From a virus, in the IMG/VR virus record IMGVR_UViG_3300025087_000186, positions 1 through 39,257 of that record: a DNA stretch of 39,257 nucleotides. One strand, given 5' to 3'. The position numbers were made by a program, and so were the translations under genes. Positions 1 to 39,257 of the stretch are shown piece after piece (within the stretch, counting starts at the first letter, position 1; each line of letters opens with the position of its first letter). The notes under the pieces were generated by a model. It saw only the letters and a program-made list of their open reading frames with translations, was not told the DNA's origin and made no database searches.

Positions 1-171
1 GAACGGTATCCGGCCAGAGCGGTGGTAATTGCTGGTTCTACGGCAACAGCAAGTGCGGAACGGTATCCGGCCAGAGCGGTGGTAATTGCTGGTTCTACGG
101 CAACAGCAAGTGCGGAACGGTATCCGGCCAGAGCGGTGGTAATTGCTGGTTCTACGGCAACAGCAAGTGCG
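1..171 (+). repeat. 57-bp tandem repeat array, left part
   Basis: Three 57-bp units lie head to tail and look identical at the DNA level, including synonymous positions. They continue the array at 39110-39257. The unit is 19 codons long, so changes in copy number keep the reading frame. Near-perfect identity implies recent expansion or ongoing homogenisation. Such an array would also explain why an assembler broke the circle here. Confidence 0.95.
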
Positions 172-185
172 GTAAGCGTGAGTAG
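3..185 (+). CDS. C-terminal end of 57-bp-repeat protein (partial, wraps from right end)
   Basis: This is the 3' part of the gene that starts at 38686. Read from base 3 it gives three copies of a 19-residue unit (TVSGQSGGNCWFYGNSKCG) and then KRE and a stop at 183-185. The frame and unit match the open frame at the right end of the window, so the gene crosses the break of a circular map. Here the residue after CWF is Tyr (TAC), while in all right-hand units it is His (CAC). The Gly/Asn/Ser-rich units with two Cys and one Trp suggest a beta-solenoid or disulfide-rich stalk, but I know no function. The other open frame through the repeat (22-204) is probably a by-product of the unit length being a multiple of three. 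Confidence 0.75.
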   Translation, partial: TVSGQSGGNCWFYGNSKCGTVSGQSGGNCWFYGNSKCGTVSGQSGGNCWFYGNSKCGKRE

Positions 186-231
186 AATTAAGACCAAAGA
201 ATAACGTTCAATAAGCTTATGGGGGTGTAAA

Positions 232-516
232 ATGAAAATGAATCTGAATCCGCTTGCTTGGTTAAAAAGGAAACATCATGGCCGACCTACCAATCCGGCC
301 AACGAAAACGCGGCCCTGTACCAGATCATTCTTTCGCAGATCGAAAAGGCCCAGGGTGGGGACCGGGTGGTCATTGTGGCCCTGATTGCCGACTACATGG
401 CAAGCAATCTCTCAGCTATCCCGGTCGGCACGTTGCGATCAATCAAGCGTCGGCTACAGGGTTTTAACGCTACCAAGGGGGAATGGATCGGCGGCGGTGA
501 AGATGCTGGCCGATGA
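232..516 (+). CDS. Hypothetical protein, 94 aa
   Basis: A small soluble-looking protein with a basic N-terminus (NPLAWLKRKHHGR) and a helical middle containing IILSQIEKAQ. I do not recognise a family. The start at 232 follows GGGGGTG at 220-226. It lies between the repeat gene and the DNA methyltransferase, reads the same way, and probably belongs to the same early operon. Confidence 0.6.
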   Translation: MKMNLNPLAWLKRKHHGRPTNPANENAALYQIILSQIEKAQGGDRVVIVALIADYMASNLSAIPVGTLRSIKRRLQGFNATKGEWIGGGEDAGR

Positions 517-558
517 GCTCGGGGTGAAGATGAAAAAGTTATGCGGAGGTATGTGGGA

Positions 559-1353
559 ATGAGCCTGCCGGAGCCATATTACCAGAACGACAACGGCGTA
601 CTGTACTGCGGGGATTGCCTTGAGATCATACCAGAGCTTGGACCTGTTGATCTGGTGCTGACCGACCCGCCGTATGGACACAACAACAACAACAACGACA
701 TGATTGCAAATCGGGAAGCCATTTTCGGAAAAGGCGAAAAGCCTAAAAAGGTTCCAAAAAGCGATTATAGACCAATAGCCAACGATGGCCCAGAGGCAAA
801 CATAATTTTTAAAAAATGCCTCCCACTTTTTGCGGAAATTTTAAATCCGGGCTGCTGCTGCTGCTGCTGCTGCTGCTGCGGCGGCGGCGGTCCTGATCCT
901 CAGTTTGCAAGGTGGTCTCTTTGGCTTGATGAACATATTCCATTTAAGCAAATGATTGTTTGGGACAAAGGGCCGATGGGTATGGGGCATCATTACAGAA
1001 GGAGCTATGAGGTTATTTTGGTTGCACAAAAAAACGGAGCGGCCTGTAAATGGTATGACACAACAAAAAGAGTTGAAAACATTATTCGCCCACAAGATAA
1101 GTTCGCACCCAAAATAATACCAAATGAAAAGCAGCACCCAACAGTAAAGCCAGTCGGACTTATGGAGTTTTTTTGCAAGCTTCACACCGAAACCGGCGAC
1201 ACCGTTCTTGACCCCTTTCTTGGTTCCGGCACAACAGCCGTGGCGTGTGAGCAGCTTGGCCGAAAGTGGATAGGAATTGAGATAGATGAAAAGTATTGCG
1301 AGATCGCGGCAAAGCGTATTGACGCTGAGAACCGGCAACTGAAACTATTCTAA
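559..1353 (+). CDS. N4/N6 DNA methyltransferase, beta-class order
   Basis: A predicted 264-aa amino-methyltransferase that uses S-adenosylmethionine to methylate adenine N6 or cytosine N4. Catalytic motif IV (TDPPYG, Asp codon at 664) comes first and the SAM-binding motif (DPFLGSGTT) lies near the C-terminus. This is the order of the N6_N4_Mtase family (PF01555). I chose ATG 559 over the in-frame ATG 541 because GCGGAGGT (543-550) is well spaced before it. Two simple repeats lie inside: five AAC codons just after motif IV, and nine TGC plus four GGC/GGT codons at 853-891 (Cys9-Gly4). No restriction enzyme gene is adjacent, so it is probably an orphan modification enzyme protecting phage DNA. 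Confidence 0.92.
   Translation: MSLPEPYYQNDNGVLYCGDCLEIIPELGPVDLVLTDPPYGHNNNNNDMIANREAIFGKGEKPKKVPKSDYRPIANDGPEANIIFKKCLPLFAEILNPGCCCCCCCCCGGGGPDPQFARWSLWLDEHIPFKQMIVWDKGPMGMGHHYRRSYEVILVAQKNGAACKWYDTTKRVENIIRPQDKFAPKIIPNEKQHPTVKPVGLMEFFCKLHTETGDTVLDPFLGSGTTAVACEQLGRKWIGIEIDEKYCEIAAKRIDAENRQLKLF
853..891 (+). repeat. In-frame (TGC)9(GGC/T)4 tract
   Basis: Nine TGC codons followed by four glycine codons inside the methyltransferase give Cys9-Gly4 just before PDPQFARW. From memory, related phage methyltransferases carry a shorter Cys-rich then Gly-rich stretch here, so the site may be structural and the pure TGC run an expansion. Confidence 0.9.
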
Positions 1354-1362
1354 GGGGTGGGA

Positions 1363-1431
1363 ATGAAAGTACACATTTTTGAAGACGAGGACTGCCGGGT
1401 ATTAGGTTTTGCAGAGGCGGTGGACGAATGA
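1363..1431 (+). CDS. Possible 22-aa small protein
   Basis: A 22-codon frame (MKVHIFEDEDCRVLGFAEAVDE) starts 9 bases after the methyltransferase stop, with AAGGGGTGGGA before the ATG. Its stop overlaps the next start as ATGA (1428-1431), which suggests translational coupling. The acidic peptide has no known family. It could be a real microprotein or only a leader that delivers ribosomes to the membrane protein gene. Confidence 0.4.
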   Translation: MKVHIFEDEDCRVLGFAEAVDE

Positions 1432-1676
1432 CCAAATTCAACACTGGACTTTTCATAACCGGCTTTTTGCAGGTGTTCTGCGTAACCATTCAGACGTGGT
1501 TTATCGCTCAAAGCTACCTGCCTGGGATCGTGGTGGTCGGGTTCCTGATTTCGTTTATATGGAGCTTCAACGTCAAGCGGATTGCCTTCGGGTCAATGCT
1601 GGATCGGGTTGTATATTCGGCCGGTGCAAGCGCCGGGGCCACGGTAGGCATCATTGTCGGTAGCTGGGTATTGTAA
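1428..1676 (+). CDS. Small membrane protein
   Basis: An 82-aa protein with about three hydrophobic segments: roughly residues 6-26, 31-47 and 62-82. A short basic loop (NVKR) separates the second and third. The size and layout would suit an early phage membrane protein or a holin-like protein, but no lysis gene lies next to it. Its ATG overlaps the stop of the preceding 22-codon frame. Confidence 0.6.
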   Translation: MTKFNTGLFITGFLQVFCVTIQTWFIAQSYLPGIVVVGFLISFIWSFNVKRIAFGSMLDRVVYSAGASAGATVGIIVGSWVL

Positions 1677-1700
1677 TTCAACACAAAAAAGGAGGAAAAG

Positions 1701-2240
1701 ATGAAAACGAAAAACATAACTACAGTGTGGTTGATTAAAAACAATGCTTGTGCGGCGGGCGTTGCTTGGTTTGCTTCTCAAAAAGAAAAAAATGAAATCA
1801 AAGTGATCCAGATGTTGGTGACGGAAAATCACTTTGACTGGGCCAACTGGACTTTGATTCGGCGAATAACGCCCAAACAGCGCGTAGCATATGCTATTTA
1901 TGCAGCTAAAATCGTATTGGGTGTTTTTGAAGAAAAATGGCCCAATGACGACAGACCAAGAAAAGCTGTCGAGGCAGCAGAACGGTGTTTAAGGACACCG
2001 TCTAAAAAAAATAGAGCTGATGCTGCTGATGCTGCTGATGCTGCTGATGCTGCTGATGCTGCTGATGCTGCTGATGCTGCTGATGCTGCTTATACTGCTG
2101 CTTATGCTGCTGCTTCTGCTGCTTATGCTGCTGCTTCTGCTGCTTATGCTGCTGCTTATGCTGCTGCTTCTGCTGCTGATGCTGCTGATGTAAAACCCCA
2201 AATCATTAATTATGGTATAACATTATTGGAAAAGAAATAA
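1701..2240 (+). CDS. Imm5-like alanine-rich repeat protein
   Basis: A 179-aa protein in two parts. The first ~110 residues hold the pattern HFDWANWTLIRRITPKQR followed by a helix and a DRPRKAVEAAERCL segment. It resembles proteins annotated as Imm5-like putative immunity proteins, which often end in Ala/Tyr/Asp repeats. The second part is low complexity: eight Asp-Ala-Ala units, then Tyr/Ser-Ala-Ala variants, with every Ala encoded by GCT. It ends with an ordinary tail (VKPQIINYG). GGAGGAAAAG precedes the ATG. The immunity name rests on family resemblance only; the role here is unknown. Confidence 0.65.
   Translation: MKTKNITTVWLIKNNACAAGVAWFASQKEKNEIKVIQMLVTENHFDWANWTLIRRITPKQRVAYAIYAAKIVLGVFEEKWPNDDRPRKAVEAAERCLRTPSKKNRADAADAADAADAADAADAADAADAAYTAAYAAASAAYAAASAAYAAAYAAASAADAADVKPQIINYGITLLEKK
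2017..2189 (+). repeat. In-frame GATGCTGCT microsatellite
   Basis: About 19 nine-base units follow (GAT/TAT/TCT/ACT)-GCT-GCT. The first eight are pure GATGCTGCT and the rest are interrupted. All Ala codons are GCT, unlike the mixed GCC/GCG use in the virion genes, which points to slippage growth. The period is a multiple of three, so length changes keep the frame. Confidence 0.95.
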
Positions 2241-2297
2241 TTTAATGTTGACGAACCCAAAGACTAACCCTGTCCCCTGGGCCGGTGGTTTTTTAAC

Positions 2298-2326
2298 TTG
2301 ACATACGCTTTATGCGCTGGTATGAA
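2298..2326 (+). promoter_or_regulatory. Sigma70-like promoter before replication genes
   Basis: A perfect -35 box TTGACA (2298-2303) and a -10-like TATGAA (2321-2326) are separated by 17 bases. Transcription would start near 2333, before the small frame at 2360, the long stem and the replication genes. Confidence 0.6.
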
Positions 2327-2359
2327 TGAGTCTATAGCAAAAAGGAATAGGCAGATTCC

Positions 2360-2476
2360 ATGAACCCTAATTTTTTTAAAGACAGAAATCCATCGGTAAC
2401 GCCCATTCACCCGAATGGTGGGGCTGCCTCCCCTGTTGCCGATGGTTTTCTGTTTTTAAAATATGGTGGCTCATGA
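2360..2476 (+). CDS. Possible 38-aa leader ORF spanning a long inverted repeat
   Basis: An open frame of 38 codons (starts MNPNFFKDRN, ends LKYGGS) whose stop overlaps the next start as ATGA (2473-2476). AAGGA lies at 2342-2346, a rather long 13 bases from the ATG. The frame runs through both arms of the stem at 2374-2461, so a translating ribosome would open that structure. It may be a microprotein, a leader peptide for coupled translation, or chance. I recognise no family. Confidence 0.4.
   Translation: MNPNFFKDRNPSVTPIHPNGGAASPVADGFLFLKYGGS
2374..2461 (+). ncRNA. Candidate three-way-junction RNA or cruciform
   Basis: Arms 2374-2400 and 2435-2461 pair over 27 positions with one mismatch (2389/2446) and two wobbles. 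Inside are two more hairpins: CCATTC-ACCC-GAATGG (2403-2418) and GGGG-CTGCCT-CCCC (2420-2433). Only one or two bases separate the helices, giving a compact three-way junction. It ends four bases before the Shine-Dalgarno site of the replication gene and lies downstream of the 2298 promoter. It could be a translational control element, an attenuator or part of a DNA origin. There is no free T-run after it, so it is not a classic terminator. Confidence 0.5.
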
Positions 2477-3207
2477 AATGGTTCAAACATATTTCTGACA
2501 GCCTGGATGATCCAGATATTTTTCAGGCGATGGAAAAATTCGGATCTGATGGGTATGTCGTTTTTTTTGGTATTCTTGAGATTTTATCTCGGGAGTTTGA
2601 CGCAAATAATCCGGGTTTTTGTCGAGTTTCTGTCAAATTTCTGTCAAAAAAACTTCAGATTTCAGTCAAAAAAATCTCAAAAATACTTTGTTTTTTTGAA
2701 AAAAACGGGCGTTTTTCGCACACTTTTATAGGTGATGAAATTGAAATATCATGTCATAAATTAAGCGAGTTGTGCGACGAATGGACACAACGTAAACTCG
2801 GGAGTTGCTCGGGAGTTACTCGGAAAATCCTCAAGCATGAAGTAGAAGTAGAAGTAGAAGTAGAAGTAGATAAAGAATATATACCCCCCTTACCCCCCAA
2901 ACCTAAACCAAAAAAATCAACGCAACCATCACCTCCGGCTGAAAAAGACGTTGTCCAGTATTTCGTTGAAAAAGGATTCCCACCGGAACTTGGAAAGCGG
3001 GCCTTTGACTATTATGAAAACGGCAATCCTCCATGGACAGATTCAACCGGGAAACCTGTCAGGGCGTGGAAACAAAAAGTCATGGCCGTATGGATGAAAC
3101 CTGAAAACAGGTTCGGCGCCTTTGGTTCAATGGCGGGTAGTGGACCACCTCCCCACATACCGACCCCGGAAGAGATCCGACAAAGGATGGACAAAAATGC
3201 AGAATAG
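2473..3207 (+). CDS. Phage replication initiator-like protein (DnaD/Lin1244-like N-terminus)
   Basis: A 244-aa protein. Residues 1-110 (MKWFKHISDSLDDPDIFQAM, then a winged-helix-like region) resemble the N-terminal domain of phage replisome organisers (DUF4373/Lin1244 type), which bind origin DNA and load the helicase. A linker follows with five Glu-Val pairs encoded by pure GAAGTA repeats and then Pro/Lys-rich sequence. The C-terminal part (VVQYFVEKGFPPELGKRAFDYY) resembles the helicase-interacting tails of such proteins. The next gene is a DnaB-like helicase overlapping by 11 bases, which supports this role. Bases here are more AT-rich than in the downstream virion genes. Confidence 0.75.
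   Translation: MKWFKHISDSLDDPDIFQAMEKFGSDGYVVFFGILEILSREFDANNPGFCRVSVKFLSKKLQISVKKISKILCFFEKNGRFSHTFIGDEIEISCHKLSELCDEWTQRKLGSCSGVTRKILKHEVEVEVEVEVDKEYIPPLPPKPKPKKSTQPSPPAEKDVVQYFVEKGFPPELGKRAFDYYENGNPPWTDSTGKPVRAWKQKVMAVWMKPENRFGAFGSMAGSGPPPHIPTPEEIRQRMDKNAE
2839..2868 (+). repeat. In-frame (GAAGTA)5 hexanucleotide repeat
   Basis: Five perfect GAAGTA copies encode (Glu-Val)5 at the junction between the winged-helix region and the Pro-rich linker of the replication protein. Copy-number changes would lengthen or shorten the linker without a frameshift. Confidence 0.95.
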
Positions 3208-4519
3208 TTTTTTGCCCCTAACGCCACACGACCAGAACCTTGAAACGTCAATACTGGCCTCGGTCCTGATCGACTCCGACAATGACGAATTGTTCGACAC
3301 GGTGAAGGCGGATGATTTTTACCGGACGTCACACCAGAAGATTTATGCTGCGATGATTTGCCTTTACGGTAAAAAAGAGCCCGTTGACCTTGTGACCATC
3401 AAAAACAAGCTGGTTGAAATGGGCGACCTTGAGGCCATTGGTGGGGCTGGTTATCTGGTTGATCTTCTTGACAATGCCCCGTATGTGGCTGATAAAGAGG
3501 GATACATTAAACTGCTTCTTGAGAAGTCGGCCAGGCGTAAGCTATTGACATTCGGGCATGAACTTATGAAAATGTCGGTTGACCAGACAACCGGAATTGA
3601 TAGTATTATCGCCTCAATGGGTTCGACCATGAACACCATCGACCAGCAGGGCGACACGAAAACAGGCTATTCGAAACTTTGTGATCTGGTTATCCCCACC
3701 ATAGAGCGATACGAAAACCTTTTAAAAACTGGTATTTCTGGAATATCAACCGGGTTTAAAAACGTGGACACGATCATCGGCAGCTTACAGGACGGTGACT
3801 TGACAATTGTGGCCGGCAGGCCGGGCATGGGTAAATCGGCCTTTGCCATGTGCATGGCACTATCCGCTGCAAAATCAAACATTCCTGTCGGCGTGTTCAG
3901 CCTGGAAATGTCAGAGTCCCAGAATATGGACAGGGTCCTGGCCGGGCAGACAAAGATAAACCTTTCCAAGTTCCGGACCGGGCGTTTTTCTCAGGCCGAT
4001 TGGACCGAGCTTGTGGAGAGAATCGACAAGATACGGGACTGGCCGCTTCTTATCGACGCCACGCCGGGATTGAGCTATAAGCAACTTCGCCGGCGGGTCC
4101 GGGTGATGGTTCGCAAACACGGCATACGGATGGCCGTGGTCGATTACATCCAGCTTATGACCGGCGACAAGGGGGGCAACAGGGAAACGGAAGTGTCTTC
4201 AATCAGCCGGGCCTTAAAGCTGCTTGCCAAGGAAATGAATATGCCGGTCATAGCCCTGTCTCAACTTAACCGCGGACTTGAGAGCCGGGACAATAAGCGG
4301 CCCAGGCTTTCGGACCTGCGGGAGTCCGGCGCCATCGAGCAGGATGCCGACAATATCCTGTTCCTGTACCGCGATGAGGTTTATAACCACGGCACAAAAG
4401 ATAAAGGCGTTTGCGAGGTCGAGGTGGCGAAGCAGCGGATGGGGCCCGTTGACAGGGCAAAAATAAAGTGGGTTGAAGAAACCGCAAAATTTGAGAACCT
4501 GGAAATGTGGGACAGGTAA
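3197..4519 (+). CDS. dnaB: Replicative DNA helicase, DnaB-like
   Basis: A 440-aa hexameric 5'-3' helicase of the DnaB family. The N-terminal domain (residues ~8-110: PHDQNLETSILASVL) matches the DnaB N domain that binds primase. The RecA-like domain carries Walker A (GRPGMGKSA, about residues 207-215), Walker B with a hydrophobic strand ending in VVDYIQLM (~315-322), and the DnaB signature SGAIEQDAD near the C-terminus. I chose ATG 3197 because AAAGGATGG precedes it and the N-terminal motif starts there; the longer in-frame start at 3122 lies deep in the previous gene. It overlaps that gene by 11 bases, so the two are probably co-translated. Confidence 0.93.
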   Translation: MQNSFLPLTPHDQNLETSILASVLIDSDNDELFDTVKADDFYRTSHQKIYAAMICLYGKKEPVDLVTIKNKLVEMGDLEAIGGAGYLVDLLDNAPYVADKEGYIKLLLEKSARRKLLTFGHELMKMSVDQTTGIDSIIASMGSTMNTIDQQGDTKTGYSKLCDLVIPTIERYENLLKTGISGISTGFKNVDTIIGSLQDGDLTIVAGRPGMGKSAFAMCMALSAAKSNIPVGVFSLEMSESQNMDRVLAGQTKINLSKFRTGRFSQADWTELVERIDKIRDWPLLIDATPGLSYKQLRRRVRVMVRKHGIRMAVVDYIQLMTGDKGGNRETEVSSISRALKLLAKEMNMPVIALSQLNRGLESRDNKRPRLSDLRESGAIEQDADNILFLYRDEVYNHGTKDKGVCEVEVAKQRMGPVDRAKIKWVEETAKFENLEMWDR

Positions 4520-4538
4520 ACAGGATAAGGAGGGCGAC

Positions 4539-4964
4539 GTGCAGATAAAGAATCAAATCATGGGTAAACGAAATGTCCGGCAGGGCATGGCGACAGAAGA
4601 GATTGCATGTATGTGGCTGCGGCGCTATGGGTTTCTTTGCATCGAGCCCATAGAGACGCCGTGGCGCATCATCAGGCACGGCGGTAGGGTCGTCGGGGCA
4701 ACACCTGAAAAAAAGGTCTCTGGTGATTTCACGGCTATTGAACCGAGTACCGGGCGCCATGTCCATGTCGAAGTCAAAAGCCGGGACCGGGATACGCTTC
4801 GATTTTCAGACATTGAGGCTCATCAACGACAGGCCATGGATGAAAAGGTGGCGGCAAAAGCCTTATGTCTGGTTCTTTGGGTTAAATCTCCGGCCGAAGT
4901 TGCTTGTTATAAATGGCCAATCCAAGGGTTCGGGCCTGGAAAGTCTTTGAAATGGGGAGGTTAA
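4539..4964 (+). CDS. PD-(D/E)XK nuclease, Hjc/RecU-like
   Basis: A 141-aa predicted nuclease starting with GTG after AAGGAGG (4528-4534). The core shows conserved pieces of the PD-(D/E)XK fold: an early Glu (ATEEIACMWLRRYGF), then SGDF, then HVEVKSR, followed by a Gln-rich helix (EAHQRQAMDEK). This pattern fits archaeal-type Holliday junction resolvases and phage VRR/RecU-like nucleases. Its place just after the helicase suggests cleavage of branched replication or packaging intermediates. Exact substrate cannot be read. Confidence 0.7.
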   Translation: MQIKNQIMGKRNVRQGMATEEIACMWLRRYGFLCIEPIETPWRIIRHGGRVVGATPEKKVSGDFTAIEPSTGRHVHVEVKSRDRDTLRFSDIEAHQRQAMDEKVAAKALCLVLWVKSPAEVACYKWPIQGFGPGKSLKWGG

Positions 4965-4969
4965 AGCAT

Positions 4970-5248
4970 ATGGATACCATAAATATTGTTTCAGATGGAA
5001 CGCCTTTGGGAACCGAAATAAAAACAGCTTCAGGCTATAAAATACATGGCGTGCGGGCGATGACTATCCATGTTGATGTGGAAGGAGTAGCATACGTAAT
5101 GCTTGAATTGGTTGCCCCGCGTTTTAATGTTTCTGCCCCGTTAAACAAGGTATACGACCCGCACAAACACCCGGTTTTGCGAAATCTTTTGATGTCAGAA
5201 CACAATCGCATTGAGATCGAACGTGCAGGAATATCACGGATTCATTAA
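4970..5248 (+). CDS. Hypothetical protein, 92 aa
   Basis: A small protein predicted mainly beta-stranded at the start (TINIVSDGTPLGTEIKTASG) and helical near the end. GGGGAGG lies at 4954-4960, about nine bases before the ATG. It sits between the nuclease and the cytosine methyltransferase in the same direction. I recognise no family. Confidence 0.6.
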   Translation: MDTINIVSDGTPLGTEIKTASGYKIHGVRAMTIHVDVEGVAYVMLELVAPRFNVSAPLNKVYDPHKHPVLRNLLMSEHNRIEIERAGISRIH

Positions 5249-5249
5249 A

Positions 5250-5268
5250 CAGGAGGTGGTAGGGTGAA
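5250..5268 (+). repeat. 19-bp direct repeat, copy 1 (SD plus start)
   Basis: The 19 bases CAGGAGGTGGTAGGGTGAA carry the Shine-Dalgarno site and GTG start of the cytosine methyltransferase. The same 19 bases recur at 6122-6140, across the end of that gene and the start of the next. Confidence 0.9.
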
Positions 5269-6139
5269 CTACTACAACGAAATTGACCCGTTCGCCGCCT
5301 CGTGGTTGCGAGAACTTATTAAGGCCGGACTTATCCCAGACGGCTACGTTGATGAAAGGAGTATTGCCGATGTCAAAGGATCAGATCTTACAGGGTACAC
5401 ACAATGTCACTTTTTCGCCGGGATCGGCGGGTGGGCCAGAGCGCTTGAGTTGTCCGGTTGGCCAGCAGACCGACCTGTTTGGACAGGAAGTTGCCCGTGT
5501 CAATCCCTTTCGGTGGCAGGGCTTGGAAAAGGCGCTGATGATAAAAGGCATTTGTGGCCTGAGTTCGCCCGCCTCATCTGCGAGTGTGAGCCTTCAACAG
5601 TCTTTGGAGAACAGGTTGCGTCAAAACTTGGACGTCAATGGCTCTCAGGAGTACGCCTTGACCTGGAAGCGATGGGATATGGAGTCGGGGCCGCCGATTT
5701 GTGCGCTGCGAGCATCGGGGCGCCGCACATCAGACAGCGGTTGTGGTGGGTGGCACAGTCCGCAAGCTCACGATGTAACGCCGAGGGGAAAAGGACAAAA
5801 GATCAAACACGGAACGAAACACGGCTGCGGGGATCTGAACGCGGATGTTGCGACAATGCCGCTGACACTGGGGATGTCGGAAACGGGAACGAACCCGGAC
5901 GGCTCGGAGCGGAACAGGCTGGACCAGTTGCCAAGAGTAGCACACCAGGCTTTTGGTCAACCGCTATCTGGCACCACTGCCGGTACGGAAAAACAAGGCG
6001 CATACCGGTTGAACCCGCTCTTTTCCCTCTGGCTTATGGGATATCCAATCGGGTGGGCATCCTGCGGGGCGCTGGTAACGCGATTGTCCCGGCGGTTGCA
6101 GCGGCGTTCATAAAATCATATCAGGAGGTGGTAGGGTGA
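5264..6139 (+). CDS. dcm: C5-cytosine DNA methyltransferase
   Basis: A 291-aa DNA (cytosine-5) methyltransferase that transfers a methyl group from S-adenosylmethionine. Motif I FAGIGG is at residues 51-56, motif IV with the catalytic Cys (GSCPCQS, Cys79) at 75-81, motif VI-like FGEQV at 114-118, motif VIII HIRQRLWW at 155-162, and a C-terminal motif X-like RGAGNAIVP. It belongs to the common phage group in which an Asp-Pro-Phe N-terminus precedes motif I. The GTG start has a strong SD (AGGAGGTGGT). There is no neighbouring endonuclease, so self-protection is likely. A second long frame lies inside it (5370-6113), described separately. Confidence 0.92.
   Translation: MNYYNEIDPFAASWLRELIKAGLIPDGYVDERSIADVKGSDLTGYTQCHFFAGIGGWARALELSGWPADRPVWTGSCPCQSLSVAGLGKGADDKRHLWPEFARLICECEPSTVFGEQVASKLGRQWLSGVRLDLEAMGYGVGAADLCAASIGAPHIRQRLWWVAQSASSRCNAEGKRTKDQTRNETRLRGSERGCCDNAADTGDVGNGNEPGRLGAEQAGPVAKSSTPGFWSTAIWHHCRYGKTRRIPVEPALFPLAYGISNRVGILRGAGNAIVPAVAAAFIKSYQEVVG
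5370..6113 (+). CDS. Nested gene overlapping the cytosine methyltransferase (+1 frame)
   Basis: A 247-aa frame lies wholly inside the methyltransferase gene, +1 relative to it. It has its own Shine-Dalgarno site AAAGGAG (5355-5361) eight bases before ATG 5370. Its sequence looks protein-like: SLENRLRQNLDVNGSQEYAL, TWKRWDMESGPPICALRAS, GRRTSDSG, and near the end NPLFSLWLMGYPIGWASCG. From memory, proteins with these same motifs occur in many phage and metagenome entries as unexplained hypotheticals, often at methyltransferase loci. That suggests real overprinting, not an accident. The function is unknown. It is rich in Trp, Ser and Pro, with no visible membrane segment. Confidence 0.6.
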   Translation: MSKDQILQGTHNVTFSPGSAGGPERLSCPVGQQTDLFGQEVARVNPFRWQGLEKALMIKGICGLSSPASSASVSLQQSLENRLRQNLDVNGSQEYALTWKRWDMESGPPICALRASGRRTSDSGCGGWHSPQAHDVTPRGKGQKIKHGTKHGCGDLNADVATMPLTLGMSETGTNPDGSERNRLDQLPRVAHQAFGQPLSGTTAGTEKQGAYRLNPLFSLWLMGYPIGWASCGALVTRLSRRLQRRS

Positions 6140-6140
6140 A
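6122..6140 (+). repeat. 19-bp direct repeat, copy 2
   Basis: Exact second copy of the sequence at 5250-5268, again holding a strong SD and a GTG start. The two copies flank the methyltransferase cassette, so recombination between them would remove it and leave an intact SD-start for the gene at 6136. Confidence 0.9.
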
Positions 6141-6378
6141 AGAATCATCTGAACTCATAGCATCAGATCCGGCAACCGGGAAAGAGCTTTACAGGACGAC
6201 ATCTGGGTACATGCAGGCAACCCGCAAAAACGGGATTCTGTGCGACCCGATATGCTTAAAGAGCATGCCGCCATGGGCGGTTAAGAAAGGGGGGGGAAGG
6301 CGTGAAAATACTAATCTACCATTGCTCCCGTGTGTTTTGCGGGTGTCTTTTAAACGCAGTGGTCCAGGCCAACTCTGA
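6136..6378 (+). CDS. Hypothetical protein, 80 aa
   Basis: A GTG-start frame overlapping the methyltransferase stop (GTGA) with SD AGGAGGTGGT. The first ~50 residues (KESSELIASDPATGKELYRT) look like a normal small protein. The last ~27 residues follow a G8 run (6289-6296) and overlap the next gene by 77 bases, which is unusual here. The true end may lie earlier, with a frameshift at the G-run, but I cannot decide. No known family. Confidence 0.5.
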   Translation: MKESSELIASDPATGKELYRTTSGYMQATRKNGILCDPICLKSMPPWAVKKGGGRRENTNLPLLPCVLRVSFKRSGPGQL

Positions 6379-6499
6379 AGACAGGGCTATTGAAATGTTG
6401 GAGTGGACCAGCGATGAAGACGTCGAAGACATCAACGTGCAAGAAATAGGTATTGCAACGTCGAGCGAAGAAAAAGAGTGGTGTAAAGAAAGCCTATAA
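6302..6499 (+). CDS. Hypothetical acidic protein, 65 aa
   Basis: A GTG-start frame preceded by the purine-rich stretch GGGGGGGGAAGG. The product begins with MKILIYHCSRVFCGCLLNAV and continues as an acidic helix (SEDRAIEMLEWTSDEDVEDI), like small phage proteins that take a role in host control. It overlaps the previous frame by 77 bases. Function unknown. Confidence 0.55.
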   Translation: MKILIYHCSRVFCGCLLNAVVQANSEDRAIEMLEWTSDEDVEDINVQEIGIATSSEEKEWCKESL

Positions 6500-6529
6500 C
6501 CGGATTCTTTAATTTTTTGGGGGTAAAAA

Positions 6530-7336
6530 ATGAGCAAGGTTGACAAAGTTGAACGTTATGACTGGGTGAAGCCTGGCGATAACGGCAGGCAGTGCAAGGT
6601 GGCGGTGGATGAGTTGAAGATTGACCACGCCTATCAGCGGCCAGAGGTGAGTGATAGAAACACGCTCGCATTGGCCCGTGGGTTCAACTGGGTCGCGTTC
6701 AACTCCATCGTCATTATGGAGCGAGCGAACGGCGATAAGTACGTTGTTGACGGGCAGCAGCGCCTACTTGCGGCACGGCGACGCGGTGACATCCGCGAGG
6801 TTCCGTGTGTCCTGTTCAAGTCCGATGGTTGCGAGCATGAGGCGAGGGCCTTCATTTCCCTGAACATCAGGAGGACCAATGTCCCTGCGGTGGCCAAGTT
6901 TAACGCGCACGTCCGGGCCGCGTTAAACCCAGAAAAGCAGATTGCGGATTGGCTGGCCACGCAAGGCTTAAAGGTGACAGAAGACGGCAAGGACATGAAA
7001 GGAGTCGATTTCCCGTCATGCCTGATCCGGTCATGGAACCTAGACGAGGATGCCTGTAAGAATGCGATTTCCATCCAGCGCGATGTGAACGGAACGGAGC
7101 CGTTGTGCAGCACATGCCACAAGGGAATCTTCTGGCTGTTGCACAATGGAATAGATGTTGAGAAACACGCCGATAAGTTGAAGCGCCTCGGAGGCCGGTC
7201 TGCTATGCTGCGAAGCGTGAAGATGCTTGAGATCGAAACGGGCGCGAAGGCAAGTGAGCGCGGGTGCGGAATCGGAGTGTTGCGGTTGATAAATTACAAG
7301 CGGCGCGGAAAGATAGCAGTGCCGGATGGTGCATAG
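6530..7336 (+). CDS. ParB-like nuclease-domain protein (DUF6551-like)
   Basis: A 268-aa protein with a ParB/Srx-type N-terminal domain. It has a lead-in VAVDELKIDHAYQRPEV, then YVVDGQQRLLAARRRGDIRE, the box that binds nucleotide in ParB-fold proteins, then VPCVLF. The middle contains LNIRRTNVPAVAKFNA, seen in phage ParB/DUF6551 proteins near terminase genes. A CxxC pair occurs in the C-terminal half (LCSTCHKG). GGGGGT precedes the ATG. In phages such proteins are proposed to act on DNA before packaging or in regulation; no partner parA is present. Confidence 0.75.
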   Translation: MSKVDKVERYDWVKPGDNGRQCKVAVDELKIDHAYQRPEVSDRNTLALARGFNWVAFNSIVIMERANGDKYVVDGQQRLLAARRRGDIREVPCVLFKSDGCEHEARAFISLNIRRTNVPAVAKFNAHVRAALNPEKQIADWLATQGLKVTEDGKDMKGVDFPSCLIRSWNLDEDACKNAISIQRDVNGTEPLCSTCHKGIFWLLHNGIDVEKHADKLKRLGGRSAMLRSVKMLEIETGAKASERGCGIGVLRLINYKRRGKIAVPDGA

Positions 7337-7363
7337 GATAAATAAGACGGGAAAGGCAACGGA

Positions 7364-7609
7364 ATGAACGAGCGGGACTTGTGGTCAGCAGTAATCATGC
7401 AGGCGTTTGATGATATGGCGGCCCCGGCTTTGAAAAGCGGCTCAACAGGAGAGCGCATCCGGGCGCGGAATTGTGTGAACGCCCGCGCATGGCTGAACTC
7501 AACCAGGAATAACGGCGTTGGATCGTTTTTGTGGGTTTGCGAATCGCTTGACTTCGACCCCGCGAAAATCAGGGCAGGAAAAATAGTTTACAACCCTCAA
7601 TCTTTTTGA
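7364..7609 (+). CDS. Hypothetical protein next to terminase, 81 aa
   Basis: A small helical protein (ERDLWSAVIMQAFDDMAAPA, then ERIRARNCVNARAWL) resembling small proteins often placed just before phage terminase genes. That context suggests a packaging or late-gene role, but no function is known to me. GGGAAAGG precedes the ATG. Confidence 0.6.
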   Translation: MNERDLWSAVIMQAFDDMAAPALKSGSTGERIRARNCVNARAWLNSTRNNGVGSFLWVCESLDFDPAKIRAGKIVYNPQSF

Positions 7610-7621
7610 TATAGAAAAAGC

Positions 7622-7999
7622 ATGGCAACTAAAAAAGCAATGGGCCGCCCAAAGAAGGAGCTCGACCAAAAAGCTTTTGAGGGCCTCTGCGGCTTGCAAT
7701 GCACCAGGCCCGAAGTCTGTCAGTTCTTCAACGTCTCCGACAAGACCCTCGATAACTGGTGTAAAGCCACGTACAATATGAGTTTTTCCGCTATTTTTAA
7801 GATAAAGCGGGGAACAGGGGTAGTAAGCCTGCGCCGGATGGGGTTTGAACTGGCCCGGACAAATGGGAGCGTCTATATCTTCCTTGCGAAAAACTACCTC
7901 GGGTTAAGGGATCAGCCCATTGACGAAGCCGATATTGCACCGGCCCAGCCCGTTTCGATCATTATCCAGGTGGAAGATGCAACGAAAAGTCAAGGCTAA
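7622..7999 (+). CDS. Terminase small subunit-like HTH protein
   Basis: A 125-aa protein just upstream of, and overlapping by 23 bases, the terminase large subunit gene. Residues ~28-50 (CTRPEVCQFFNVSDKTLDNW) form a helix-turn-helix typical of small terminases, which recognise the packaging site. A basic start (KKAMGRPKKE) and a C-terminal tail follow the usual layout. Assignment rests on the HTH and position; sequences of small terminases diverge quickly. Confidence 0.75.
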   Translation: MATKKAMGRPKKELDQKAFEGLCGLQCTRPEVCQFFNVSDKTLDNWCKATYNMSFSAIFKIKRGTGVVSLRRMGFELARTNGSVYIFLAKNYLGLRDQPIDEADIAPAQPVSIIIQVEDATKSQG

Positions 8000-9248
8000 C
8001 GGGCCACAAGGCCGCTTCCTTCCAATGCCGCAAAAGTTCCGTGCGTTTATCGGTGGGTTCGGAAGCTCAAAGACGTTTACCGGCTGCATGGCAATGTGTC
8101 AGCACTTTTGGGAACACCCTGGGATCAATCAGGGGTATTTCGCCCCGACCTACCCGCAAATCAGGGACATCTTTTATCCGACCATCGAAGAGGTGGCCTT
8201 TAACTTTGGCCTCACTGTTGAGATCAAACAGGGGGTCCATGAGGTCTCTTTCTATTCGGGCCGGCAGTACCGAGGCACAACTATTTGTAGGAGCATGGAC
8301 AAGCCGGCCAATATCATCGGATTCAAGATCGGCCACGCCCTTATTGATGAGCTTGACACGCTGCCCATCAACAAAGCCGAGGACGCATGGCAGAAAATCA
8401 TTGCCCGCATGCGCTACAAAGTGACCGGCGTCAAGAATGGTATTGACGTGGCCAGTACGCCCGAGGGGTTCCGCTTTTGTCATAAAAAGTTTGTCCAGCT
8501 TCCGCAAGAGAACCCCGACCTACTCATAAACTATGGCATTGTCCAGGCCTCGACATACGAAAACGAGAAGCATCTACCGGCCGATTATATCCCGAGCCTG
8601 AAAGAATCCTATCCTGCTGAATTGATCGAGGCCTATATCAACGGGCAGTTCACGAACCTGACCAGCGGCACGGTATTCAGGAACTACAACCGGGCCAGGT
8701 GTGTTTCACATGAAACAATCATCGAGAATGAGCCTTTATTCATCGGCCAGGACTTCAACGTGCAGAAGATGGCCAGCGCGATATTTGTCCAGCGTAAAGA
8801 CGGCTACCATGCCGTGGCCGAGCTGAAAGACCTGTTTGATACTCCCGATGTGATAAAGATTATCAAAGATAGATGGGCCGACAAGGGCCACCGGATCATA
8901 ATTTACCCGGATGCCAGCGGTGGGAGCCGAAAGTCTGTTGATGCATCAAAGTCTGACATATCGCTGCTGACCCAGGCGGGCTTTGCGGTTCGGAACAATC
9001 CCAGTAACCCGGCCGTTAAAGATCGGGTGTTGGCGACAAATAAAGCGTTTGAGTCCGGTCAGATCAAAGTGAATGCTGCGGCGTGTCCGACCATTGCGCG
9101 GTGCCTTGAACAGCAGGCATACGATGACAACGGGGAGCCGGATAAGACAGCCGGCTTTGACCACATGACTGAGGCCTTCTCATATTTCGTTGCCTATGAG
9201 TACCCGATTGTTAAACCGATGTCCAGGATGAAGGTCGTAGGGGTGTGA
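7977..9248 (+). CDS. terL: Terminase large subunit
   Basis: A 423-aa packaging motor ATPase and nuclease that pumps phage DNA into the prohead. Walker A-like GGFGSSKT is at about residues 26-33 and Walker B (ALIDELDT) at about 121-128. The C-terminal nuclease domain shows FIGQDFNV (~residue 256) and YPDASGGS (~310), which hold metal-binding acidic residues of the RNase H fold. I chose ATG 7977, which has GGTGGAAG before it; the longer frame from 7920 lies within the small terminase gene. Length is slightly short for the family but the motifs are complete. Confidence 0.93.
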   Translation: MQRKVKANGPQGRFLPMPQKFRAFIGGFGSSKTFTGCMAMCQHFWEHPGINQGYFAPTYPQIRDIFYPTIEEVAFNFGLTVEIKQGVHEVSFYSGRQYRGTTICRSMDKPANIIGFKIGHALIDELDTLPINKAEDAWQKIIARMRYKVTGVKNGIDVASTPEGFRFCHKKFVQLPQENPDLLINYGIVQASTYENEKHLPADYIPSLKESYPAELIEAYINGQFTNLTSGTVFRNYNRARCVSHETIIENEPLFIGQDFNVQKMASAIFVQRKDGYHAVAELKDLFDTPDVIKIIKDRWADKGHRIIIYPDASGGSRKSVDASKSDISLLTQAGFAVRNNPSNPAVKDRVLATNKAFESGQIKVNAAACPTIARCLEQQAYDDNGEPDKTAGFDHMTEAFSYFVAYEYPIVKPMSRMKVVGV

Positions 9249-9352
9249 TGAAAATCGAAACTAAAACCGTAAAACTTGACAGTAAAGCCGCTCTGTGATA
9301 AGGCAAAACTGCCTGTAAAAATAAATATCTGCAAAACCAAAGGAGTCCCGCC

Positions 9353-10810
9353 ATGCCCAATCAATCCAAGGTGTCAACCCAGCATCCGGCCTATGCCGAC
9401 ATGCTCTCCCAGTGGCAGAAAGCCATCGACTGTACCACCGGGCAAAGGGCTATACATGCCGCCGGGAAAACCTATCTCCCGGCGCTGAAGGATCAGACCG
9501 ACGACGACTACAACGCGTATAAGCTCCGGGCCTTGTTTGTGAATTATTCGTGGCGGTCGGTGTCGGCATTGGTCGGAATGATGTTCCGAAAGCCCATGAC
9601 GGTTGATGTGCCTGAATCGATCAAGCCCATGCTGGAGGATGTAACCCTGTCGGGCATATCCTTCAACACCCTGGCCCAGGAAGCCGCCATTGAGGTTTTG
9701 ACCACCGGCCGCGATGGTATTCTGGTAGATTACCCCTCATCCGGGACCGAGGGCATGACGGTAGCAATGGCAGAGGCCGCAGGAATCAGGCCGATCATGG
9801 CCCGGTATCCGGCCACCTCAATCCTGAACTGGAAGACCGCCCGGATTGATAACGCGACTGTTTTGTCAATGGTCACATTGCAGGAAGAGGCCGAGGTGGC
9901 TGATCCGGAAAATGAATTTGCACACAAGACGGAAAAGCGGTTCAGGGTGCTGGATCTTCCCAAAATGTTTTTGCCTGAAACAGGAGAGATAAAGGCAATT
10001 TACCGGCAGCGGGTTTTCAGGATCAACGACAACAAAGACGATGATCAGGTAGGGGCCGACATATTCCCTAAAATGAACGGCAAATATTTAAGCCGGATAC
10101 CCTTCTATTTCCTCGGGACACTCACCACGACCCCGGAAGTCGTAGAGCCGCCGCTCATTGACCTGTTCGACGTCAACCTTGACCATTACCGGCTGTCGGC
10201 TGACCATAAGCATGGACTTCACTTTTCCGGCCTGCCCACGGCATGGATATCAGGGTACACGCCGGAGAACCAGTCGGAAAAGCTGTATATCGGGTCAAGC
10301 GCCGCGTGGACCTTTCCTGACCCGACAGCCAAGGCAGGGTATCTGGAGTTTTCTGGGCAGGGGCTCAATCCCCTATCCGAAGAGATGGCCAAGGACGAGG
10401 AACGCATGGCAATTCTTGGGGCGCGGCTGTTGTCCGCCGAAAAGAAAGACAGCGAAACGTCACAGACGGCACAGATACACCGGGCCGGGGAATCATCTGT
10501 CTTGGCCAGCATCGCCGAAACGATCAGCTCCGGGCTTACCATGGCCCTTAACACGTTCTGCGAGTGGGCCGGGCAGCCGGGCAAGTGGTCGGTTGAGATA
10601 AACCGTGACTTCCTGCCGCCCGAAGTTACGCCCGAGGAACTCAAGGGATGGATGGCCGCGTGGATGTCTGGAGCGCCGGGGTTTTCAGACCAGGGGCTTT
10701 TCAATTTGTTAAAAAAGCGGGAGGTGGTTGCCGACGACGTAACCCTTGAGGAAGAACAGGCCAGAATAGGCGAAAAGAAACCGGCAGCGCCTGACATGAC
10801 AGGGCAATAA
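9353..10810 (+). CDS. Portal protein, DUF4055-like
   Basis: A 485-aa portal candidate, the dodecameric ring through which DNA enters the head. The start (HPAYADMLSQWQKAIDC) and the following YLPAL...YKLRALFVNYSWRSV...MFRKPM pattern match the DUF4055 portal group. It lies between the large terminase and the head morphogenesis gene, the expected order. AAAGGAG precedes the ATG. Its stop overlaps the next ATG (TAATG at 10808-10812), implying coupled translation. Confidence 0.88.
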   Translation: MPNQSKVSTQHPAYADMLSQWQKAIDCTTGQRAIHAAGKTYLPALKDQTDDDYNAYKLRALFVNYSWRSVSALVGMMFRKPMTVDVPESIKPMLEDVTLSGISFNTLAQEAAIEVLTTGRDGILVDYPSSGTEGMTVAMAEAAGIRPIMARYPATSILNWKTARIDNATVLSMVTLQEEAEVADPENEFAHKTEKRFRVLDLPKMFLPETGEIKAIYRQRVFRINDNKDDDQVGADIFPKMNGKYLSRIPFYFLGTLTTTPEVVEPPLIDLFDVNLDHYRLSADHKHGLHFSGLPTAWISGYTPENQSEKLYIGSSAAWTFPDPTAKAGYLEFSGQGLNPLSEEMAKDEERMAILGARLLSAEKKDSETSQTAQIHRAGESSVLASIAETISSGLTMALNTFCEWAGQPGKWSVEINRDFLPPEVTPEELKGWMAAWMSGAPGFSDQGLFNLLKKREVVADDVTLEEEQARIGEKKPAAPDMTGQ

Positions 10811-12240
10811 TGGATCGTAAAGACCTCATCCTTCAAGATTCAGCAATCAGCCGGCAGATTGACCTTTTTCGCTTTACGGCCAGCGAGAAAAAGAAGGTGC
10901 TGGCTATCCTGGCCCAGCTTGAGAAGGACTTGAAGCTGAAGCTCCTGGGCGACCTGACCGACTTTTCAAGGGCGCGGGTGAACCGGATACTGAAGGAAGC
11001 GAACGCGGTTATTGGGGCGGCGTATAAAGGAGCGGTTACTGGTGTCGGTTTTGATTTGCCAACAACTCTTGAGCTTAAATCGTTTTTAGCCAAAAGCACG
11101 CGGTCTTTATTAGAAAAAGGCTATACATGGGCCGAAGGTTCGTGCGGTGAATTTGCTTTTGCTGTCCATAAATGGCTTGGCGGTGCGGGTGAATTAATAA
11201 ACGTGTATAACAGCACCGGCGCCGCACTGCACCTTGTTACTAAAGTTGGGGACAAGTATATTGACGGGAACGGAATACATACAAAAAGCGAGGTTTTAAG
11301 TGGGTATTTCAAGGGCGGGCGGCTGGAAAAAGTGTCCTGGAATGATTATGAAAATTATATTTCCAAGCCGACAGCCAACGCACTAGCTGAAAAACTATCG
11401 AACCAATTTAAGGCCGTGGGGGGGAATTCCACCGACATGCTCGGCCTTGCCCAGCACGAAGCCCAGGCCACGGCTCAATCCTTCGCGGCAATCGGCCTTG
11501 AAGCTTCCCTGCCTACCGTGGCAGTGATGAAGGCCATTGTGAATGGTTCCCTGATAGAGGGCGCACCCTCGGCGGCATGGTGGGCGAAACAGTCAACCGA
11601 CCTTCAGTTCAAATTTGCGGCCCAGGTCCGGCAAGGGATCACGGCAAACGAGACGGTCCAGCAGATTGTCCGGCGCATTATCGGCTCTTCAAAGCTGGGC
11701 ATACCGGGGATCATGGAAACCAGCCGGGCGGGTGCAACGGCCCTTGTGCATACCTCAATTCAGCAGGTGGCGAACGATGCTCGGCTGGCGACGTTCAGGG
11801 AGAATGCGGACGTCATCAAGGGCGTTCAGCAGCTTTCAACCCTGGACGGCAGGACCTCGGCCATATGTGTGGCATACTCAGGGGCATCTTGGGACCTGGA
11901 CGGCAACCCGATAAACGGGACAACCCTACCATTCAACGGCGGCCCGCCCCGCCATTTTAATTGCCGGTCCGTATTGGTCCCCATCACCCGCACATATAAA
12001 GAGCTTGGCATTGATATACCTGAAGCGCCGCCGGGCACCCGCGCAAGCGATGAGGGCCAGGTGCCGGCCGATATGACAATGGCCGAATGGTTGAAGTCAA
12101 AGCCCACGTCCTACGTGGATGACCTTCTCGGGCAGGGCCGGGCTGATTTGTTTCTATCTGGCAAGCTGACCCTGCCGCAGTTGCTTGACCTACAGGGAAA
12201 CCCGTTGACGCTCGACCAGCTACGGGCAAAATACAAATGA
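10810..12240 (+). CDS. Head morphogenesis protein (Mu gpF/SPP1 gp7-like) with inserted Cys-His-Asp domain
   Basis: A 476-aa minor head protein. Its C-terminal half carries the family signature: LVHTSIQQVANDAR, then TLDGRTSAICVAYSG and PPRHFNCRSVLVPI. The N-terminal helices (to ~residue 75) are also typical. Residues ~78-205 do not fit: they form a separate domain with SCGEFAFAVHKWL (Cys112), ALHLVTKVG (His141) and YIDGNG (Asp152), resembling papain/transglutaminase-fold peptidases or toxins. The DNA here (11041-11424) is clearly more AT-rich than its flanks. I infer that a cysteine-hydrolase domain was inserted, possibly for delivery into the host with the DNA. Confidence 0.85.
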   Translation: MDRKDLILQDSAISRQIDLFRFTASEKKKVLAILAQLEKDLKLKLLGDLTDFSRARVNRILKEANAVIGAAYKGAVTGVGFDLPTTLELKSFLAKSTRSLLEKGYTWAEGSCGEFAFAVHKWLGGAGELINVYNSTGAALHLVTKVGDKYIDGNGIHTKSEVLSGYFKGGRLEKVSWNDYENYISKPTANALAEKLSNQFKAVGGNSTDMLGLAQHEAQATAQSFAAIGLEASLPTVAVMKAIVNGSLIEGAPSAAWWAKQSTDLQFKFAAQVRQGITANETVQQIVRRIIGSSKLGIPGIMETSRAGATALVHTSIQQVANDARLATFRENADVIKGVQQLSTLDGRTSAICVAYSGASWDLDGNPINGTTLPFNGGPPRHFNCRSVLVPITRTYKELGIDIPEAPPGTRASDEGQVPADMTMAEWLKSKPTSYVDDLLGQGRADLFLSGKLTLPQLLDLQGNPLTLDQLRAKYK

Positions 12241-12253
12241 GGAGGGATGGAGA

Positions 12254-12406
12254 GTGAGCCTAAAAACCAAAGTCTTGAAGAACGTAAGGCGGCAAGTCCA
12301 GCGGCAAAAAAAAGAGATCATGCTTCAAGTTGCCCGTGAAATATTGACGCTCCCTTTCTGGCAGCGGATTAAATTTGCATGGAAAATTATATGGAGGTCG
12401 CATTAA
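12254..12406 (+). CDS. Small basic protein, 50 aa
   Basis: A GTG-start frame with GGAGGGATGGA just before it. The product (starts MSLKTKVLKNVRRQVQRQ, ends FAWKIIWRSH) is strongly basic with an amphipathic helix, resembling small phage proteins between head genes. The function is unknown. It fills most of the gap between the head morphogenesis gene and 12461. Confidence 0.6.
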   Translation: MSLKTKVLKNVRRQVQRQKKEIMLQVAREILTLPFWQRIKFAWKIIWRSH

Positions 12407-12410
12407 ATAC

Positions 12411-12439
12411 TTGACAAGGGCCGAAAAAAACAATAAAGA
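12411..12439 (+). promoter_or_regulatory. Possible promoter before the scaffold-capsid genes
   Basis: A perfect TTGACA (12411-12416) with a weak -10-like TAAAGA (12434-12439) at 17-base spacing, upstream of 12461. It could add transcription for the scaffold and capsid. The -10 match is poor, so this is tentative. Confidence 0.3.
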
Positions 12440-12460
12440 AGGCATAAAGGAGTCATCGTC

Positions 12461-12652
12461 ATGGAAACCTACCTTATCGCAGGTAAAAATCAAAACGGAG
12501 AAGATGGATCATGGGAAATTCAGGCGGATAACGAATCCGACCTGAAAAAGATACTGACAGACAGGGCCATTGAAGCAAAGACCATCAACGGAGAGGTAGT
12601 CAAAAAGGCAAAGCCTAAACCCCAAAGGGAGATTGACGAAGATGGCGTATGA
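12461..12652 (+). CDS. Hypothetical protein, 63 aa
   Basis: A small, charged protein (METYLIAGKNQNGEDGSWEI) with a Lys-rich tail (KKAKPKPQ). AAAGGAG precedes the ATG. It overlaps the scaffold gene start by 11 bases, so the two are probably co-translated. No known family. Confidence 0.6.
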   Translation: METYLIAGKNQNGEDGSWEIQADNESDLKKILTDRAIEAKTINGEVVKKAKPKPQREIDEDGV

Positions 12653-13271
12653 TCCAAACGATTTGGAAACAAAGGCCGCAATCAAGGCGGCGGCAGAAGC
12701 GGCAGCAGCAGAAGCGGTTGAAGGTTTAAAGGCCAAAAACACCGAACTTCTCGGCAAGCTCAAGAAGGCGCAGAAAGACGCCACCATTGACCCGGCAGAT
12801 CACGCGGCAATACAGACGGAACTTGCCGAGACGCAAACCAAGCTGGCCGAGGCGAACAAGGAACTCAAGGCGGCCCGCGTCGATTCCGACAAGATCAAAA
12901 AGCAGTATGAAACCGAATCAAAGGTGGCCCATAACCTGCTGGTGGATACCGGCCTGTCCAACGCGCTGCTTGCGGCTGGTGTGAAATCCGCGTCTTACCT
13001 GAAAGCAGCCAAGGCGATGCTGGCCGGCCAGGTCGTATTGACGGCAGACGGGGACAACCGGGTTGCCAAGGTCGGAGAAAAGCTCCTGGCCGATTACGTC
13101 AAAGAGTGGGCAACATCCGATGAGGGCAAAGCCTTCGTAGATGCTCCTGTAAATGGCGGCGGCGGCGCGGCCGGTGGTTCCGGCGGCAATGGGAAAAGCC
13201 ATGACCTTGAGAAAATGTCGCCGGAGGCCAGACTCCATGCACTGAACACAGGGAGCGCAACGCAAAAATAA
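12642..13271 (+). CDS. Capsid scaffolding protein (predicted)
   Basis: A 209-aa protein directly upstream of the major capsid gene. Residues ~8-100 are an Ala/Lys/Glu-rich coiled coil, as in phage scaffolds, which direct prohead assembly and are then removed. A Gly-rich hinge (NGGGGAAGGSGGNG) comes before a short helical tail. I chose ATG 12642, spaced 9 bases from AAAGGGAG; the TTG at 12633 is too close to it. No protease motif is visible, so any cleavage would need another enzyme. Confidence 0.75.
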   Translation: MAYDPNDLETKAAIKAAAEAAAAEAVEGLKAKNTELLGKLKKAQKDATIDPADHAAIQTELAETQTKLAEANKELKAARVDSDKIKKQYETESKVAHNLLVDTGLSNALLAAGVKSASYLKAAKAMLAGQVVLTADGDNRVAKVGEKLLADYVKEWATSDEGKAFVDAPVNGGGGAAGGSGGNGKSHDLEKMSPEARLHALNTGSATQK

Positions 13272-13319
13272 TTTCATAGACAATTAGATCGGCAACCTAA
13301 TGGGTGGCCGAGCAACGGC

Positions 13320-13368
13320 AAAGCCGGACTTTAAGAGTCAAAATCTTAAGGCCCGGCTTTTTTATTTT
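13320..13368 (+). terminator. Intrinsic terminator between scaffold and capsid genes
   Basis: A stem from AAAGCCGG (13320-13327) to CCGGCTTT (13353-13360) continues inward as CTTTAAGA/TCTTAAGG with one mismatch and one wobble around a 7-base loop. It runs into six T (13358-13363) and then ATTTT. It is followed by the most highly expressed type of gene, so partial termination or 3'-end protection of the scaffold message is likely. A weaker hairpin lies at about 13289-13311. Confidence 0.8.
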
Positions 13369-13397
13369 GAACACATGAAAAATTAAGGAGAAAACAA

Positions 13398-14333
13398 ATG
13401 GGAATGTCATTACTTGAGTATGCGAAAGGTGCCGGACTCAACACAAAACGCGGCACGATTATCGAACTGTTCGCAAAGGCGAACAGCCTGCTTAACGCCA
13501 TGACCTTTGAGACCGTTCAGGGGTCCGGCGTGGACTATGACCAGGAAGCGGCACTGCCCGGCGTTGCTTTCAGGGGTATCAACGAAGAGTACACGGCAAG
13601 CGCGGGTGTTATCAACCCGATGCACGATCCGCTCAAAATTGCGGGCGGGACCCTGGATGTGGACAGCGCCCTTATCAAAATGTTTGGCGAAGGCGTGAGG
13701 GCGAAACATGAGGCCATGAAGATCAAAGCCCTGTCCCTGAAAATTGCCCGAATGATTATCAAGGGCGATTCCCAGGCGGACCCGAAAGAATTTGACGGGC
13801 TTCAGCGGCGCCTTGCAAACGACCAGTTGATTTGCGTGACGACCAACACCACGGATTCCGTAGGTGCCTTGACCCTGGCAAAGCTGGACGAAGCCATTGA
13901 CGCCACCGAAAACCCCACGCACCTTATTATGAACAAGAAGCTGCGGCGGCTCCTAACCCAGGCGTCCCGGACTTCCACCATCGGCGGGTATGTCACCTAC
14001 ACCCAGGACAACTGGGGCCGGCAGGTGCCTCGTTACGCTGATCTTCCGATTCTGGACGCTGGCAAGGACAATACCAATACCGATATTATCCCTCTGACAG
14101 AGACCGCTGGTGACGCTGGTGCCGATGCAACGAGCCTTTATGTCGTTTCGTTCAGCGACGGCCACGTTGAGGGCATACAGAACAGCCCGATTGAAGTCAA
14201 AGACCTGGGCCTTACCGATTCCGGCGTTATCTACCGGACCCTGGTTGAGTGGCTGGTGGGCATGGCCCTGTATCACCCGAGGGCGGCAACCCGTCTCTGG
14301 AACATCAGCACCGCAACGGCAGTCACCGCGTAA
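13398..14333 (+). CDS. Major capsid protein (HK97-type fold predicted)
   Basis: A 311-aa protein in the standard slot after a scaffold and before a cement protein. It resembles the phage major capsid family: an N-terminal helix (SLLEYAKGAGLNTKRGTIIE), a central stretch with long helix HEAMKIKALSLKIARMIIKG (spine helix region), then beta-rich C-terminal part ending in a receptor-like YHPRAATRLWNIS. AAGGAG precedes the ATG. No N-terminal delta domain is present, in agreement with the separate scaffold gene. Confidence 0.85.
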   Translation: MGMSLLEYAKGAGLNTKRGTIIELFAKANSLLNAMTFETVQGSGVDYDQEAALPGVAFRGINEEYTASAGVINPMHDPLKIAGGTLDVDSALIKMFGEGVRAKHEAMKIKALSLKIARMIIKGDSQADPKEFDGLQRRLANDQLICVTTNTTDSVGALTLAKLDEAIDATENPTHLIMNKKLRRLLTQASRTSTIGGYVTYTQDNWGRQVPRYADLPILDAGKDNTNTDIIPLTETAGDAGADATSLYVVSFSDGHVEGIQNSPIEVKDLGLTDSGVIYRTLVEWLVGMALYHPRAATRLWNISTATAVTA

Positions 14334-14339
14334 TAATCG

Positions 14340-14360
14340 CCCGGTGTAAAGCCGGGTTTT
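14340..14360 (+). terminator. Weak terminator-like hairpin after capsid gene
   Basis: CCCGG (14340-14344) and CCGGG (14352-14356) form a short stem with a seven-base loop, followed by four T. It lies just after the capsid stop codons and would give partial termination or protect the capsid message. Confidence 0.45.
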
Positions 14361-14389
14361 AACACACCATGAAACAAGGAGAATGAAAG

Positions 14390-14875
14390 ATGACCACATA
14401 TTTGAAGGAAGATTTTGTTTTTGACGAGGATCTGGTGCTTGAGGATTCGCTTGACAGTGCCGGCTCGGTTTCCGCCATTGTCGCCTCCCAGGAGGGCAAA
14501 GTGCTGGACGTTGCCAAGATTATCGACCTGGGCGACGGCCTTGTCGAGGGCTACATGATCGTGGACATTGACGCAATCGTAACCACCGCCGCCGATCTGC
14601 TGTATGAGATTTTTCTACAGGGCGCACAGTCTGCGACCTTCGCCACGGCCGGGCTTGTCCGCAACCTGGCGGCTCTTGAGCTTGGGGCGGGCGAACTGCT
14701 GACCAATGCCACCGCCACCACGGGCGACCAGGGCGCGGCCGGTGATCGGTACGTTGTTCCTTTCCGCAACGAACTGAACGGCACGGTTTATCGGTATGTC
14801 CGCGTGTATCAGGAAATTGCCAACGGCACCGGCGAGTCCATCACCTGCACCATTTGGCTGGCAAAAAAGCGGTAA
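14390..14875 (+). CDS. Capsid cement/decoration protein, Bbp16-like
   Basis: A 161-aa beta-rich protein directly after the major capsid gene. The arrangement (VLDVAKIIDLGDGLVEGYMIVDIDAIV, then GDRYVVPFRNELNGTVYRYVRVY, and a closing strand TCTIWLAKKR) matches Bbp16-type capsid cement proteins, which stabilise capsid contacts. AAGGAG precedes the ATG. Confidence 0.7.
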   Translation: MTTYLKEDFVFDEDLVLEDSLDSAGSVSAIVASQEGKVLDVAKIIDLGDGLVEGYMIVDIDAIVTTAADLLYEIFLQGAQSATFATAGLVRNLAALELGAGELLTNATATTGDQGAAGDRYVVPFRNELNGTVYRYVRVYQEIANGTGESITCTIWLAKKR

Positions 14876-14880
14876 CAAAG

Positions 14881-14916
14881 CGGCTGAGGGGCTGCCAATA
14901 GTGGCGGCCCCTGCCG
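14881..14916 (+). promoter_or_regulatory. Strong GC-rich hairpin in leader of 14932 gene
   Basis: GGGGCTGCC (14888-14896) pairs with GGCGGCCCC (14903-14911) around AATAGT, with one wobble. An outer CGGC/GCCG (14881-14884/14913-14916) extends it past a small internal loop. No T-run follows. It ends six bases before the SD of the next gene, so it may stabilise or regulate the message. Confidence 0.5.
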
Positions 14917-14931
14917 AAAACGGAGGATGAT

Positions 14932-15249
14932 ATGGCTGTAGATACTGGAATAATTAAAATTTACGACCTTTTAAATGGTGGCGAGCCGCTTACATGCCAC
15001 AGAATTGACGCCCGTTCGTTTTTGGCGCACCCGTCCGGCCGGTGGTCGGCATCGCCGAAAGCCGTTGAAAAATCGGTTGCCCCTTCATCCGGGGCCGAAA
15101 CCGGGGAGGACACCGGGGAAGAGATGCGGTTAAAGGCCATGCACTTCAAGACGCTTCAGGCCGCCGCAAAGAAAGAGGGCATACCGGGCGCTGAGAGCAT
15201 GGACAGGGCCGGTCTGGTGAATGCCATGATGGAGAAAGCGAAGGTTTAA
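14932..15249 (+). CDS. Head-region hypothetical with SAP/HeH-like tail
   Basis: A 105-aa protein. The first part (GIIKIYDLLNGGEPLTCHRIDARSFLAHPSG) resembles short phage head-region proteins. A flexible acidic stretch rich in Ser, Glu and Gly follows. The last ~35 residues (TLQAAAKKEGIPGAESMDRA then LVNAMMEK) look like a HeH/SAP-like helix-extended-helix. CGGAGGATGAT precedes the ATG. Role in the capsid or DNA contact is possible but unproven. Confidence 0.6.
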   Translation: MAVDTGIIKIYDLLNGGEPLTCHRIDARSFLAHPSGRWSASPKAVEKSVAPSSGAETGEDTGEEMRLKAMHFKTLQAAAKKEGIPGAESMDRAGLVNAMMEKAKV

Positions 15250-15254
15250 CCCTG

Positions 15255-15329
15255 TGCCGCTGGGCGGCCTGAATCGTTGTACCTCCCAACGAAGTGGCTG
15301 GCTCACCACGAGACGGCCGCCGAGCGGCA
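15255..15329 (+). ncRNA. Candidate three-way-junction leader
   Basis: Arms 15255-15269 and 15315-15329 pair over 15 positions with one G-G mismatch. Between them lie TCGTTG-CAACGA (15274-15292, 7-base loop) and GTGG-CCAC (15294-15309, 8-base loop). The layout (long closing stem and two inner hairpins just before an SD) resembles the element at 2374-2461. It may control or protect the message for the fibre-like protein. Confidence 0.5.
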
Positions 15330-15346
15330 TCTAAAAGGATAACGAG

Positions 15347-16474
15347 ATGAGCAATAAACCAATCGTAGGGGATCAGGTTATCACCGGGGATGTTTATGTG
15401 GGTGGCACAATTCACGCCCCGGCCAACGCTGGCGCCGGCAGTTTTACAACTTTGAGCGCAACCGGCACAACCACGCTAGCCGCCACTTTAACCGGAGTTT
15501 TACGCGGGGATTCCGGTGTTGTTTCGGTTGATGGAGATGTAACGGATATAGTGTCGGCAGCGACAACCGATGCAGCGGGAAAAGTGGAGCTGGCCACTAA
15601 TGCCGAAACAGTAACAGGGACCAGCACGTCTCTTGCAGTTACACCCGACGACCTGACTTTTAGGCTAGCTTCACCGCCTGCTATCGGCGGGACGGCAGCG
15701 AGCACGGTCCAACGACTCAATAAGATCATAGATGGTTCGACGGCTATCGCCACCTTATCCACCGAACAAGCTTCAGATACAGTCATCTCAAATACCGGCC
15801 AGGGCGTCAACGACATCAATCACGGCCTTCCCGCAGCGGCTGCCGGCCTTAACTTCAAGGCTGTTATCGGTGAGGCACAGGGTGCCAAATACTTCAGATT
15901 TACCAGAGCGGGAAGCGACACCATCTGTCTTGATGGAACTGGCGGAAAGACCTATGTCGGAATTGCCGCACCTACGCAGGGGGCAATTCTGGATATGCAG
16001 GCGCTGCAAATGGCTTCCACAGGGATCAAGACCGGCGCGGCCTTGGCCATCGGCGGGACAAAAACCAATGTTTACTCTGGCGCGTTTACCTTTGACGCTG
16101 CCGGCGCTGGCTATGCAAAGGCGGAGGTTGCAGCAGGGACATCGCCCGGAGCGGCCACAACTCCACAAAACAAGTATGGCGCGGTTGCTTTTGATATAGG
16201 GGCCGATGGGAACATTGATGCGGTACAATGCACCAATATCGCAACGGGCTTTGATTCGGCTGCCTTAGCTGTAGCTGATCTGCCCGCTGCCGCTGCCGGT
16301 CATGCAAGAATGGGTTATGTCACAGCGATGTCAACCGATGCCGGCGGTTTCGTGTGGGCAACAACTGAATTTGACAACGCTGATTCTACCGTAGCCTACA
16401 CCTCGTCAACGGCCTATACAAAGCCGTATGTCTGGGTTGCTACCACTATCGTCGGAACATGGGCTACTGATTAA
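15347..16474 (+). CDS. Fibre-like structural protein (head fibre candidate)
   Basis: A 375-aa Ala/Thr/Gly-rich beta protein. The start (VGDQVITGDVYVGGTIHAPA) and a segment with TDAAGKVELATNAE are typical of the shaft regions of phage fibres. A central region (DTVISNTGQGVNDINHGLPA, FRFTRAGSDTICLDG) is predicted globular. It lies among head genes, not after the tape measure, so a head fibre or decoration is more likely than a tail fibre. SD AAAGGA precedes the ATG. Confidence 0.65.
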   Translation: MSNKPIVGDQVITGDVYVGGTIHAPANAGAGSFTTLSATGTTTLAATLTGVLRGDSGVVSVDGDVTDIVSAATTDAAGKVELATNAETVTGTSTSLAVTPDDLTFRLASPPAIGGTAASTVQRLNKIIDGSTAIATLSTEQASDTVISNTGQGVNDINHGLPAAAAGLNFKAVIGEAQGAKYFRFTRAGSDTICLDGTGGKTYVGIAAPTQGAILDMQALQMASTGIKTGAALAIGGTKTNVYSGAFTFDAAGAGYAKAEVAAGTSPGAATTPQNKYGAVAFDIGADGNIDAVQCTNIATGFDSAALAVADLPAAAAGHARMGYVTAMSTDAGGFVWATTEFDNADSTVAYTSSTAYTKPYVWVATTIVGTWATD

Positions 16475-16501
16475 TTTGGTTTATAAAAAAGGAGAGGTAA
16501 C

Positions 16502-16918
16502 ATGCCCGGAACAATAACAGGGGTATCGACAAAAATACACGACCCAGAGGGAACCTTTAAGTTTTTAAAGGTGGTGTTGACATGCACGGCGGACGCCGCG
16601 GCCCACACATTCCCTGCGACGGTTGTCAATGATGTTATCACAGACAAGATTGTCGGCTTGTCCCTATATACCGTGGGTGCGTATCCGGGCACCACGGCGC
16701 CGACAGACGCCACGGATTTAACGATCACGCAGGACACCATTGATATTCTCGACGGCAAGGGCGCCGATCTGATTGATGAGACCACCACGACCATGATATG
16801 GGCCGGTAGCTCAACGGCCGATTTCCCGGTGCCGGTGGTCGGGGATCTTACGGTGAATATCACAAACAACTCGGTTGATTCGGCCATAACGTATATTGTC
16901 TTAATCTTCGGCAAGTAG
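16502..16918 (+). CDS. Structural hypothetical, 138 aa
   Basis: A beta-rich, Thr/Asp-rich protein (GTITGVSTKIHDPEGTFKFL, then AVVNDVITDKIVGLSLYTVG-like strands) in the head-gene cluster. It probably decorates the virion together with the preceding fibre-like protein. AAGGAGAGG precedes the ATG. Its stop lies at the start of a G8 run that also provides the SD of the next gene. Confidence 0.6.
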   Translation: MPGTITGVSTKIHDPEGTFKFLKVVLTCTADAAAHTFPATVVNDVITDKIVGLSLYTVGAYPGTTAPTDATDLTITQDTIDILDGKGADLIDETTTTMIWAGSSTADFPVPVVGDLTVNITNNSVDSAITYIVLIFGK

Positions 16919-16926
16919 GGGGGGGT

Positions 16927-17430
16927 ATGGCGCTTATCGTAGAAGACGGAACCGGATTAAGCACATCCGAAGCCTATATCTCAGTGGCAGACGCCTCAAC
17001 GTACTTCACGGCCAGAGGTAACACCACATGGGCGGCGATTTCGACCGATGATCTGCGTGAGGCATATTTGAGGCAAGCCACCGAATATATGACCCAGGTC
17101 TACCGGTCCAGATGGGAAGGTGTTCGGTACAGCGAGACACAGGCGCTTGACTGGCCCAGGGAAGGGGTCGTAAGGGATAGCTGGCAGGTCGATACCGATG
17201 AGGTTCCTGTTGAGGTCAAGCGGGCTTGTGCCGAACTGGCGCTCAAGGCGTCTTCTGCTGAATTATACGCAGATTTGACCCGTGGCGTTATTCGGGAAAC
17301 GGTCGGGCCGATAGCGGTCGAATATGACAAGTATAGCCCGGAACGTGTCCGGTATTCGGCCATTGACGCCATGCTTCAGCCATATCTTAAATCAGGCGGC
17401 ACGAACTCTGTCGGCCTTGTGAGGTGTTGA
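16927..17430 (+). CDS. DnaT-like head-tail adaptor candidate
   Basis: A 167-aa helical protein. It has the pattern MALIVEDGTGLSTSEAYISV, ADASTYFTARG, LREAYLRQATEYM, then QALDWPREGV and VPVEVKRACAELAL. This matches the DnaT-like (DnaT_2) phage family, found where head-tail connectors lie, so I read it as an adaptor and not as a replication protein. The SD is a G8 run (16918-16925) immediately before the start. Confidence 0.7.
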   Translation: MALIVEDGTGLSTSEAYISVADASTYFTARGNTTWAAISTDDLREAYLRQATEYMTQVYRSRWEGVRYSETQALDWPREGVVRDSWQVDTDEVPVEVKRACAELALKASSAELYADLTRGVIRETVGPIAVEYDKYSPERVRYSAIDAMLQPYLKSGGTNSVGLVRC

Positions 17431-17561
17431 TGAAAGCGTTCAGGGTGCTCACCGATCTTCTTATTATTTTTGGTCTTATCTTTTTGGTTTGCTGGGTTCT
17501 GGTGCATGCTGAACCGGACATCTGTCTCAAAGTGAAGGACTATTTAAGGAGCCTGATTTGA
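17430..17561 (+). CDS. Small single-span membrane protein, 43 aa
   Basis: A 43-aa frame whose ATG overlaps the previous stop (TGATG). It has one membrane segment (LLIIFGLIFLVCWVLV) after a short basic N-terminus, then a hydrophilic tail with one Cys. Its stop overlaps the TTG start of the DUF5675-like gene, so the two are probably co-translated. A pinholin or lysis helper is possible from context only. Confidence 0.6.
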   Translation: MKAFRVLTDLLIIFGLIFLVCWVLVHAEPDICLKVKDYLRSLI

Positions 17562-17983
17562 ACGGTTCGCTCCTACGGTTTGCTGAAAGTGACCACGGCA
17601 CAAGCGGGGTATTTGTGCTTGACGCTTTTTCTTGCATGACCATGGAGCTTCCTTGGCGTGATAATGCACCGAACCTGTCTTGCATTCCCGATGGTCAGTA
17701 TGAGTGTGTGGTGCGGCACTCTCCCAGGTTTGGCGATGTGTACCACGTGACTAATGTTGAAGGCCGTTCTTGGATTCTGTTTCATAACGGCAACTGGGCC
17801 GGGGATAGGATAAGGGGTCTGAGAACAAATTCAAACGGGTGCATTCTTGTCGGGAAGAACCATGCTTATATCAGCGGCCAGCGTGGGGTGATCCTTTCCA
17901 AGCTGACCCTTGCAGCGTTGATGGAGTTTTCGAAGGGGCATGCTTTTCCGCTGATGATTAAATCGGTTTATGGGAGGTCGTGA
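17558..17983 (+). CDS. DUF5675-like protein, possible cell-wall enzyme
   Basis: A 141-aa protein starting with TTG, supported by AAGGAG seven bases upstream. The sequence fits DUF5675: CMTMELPWRDN, CIPDGQYECVVRHSPRFG, then ILFHNGNWAGD and SNGCILVGKN. The last parts place His76 and Cys95 in an H-G-N ... S-N-G-C arrangement similar to L,D-transpeptidase-type active sites. Its neighbours are two membrane proteins. No lysozyme or amidase is recognised elsewhere, so this may be the lysis enzyme, but catalysis is not shown. Confidence 0.7.
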   Translation: MNGSLLRFAESDHGTSGVFVLDAFSCMTMELPWRDNAPNLSCIPDGQYECVVRHSPRFGDVYHVTNVEGRSWILFHNGNWAGDRIRGLRTNSNGCILVGKNHAYISGQRGVILSKLTLAALMEFSKGHAFPLMIKSVYGRS

Positions 17984-18573
17984 TGGACTTTGGTTTTCTT
18001 CTTTCAGGGCTGGGCGGGATTGTGACAGGGCTTGTCGGTCCCATTGCCAAGGGAGTGCTGGCCTACAAGCAGCAAAAGCTGGACTTTGAACATAAAGAGA
18101 AAATGGTGAAGCTGACCTCCGAGGCTGCCATTGCAGAGGTCAATGCAAATATCCGGCAGACAGAGGCTATCACCGAAGGCAATATCCGGGTTGCCGAAGT
18201 GGGTGCTCTTACAGAGGCCCTGAAAGGCGCTGATCGGCAGGTGTTCACGGTGGACTATATGAAATATCTGACCAGGTCAAAGTTTGGACAGATTGTCGCT
18301 GGGCTTGTTGCTTTTGGCTTGGCTTGTGTTGAGATTCTCCGGCAGGGAACACGGCCAGCGGTAACCATTTATTATGTAGGCATGAGCACATGGGTTACAT
18401 GGCTCGCTTATCAGGTGCTCCAGACCACTGGCGCGGCGATTACTGCTACGTTCGCACAAGAGATTTTCCGAATGAGTGTGCTGACCATTTTTTATCTTGT
18501 GATAGCGATCATTAACTTTTGGTTTGTGAACCGTGAACAAGGGCTGATTAAAAAGATTGCGGAGAAAGTATAA
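17983..18573 (+). CDS. Membrane protein, possible GTA_holin_3TM-like holin
   Basis: A 196-aa protein with a hydrophobic N-terminus (FLLSGLGGIVTGLVGPIAKG), a charged helical region (~residues 30-90: QQKLDFEHKEKMVKL) and three hydrophobic segments in the C-terminal half (IVAGLVAFGLACVEIL, ITATF region, VLTIFYLVIAIINFWFV). The layout resembles phage holins of the GTA_holin_3TM kind. It follows the DUF5675-like gene by a TGATG overlap with GGGAGGTCGTG as SD. A role in lysis is inferred from this pairing. Confidence 0.6.
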   Translation: MDFGFLLSGLGGIVTGLVGPIAKGVLAYKQQKLDFEHKEKMVKLTSEAAIAEVNANIRQTEAITEGNIRVAEVGALTEALKGADRQVFTVDYMKYLTRSKFGQIVAGLVAFGLACVEILRQGTRPAVTIYYVGMSTWVTWLAYQVLQTTGAAITATFAQEIFRMSVLTIFYLVIAIINFWFVNREQGLIKKIAEKV

Positions 18574-19700
18574 TGCCGCTGTTCATACCCAAATTTGCCG
18601 ACCTGACCGCATCCGTTGACCTTGGCCACATGGCCCGGATTACGGTGGGCGGAAAGGACACGTCCCGGTTTCTGCCGGTGGCAGTCGCATCAATTGATCG
18701 CGTAAAGAAGGATGAGTTTTTCATTGCCGTACGTGCCGACGACAAAGTAAAAATCACCGGCACCGAAAAGAAAACACTGACCGCCGATAAGACCGAGGTT
18801 GAGACTCTGGGCCGCAGGGACCGCTTTGTTCTGACCGATGATGGGCGGCTGGACTACCAAATCGACTTGCTTGAGAAGCCACTTAATCCGTGGATTGATC
18901 TAGTCATAAAATGTTCCCCTGACCTGACATTTGAGTTGCAACCAGAAGAACTCACACCGGATGAAATAGCCGATGGCTGTATGCGCGACGAAAACCGCAA
19001 GGGTGGGTATGATATCTTTTGCAGCAAGAGGAACAATGAGTACCAGACCGGCATGGTTGGCTGGCTTGAACGGGCGTGGATAGAAGTTGTAGGTACGCGG
19101 CAATGGACAACCCAAAACGTAGCGGTGAAAAACGGATCAGGCCAGTGGCGTATAGATATTCCGCTGGATGTCTATGCCGCATGGCCCAAGGATGGCGTTA
19201 CGGTCGGGCCGGTGCTTGGATACGATACCGACCCAGGCAGCACGTGGTCAACGGGGGCTACAGCCATTGTTGCCCTGGCGCAACAGACAATGCCGGTGGA
19301 CGGCAACATAACATCTATCCAATGCTGGACTACCACTAATAATGTCAGGCTTGGTATTTTTGACCACAACAGCGGTACTGGATTGCCGGACGCTTCGCGT
19401 GGATACGCAGCCGCTGGTGTGTCAAGCGGCGGCGTTGCTACTGCGAATTTTTCAGATACGCTGACATCCGGTAATCAATATTGGCCAGCCGTACAACTGG
19501 CAGCTACTGTTAGATACGCTACCGTTGCCGGTGTGTGGAACCGCAGGCAGAACGATGGCACAACAAACTGGTATGATAATTTCGTCGATAATGGGACCAG
19601 CCTTCTACTGGATAGGCGTATTGGAATTTGGGTTAATTACGATGAGGCAGCAACCGGCAACCGCCGACGCCGAACAATAATTTGTGGAGGTAGTCGATAA
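18573..19700 (+). CDS. Virion surface-type protein, 375 aa
   Basis: The first ~220 residues show a pattern I associate with phage and metagenome virion proteins: GGYDIFCSKRNNEYQTGMVG, IEVVGTRQW, WRIDIPLDVYAAWP and a GPVLGYDTDPG ending. The C-terminal ~150 residues form a second beta-rich domain (VDGNITSIQCWTTTNNVRLG, SGNQYWPAVQL) like jelly-roll carbohydrate-binding modules. A surface or receptor-contacting role is plausible. Starts by ATG overlap with the previous stop (TAATG). Confidence 0.55.
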   Translation: MPLFIPKFADLTASVDLGHMARITVGGKDTSRFLPVAVASIDRVKKDEFFIAVRADDKVKITGTEKKTLTADKTEVETLGRRDRFVLTDDGRLDYQIDLLEKPLNPWIDLVIKCSPDLTFELQPEELTPDEIADGCMRDENRKGGYDIFCSKRNNEYQTGMVGWLERAWIEVVGTRQWTTQNVAVKNGSGQWRIDIPLDVYAAWPKDGVTVGPVLGYDTDPGSTWSTGATAIVALAQQTMPVDGNITSIQCWTTTNNVRLGIFDHNSGTGLPDASRGYAAAGVSSGGVATANFSDTLTSGNQYWPAVQLAATVRYATVAGVWNRRQNDGTTNWYDNFVDNGTSLLLDRRIGIWVNYDEAATGNRRRRTIICGGSR

Positions 19701-20572
19701 TGAACCTGGCAAAAATAGACACCGCAAAAACATTTTTGATCGGCCCGGTGCTGGATGCCGATGGCGTGGCGGTTACTGGACTGTCGGCTACCGCTCTGAA
19801 GGTTATCAAAAACGGCACTCCCGGAGACCCCAATGGCTCCACAACCATGACCCACTCCTTCACCGGGCATTATGTCGTTGCGGCAAATGCGGCTGACATA
19901 TCGGCCCTTGGTGAAGTGGAGTTTGCGATCAACTCAACGACCAACGCGGCCAGCCCTGTGAAGTTTCAGGTTGTGACAGCGAATGTGTATGACACTTTTT
20001 CAAGTACCGATACCTTCGATGTCAACGTAACGAGCCAAGCAAACATCGACTTCGGAGCTTTGCAGAAAACCAGCTTGAACGCAGCGACCCCGGCGGTCAC
20101 TGTTTCCGACAAGACAGGATTCTCGCTTTCAGCCACCGGTGCCGACTTGATCCTGAAGTCCTCAACCTTCATTCAGGCGATAGTGGCGGCCATAAATGAG
20201 CTGGCCACCTACGGTCTGACGGCGATCAATACCCTGCTGGTGACCACCGGCATCAAGACGGCGACCACGGCGGCACCTACTGACATGGCCCTTGATTCAA
20301 CGGTAGCCAAAGAGGCAACCCTCACGACAGTGGCCGGATACCTTGATACAGAGATTGCGGATATCCTTTTAGACACCGGCACGACCATACCGGGGACCAT
20401 TACAGCCCTGGCCGCAACCCTGAAAGAGGTCAATCAGTCCCTGAACGGCGCGGTGGTCGAGATAGACCGGGCAAACAGCACGTTCAAGGTTTACGATACG
20501 GACGGCGTAACCCTGCTGTTCACAATCACAAAGACGACTGCCGGTAATGTCGATACGTTGACGAGGTCATAA
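19700..20572 (+). CDS. Structural hypothetical with Ig-like N-terminus and helical repeats
   Basis: A 290-aa protein. The N-terminal ~95 residues (VLDADGVAVTGLSATALKVI, HYVVAANAADISALGEVEF) form an Ig-like beta domain found in phage structural proteins. The middle is helical and Ala/Thr-rich (TFIQAIVAAINELA, TLTTVAGYLDTEIADIL). The end is a short beta hairpin (TFKVYDTDGVTLLFTITKTT). GGAGGTAGTCGATA precedes the ATG. It may link head and tail or decorate the head. Confidence 0.55.
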   Translation: MNLAKIDTAKTFLIGPVLDADGVAVTGLSATALKVIKNGTPGDPNGSTTMTHSFTGHYVVAANAADISALGEVEFAINSTTNAASPVKFQVVTANVYDTFSSTDTFDVNVTSQANIDFGALQKTSLNAATPAVTVSDKTGFSLSATGADLILKSSTFIQAIVAAINELATYGLTAINTLLVTTGIKTATTAAPTDMALDSTVAKEATLTTVAGYLDTEIADILLDTGTTIPGTITALAATLKEVNQSLNGAVVEIDRANSTFKVYDTDGVTLLFTITKTTAGNVDTLTRS

Positions 20573-21060
20573 TGACTCAAGGTCTGGACTGGTTAGAACA
20601 AGCATCGAGGGGCAAGTTTTCAACAGAGGAGACGCCCACTCCCGCGCCTTCATCGACGGCGGTCGGGACCGGCTTCTATCCCCGGATGCAGAAGACGGCG
20701 AACCGGCTCTTGATAGGCAAGGGCCAGACCGTGACCATCACGCACACCGTGGCCGGAACCTATGACCCGGCAACCGGACTTGTGAACAACTCCTTGACCA
20801 CGCAGACAGGGACCGGGGCCATACTTGATTACAGCGTACAACAAGCCGGTGTTTTTAACGCCCCTGGGTCTTTGGTGCGGGTAGGCGACAAACAGCTTCT
20901 TTTGTCGCCACTGGACACAGACGGCGCGGTTTTAACGGGTCCATCGGTTGGCGATATGGTCACGGTGGCAGCAGGGACTAAATACACCATAACGCAGATC
21001 AAAGAGGTTTCGCCTGCTGGTACGGTTGTCTTGTACGACATTAACCTTAGGGGCGTTTAA
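20572..21060 (+). CDS. Head-tail joining/head closure candidate
   Basis: A 162-aa protein whose residues ~40-162 are beta-stranded (RLLIGKGQTVTITHTVAGTY, GAILDYSVQQAGVFNAPGSL, VRVGDKQLLLSPLD), as in head-closure proteins of siphoviruses. It comes right before the HK97 gp10-like and tail-terminator genes, the usual order. TAATG overlap with the preceding gene. The first ~38 residues are Pro/Ser-rich and could be non-structured, or the real start could lie at the ATG near 20686. Confidence 0.6.
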   Translation: MTQGLDWLEQASRGKFSTEETPTPAPSSTAVGTGFYPRMQKTANRLLIGKGQTVTITHTVAGTYDPATGLVNNSLTTQTGTGAILDYSVQQAGVFNAPGSLVRVGDKQLLLSPLDTDGAVLTGPSVGDMVTVAAGTKYTITQIKEVSPAGTVVLYDINLRGV

Positions 21061-21575
21061 TGAGCTTCTCAGACGACATAAAGAAGTTTGTTGAAAAATC
21101 AAAGGGCAACGGCAACCGGGTTGTCAGAAAAACCGTCATTGATATTTCAAAATCTCTTGTTGATCGGTCTCCTGTCGGCAACCCTGAACTGTGGTTCTCT
21201 TTGGGGGCGTCATACCGATTCATGAACCTGGCCGGAACCAAACGCCTGAAACGCGGGAAGCTTGAATACCGGCGGCAACCACCGAAGGGATATTCGGGCG
21301 GTCACTTCCGGGCAAATTGGCAGCTTGGAGTCGGATCAATGCCGCAAGGCGAGGTTGAGGGCATAGACAAGAGCGGCGCGGCGACAATGGGCAAGATTCG
21401 ATCCGGAATCCCAAAAGAAGCGGCCGGAAAGGTCTATTACATTGCAAACAATGTTGAATATGGCCCGGCTCTTGAGAACGGCCATAGCAAGCAAGCGCCG
21501 CACGGGATGGTGGGACTTACAGAGATTCAGTTCCAAGGCACAATAAGAGACGCGCTTCAAGAGGTGAATAAATGA
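21060..21575 (+). CDS. Tail completion protein, HK97 gp10-like
   Basis: A 171-aa protein with the family hallmarks: N-terminal helix, then VVRKTVIDISKSLVDRSPVGNPELW, GYSGGHFRANW and a C-terminal VYYIANNVEYGPALENGHSK. HK97 gp10-family proteins act at the head-tail junction or at tail completion. It overlaps the previous stop by one base (TAATG) and the next start by four (ATGA). Confidence 0.85.
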   Translation: MSFSDDIKKFVEKSKGNGNRVVRKTVIDISKSLVDRSPVGNPELWFSLGASYRFMNLAGTKRLKRGKLEYRRQPPKGYSGGHFRANWQLGVGSMPQGEVEGIDKSGAATMGKIRSGIPKEAAGKVYYIANNVEYGPALENGHSKQAPHGMVGLTEIQFQGTIRDALQEVNK

Positions 21576-21973
21576 GCATCGTTTCGGTACGGGCGGCACT
21601 TCAGAGCAAGCTGGACGGCATGACGGCACTGGCAACGGTCTGGGAGAACGTGGACTATACCCCGGTCAATGGCACGCCCTACCAAGCCGCCTATGTGATG
21701 CCTGCCACACCTGACAACCCGACGCTCGGGGACGACTATTATCAGGAGCAGGGGATATTTCAGATCAGCCTTTTTTATCCTCTCCAGAACGGGACCGCGG
21801 CGGCAGAGGCAAGGGCACAGTTGATTCGAACAACTTTCAAACGGGGAACTTCCATGACTTCCGGGTCGGTAACGGTCCGGGTGGACAAGACCCCGGAAAT
21901 TGGAGCGGGCCGGGTAGACGGCGACAGATGGCATATACCCGTTCGTGTGCGTTGGTTTGCGGGAATAACTTAA
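21572..21973 (+). CDS. Tail terminator protein, DUF4128-like
   Basis: A 133-aa protein in the slot of the tail terminator, which ends tube growth at its defined length. It shows an N-terminal helix (VRAALQSKLDGMTALATVW), AYVMPATPDNP, QEQGIFQISLFYP and a closing VRVRWFAG, fitting the DUF4128 family. ATGA overlap with the gp10-like gene. Confidence 0.8.
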   Translation: MSIVSVRAALQSKLDGMTALATVWENVDYTPVNGTPYQAAYVMPATPDNPTLGDDYYQEQGIFQISLFYPLQNGTAAAEARAQLIRTTFKRGTSMTSGSVTVRVDKTPEIGAGRVDGDRWHIPVRVRWFAGIT

Positions 21974-21993
21974 AAAACAAAGGAGAATGAACA

Positions 21994-23247
21994 ATGGCAA
22001 CAGCAAGTGGAATTGAAAAAAAGTTGATCCTGGCCCCTCAGGCGGCCCAGGGAACTTGTGCGGTCGCCGACCTCGCCACGGCTCAGTATTTGCGCCGGGT
22101 GACTTCGAGCTTCGACCTCACAAAGGAGACCTTCCAGAGCAACGAGATGCGGTCCGACCGGCAGATTGCCGACATGCGGCACGGAATTCAGTCCTGTGAC
22201 GGCACCATTGCGGGCGAGCTTTCACCGGGGACATATTTCCGGCTCATGGCAGCTATCCTGCGTAAGGACTTTGTGGCGGCCCCGGCCAGTGGCGAAGAGT
22301 CCGACGTTGCCTGTACGCTCGGGACCGGGCCGATTGCCACCTTCACCTCGGCGGCGACCGGAACCTTCCTCACGGATGGCCTGAAAGTAGGCGACGTGGG
22401 GCGGTGGACCGGATGGAGCACCACGGGCGCCGGCAACAACGCCAGGAACTTCCTGATTACCTCCCTGACCGAATTGGTCATGGTCGGGACATTCCTTGAC
22501 GGGGCGGTCGGCGCGGCGAAAATTGCCGGTGATGCCGTTACCTTTACGGGCGTCGGCAAAAAGACATGGACCCCGGCCACAGCTCATACCGAAAACTGGT
22601 TCTCGATTGAGCACAATTTCAGCGATCTGGACCTTTCCGAGGTGTTCTACGATGCGAAGGTAAACACCATGGCCGTGAAGCTGCCGGCATCCGGGATGGC
22701 TACCGTTGACTTCGGCATGATGGCCCTTCGACAGAACCGGCTTGTGGCCGGGACCTCGCCCTATTTTTCGGCGGTCCTTGCGGCTTCGACCAGCGGTATC
22801 CTTGCGGCGGTAAATGGCGCGGTGTATGTGGCCGGGACCAAGATCGCCGTACTCACCGGCATGGACTTCGATGTGTCCGCAGGATTGACCTCGGAGGGCG
22901 TCATTGGCTCGAATTACAAACCCGATATTTTTGACGGCCGGATTCAGGTCAAGGGCAATATGTCGCTGTTCTTCGAGAACGCCACCATGCGGGATTACTT
23001 CGCCGACGAAACAGAGGTCAGCGTGTCGGCGGTGTTCACAACGGCCAATAGTGCGACGGCCGACTTTATCGCGTTCACCATGCCCAGGGTGAAAATGGGC
23101 GGGTCCGGCAAAGATGACGGCGAAAAAGGAATCATTCAGACCATGCCGTTTGTGGCCCTGTTCGATACCGGCGGCGATGACGGCACAACCTGTACGGTGG
23201 ATTCACTGGCAACCACATTGAGCATCCAGGATTCAACGGTAGAATAA
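21994..23247 (+). CDS. Major tail tube protein
   Basis: A 417-aa tail tube protein. The opening (TASGIEKKLILAPQAAQGTC, then DLTKETFQSNEMRSDRQIADMRHG) is typical of the phage tail tube family 2. Later strands (WFSIEHNFSDLDLSEVFYDA, VNTMAVKLPASGMATVDFG) and a GMDFDVSAGLTSEGVIGS segment fit as well. It is larger than many tube proteins, so an extra surface domain is likely. AAAGGAG precedes the ATG. No sheath gene is present, which supports a siphovirus. Confidence 0.87.
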   Translation: MATASGIEKKLILAPQAAQGTCAVADLATAQYLRRVTSSFDLTKETFQSNEMRSDRQIADMRHGIQSCDGTIAGELSPGTYFRLMAAILRKDFVAAPASGEESDVACTLGTGPIATFTSAATGTFLTDGLKVGDVGRWTGWSTTGAGNNARNFLITSLTELVMVGTFLDGAVGAAKIAGDAVTFTGVGKKTWTPATAHTENWFSIEHNFSDLDLSEVFYDAKVNTMAVKLPASGMATVDFGMMALRQNRLVAGTSPYFSAVLAASTSGILAAVNGAVYVAGTKIAVLTGMDFDVSAGLTSEGVIGSNYKPDIFDGRIQVKGNMSLFFENATMRDYFADETEVSVSAVFTTANSATADFIAFTMPRVKMGGSGKDDGEKGIIQTMPFVALFDTGGDDGTTCTVDSLATTLSIQDSTVE

Positions 23248-23261
23248 CGCTACGAGGCAAG

Positions 23262-23302
23262 CCGACTGGCCTACAGTGTCGGAAGCGGTCTCTCCGGAGA
23301 CC
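23262..23302 (+). promoter_or_regulatory. Tandem hairpins in leader after tail tube
   Basis: CCGAC/GTCGG (23262-23266/23278-23282) and GGTCTC-TCCG-GAGACC (23287-23302) form two successive hairpins, ending five bases before the SD of the 23318 gene. There is no T-run. It may protect the tube message or tune expression of the downstream genes. Confidence 0.45.
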
Positions 23303-23317
23303 TGAAAGGAGAAAAAG

Positions 23318-23587
23318 ATGAAAGTGTCAAGACAGGTGTTCGGACAACTGGCGGAGTGCATTCTGGAAGGCGGCGCTTACAAGGCCACGAAGTATTACGG
23401 CGATAAACTGACCGTCAAGGCGACCCGGAAACGGTTCAAGGGAAAAGCTCCCAAGACCATTGACATCGTTTTTAGAATCGGTCCGCCAAATTATGAGGAG
23501 CGGAAATTCATTGAAAAGTGTTTTGCGGCGGGGAGACCGCTGCCGGTGAAGAAGATTCAGGTGAAGTATCCGCCCAAAACAAAATAA
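23318..23587 (+). CDS. Tail-region hypothetical, 89 aa
   Basis: A basic 89-aa protein (VSRQVFGQLAECILEGGAYK, TVKATRKRFKGKAPKTIDIV, IGPPNYEERKFIEKC) placed between the tail tube and the chaperone genes, where siphoviruses often carry an extra small tail gene. AAAGGAG precedes the ATG. I do not know its function. Confidence 0.65.
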   Translation: MKVSRQVFGQLAECILEGGAYKATKYYGDKLTVKATRKRFKGKAPKTIDIVFRIGPPNYEERKFIEKCFAAGRPLPVKKIQVKYPPKTK

Positions 23588-23608
23588 ACCGGAGGTAGGA
23601 GGGTTACA

Positions 23609-24025
23609 ATGGAAAAGAAAGTGGTAGATTTATCGGCAATCGACACGGTGAAGGGGTCCAATGAAGGTTTTGAGGTGCGGATTTATCACCCCGGAACCAA
23701 TGAGGACTTGGATATCTGCATCACGGTTCTGGGAAAGGATTCTGACGCCTTCCATCGGGTCAGCCGTGCGCAGAACAAAAAGCGAATGGCGAAGCTTCAA
23801 AAGGGCGGCTTTCGCGGTTCAGCATCGGTCCCGGTGGAAGAGATCGAGCAGGACAATATTGATCTGCTGGCCGCCTGTACGACCGGATGGTCCGGGGTCA
23901 TTATCGATGGCAAAGAAATCCCCTTCACGGTTGACAACGCGGCCATGGTATATGGTCGGTTCCCCTGGATAAAGGAACAGGTTGACACCGCTATCGGTGA
24001 CCGCGCAAATTTTATCAAATCCTGA
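23609..24025 (+). CDS. Tail assembly chaperone, upstream frame (G-like)
   Basis: A 138-aa protein between tail tube and tape measure, the position of the lambda gpG/T chaperone pair. It is a soluble alpha/beta protein (VRIYHPGTNEDLDICITVLG, DAFHRVSRAQNKKRMAKLQK, DNIDLLAACTTGWSG, IPFTVDNAAMVYGRFPWIKE) matching typical tail chaperones. It ends at TGA 24023, just after a slippery heptamer (24007-24013) that allows a -1 shift into the frame ending at 24405. The SD is GGAGGTAGGAGGG. Confidence 0.85.
   Translation: MEKKVVDLSAIDTVKGSNEGFEVRIYHPGTNEDLDICITVLGKDSDAFHRVSRAQNKKRMAKLQKGGFRGSASVPVEEIEQDNIDLLAACTTGWSGVIIDGKEIPFTVDNAAMVYGRFPWIKEQVDTAIGDRANFIKS
24007..24013 (+). promoter_or_regulatory. -1 frameshift slippery heptamer A AAT TTT
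   Basis: The 0-frame codons AAT TTT with an A before them make the canonical XXXYYYZ pattern AAATTTT. The -1 frame is closed upstream by TGA at 23998-24000 and the 0-frame ends at 24023-24025, so the shift must take place within 24001-24025. A perfect 14-bp stem follows from 24040, which is far for a classical stimulator. Confidence 0.75.
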
Positions 24026-24405
24026 TCGGTGAAAGCAGTCCCAAGGAGGCCCCCGGAACCGGGTGGGGCCTCCTTGGGTACGCCGAGAAGGAATTCCAAC
24101 TGAATAAGCGCCTGAAAGACGGCTCAACAGAAAGAGAAAACCTTGAAGCAGCTCAGCGGCAGACGAATAAACCAATACCGGCGCTTGACCCGGTCGAGTG
24201 TCATGACTGCATCAAATATCTTTGGGCTTGGTTCTGTGAGGTTGCCGGGGGCCGGAGCTACACCGATGGACAGCCTATGCCATTATCATACCGGGAACTT
24301 GAGGCGTGGGCAAATTTAACCAAGTCCTTCCCTACTGCGTGGGAAGTCGGAATATTGAAGGCCATTGACAGGGTGTACTTAACCGAATCGGGGAAGAACA
24401 GATGA
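24010..24405 (+). CDS. Tail assembly chaperone, frameshift extension (T-like)
   Basis: This ~131-codon region in the -1 frame has no start of its own near its beginning and is read by a shift from the upstream chaperone gene. It encodes SSPKEAPGTGWGLLGYAEKE, then CHDCIKYLWAWFCEVAGGRS, PMPLSYRELEAWANLTKSF and EVGILKAIDRVYL, a pattern typical of gpT-like extensions that bind the tape measure. The stop overlaps the tape measure start (ATGA 24402-24405). The fusion protein would be about 266 aa. Confidence 0.8.
   Translation, partial: FYQILIGESSPKEAPGTGWGLLGYAEKEFQLNKRLKDGSTERENLEAAQRQTNKPIPALDPVECHDCIKYLWAWFCEVAGGRSYTDGQPMPLSYRELEAWANLTKSFPTAWEVGILKAIDRVYLTESGKNR
24040..24078 (+). repeat. Perfect 14-bp inverted repeat in the chaperone extension
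   Basis: CCCAAGGAGGCCCC (24040-24053) and GGGGCCTCCTTGGG (24065-24078) are exact complements with an 11-base loop that can itself fold further. It lies in coding DNA, 26 bases after the slippery heptamer, and contains AAGGAGG. It may stimulate frameshifting or hide an SD-like sequence. Confidence 0.7.
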
Positions 24406-27400
24406 CCGATATTGCCAGCCTTTTCATTCGCGTGGATTCGTCGGGCGTGGTCACGGCGTCCAAAGACCTGAACAAGCTCACCGAGGACAGCAAGAAGACC
24501 GAGAAGGCAACCGACTCTGTCACGGCCGGCTTTGCAAAGCTCAGGCAGGCCATTATTGGTCTTGGTGTAGCTTATGCAGCCATGAAGGTTTCACAGTACA
24601 TCAGGGACGCCGCTTTCATGGCCGCAAAATATGAAATGCTCGGCGTTTCCATGAAGACGGTCGGGAATATTGCTCGATATACGGGGGCGCAGATGGAAGA
24701 GGCTGCGGTGAAAATGCAGAAACTCGGCATCGCAATGGTGGACTCCAGAAATGCAACGATTCAACTTGTAACTGCTGGACTCAAGTTGGCGGATGCTGAA
24801 AAGTTTGCTTCCGTTGCACGTGATGCCGCCGTAGTTGGCATGACAAACACAACCGATGCACTGACAAATATTATCCTGGCTGTTAAATCCGGAGAGACGG
24901 AAATTCTCAAGACCCTTGGAATAAACGTCAATTTTGAGCAGAGCTACAGGGATCTTGAGGTGTCTATGGGCCGCGCAAAGGGAGCTTTAACCGAAGTTGA
25001 AAAGACTCAGGCGCGGGCAAATGCTGTTTTCAAAGACGGTGCTTCAAGGCTTGGTGTTTATGATGATGCCATGAAAACAACCATGAAACAATGTATGTCG
25101 CTTGAACGGCATTTTGATAATCTGCAAGTTCTGGTTGGAAAAGCCTTTACTCCGGCAATGGCCGAAATAATTGAAACCATTACCGCGAAGGTTACTGGTT
25201 TGAACGGCGAGCTTAGCGGGGAAGGGATGCAAAAGATTGAGGACTGGGGCAATAAATTTAGACTTACCGTTGTAGGCATAGAGGCTGAGATAATGTGGCT
25301 TGCTACGATTATCGACAAAATCGGCGGGACTTTAACGCAGATCGTTGCCTTATCAGGAACTGTTGCACGGTGGTCTCCTGTCGGGCTTGCGGGCCGGGCT
25401 TTTGGGAAAGACCCCGGCGGCGATGCGGCTGAATGGGCAATAAAGCAAAACGAAAAGCTCGAGGCCAGATATAAGGCTACAGAGAAACAACTTAATGCCC
25501 TTGTTATTAAATATGGAGAGCTGGCCGACGCCTATGCCTACAACATGAGCCCGGCGGGCAAAGCTGCGGCTGAACAGGCGAAACAGGACGCTGCGGTGCT
25601 CGAATCCATCAGAATCCAGAACGCCGAGCTGGCAAAAAGCGATCAGGAAAAAGCCGAGGCGGCGGCGAAGTCTGCGGAAGCAACAAAAAAGTTTTATGAA
25701 ATATGGGACAAAACCAAACAATCCCTGTCCGACAAGATGCAACTGGCCGGGCTTGATGGCGTAGAGCGGAAGCTCATGGAGTCAAAGCTGAACGCCGAGG
25801 CATTAAAGCGTCAATTTGAAGAGTTCCCGCCCGTGCTCAGGCAAATAGCAGAGGCATACATTGACAAGGCCAAGGGCGTAGACGACCAGCAGATCAGGAA
25901 GGAAGCCGAAGATCAGATACTGCAAGACAAGATGGACCTTTACAAAGACCTGGCCGGGTTTGAGGATGAATATCGACAGGTTCAACTGGAATGGATCAAG
26001 AAAATACGCCAGGCCGAGATTGATGCCGGCAAGGATAAAGAGGCGGTAAACAAAAAGGCTGAAGAGTCAATAGCGAAGATCAGCCAAGCCGCTTTTGAGG
26101 CCAAATCCAAACAGGTTGATGAAGCCCTGGGCCAGATGGGGACGGCCTTTAACGCAGTCGGCAGCATGTATGACAAGGCTTCTTCTGAATATGCGGCCAT
26201 GCAAGAAGCGGCAAAGGCAATGATAGTACTACAGAACGCGGTGGCCGTGGCAAATGCGGTGGCCGCCATTGCAAACCAGGGACTCGGAGACCCATACACG
26301 GCCTTCGGGCGTATCGCCACCATGACGGCAGCCATGGGCACCCTCCTTGCTTCTGCTGGGCTATCCCTCGGTGGTGGCGGCGGTTCGTCTGCCCCCGCTT
26401 TACCGGCAAGCACGGTCCTCGGGGCGGCCGCCGGGACCGGATCTGAATCAATCGCAAATTCTTATGAGCTTTTGCAGGACACCTACGATATGCAATACCG
26501 GGAATTGTCCGGTATCAATGAATCCATGAAAGACCTCAACGCAAACATCACCGGGCTTGTGACCAGCATTGTCAGAACCGGCGGCGTGGAGGGGTTTGCC
26601 GGATCCGGCGTTTCTTCCATGGGCTCGGCTGAAAAACTGATGGGTGATGTGTTTGGCGGGGCTCATGAGACCGTGGCAAATCTTTTAACCCTGAACCTGC
26701 TTCCCGGGCTTGCGGGAAAAATAGACGATTTTGTCGGCAACCTCATGGGATCGGTGGGCTCTGAAATTTTTGGCGGGGGGACCACTACTTCGGCGTATGC
26801 ATCAGGTATTCAATACGGCGGTGCTTCGGTTCGGTCCTTGCAGGCCGGCGGCGGGGTAGGTGCCCAGAAATATACCTCCTATATTTCGCAGACCGATGGC
26901 GGGTGGTTCGGGTCCGATTCAACCTCTTATTATACGCAGACCGGCAAACTGGACGCCCAGGTGAACACGCTGCTGAACAAGGTTTTCCAGAACATGGGGA
27001 ACACGCTGGTTTTTCTGGCCGAGGGGCTTGGAGCTGATGTTGGCAAGGCCCTCAATTATGTTTTTAAAGAAAGGAAGATCAACCTGATCGGGCTGGACGC
27101 CGAAGGGATCAACAAAAAGTTAAACGAGTATTTCTCCATGCTGGGAGACAAGGCGGTTCAAAGGCTGTTCGGCTCCATTGTGGCGGGGTATCAGCAGGTG
27201 GGCGAGGGGCTGATGGAGACGGCGGCCCGGCTGGTGATCGACAAAGCGGTGGTTGTTGAAACGCTGAAAATGACAAACCAAGCCTTCCACGGTAGCACAA
27301 AAAGCCTGATTGCTTTCAGTGAGGCTATCATAGCCATGGCCGGTGATCTTGAAACGCTTCAGGACGCGGCGGCTACATATTATGACAAATTCTTCACCGA

Positions 27401-28310
27401 AGCGGAACAGCAGAAGCGGCTCCAGGGCCAACTCAGGGACGTATTCAAAGACATTAACGAGAAACTTCCAACGACCAGGGAAGGCTACCGGGATATTGTT
27501 GAGGGCCTTGATTTGACGACCACGTCCGGCCAGGCTGCTTATGTCACGCTCCTTAAGATGGCCGAATACGCGGATCAATATTATTCATACCGTGAAGAAA
27601 GGGAAAAGGCCAGGGCTGATAGGGAAAAACAACGGCTTAGCGATCTGATAAATGAACAAGGCAAGGTTGTTGCAGAGTTCCAGGGTTACGCGAACCGCTT
27701 AAAGTCCATTCGAGAATCCATGAAGCTGGACGGCGCCCAGGGGCCTTTGTCTTACTTGTCGGCCCAGCGGGTATTGTCTCAGGCGCGGGGCGGCGACTTT
27801 TCCGGAATCAACAGCCTGGATGTTTCGTCGGCCTCTTCAACGGCCGGCTTTGCGACGCGGGTTGATTATGAGCGGAACTTTTTCAAGACACTGAACGCCC
27901 TGACCGAACTTGACCGGTTGACCGGCGACCAATTATCGACAGCAGAAAAAAGCCTGAACGCCCTACAGTCACAGCTTGACCTATTACAGAACATTGATAA
28001 GAACATCGCGGCATCAACCGGCGGCACGGCGGTGGGATATGCCCTTGGCGGCATCGCATCCGGGCCGACCTCTGGGTACGCTGCCACATTGCACGGCACT
28101 GAGCTTGTTGTGTCTCCTTCGGCGTCTTACCCGGCCACGGTCAAGGGTGATGGCGGCGATATTGTGTTGATAAAAGAGGTCCGGGCGCTTCGGGCTGAAA
28201 TAAAGGCCGGGAATCAGAACGGCCGCAGTAGCGCCGCGAAGATCACGAAAATACTGCAACGGTTTGATGAACTTATCGACCCCGAAGGCTTACTGACAAG
28301 GACGGCATAA
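24402..28310 (+). CDS. Tape measure protein
   Basis: A 1302-aa protein, the largest in the window, directly after the chaperone pair. It sets tail length; at about 0.15 nm per residue the tail would be near 195 nm. It has long coiled coils (residues ~20-60, 340-640: EKAEAAAKSAEATKKFYEIW), a hydrophobic region (IRIATMTAAMGTLLASAGLSL, around residues 630-655) and a C-terminal part with repeated charged helices (REEREKARADREKQRLSDLI). Its N-terminus (IASLFIRVDSSGVVTASKDL) matches known tape measures. ATGA overlap with the chaperone frame. Confidence 0.93.
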   Translation: MTDIASLFIRVDSSGVVTASKDLNKLTEDSKKTEKATDSVTAGFAKLRQAIIGLGVAYAAMKVSQYIRDAAFMAAKYEMLGVSMKTVGNIARYTGAQMEEAAVKMQKLGIAMVDSRNATIQLVTAGLKLADAEKFASVARDAAVVGMTNTTDALTNIILAVKSGETEILKTLGINVNFEQSYRDLEVSMGRAKGALTEVEKTQARANAVFKDGASRLGVYDDAMKTTMKQCMSLERHFDNLQVLVGKAFTPAMAEIIETITAKVTGLNGELSGEGMQKIEDWGNKFRLTVVGIEAEIMWLATIIDKIGGTLTQIVALSGTVARWSPVGLAGRAFGKDPGGDAAEWAIKQNEKLEARYKATEKQLNALVIKYGELADAYAYNMSPAGKAAAEQAKQDAAVLESIRIQNAELAKSDQEKAEAAAKSAEATKKFYEIWDKTKQSLSDKMQLAGLDGVERKLMESKLNAEALKRQFEEFPPVLRQIAEAYIDKAKGVDDQQIRKEAEDQILQDKMDLYKDLAGFEDEYRQVQLEWIKKIRQAEIDAGKDKEAVNKKAEESIAKISQAAFEAKSKQVDEALGQMGTAFNAVGSMYDKASSEYAAMQEAAKAMIVLQNAVAVANAVAAIANQGLGDPYTAFGRIATMTAAMGTLLASAGLSLGGGGGSSAPALPASTVLGAAAGTGSESIANSYELLQDTYDMQYRELSGINESMKDLNANITGLVTSIVRTGGVEGFAGSGVSSMGSAEKLMGDVFGGAHETVANLLTLNLLPGLAGKIDDFVGNLMGSVGSEIFGGGTTTSAYASGIQYGGASVRSLQAGGGVGAQKYTSYISQTDGGWFGSDSTSYYTQTGKLDAQVNTLLNKVFQNMGNTLVFLAEGLGADVGKALNYVFKERKINLIGLDAEGINKKLNEYFSMLGDKAVQRLFGSIVAGYQQVGEGLMETAARLVIDKAVVVETLKMTNQAFHGSTKSLIAFSEAIIAMAGDLETLQDAAATYYDKFFTEAEQQKRLQGQLRDVFKDINEKLPTTREGYRDIVEGLDLTTTSGQAAYVTLLKMAEYADQYYSYREEREKARADREKQRLSDLINEQGKVVAEFQGYANRLKSIRESMKLDGAQGPLSYLSAQRVLSQARGGDFSGINSLDVSSASSTAGFATRVDYERNFFKTLNALTELDRLTGDQLSTAEKSLNALQSQLDLLQNIDKNIAASTGGTAVGYALGGIASGPTSGYAATLHGTELVVSPSASYPATVKGDGGDIVLIKEVRALRAEIKAGNQNGRSSAAKITKILQRFDELIDPEGLLTRTA

Positions 28311-30205
28311 TGAAACTGATAGAACCAGTAGCACTCACAGACGCCCAGCTTGTGGCCTCCGATGTTCCAGAGGATGATTATCAGGAGTGGGTGGCCGGTA
28401 CAGCCTACGCGGTAGGCGACAATGTCATGGTTGCCACTTCAACCGCAGATATCCATAAGAATTATGAGTGTGTCGGGGCGATAGGGGCTGGACTTACGCC
28501 AGACTTACTGGATGATAATTGTAATACATTGACGGGCTGGACCGATGGGGATACCTATGGAGGTGAGACGTCTGTTTCTCCGGCCGGACAGTTCAAATTC
28601 GACAGTGGAACCGATACCCTTCATAATGGCGCGGCCACAATATATAGAACAATTTCAAGCCCCCCCAATACGCACACAATAGAGATAAAAACCTATTTTG
28701 ACGCGCTTGGAACAGACCCGAACCTGGATGATGCTGTCTTGGTATATTCATCGGCAACCTGGGCTTTGTTTGTGATCTTTCAGTCCACCGGGCTATTTGT
28801 CACTGCTGCCGGCGGAACAACCGCTGAGGTGGGCACCGATATCGTAAAATGTAACACCGAGGCCGAGTGGCAGACGTGGCGGTTTGAGGTGGATAAAACC
28901 ACGCCAAGCAGCGCTACGGTTGCAGTGTACTTAAAAAATTCTACAGAATCGAGTTTTACGCTGATCGACACTGTCGCATGCGATTATGAGGATAGTTTTA
29001 CGAATGGCCAGGTCTTTTTTTCACAGCGCGGTGGAACAACAGAGCACAGAATCACCCATGTGGATTACATAAAAATCGCTACTGGGCTGGGTCAGACTGT
29101 TACATCAGAAGATTCCCCCCATCTTGACACCACCAACTGGCTTAAAATTTCCGCAACAAACAGGTGGAAGGCTTTTGACGAAAAGGTCGGCAGCCAGACA
29201 AGCCAGGCCGAGGCCGTGACTTTTGTCATCGCTCCGGGTACGGCCGTTGACGCCATGGGGTTTCTTGGCATCGCGGCTGATACCATCGACATTGTCGAGA
29301 TTGACACGACCGGCGATCTTGTGACCAACGGAACAGCCTGGACCGGGGCCACCGGCACCACGCAGCCGACAAGCTGGGACAAGGTCGGCACCCCTGCGGA
29401 TTATGCCATTGATGGCGGCATGGTTAAGATCACCACTGACGCCGTGAACGAGGGCATGAGCCAAACCATTGCGGTGACAGCAGCAACCGAATACCAGCTT
29501 GTCGGGATATACAAGAACACGGCGGCAGACATAGCGCAAATTGCGGTTTATGACGTCACCCACAGCGCCGATATTCTGGCGACAACCGACCTTGCATCAA
29601 GCACGGTCAACTCTCCTTTCTCGAATGTGTTCACCACGCCGGCGGGGTGTGTCTCTGTCAAAATATCGTTTTTGGGCAAGGCCAGCGGTGATATTGTCTG
29701 GTTCGACACTGTCCGCCTGGCCCCGACCGCCTACAACGAAACAATCAACATGGTTCCGACCGGAAGCCTTCAAATCACGACCGCAAATGTTTTCGATCTG
29801 GTATCATCGGCAACTGCGGTTTTTACCCTCACATTTGCATATTCAGGCGGCACGGTTCTGGTGGGCGGTATAATTTATGGGGTCCAGGCGTATCTGGGCC
29901 AGACGCTTTACGGAAGCACCACGGGCATTCACGACTATTCGGTAAAGCAGACAGATGACTTCGGGGTTGCCGATATTCTGGAAAGGGACTATTCAAACAG
30001 AATGGCGCTTGACTTTTTGGTCGAAACGGCATCAAAGAACTATGTCTCTAACCTCTTGGCGTCATACCGGGCCACGCTGATCCTGTACGTGGGCGATGAA
30101 GACGACCCGACCCTGATAACGTATGGGTTTCCCAAAGACTGGAGCATGGCAACAGGAGAACCGGGATTTGCTATTGTCAGCATTGACATTGAAGGCTTGA
30201 CATAA
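28310..30205 (+). CDS. Minor tail/tail-tip protein with inserted beta-sandwich domains
   Basis: A 631-aa protein following the tape measure, where distal tail and tip proteins lie. The N-terminal ~55 residues hold a pattern seen in tail-tip proteins (YQEWVAGTAYAVGDNVMV, YECVG). The expected partner (SPHLDTTNWLKISATNRWKA) appears only at about residue 270. Residues ~60-262 between them form a concanavalin-like sandwich (HTIEIKTYFDALG, QTWRFEVDKTTPSSATVAVY). A second CBM-like domain spans ~340-480. The C-terminus resumes the tail family (DYSVKQTDDFGVADILERDY, LGDEDDP-like). These inserts may bind host glycans. Confidence 0.7.
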   Translation: MKLIEPVALTDAQLVASDVPEDDYQEWVAGTAYAVGDNVMVATSTADIHKNYECVGAIGAGLTPDLLDDNCNTLTGWTDGDTYGGETSVSPAGQFKFDSGTDTLHNGAATIYRTISSPPNTHTIEIKTYFDALGTDPNLDDAVLVYSSATWALFVIFQSTGLFVTAAGGTTAEVGTDIVKCNTEAEWQTWRFEVDKTTPSSATVAVYLKNSTESSFTLIDTVACDYEDSFTNGQVFFSQRGGTTEHRITHVDYIKIATGLGQTVTSEDSPHLDTTNWLKISATNRWKAFDEKVGSQTSQAEAVTFVIAPGTAVDAMGFLGIAADTIDIVEIDTTGDLVTNGTAWTGATGTTQPTSWDKVGTPADYAIDGGMVKITTDAVNEGMSQTIAVTAATEYQLVGIYKNTAADIAQIAVYDVTHSADILATTDLASSTVNSPFSNVFTTPAGCVSVKISFLGKASGDIVWFDTVRLAPTAYNETINMVPTGSLQITTANVFDLVSSATAVFTLTFAYSGGTVLVGGIIYGVQAYLGQTLYGSTTGIHDYSVKQTDDFGVADILERDYSNRMALDFLVETASKNYVSNLLASYRATLILYVGDEDDPTLITYGFPKDWSMATGEPGFAIVSIDIEGLT

Positions 30206-30249
30206 TCAGCGCACAACCACTAAACGGAGACGTAAGGAGGGCGGCGGGC

Positions 30250-30534
30250 ATGGATCATAAGAAAAACTACACGCAAAAAGAGAATGAAGATAAGATTCCC
30301 GAATGGCTGGAATCAATGTCAACGGCCAGTTGGAGAAAATCGGTTATTCTTATCTTGTCCATGTTTATCGCTCTGGGTAGCTGGGTGATGTTACAAGTCG
30401 CCGCGTTTCCGACTGAATATACCTCTCGATATGAGTTTCAATGCGCCGTGGACAGGCTGGAGCGCGTCCTCGAATCGGGGTTTGCAAGACAGACTGACCA
30501 GATCATTGATCTTTACAAAAAAGACAGGCGGTAG
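30250..30534 (+). CDS. Single-span membrane protein, 94 aa
   Basis: A 94-aa protein with a polar N-terminus, one membrane segment (SVILILSMFIALGSWVMLQVAA, about residues 31-52) and a helical C-terminal part (FQCAVDRLERVLESGF). AAGGAGGGCGGCGGGC precedes the ATG. It ends the rightward operon and faces the convergent lipoprotein gene. A lysis accessory or superinfection function is possible, but unproven. Confidence 0.55.
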   Translation: MDHKKNYTQKENEDKIPEWLESMSTASWRKSVILILSMFIALGSWVMLQVAAFPTEYTSRYEFQCAVDRLERVLESGFARQTDQIIDLYKKDRR

Positions 30535-30543
30535 ACAAGGCGA

Positions 30544-31044
30544 TCAATAGGGCCCCATGAGCCACAGGGCCATGATCGAATATGCCCCATACTCCAGGTC
30601 GGCATCCCCGCCATGAGACCGGACAGTTTTTATATCTTCCATGCCGTGTAGCGGATAGGTGATGATCTCGGCGGCTGTGCCGATATGATACCCGGCGGCA
30701 AACAAAGAGTCACGCCACGGCGAAAGTTTAAGAGCTATACCTCCGGCAAGCTGGCCGATAAACCCTGACCGGCCACACCATTGGTGTTCAGACTCCGACA
30801 TGCCTTCTTTAAAATACCGCTCAGAAAGCCCTTCTTGGCTCCAGGAAGCCCCTATAATTTCGTAGCAAGCCACATGCCCCGCCCAGTGGGAAAGAAACGT
30901 TGTGGCTATTCCTGCGCTTACCTGAGCGTATTCCTTGGCCTCCATGTGGGCGAACCTTTGGCACGGAACGCCGTTGATCTTCCAGTCTTGCATATGAGCG
31001 CAAGACGACAGAAGCAGGAACAGAAGCGGTAAAAGGTATTTCAT
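30544..31044 (-). CDS. Predicted outer-membrane/periplasmic lipoprotein, 166 aa
   Basis: It has a lipoprotein signal: MKYLLPLLFLLLSSC, with the lipobox LSSC around Cys15. The mature part has several Cys and aromatic residues (KINGVPCQRFAHMEAKEYAQ, FLSHWAGHVACYEIIG, SEHQWCGRSGFIGQLAGGIA). Phage-encoded lipoproteins often block superinfection or receptor access. Ends the leftward operon, converging with the 30250 gene. No close family comes to mind. Confidence 0.6.
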   Translation of the reverse strand: MKYLLPLLFLLLSSCAHMQDWKINGVPCQRFAHMEAKEYAQVSAGIATTFLSHWAGHVACYEIIGASWSQEGLSERYFKEGMSESEHQWCGRSGFIGQLAGGIALKLSPWRDSLFAAGYHIGTAAEIITYPLHGMEDIKTVRSHGGDADLEYGAYSIMALWLMGPY

Positions 31045-31056
31045 GCCATCTCCTTC

Positions 31057-31293
31057 CTAGGTATATCTTTCAGCTTGAGTTAATAGAAAAGCCCTAACGG
31101 TTTCTTTCTGTTCTTTAGACATCTCTGCAATTTTCGCTGCTGAAATGCCTTTTAGGTAAGTTGCGACCCTGTTAACTCCATAAATAATGTAGTTTAAAGA
31201 GTCGTGTTCTGAATCAAATATTGTCTGAATATCTTCTGAGGAAAGATCGATCTCAACCTCTTGGTCAAACTGTACGGATTTTGTTATTTTCAC
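31057..31293 (-). CDS. Hypothetical protein, 78 aa
   Basis: A GTG-start frame with AAAGGAG just upstream, overlapping the YbcO-like gene stop by four bases. The product (KITKSVQFDQEVEIDLSSED, DSEHDSLNYIIYGVNRVATY, AEMSKEQKETVRAFLL) is acidic and mostly helical. I chose GTG over a longer in-frame extension because of the SD and position. Function unknown. Confidence 0.6.
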   Translation of the reverse strand: MKITKSVQFDQEVEIDLSSEDIQTIFDSEHDSLNYIIYGVNRVATYLKGISAAKIAEMSKEQKETVRAFLLTQAERYT

Positions 31294-31568
31294 TTTTTCT
31301 CCTTTCGATACTTGGTTATGCAGTTCACCATAATCTGATACTTGTTCTCTGGCCCCCAAAAGGTCTTCTCGCCGACTCGATGCTGTAACCCGTGGCAAGC
31401 ATGGCAAAGCGGGACGGCGAACATGTCGGACGGTTTAAGGCCGGTTCCACCATCTGCCCCTTCACGCTGATGGGCAGCGCAACAAGGGCCGCCGCCGCAT
31501 CTAGAGCATGGCTCTTGCTCAAGCCATGCCCGGTATTCGTAGTCAACTATGTTTTTGGTTTTTTTCAT
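31290..31568 (-). CDS. YbcO/DUF968-like nuclease (HNH type)
   Basis: A 92-aa protein with CSRCGGGPCCAAHQREG, GTGLKPSDMFAVPLCHACHG and a later HRVGEKTF. The Cys pairs form a zinc site and the His residues a metal-dependent nuclease centre, as in YbcO/DUF968 phage endonucleases. Located near RecT and the DUF1367-like gene, it probably cuts branched DNA during recombination. Confidence 0.75.
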   Translation of the reverse strand: MKKTKNIVDYEYRAWLEQEPCSRCGGGPCCAAHQREGADGGTGLKPSDMFAVPLCHACHGLQHRVGEKTFWGPENKYQIMVNCITKYRKEKK

Positions 31569-31747
31569 GACCTAACGACTTCTCCTGAAACAACTTTTTT
31601 AAGATATTCTATCCGTTCGGAGTATTGTCTCTCCTTTTCCATATATTCTTTTTTAGCTCTATCAAGAAGGTCTGCCTCAAAAGAAATTGCAAAGGTTAAT
31701 TGCTCAATGTCATATTTTGCTTGTTCAACACTTTCCTCTTGAGTCAT
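31565..31747 (-). CDS. Small coiled-coil protein, 60 aa
   Basis: A 60-aa acidic coiled coil (TQEESVEQAKYDIEQLTFAI, LLDRAKKEYMEKERQYSERI). ATG 31747 follows AAAGGAG; the longer in-frame extension is rejected. It overlaps the next gene by four bases and may be co-translated with it. Unknown function. Confidence 0.6.
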   Translation of the reverse strand: MTQEESVEQAKYDIEQLTFAISFEADLLDRAKKEYMEKERQYSERIEYLKKVVSGEVVRS

Positions 31748-31785
31748 CGCCTCTCCTTTCGCAATCAAGCAGCATAACGCTTTAA

Positions 31786-31808
31786 GCCACCGGCCCGAGG
31801 TCCGGTGG
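31786..31808 (-). terminator. Hairpin between two leftward genes
   Basis: CCACCGG and CCGGTGG pair around an eight-base loop in the gap upstream of the 31565 gene (on the leftward strand). No T-run follows. Possible partial terminator or RNA processing site. Confidence 0.35.
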
Positions 31809-31817
31809 AGTGATTGG

Positions 31818-32045
31818 TTATAAAAAAAGCATGTTCCCGACATTATTGTACTGGTTTTGATCGGCCAGTAGCTCTACTGACTCAAGCTCTCGGTCACGGG
31901 CAAAGCCAAAGTCTTGTTCTTCCAAAAAGTTGCTTACTTTTTTATATGCCTCATCGGTCCCATCGGCCACCACATATGAAAACCCGTAAGCAACGCCCGT
32001 TGGTGCTGTTTGCATGCCCTTTAATTTTACCCGATATAATTTCAT
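31818..32045 (-). CDS. Hypothetical protein, 75 aa
   Basis: A small protein with alternating strands and helices (KLYRVKLKGMQTAPTGVAYG, FSYVVADGTDEAYKKVSNFL). The pattern resembles small phage proteins with a beta-alpha-beta fold. AAAGGAGGAT is its SD. Unknown function. Confidence 0.6.
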   Translation of the reverse strand: MKLYRVKLKGMQTAPTGVAYGFSYVVADGTDEAYKKVSNFLEEQDFGFARDRELESVELLADQNQYNNVGNMLFL

Positions 32046-32066
32046 ATCATCCTCCTTTGGTTAAAA

Positions 32067-32117
32067 TGGCCCCGGAGCGGAAAGGGGAAAGGGAAGGGGA
32101 AAACCGCCCCAGGGCCA
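32067..32117 (-). other. Inverted repeat with polypurine loop
   Basis: Arms 32067-32080 and 32104-32117 pair at 12 of 14 positions and enclose a pure A/G stretch of 23 bases (32081-32103). It fills the gap between two leftward genes. On the message it would be a stem with a C/U-rich loop. It has three G-runs of three or more, not enough for a convincing quadruplex. Confidence 0.4.
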
Positions 32118-32124
32118 CAGTCGA

Positions 32125-32466
32125 TTATTCGATAGTTTCCTGCCGGTCTTCGTGGGACATTTCTCGTGTCTTGATGACCTCTCCGGTATCACACCTCATG
32201 ATTTTGACAGTGTTTTTCTTGAAGTCTTTTACGACCTCACACTTTACGATCCGCATTTCATAGCCGTTGTTTAGCTTGTTGGCGAGGTTGTTCGACTGTG
32301 CGGCCAGCGAGTCAATCTTGCTCTTGAGGTCTGACATGATGGCCTTCTTTTCGTCTTCGGCGGTTGATTGATTCGACACCTTGAGCGCAAGTTCGGTTGA
32401 CATTTCTTTTTTTTCTTCATCGGTGAAAACGTACTTTACATACTCATTTGTAATTTCGTTTTTCAT
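32125..32466 (-). CDS. Hypothetical phage protein, 113 aa
   Basis: A charged helical protein with a coiled-coil region (EKKAIMSDLKSKIDSLAAQS, NNLANKLNNGYEMR) and a beta-rich end (VKCEVVKDFKKNTVKIMRCD). It resembles small phage proteins encoded next to recombination genes, but I recognise no function. AAAGGAG lies upstream of its ATG. Confidence 0.6.
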   Translation of the reverse strand: MKNEITNEYVKYVFTDEEKKEMSTELALKVSNQSTAEDEKKAIMSDLKSKIDSLAAQSNNLANKLNNGYEMRIVKCEVVKDFKKNTVKIMRCDTGEVIKTREMSHEDRQETIE

Positions 32467-32490
32467 TGCTTTTCTCCTTTTTGTGTTTGA

Positions 32491-32925
32491 TTATCCCTGT
32501 TCCTGCGCGTTTCTGGTTAATGTCTTTACATCGACGCCCAGCTTATTGCTCATCACGTCCAAGGCCCGGTCAAAATAGTTACACGCCTTCATGTGCGGCA
32601 ACTCCTTGTATGATATTGACCGCAGCTCCATGATAACCTGATTGCCTATAACCTTGATCCGGTCCCGCTTGTAGAACCGCAGCTCAACCCGGACCTGGAA
32701 GTCAACAGCTTCTTTTGTCTGCCACTCGGGATCATCATTATTGGACGCTACCAGCTTGCAGCACTGCCAGTATAGTTTAAGCTGGTCGTAGGATCGGCCC
32801 TTCTCGACGCCGTGCAGCTTGCACCGGATAGTCTGGTTCTCATGAAAGCCCTTCAGCTCTTCGAGTGTTTCATCGTCGAACGGGATCAACGTGTTACCCT
32901 TGCGCTGGAATAGGCCCTCTTTCAT
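32491..32925 (-). CDS. DUF1367-like protein
   Basis: A 144-aa protein. The pattern EKGRSYDQLKLYWQCCKLVA with RVELRFYKRDRI and YKELPHMKACNYFDRALDVM resembles phage DUF1367 proteins, a family encoded next to recombination genes. Its ATG overlaps the stop of the MBL-fold gene (ATGA), so they are co-translated. The molecular function of the family is unclear. Confidence 0.65.
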   Translation of the reverse strand: MKEGLFQRKGNTLIPFDDETLEELKGFHENQTIRCKLHGVEKGRSYDQLKLYWQCCKLVASNNDDPEWQTKEAVDFQVRVELRFYKRDRIKVIGNQVIMELRSISYKELPHMKACNYFDRALDVMSNKLGVDVKTLTRNAQEQG

Positions 32926-33629
32926 CGTGCACCCCCCGCGATATAAACAGGCTTCCCGGTGATCGCCTGTATCTCTTTTCTGAATCGCTCCGCGTCGCTG
33001 TTTGCTGACGACAGGTGTATCAGGTGGATTTCAATCACCTTAGACAGGTCGTTTGCCGACAAAAAATCTTTAACCGTCTTCAGCTCCATGTGAGACTCTC
33101 GCACACGGTTCCGGTTGTGAGCCGGGTATGTGGCGGCCGCCACGTTTTTATCCAGCAGGTCAATATCATAGTTGCACTCTACGGCGATGATCGTAAGGCC
33201 CTGGAACCGATACCGGATGAAATATGTGTCAGTCGCGAACATTAGCTTGTCGGGGCCGCTCTGTATCAGGAACCCGAGCGACCCATCACAATCATGCTCC
33301 GTTGCAAAGGGCATGATCGTATAGCCGCCGACCTTGAATTGTTTCCCTGCCTCTACGATATGCAAGCGGTGGCCTTTGGCTCCGATGCCTTCAGCCGTCC
33401 CTACGCTCATGTACACGTCAACACCGGCCGCAATGAGCTTAACAGCGCCCCTAGAATGATCTTCATGCATGTGAGTCACAAGGCACCCGGCCAGCTCTGA
33501 CAACTTAAATCCGAACGCCTTTCGAATGTCGGCAAACCTCAAACCGGCTTCGATCATCAATGTTTCTTTGCCGTTGTCGAGCCGGTAGAGGTTCCCGCTT
33601 GAGCTGCTGGCTATGGGGGTGAAGTTCAT
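32922..33629 (-). CDS. Metallo-beta-lactamase-fold hydrolase
   Basis: A 235-aa MBL-fold protein with the metal motif HMHEDH at residues 53-58, a further His in FATEHD, Asp in FATDTYF and a C-terminal HLIHLS. Related proteins (WalJ/YycJ type) are nucleases or phosphodiesterases. It lies in tight order with RecT, one base apart, and with the SbcC-like gene, a combination seen in other phages. A nuclease role that makes single strands for RecT is likely but inferred. Confidence 0.8.
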   Translation of the reverse strand: MNFTPIASSSSGNLYRLDNGKETLMIEAGLRFADIRKAFGFKLSELAGCLVTHMHEDHSRGAVKLIAAGVDVYMSVGTAEGIGAKGHRLHIVEAGKQFKVGGYTIMPFATEHDCDGSLGFLIQSGPDKLMFATDTYFIRYRFQGLTIIAVECNYDIDLLDKNVAAATYPAHNRNRVRESHMELKTVKDFLSANDLSKVIEIHLIHLSSANSDAERFRKEIQAITGKPVYIAGGAR

Positions 33630-33630
33630 T

Positions 33631-34599
33631 TTAACAGAAGTCCGGTTTTCTATTTTCTTTCTTGGTATCCGTTGATTCTACGCCTCTATACTCTTTGCAG
33701 CGGTTGTCGTCTTGGGTAAACCCGGACATGCAACCGCCGTTATTGTTGGCGTCGCATTTAAGGATGCTACAGCGGGGGGCCTTGTCCTTTTCGCCGGGTG
33801 CGGTTTCTGTTTCCGGTTCTTTTGCCTCTGCCGGCTCCGGGTCAATGTCGATGGTGTCCTGGTTGGATCCGTCTGTGATCTGCCGGTGCACCGCGCCGTC
33901 AAAGCCCTTAAAGTCTTCCTTGTCCGATTCCAAGGCAACAGACATTTCGATTGTCATCGGGCCGAATTTTGGCACAAGCTGGAGGAGCATGGTCTTCATT
34001 GCCATCGCGTCAAAATCTGTTTTCCATGGCGTTGAAGACGAATCAAACGATTTGCTGAATCGTTTCGCGTGGGCCTCGACCTGGGCTATGGTCCAGAACA
34101 CCGCCTTTTCAAATCCGTTGATGAGCTGCATATATGCGAAGTAACCAATAGCCTTTTCGCTGGTTTTCTTTCCTGTGATCTCAAGGGTTCCCCTGATACG
34201 ATCATCGAGGACCGTTTCACCCTCAAAAACGACGCCCGAGTTCAGATATTTATATTGCCCGGTGCGGATGGCGAGTTGGATATATCCCTTGTACCCCATC
34301 TGGAAATGTGGCTTCATTACGCCCTTCTCTTTGTACGGGATCAGGTGGGCAAATCCGAGATTCTTGTTGATCGGAAGATCAAGGCCAGCGGCCTTCAGGG
34401 CCTCTTTGATGATAAGTTTCGGGTCACACTCTGCGAGGTTCTTGTCTTCTCCGCACACATCCAGAAGCGAGGTTATAAATGTTCCGGCCTTCTGTCCCAG
34501 CCTTGAATCAATTCTTGATTTGATGTCCGGGTTGCTGAGCTCGGTTTGAATCAATGCAATTCCTGTTTGCTTTTTTACAGCGACGCCTGTTTCTGCCAT
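33631..34599 (-). CDS. recT: RecT single-strand annealing protein
   Basis: A 322-aa member of the RecT/Redbeta group, which anneals complementary single strands during phage recombination. Typical parts are ALKAAGLDLPINKNLGFAHL, IPYKEKG, FQMGYKGYIQLAIRTGQYK and a KTDFDAMAMKTMLLQLVPKF region. The C-terminal ~45 residues are unusual: five Cys (CSILKCDANNNGGC, CKEYRG, final Cys) that may bind metal or form a protein contact. GGAGG lies upstream of the ATG. No RecE exonuclease follows; the MBL protein or SbcC-like ATPase may supply the nuclease. Confidence 0.93.
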   Translation of the reverse strand: MAETGVAVKKQTGIALIQTELSNPDIKSRIDSRLGQKAGTFITSLLDVCGEDKNLAECDPKLIIKEALKAAGLDLPINKNLGFAHLIPYKEKGVMKPHFQMGYKGYIQLAIRTGQYKYLNSGVVFEGETVLDDRIRGTLEITGKKTSEKAIGYFAYMQLINGFEKAVFWTIAQVEAHAKRFSKSFDSSSTPWKTDFDAMAMKTMLLQLVPKFGPMTIEMSVALESDKEDFKGFDGAVHRQITDGSNQDTIDIDPEPAEAKEPETETAPGEKDKAPRCSILKCDANNNGGCMSGFTQDDNRCKEYRGVESTDTKKENRKPDFC

Positions 34600-34668
34600 G
34601 ATATAGATCCTCCGCTATGATTGTTTTTTGGCTCTTGCCTGTTTCTTTGGTGCTTCCTTCCCTCTTCT

Positions 34669-36612
34669 TCACCTGCCTGCCTGCCTGACTGTCAGCGACG
34701 GGTGATCCGCAGACACCATCAGCCGGATGACCTGACCGCCGGTCTTTTGAAGGGACACAACGCTCTCGGCATTATCAATCCAGATCGGCGCCGTGACTCC
34801 ATAATATTCAGATAAGATGTTGATGATATCCATGCCCACGTTGATCCGGGCCGCATTGTTGAGTGATGGATAGGGTACGCCTTTGTGAGTTGCTACGCAT
34901 GTCTCTACAATACCACCGTTGATCTGTTTGTCAAAGAGTTTCCACTTGGTAATCGCAAAGCGGCTGTTTATACGCTCTTCAAGCACGTTCACCTTGGCAA
35001 CGGTGAACAGGTCGATCAGGTGGAGTGCAGCCTCAAGGGCCTCATATTCAGCGGCGAGGGCCTTTTCAGAGGCTTCAAGTTCTTTGATTCGGTCCATGAA
35101 TTTGATGCGCTGTTCCTGCCGGGTCAGCTCGGCCCGTAGTTCTCGCTCCCGGTCAATGCGCTCTTTGATTTCTGCATCCAGCTTTTCGGTCCCGGACTTG
35201 TCCGACACGCCGGCTGCGATCTTCTTTTCCAGGTCTTCGATTTCTCCTTGTGCCGCCGTGATGCCAGCGGGAACAGGCTCGGCCTCCATAATCGCAAGAT
35301 CAGCTTTAAGGGAAGCGATCTCGTTCTCAATTTCAATCCCGGATTCAATCGCAATAACCCAATCCCCCTTGGCGCTTTCAAGGTCTTTTTGGTATGCCTC
35401 AACGCTTGCCTTGAGCCTCTTGCCCGAGTTGTTGATGTTTGCCAGAACGTCACCTTTGACTTGGTTAAACGCCTCCAGCGCCGTGGCTCGGGCCGCCGCT
35501 ACCTGATCTTCCGGCAACGGCTGTTTGCAGGTCGGGCAGGATAGGGTGTCTTCAAAGCAAAAAACCGTCTCATCTTCCGCGTACCATTGGGCCTTCAGCT
35601 TTTCAATGCTATTTTCAGCCACTTCAATATCGCGGCTGTCTGCCTTGGCTTTGCGTTCGATTCGCTCCACCACACGCTTTAGGTCTTCAAGAGCCGCTGT
35701 CCGCTTATTTATTTCGGCTTGCACCCCGGCGATTCTTGCCCCGGTTTTTTTGCGGATGTCCTCTTCCATCACCCGCAGAGACGCCTTTTTGTCCGCAAGC
35801 TGGCTTTTCAGCGCGGCCATTCCTCCATCGTTTTCTGAGTTCTGCCGGTCCTGCTCAAGGAAGATTCTTTCTTGGGTTGTGTTTGCGAGGTCGTGATTGA
35901 TTTCCCCTAAATCAGCAGGCGCAGGAATAATGCTGTTGAGTTCGTCGATCCTGGCCGGAATCTGTTGAAGTTCGTCGTTGATTTTTTTACGCCTGGCCGC
36001 GATGATCTTCCGCTGCTCATCGACTGTGTGACCGCCCAGGATGCCGGCCAGTTTCGCCAGATCCTCGATACCGGACAGCTCAACGACCTCGGCGTCGGAG
36101 ATTTCACCGCAGATTGATAGAAGCGTCGCCCGCTGTTTCTCCCAGTGCAATGATGGAAAGTACCGGGGGTCTGTCAGCAAACGAAAAACATCCTCGGTGA
36201 TTGTCTCGGCCACCTTGGCTTTGTATTGGGACTCCGACACGGGAACGTCATCGACAAAATAGGCCGTCTTGTGTCCGGTAAATTCAGCGCTTGCGCTGCC
36301 GCGTTTCTTTGTCCAGTCCTCGGCCATCACCTTCCTCAAGGCAAGCGGATTTCCGTCCACGTCGAATATCGCTGATACCTCATGGTCTAGGTTGTGGATG
36401 GGCGATCCGTCCGGGGCAAGCGTCTTTACCTCAAACAGGCTCTTGCCCTGGCTGTCCTTATTAAAGAGGAGCCACAGAAACCCATCCAGCAGTGTGGTTT
36501 TACCGGTTTCGTTGTCGCCTAACACGTCAATGGAGTTTCCATCAGGCCGCAGGGAATACGCAAGCACTCCCTTAAAATTTTTCAATCTCAATTCTGATAA
36601 TCCGATCTTCAT
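34669..36612 (-). CDS. SbcC/Rad50-like ATPase
   Basis: A 647-aa SMC/Rad50-type protein. Walker A (GDNETGKT) is at residues 32-39. Two coiled-coil arms flank a zinc-hook motif CPTC (about residue 357, SCPTCKQPLPEDQ), and a Walker B-like PIWIDNAES comes near residue 607. These features match recombination ATPases acting on DNA ends with a nuclease partner. No SbcD gene is present; the MBL-fold protein could replace it. The last ~50 residues close the ATPase head (QVIRLMVSADHPSL). A long stretch of shadow frames on the other strand is not coding. Confidence 0.88.
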   Translation of the reverse strand: MKIGLSELRLKNFKGVLAYSLRPDGNSIDVLGDNETGKTTLLDGFLWLLFNKDSQGKSLFEVKTLAPDGSPIHNLDHEVSAIFDVDGNPLALRKVMAEDWTKKRGSASAEFTGHKTAYFVDDVPVSESQYKAKVAETITEDVFRLLTDPRYFPSLHWEKQRATLLSICGEISDAEVVELSGIEDLAKLAGILGGHTVDEQRKIIAARRKKINDELQQIPARIDELNSIIPAPADLGEINHDLANTTQERIFLEQDRQNSENDGGMAALKSQLADKKASLRVMEEDIRKKTGARIAGVQAEINKRTAALEDLKRVVERIERKAKADSRDIEVAENSIEKLKAQWYAEDETVFCFEDTLSCPTCKQPLPEDQVAAARATALEAFNQVKGDVLANINNSGKRLKASVEAYQKDLESAKGDWVIAIESGIEIENEIASLKADLAIMEAEPVPAGITAAQGEIEDLEKKIAAGVSDKSGTEKLDAEIKERIDRERELRAELTRQEQRIKFMDRIKELEASEKALAAEYEALEAALHLIDLFTVAKVNVLEERINSRFAITKWKLFDKQINGGIVETCVATHKGVPYPSLNNAARINVGMDIINILSEYYGVTAPIWIDNAESVVSLQKTGGQVIRLMVSADHPSLTVRQAGR

Positions 36613-36616
36613 TCCC

Positions 36617-36718
36617 CTACCTCCCTACCAGCCAAAGGATTATATGCCCTCCGAAATAAATAACGGCGATGGCACAGATGATTAAAGAACAACCACGGAG
36701 TTCATCGCGGAAGTTCAT
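36617..36718 (-). CDS. Small membrane peptide, 33 aa
   Basis: A 33-codon frame with one membrane segment (LIICAIAVIYFGGHIILWLV) after a charged start (NFRDELRG). It has a GGGGGTG SD and an ATGA overlap with the stop of the gene at 36715. GGGAGGTAG near its stop then serves the SbcC-like gene. Likely a real microprotein; function unknown. Confidence 0.5.
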   Translation of the reverse strand: MNFRDELRGCSLIICAIAVIYFGGHIILWLVGR

Positions 36719-37314
36719 AGCACCCCCACTTGAAGGAAACCGCTTTTAAGCTCCTCAAAAATCTGATCGGCAGTTGATTTCGCCATGTATGGTGTGCCGG
36801 GCGCTTGAGAATACACACATGATTCTCTCATCCAATTGTTTTTAGAGTGATTGAAAAACAGTGACCACTTTTCTTGTCTTGGATCATTCCAATCCGCTGT
36901 CCACTCCGGGTCAATTTCAAACGCCCGGAGAGCGATCAGGGCCATAGGCTTGACCGTGCCGTCGAAGAATTTGCGGGCTGATTCTTTGGTGGGACGACAG
37001 AAACCGGAGGAGATGTATATTGTGTGAAGACGCCCAGGTGTGTGGGTTACTTCTCCATCACCAGATATTGTATAGTATCCCGGCCACTTAATCTCTTCCG
37101 GTTTCCACACCTCAGGCTTGACCAAGTTGGCCTCGACATCGGAAAGGAAGAATTGCTGTCCTTTTGTGGTTGAGGCGGCAGAAGAACCGTATATTTCTGC
37201 TACCTCAAAAATAACACAATTAAAGCCATCAGCATAAATTCTTTCGAGCAACCCATGTGAGTTTATGAACACCATCCCTTCTTTCGCCACAAATTTATCC
37301 CCTACTTTAATCAT
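36715..37314 (-). CDS. Hypothetical protein, 199 aa
   Basis: Start chosen at ATG 37314 because AAGGAGG lies eight bases upstream; a longer in-frame start at 37368 is rejected. The N-terminal ~65 residues resemble a small beta domain (IKVGDKFVAKEGMVFINSHG). The rest has a tight mixed fold with several Trp/Tyr (WKPEEIKWPGYYTISGDGEV). No family is recognised. Confidence 0.6.
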   Translation of the reverse strand: MIKVGDKFVAKEGMVFINSHGLLERIYADGFNCVIFEVAEIYGSSAASTTKGQQFFLSDVEANLVKPEVWKPEEIKWPGYYTISGDGEVTHTPGRLHTIYISSGFCRPTKESARKFFDGTVKPMALIALRAFEIDPEWTADWNDPRQEKWSLFFNHSKNNWMRESCVYSQAPGTPYMAKSTADQIFEELKSGFLQVGVL

Positions 37315-37324
37315 GGTTACCTCC

Positions 37325-37597
37325 TTAATATAAATCCTCTGAGAATAATTCCCCACCTCTACCAGCATCTGAGCTAACTTGACTAATTTTTATGGCTCGC
37401 TCAAGGGCTTCTTTCCGGCTCAAAAAGTTTGAGTGGTTGTCCACAAACCCCTGTTCCAAGACATAATGATGATACAAAGGGCCGTAAATGCGCTCAAGAA
37501 CGAGCCTCATTTCCGATGAGAAATGCCGCACACCAGGAACGATAAGCCCGTCCTGCATGAGCATTGCGGCTGAAACGATGGGATACTCTTTATTCAT
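37325..37597 (-). CDS. Hypothetical protein, 90 aa
   Basis: A protein with pattern YPIVSAAMLMQDGLIVPGVR, RHFSSEMRLVLERIYG and FVDNHSNFLSRKEALERA. It resembles small phage proteins widely found in early regions, without known role. Start overlaps the stop of the next upstream gene (ATGA) and carries a version of the repeated GCAGTCATG start block. Confidence 0.6.
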   Translation of the reverse strand: MNKEYPIVSAAMLMQDGLIVPGVRHFSSEMRLVLERIYGPLYHHYVLEQGFVDNHSNFLSRKEALERAIKISQVSSDAGRGGELFSEDLY

Positions 37598-37881
37598 GAC
37601 TGCCCCCTTATTTGTTCTGCTACCAGATCATCATACATTGGATGAATCTCATTCGGGTTAAGACCGTAATCCATTAGGTTATCAAGGTCATTTTCAATAC
37701 TGTCTTGGGCATACTCACCATTAACACAAGGAAGAAAGTTTTCGCCTTCCAGTATCAGTCTCACACACTCTGCTTCTGCTTGCCTCTCAATGAGTGCAAT
37801 AGTATTGGCAAGGTGCGTAGCTGTCATTTCCTTGATAGGAATTTTTTGACCGTCTTTTGTTGTCCAGGCTTTGACTGTCAT
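37594..37881 (-). CDS. Hypothetical protein, 95 aa
   Basis: A protein with a charged start (TVKAWTTKDGQKIPIKEMTA), a helical middle (HLANTIALIERQAEAECVRL) and an acidic tail. It resembles small early phage proteins but no function is known. The SD-start block AAGGAGGCAGTCATG is identical with that of the 37892 gene. Confidence 0.6.
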   Translation of the reverse strand: MTVKAWTTKDGQKIPIKEMTATHLANTIALIERQAEAECVRLILEGENFLPCVNGEYAQDSIENDLDNLMDYGLNPNEIHPMYDDLVAEQIRGQS

Positions 37882-37891
37882 GACTGCCTCC

Positions 37892-38122
37892 TTAATCCTT
37901 GCTTATAGGTTCGCATACCGTCTTTGTTGGGTCGTAGATAGCATTGCAACGCGCACATTCCGCCTTCGCCGGACCATAGACCGATCCGCACTTAGGGCAA
38001 ATCCAGCCCCGTGTTTGGGTAAGGATAAACCCACCTTTGGGATACTCTGGTTCTCTTGGTGGATCATATGGGCTTGCAACCATTACAGAATCATCATTAA
38101 CCATATCTGCCACGTCTCCCAT
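37892..38122 (-). CDS. Small zinc-ribbon protein, 76 aa
   Basis: Its C-terminal half has two CxxC knuckles, CPKCGSVYGP and CARCNAIYDP, which make a zinc ribbon. The first half is acidic (GDVADMVNDDSVMVASPYDP). It could bind nucleic acid or a host protein. Same SD-start block as the 37594 gene. Confidence 0.65.
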   Translation of the reverse strand: MGDVADMVNDDSVMVASPYDPPREPEYPKGGFILTQTRGWICPKCGSVYGPAKAECARCNAIYDPTKTVCEPISKD

Positions 38123-38135
38123 GACTGCCTCCTTT

Positions 38136-38324
38136 TTAAGAATTGAGGGCCATAATCTCTTGATACTTGTCGGTCGGCGGGGCTGTTTTGCCGGACTCGT
38201 ATTGTGAAATCATGGCCGCAGTAGTTCCGGTTTTCTTTGCGAGTTGCTCTTGTGTTAAACCCAGCCGAACCCGCACGCACCGTATGTCCTTGCCTATTTC
38301 TTTCCGTCTTTCTGCTCTGTCCAT
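38136..38324 (-). CDS. Cro/CI-like HTH transcription regulator
   Basis: A 62-aa XRE-family DNA-binding protein: RCVRVRLGLTQEQLAKKTGT, TAAMISQYESGKT and a short end. It is only the HTH domain, thus Cro-like, without a CI peptidase domain. It is the first gene of the leftward operon, beside the divergent promoters and a palindrome at 38349-38364, so it probably regulates one or both operons. Confidence 0.8.
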   Translation of the reverse strand: MDRAERRKEIGKDIRCVRVRLGLTQEQLAKKTGTTAAMISQYESGKTAPPTDKYQEIMALNS

Positions 38325-38348
38325 TTTTCATTCTCCTTTCAAAGTTTT

Positions 38349-38364
38349 CTAAAGCATATTTTAG
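38349..38364 (+). promoter_or_regulatory. Palindromic operator candidate
   Basis: CTAAAGCATATTTTAG has inverted CTAAA/TTTAG arms and overlaps the leftward -10 box (38353-38358). Such a site would let the HTH protein at 38136 repress its own promoter. Confidence 0.5.
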
Positions 38365-38381
38365 TCTATTGTATATGTCAA
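38353..38381 (-). promoter_or_regulatory. Leftward sigma70-like promoter
   Basis: On the minus strand TTGACA (38381-38376) and TATGCT (38358-38353) are separated by 17 bases. The transcript would start near 38346 and cover the HTH gene and the rest of the leftward operon. Confidence 0.75.
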
Positions 38382-38415
38382 GCAAAAAAAAACGAAAGGT
38401 ATATAAAAAAAAGTA

Positions 38416-38443
38416 TTGACAGAATGGTTTTTTCTGGTATGCT
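38416..38443 (+). promoter_or_regulatory. Rightward sigma70-like promoter
   Basis: TTGACA (38416-38421) and TATGCT (38438-38443) are separated by 16 bases. Transcription would begin around 38450, with AAAAAGGAG as SD for the 38464 gene. The same -10 hexamer occurs in the opposing promoter, which hints at shared control. Confidence 0.75.
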
Positions 38444-38463
38444 GAAACAAAAAAGGAGAAAAA

Positions 38464-38640
38464 ATGGAATTATGCATAAAATGTAAAACAGCCGAGGTCT
38501 TTATAAAAGGCCGTGGCCTATGCAAGCGGTGCTACGATTCTCAATATAAAAATAGAACGCAAGAGCGCAACGGGGAACATATAATCAAAAGCACCAATGA
38601 AGTTTTATTTATAAGAAACTTTTTCACCCACAACGAATGA
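38464..38640 (+). CDS. Small zinc-finger protein, 58 aa
   Basis: A 58-aa protein with two CxxC pairs (LCIKCKTAEVF and LCKRCYDSQY, Cys4, 7, 20 and 23) and a basic tail. It would bind a zinc ion and perhaps nucleic acid, as in small early phage regulators. It is the first gene after the rightward promoter, with AAAAAGGAG eight bases before the ATG. Confidence 0.65.
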   Translation: MELCIKCKTAEVFIKGRGLCKRCYDSQYKNRTQERNGEHIIKSTNEVLFIRNFFTHNE

Positions 38641-38685
38641 ATGAAATATGCCTAATTGGCGCTACTAAAAAAGGGAGAAAGAACA

Positions 38686-39257
38686 ATGAAGATCACAAAG
38701 GGGTGGTTTAAAGAGCATGATGGTAAATGGTTTTTAAGAACGTCAGACAATGGAGTCTCGCACAACAATTTTAAGCGCACGCCAGTGGGGCAGTGGAATG
38801 TTGCTACCAACTGGACCGGTGAGCCGTCATGTAACGCCTGTGGCGGCTTTTTCGGTATAGACCCAGAGGCTTATAGGTTTGGCCTGCCGATACGTAAAAC
38901 ATTTGAGCTTTGCCTGTGGCGTGGCGACCGTGTTGTTATTGATGGCGACAAGATTTGCGTGCGTGGATACAAGGTGGTCTCAGTGGACGCAGATATCCCT
39001 GACGAGGCGTTTAACTTGTGCGGGATATTTACACCCCAAAACCTGGAAACTATTACCCCAAAAGATGGAGAGGTTTATCTTATAAGACAGAATCGGATGG
39101 TCAACATATCTAACCAGAGCGGTGGTTATTGCTGGTTCCACGGCAACAGCAAGTGCGGAACGGTATCCGGCCAGAGCGGTGGTAATTGCTGGTTCCACGG
39201 CAACAGCAAGTGCGGAACGGTATCCGGCCAGAGCGGTGGTAATTGCTGGTTCCACGG
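38686..39257 (+). CDS. 57-bp-repeat protein, N-terminal part (runs off the right end)
   Basis: The frame opens at ATG 38686 after AAGGGAGAAAG and is still open at base 39257; it resumes at base 3 of the left end. The first ~141 residues are a non-repeated domain (KITKGWFKEHDGKWFLRTSD, CNACGG at Cys52/55, KTFELCLWRGDRVVIDGDKI). From about residue 142 come 19-residue units (SGQSGGNCWFHGNSKCGTV), three of them visible here, the first with Tyr for Asn. The N-domain may anchor or control, the repeats may form an extended solenoid. Function unknown. The full protein has at least 6 units. Confidence 0.7.
   Translation, partial: MKITKGWFKEHDGKWFLRTSDNGVSHNNFKRTPVGQWNVATNWTGEPSCNACGGFFGIDPEAYRFGLPIRKTFELCLWRGDRVVIDGDKICVRGYKVVSVDADIPDEAFNLCGIFTPQNLETITPKDGEVYLIRQNRMVNISNQSGGYCWFHGNSKCGTVSGQSGGNCWFHGNSKCGTVSGQSGGNCWFH
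39110..39257 (+). repeat. 57-bp tandem repeat array, right part
   Basis: Two and a half or more units follow a first, slightly different one. They match the left-end units except CAC instead of TAC in the codon after TGG TTC. Joining the two ends needs at least the 14 missing bases CAACAGCAAGTGCG, plus an unknown number of whole units. Confidence 0.95.

Follow-up and report, generated by a model that had tools for sequence, protein, structure and literature searches.

A conserved gene in the +1 frame of a phage C5-cytosine methyltransferase gene probably encodes a second subunit of the enzyme

Introduction

The small subunit of the C5-cytosine methyltransferase M.EcoHK31I is encoded in an alternative frame within the gene for its large subunit. 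The enzyme consists of two polypeptides, the large one carrying motifs I-VIII and X together with a predicted recognition region and the small one carrying motif IX (PMC3404938), and it has been used as a naturally split enzyme (PMC3439449). M.AquI is also a naturally split C5-methyltransferase, with alpha and beta subunits (PMC3404938). M.HhaI and M.HaeIII, in contrast, are single chains in which the small domain and motif IX are read in the same frame as the rest of the enzyme, and the +1 frame is closed.

Here we analyze a pair of overlapping genes, termed alpha and beta, in an IMG/VR virus record of 39,257 bases, which is the window referred to throughout. The pair resembles M.EcoHK31I (YGGCCR) in that a motif-IX-like segment is on the small chain while motifs I-VIII and X are on the large one; this is a likeness in the way of working, judged by motif layout rather than by homology. 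M.EcoHK31I is a bacterial restriction-modification enzyme, whereas these are phage genes with no restriction enzyme recognized beside them. M.AquI (CYCGRG) is active as two chains, as we propose for the phage pair, but its split lies in the variable region, and the second chain has both motif IX and motif X. The phage pair, in contrast, keeps motif X on alpha and has its second gene inside the first, in a different frame. Alpha matches the catalytic large domain of M.HhaI and M.HaeIII, and the motif-IX-like segment of beta aligns with their motif IX.

Results

An open reading frame of 247 codons lies entirely within the methyltransferase gene. The beta frame begins with the ATG at 5370 and ends with the TAA at 6111-6113, inside the alpha frame of 5264-6139 (Table 1). 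An earlier note on this DNA, made from its letters only, had pointed to this frame with its AAAGGAG-ATG start and had quoted several motifs of the nested protein; the frame and the sequence at its start were confirmed, and all of the motifs are present in the translation. The +1 frame is also open ahead of 5370, where TTG/ATG codons at 5283, 5349, 5352 and 5364 are weaker candidates. Judged from the sequence, ATG 5370 is the best-supported start of beta, not a proven one. Among 161 loci, in-frame ATGs preceded by a Shine-Dalgarno-like sequence recur, 65 loci having one at alpha codon 36, 35 at codon 30 and 21 at codon 40. The Shine-Dalgarno-like sequence of the window is encoded by the conserved D-E-R-S of alpha, and Arg32 of alpha is AGG in 55 of 161 loci (34%), compared to 9% of other Arg codons.

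Table 1 Features of the overlapping alpha and beta genes (positions in the window)
Feature	Position	Strand	Remarks
alpha, C5-cytosine DNA methyltransferase, catalytic subunit	5264..6139	+	291 aa, GTG start
AAAGGAG, Shine-Dalgarno-like, for beta	5355..5361	+	8 nt before ATG 5370
beta, nested gene in the +1 frame of alpha, proposed motif-IX/target-recognition subunit	5370..6113	+	247 aa
alpha motif I, CHFFAGIGGW	5405..5434	+	columns invariant or near-invariant
alpha motif IV, catalytic PCQ	5495..5503	+	P78 and C79 invariant, Q80 nearly so
beta conserved core, helix 71-90 and strands 95-102 and 110-117	5580..5720	+	pLDDT 75-90; +1 conservation excess 1.1-2.7 per column
alpha motif VI, GEQV replacing ENV	5606..5617	+	E116, Q117 and V118 invariant
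beta variable region, proposed (inferred) target-recognition segment	5721..5999	+	length highly variable between loci; predicted disordered alone
alpha motif VIII, HIRQRL	5726..5743	+	R157 and R159 invariant
beta motif-IX-like segment, RLNPLFSLWLMGYPIGW	6006..6056	+	hhalign to motif IX; highest +1-frame excess, 4.9
alpha motif X, GNAIVP	6074..6091	+	G271 invariant, N272 and I274 nearly so

Alpha is a C5-cytosine methyltransferase. It matches PF00145 in Pfam (E=3.6e-15) and phrog_363 in PHROGs (E=9.6e-81), and its sequence contains, in order, motifs I, IV (PCQ), VI (E), VIII (RxR) and X (GN). The AlphaFold model contains a confident catalytic domain similar to the large domain of M.HhaI and M.HaeIII (Foldseek E=1.5e-8). 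When alpha was aligned to canonical enzymes with hhalign, the alignment was confined to canonical columns 3-175, which hold motifs I-VIII. Residues 183-228 and 249-271, where the small domain is expected, had a pLDDT below 50, and neither hhalign nor AlphaFold revealed a small domain with motif IX in the alpha chain.

Beta matches a labeled PHROGs family. The earlier note had likened its motifs to those of unexplained phage proteins, a description that holds only in part, as beta matches phrog_1008 (E=3.9e-21), a family labeled 'DNA methyltransferase', and M.EcoHK31I offers a biochemical precedent. Among its relatives, 78 of 78 match phrog_1008 and 76 match phrog_31772. For these families, as for phrog_363, PHROGs gives only the label 'DNA methyltransferase' and does not mention the overlap. 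Searches of beta against Pfam, NCBIfam and PADLOC gave nothing, the PDB contained no sequence match, and a profile search of solved structures came back empty. Modeled alone with AlphaFold, beta had a mean pLDDT of 59 and was mostly disordered except for the helix at residues 71-90, strands at 95-102 and 110-117, and helices at 216-223 and 227-237. A fold search with this low-confidence model returned chance matches only, with no solved structure at an E below 0.001.

The one place where the beta profile aligned with canonical C5-methyltransferases in hhalign was residues 216-238, which fell on motif IX. Here LNPLFSLWLMGYPIGW of beta aligns with motif IX of M.HhaI, KLHPRECARVMGYPDSY, the latter sequence having been checked against the PDB. 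Taken alone, this is a weak match over few residues (hhalign probability 2.4, P 0.02), but only 1 of 150 column permutations reached its score. The segment also fits the motif IX pattern L-[HN/T]-P-x(5)-[LV]-[MQ]-G-[YF]-P, a short match that lends moderate support. Its core is kept while the preceding sequence is altered in several loci, among them Klebsiella phage SBP (FHPIMARQIMGFPPEW) and Bas76 (ARQLMGYPQEW). At the other end of the protein, the first 65 residues are little conserved. The N third is open but poorly conserved, and in this clade it probably serves as a disordered leader that is translated.

Stop codons are avoided in the +1 frame across beta. We sampled 80 loci from viral contigs and 80 from bacterial or archaeal genomes by alpha alone, and the expected number of stops was obtained by shuffling the synonymous codons of alpha. 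The best match to the beta profile was in the +1 frame of alpha in all 160 of these loci, with the caveat that the alpha profile was itself built from loci originally found through beta. Conversely, 80 of 80 loci sampled by beta had an overlapping alpha in the correct frame, and among the sampled loci neither a beta without alpha nor an alpha without beta was found. Across the span of alpha there were 24 stops in the +1 frame versus 604 expected, and the frame was fully open in 141 of the 160 loci versus 4.8 expected; the leftover stops were mostly at the two ends of beta. The same count by region in 161 alignable alpha genes gave 275 stops observed versus 194 expected before beta, 3 versus 60 in its N third, 0 versus 248 in the core, 0 versus 133 in the variable region, 3 versus 103 in the C part, and 129 versus 56 after beta. 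Depletion of stops is therefore limited to beta, with 6 observed inside it overall versus about 545 expected.

Synonymous change in alpha is reduced over the same stretch. In comparisons at 45-60% alpha identity, divergence at fourfold sites of alpha was 0.70 before beta, 0.68 over the beta N third, 0.38 over the core, 0.53 over the variable region, 0.28 over the C part and 0.58 after beta. The per-column excess of beta-frame similarity over the expectation from synonymous shuffles was about 0.1 ahead of beta and 0.05 behind it, compared to 2.7 at GSQEYALTWK and 4.9 at LNP...WLMGYP...W. Position 1 of the alpha codon is position 3 of the beta codon, and among the 15 most similar pairs it was alpha position 1 that varied most in the variable region (0.31, versus 0.16 at position 3). 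Kagunavirus phages show the same tendency there. In 363 of 400 pairs the +2-frame control of the similarity test was also above its shuffles, probably from +1 constraint fixing shared third positions, and we therefore relied on the contrasts between regions and on canonical genes as a control. In 80 HhaI-like single-chain genes, there were 724 stops in the +1 frame versus 723 expected, no gene was open, fourfold divergence was flat (0.70-0.74), and there was no beta match.

Stop avoidance and reduced synonymous change are thus both confined to the overlap, and beta is a real, selected gene. The earlier note had proposed that both frames are conserved, with one stretch of DNA encoding two proteins, and had suggested testing whether matches to the nested protein lie in the +1 frame of methyltransferase genes, as they did in every alpha-sampled locus. 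It had also named three observations that would speak against this, namely stops in the +1 frame of most homologues, loss of the Shine-Dalgarno sequence, and no reduction of synonymous change. None was borne out: almost every homologue has its +1 frame open over beta, starts preceded by a Shine-Dalgarno-like sequence recur in similar positions, and divergence falls from 0.70 to 0.28 at the beta C-terminus.

The arrangement extends to other phage groups. A tblastn search with beta identified 170 phage records. Acinetobacter phage ABMM1 encodes a distant alpha, also with a beta in the +1 frame. Among relatives of this type, 79 of 79 were open over the tested +1 region (0 stops versus 193 expected) and 77 of 79 matched the beta profile in the +1 frame; the two exceptions were a locus whose best match to beta fell in frame 0 and one (L373) that had no beta match though its +1 frame was open. 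The two main groups of beta are related (hhalign, 99.1%), a score that is raised in part by their overlap with homologous alphas. With the beta profile of the ABMM1 type, hhalign gave no alignment at motif IX. In Paenibacillus phages and Microbacterium phage R1, a nested +1 ORF has LNPxWVExLMGFPIGW or LNPRWIEWLMGFPVGW at its end. PACT201 is an exception, a phage record with broken frames.

The start codons of alpha and beta overlap in ATGAATGAG in the ABMM1-type relatives inspected (among loci L344-L423), where the ATG of beta follows that of alpha by 4 nt. With starts four bases apart, both proteins may share one common ribosome-binding site.

Annotation of the pair is uneven. Both genes are listed in the records of K1G, fKuEco01 and fTaEco01, where beta is a 'putative Mte8-like protein', a label whose origin in K1G was not traceable, and in that of Paenibacillus phage Jacopo. 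Alpha only is listed for N15, RcAqua, SBP, EBPR podovirus 2, Golestan and the BASEL phages Bas73, Bas74 and Bas76. It seems that one of the two genes is lost at gene calling. In Cr-LKS3, PMG1, FoX4 and phiEc4, only beta is annotated, as a methyltransferase or a hypothetical protein. No description of the nested gene in phages was found in openly searchable papers, and in such papers it seems to be unreported that several large clades of phage methyltransferases have the nested arrangement as a rule.

Repeats were observed at the locus and elsewhere in the record. An exact 19-bp direct repeat, CAGGAGGTGGTAGGGTGAA, is present at 5250-5268 and 6122-6140 (0.02 matches expected by chance), one copy containing the ribosome-binding site of alpha together with its GTG start, the other the same signals of the next ORF. 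With a copy at both starts, the methyltransferase gene is bracketed by the repeat, which may be a mark of its insertion or loss as a cassette. The repeat was absent from every other fetched locus. The two ends of the record, 1-172 and 39114-39257, carry the same 57-bp unit in tandem, with an open frame encoding a repeating VIAGSTATASAERYPARAV, and as the repeats are at both ends the record is probably circular, with its ends joined across the array. A run of about ten GCT trinucleotides at 851-879, which could be a length-variable site, lies within an N6/N4 DNA methylase gene (541-1353, PF01555) and gives rise to CCCCCCCCC in its protein. In the gene at 1701-2240, about 20 copies of the 9-bp GCTGATGCT (2016-2190) encode an Ala/Asp repeat in an Imm5-like protein.

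Discussion

We propose, with a probability of roughly 0.8, that beta is the second subunit of a heterodimeric phage C5-methyltransferase and that the locus encodes both subunits from overlapping frames. Both genes exist, are conserved and under selection, and come as a pair throughout the sampled loci, and of the two only beta has the motif-IX-like segment. The link between the nested protein and the methyltransferase that the earlier note considered plausible is thereby supported. Alpha would be the large catalytic subunit, which binds AdoMet and carries motifs I-VIII and X, with only a variable, low-confidence stretch in the place of the small domain that would otherwise provide target recognition and motif IX. 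Translation of beta would begin within alpha at ATG 5370, from its own Shine-Dalgarno-like sequence and in the +1 frame, and the protein would contribute a helix and two-strand element, a variable segment and the motif-IX-like segment. By docking on alpha, beta would complete the enzyme, being required for its activity, and set or help set its target specificity. In M.EcoHK31I the recognition region was reported on the large subunit, so specificity in the phage pair may sit on either chain.

The heterodimer would methylate phage (or host) DNA. No restriction enzyme was recognized among the neighbors examined, namely a DnaB-type helicase, a RecU-like nuclease whose Pfam score was sub-threshold, a ParB-like protein and a terminase. 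The likeliest role is that of an orphan methyltransferase, probably guarding the phage from restriction.

Other explanations of beta are possible in principle. It could be a separate protein, such as an anti-restriction or regulatory factor, that is merely overprinted on the methyltransferase gene; beta indeed has no significant whole-length match to any methyltransferase, and a methyltransferase small domain in it has no structural support. We consider this improbable, since beta was never found away from alpha in the 80 beta-sampled loci, it holds the motif-IX-like segment that is missing from alpha and its conservation peaks there, and the small subunit of M.EcoHK31I, with its motif IX, sets a precedent. 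A little less probable again is that beta is made by ribosomal frameshifting, without an internal start, as a fusion of the N-terminal part of alpha to the C-terminal part of beta. Several observations argue against this: the +1 frame is open through the N third of beta (3 stops versus 60 expected), which would be needless for a late shift, starts preceded by a Shine-Dalgarno sequence recur, AGG is enriched at Arg32 of alpha, and in the ABMM1-type relatives inspected the +1 frame begins with its ATG 4 nt after that of alpha. A frameshift would put motifs I-VIII and IX on one chain and would fit the little conserved N third, but motif X would require a shift back.

That the open +1 frame is only a by-product of alpha composition or codon usage, with no second protein, is hardly credible. 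Stop depletion ends exactly at the ends of beta, synonymous divergence is lowered only over beta, and canonical methyltransferases show neither effect, even though GC-rich genes do have long alternative frames open by chance and 4.8 of 160 loci stay open under shuffling. Together with the canonical control, the synonymous shuffles rule out chance openness.

The pair would thus work like a known rarity, but in a large class of phage methyltransferases the nested arrangement seems to be usual, and mostly just one of the two genes is annotated. Evenly balanced, in our judgment, is the broader idea of a large and ancient class of overlapping-gene phage C5-methyltransferases, with at least four alpha types in phages of Proteobacteria, Firmicutes and Actinobacteria. 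Here the small specificity domain of a single-chain enzyme would now be read in the +1 frame, one frame encoding catalysis and the other DNA recognition, and the two genes would be unable to exist or evolve separately.

Prokaryotic genomes rarely contain long overlaps of same-strand genes with conservation in both frames, and the one described here seems to be the usual form of a phage enzyme that is very common. If the two-subunit reading is true, either listed gene expressed alone would give an inactive or mis-specific enzyme, and such products could mislead studies of phage resistance to restriction. The locus also offers a clean natural system for the evolution of two reading frames under joint constraint.
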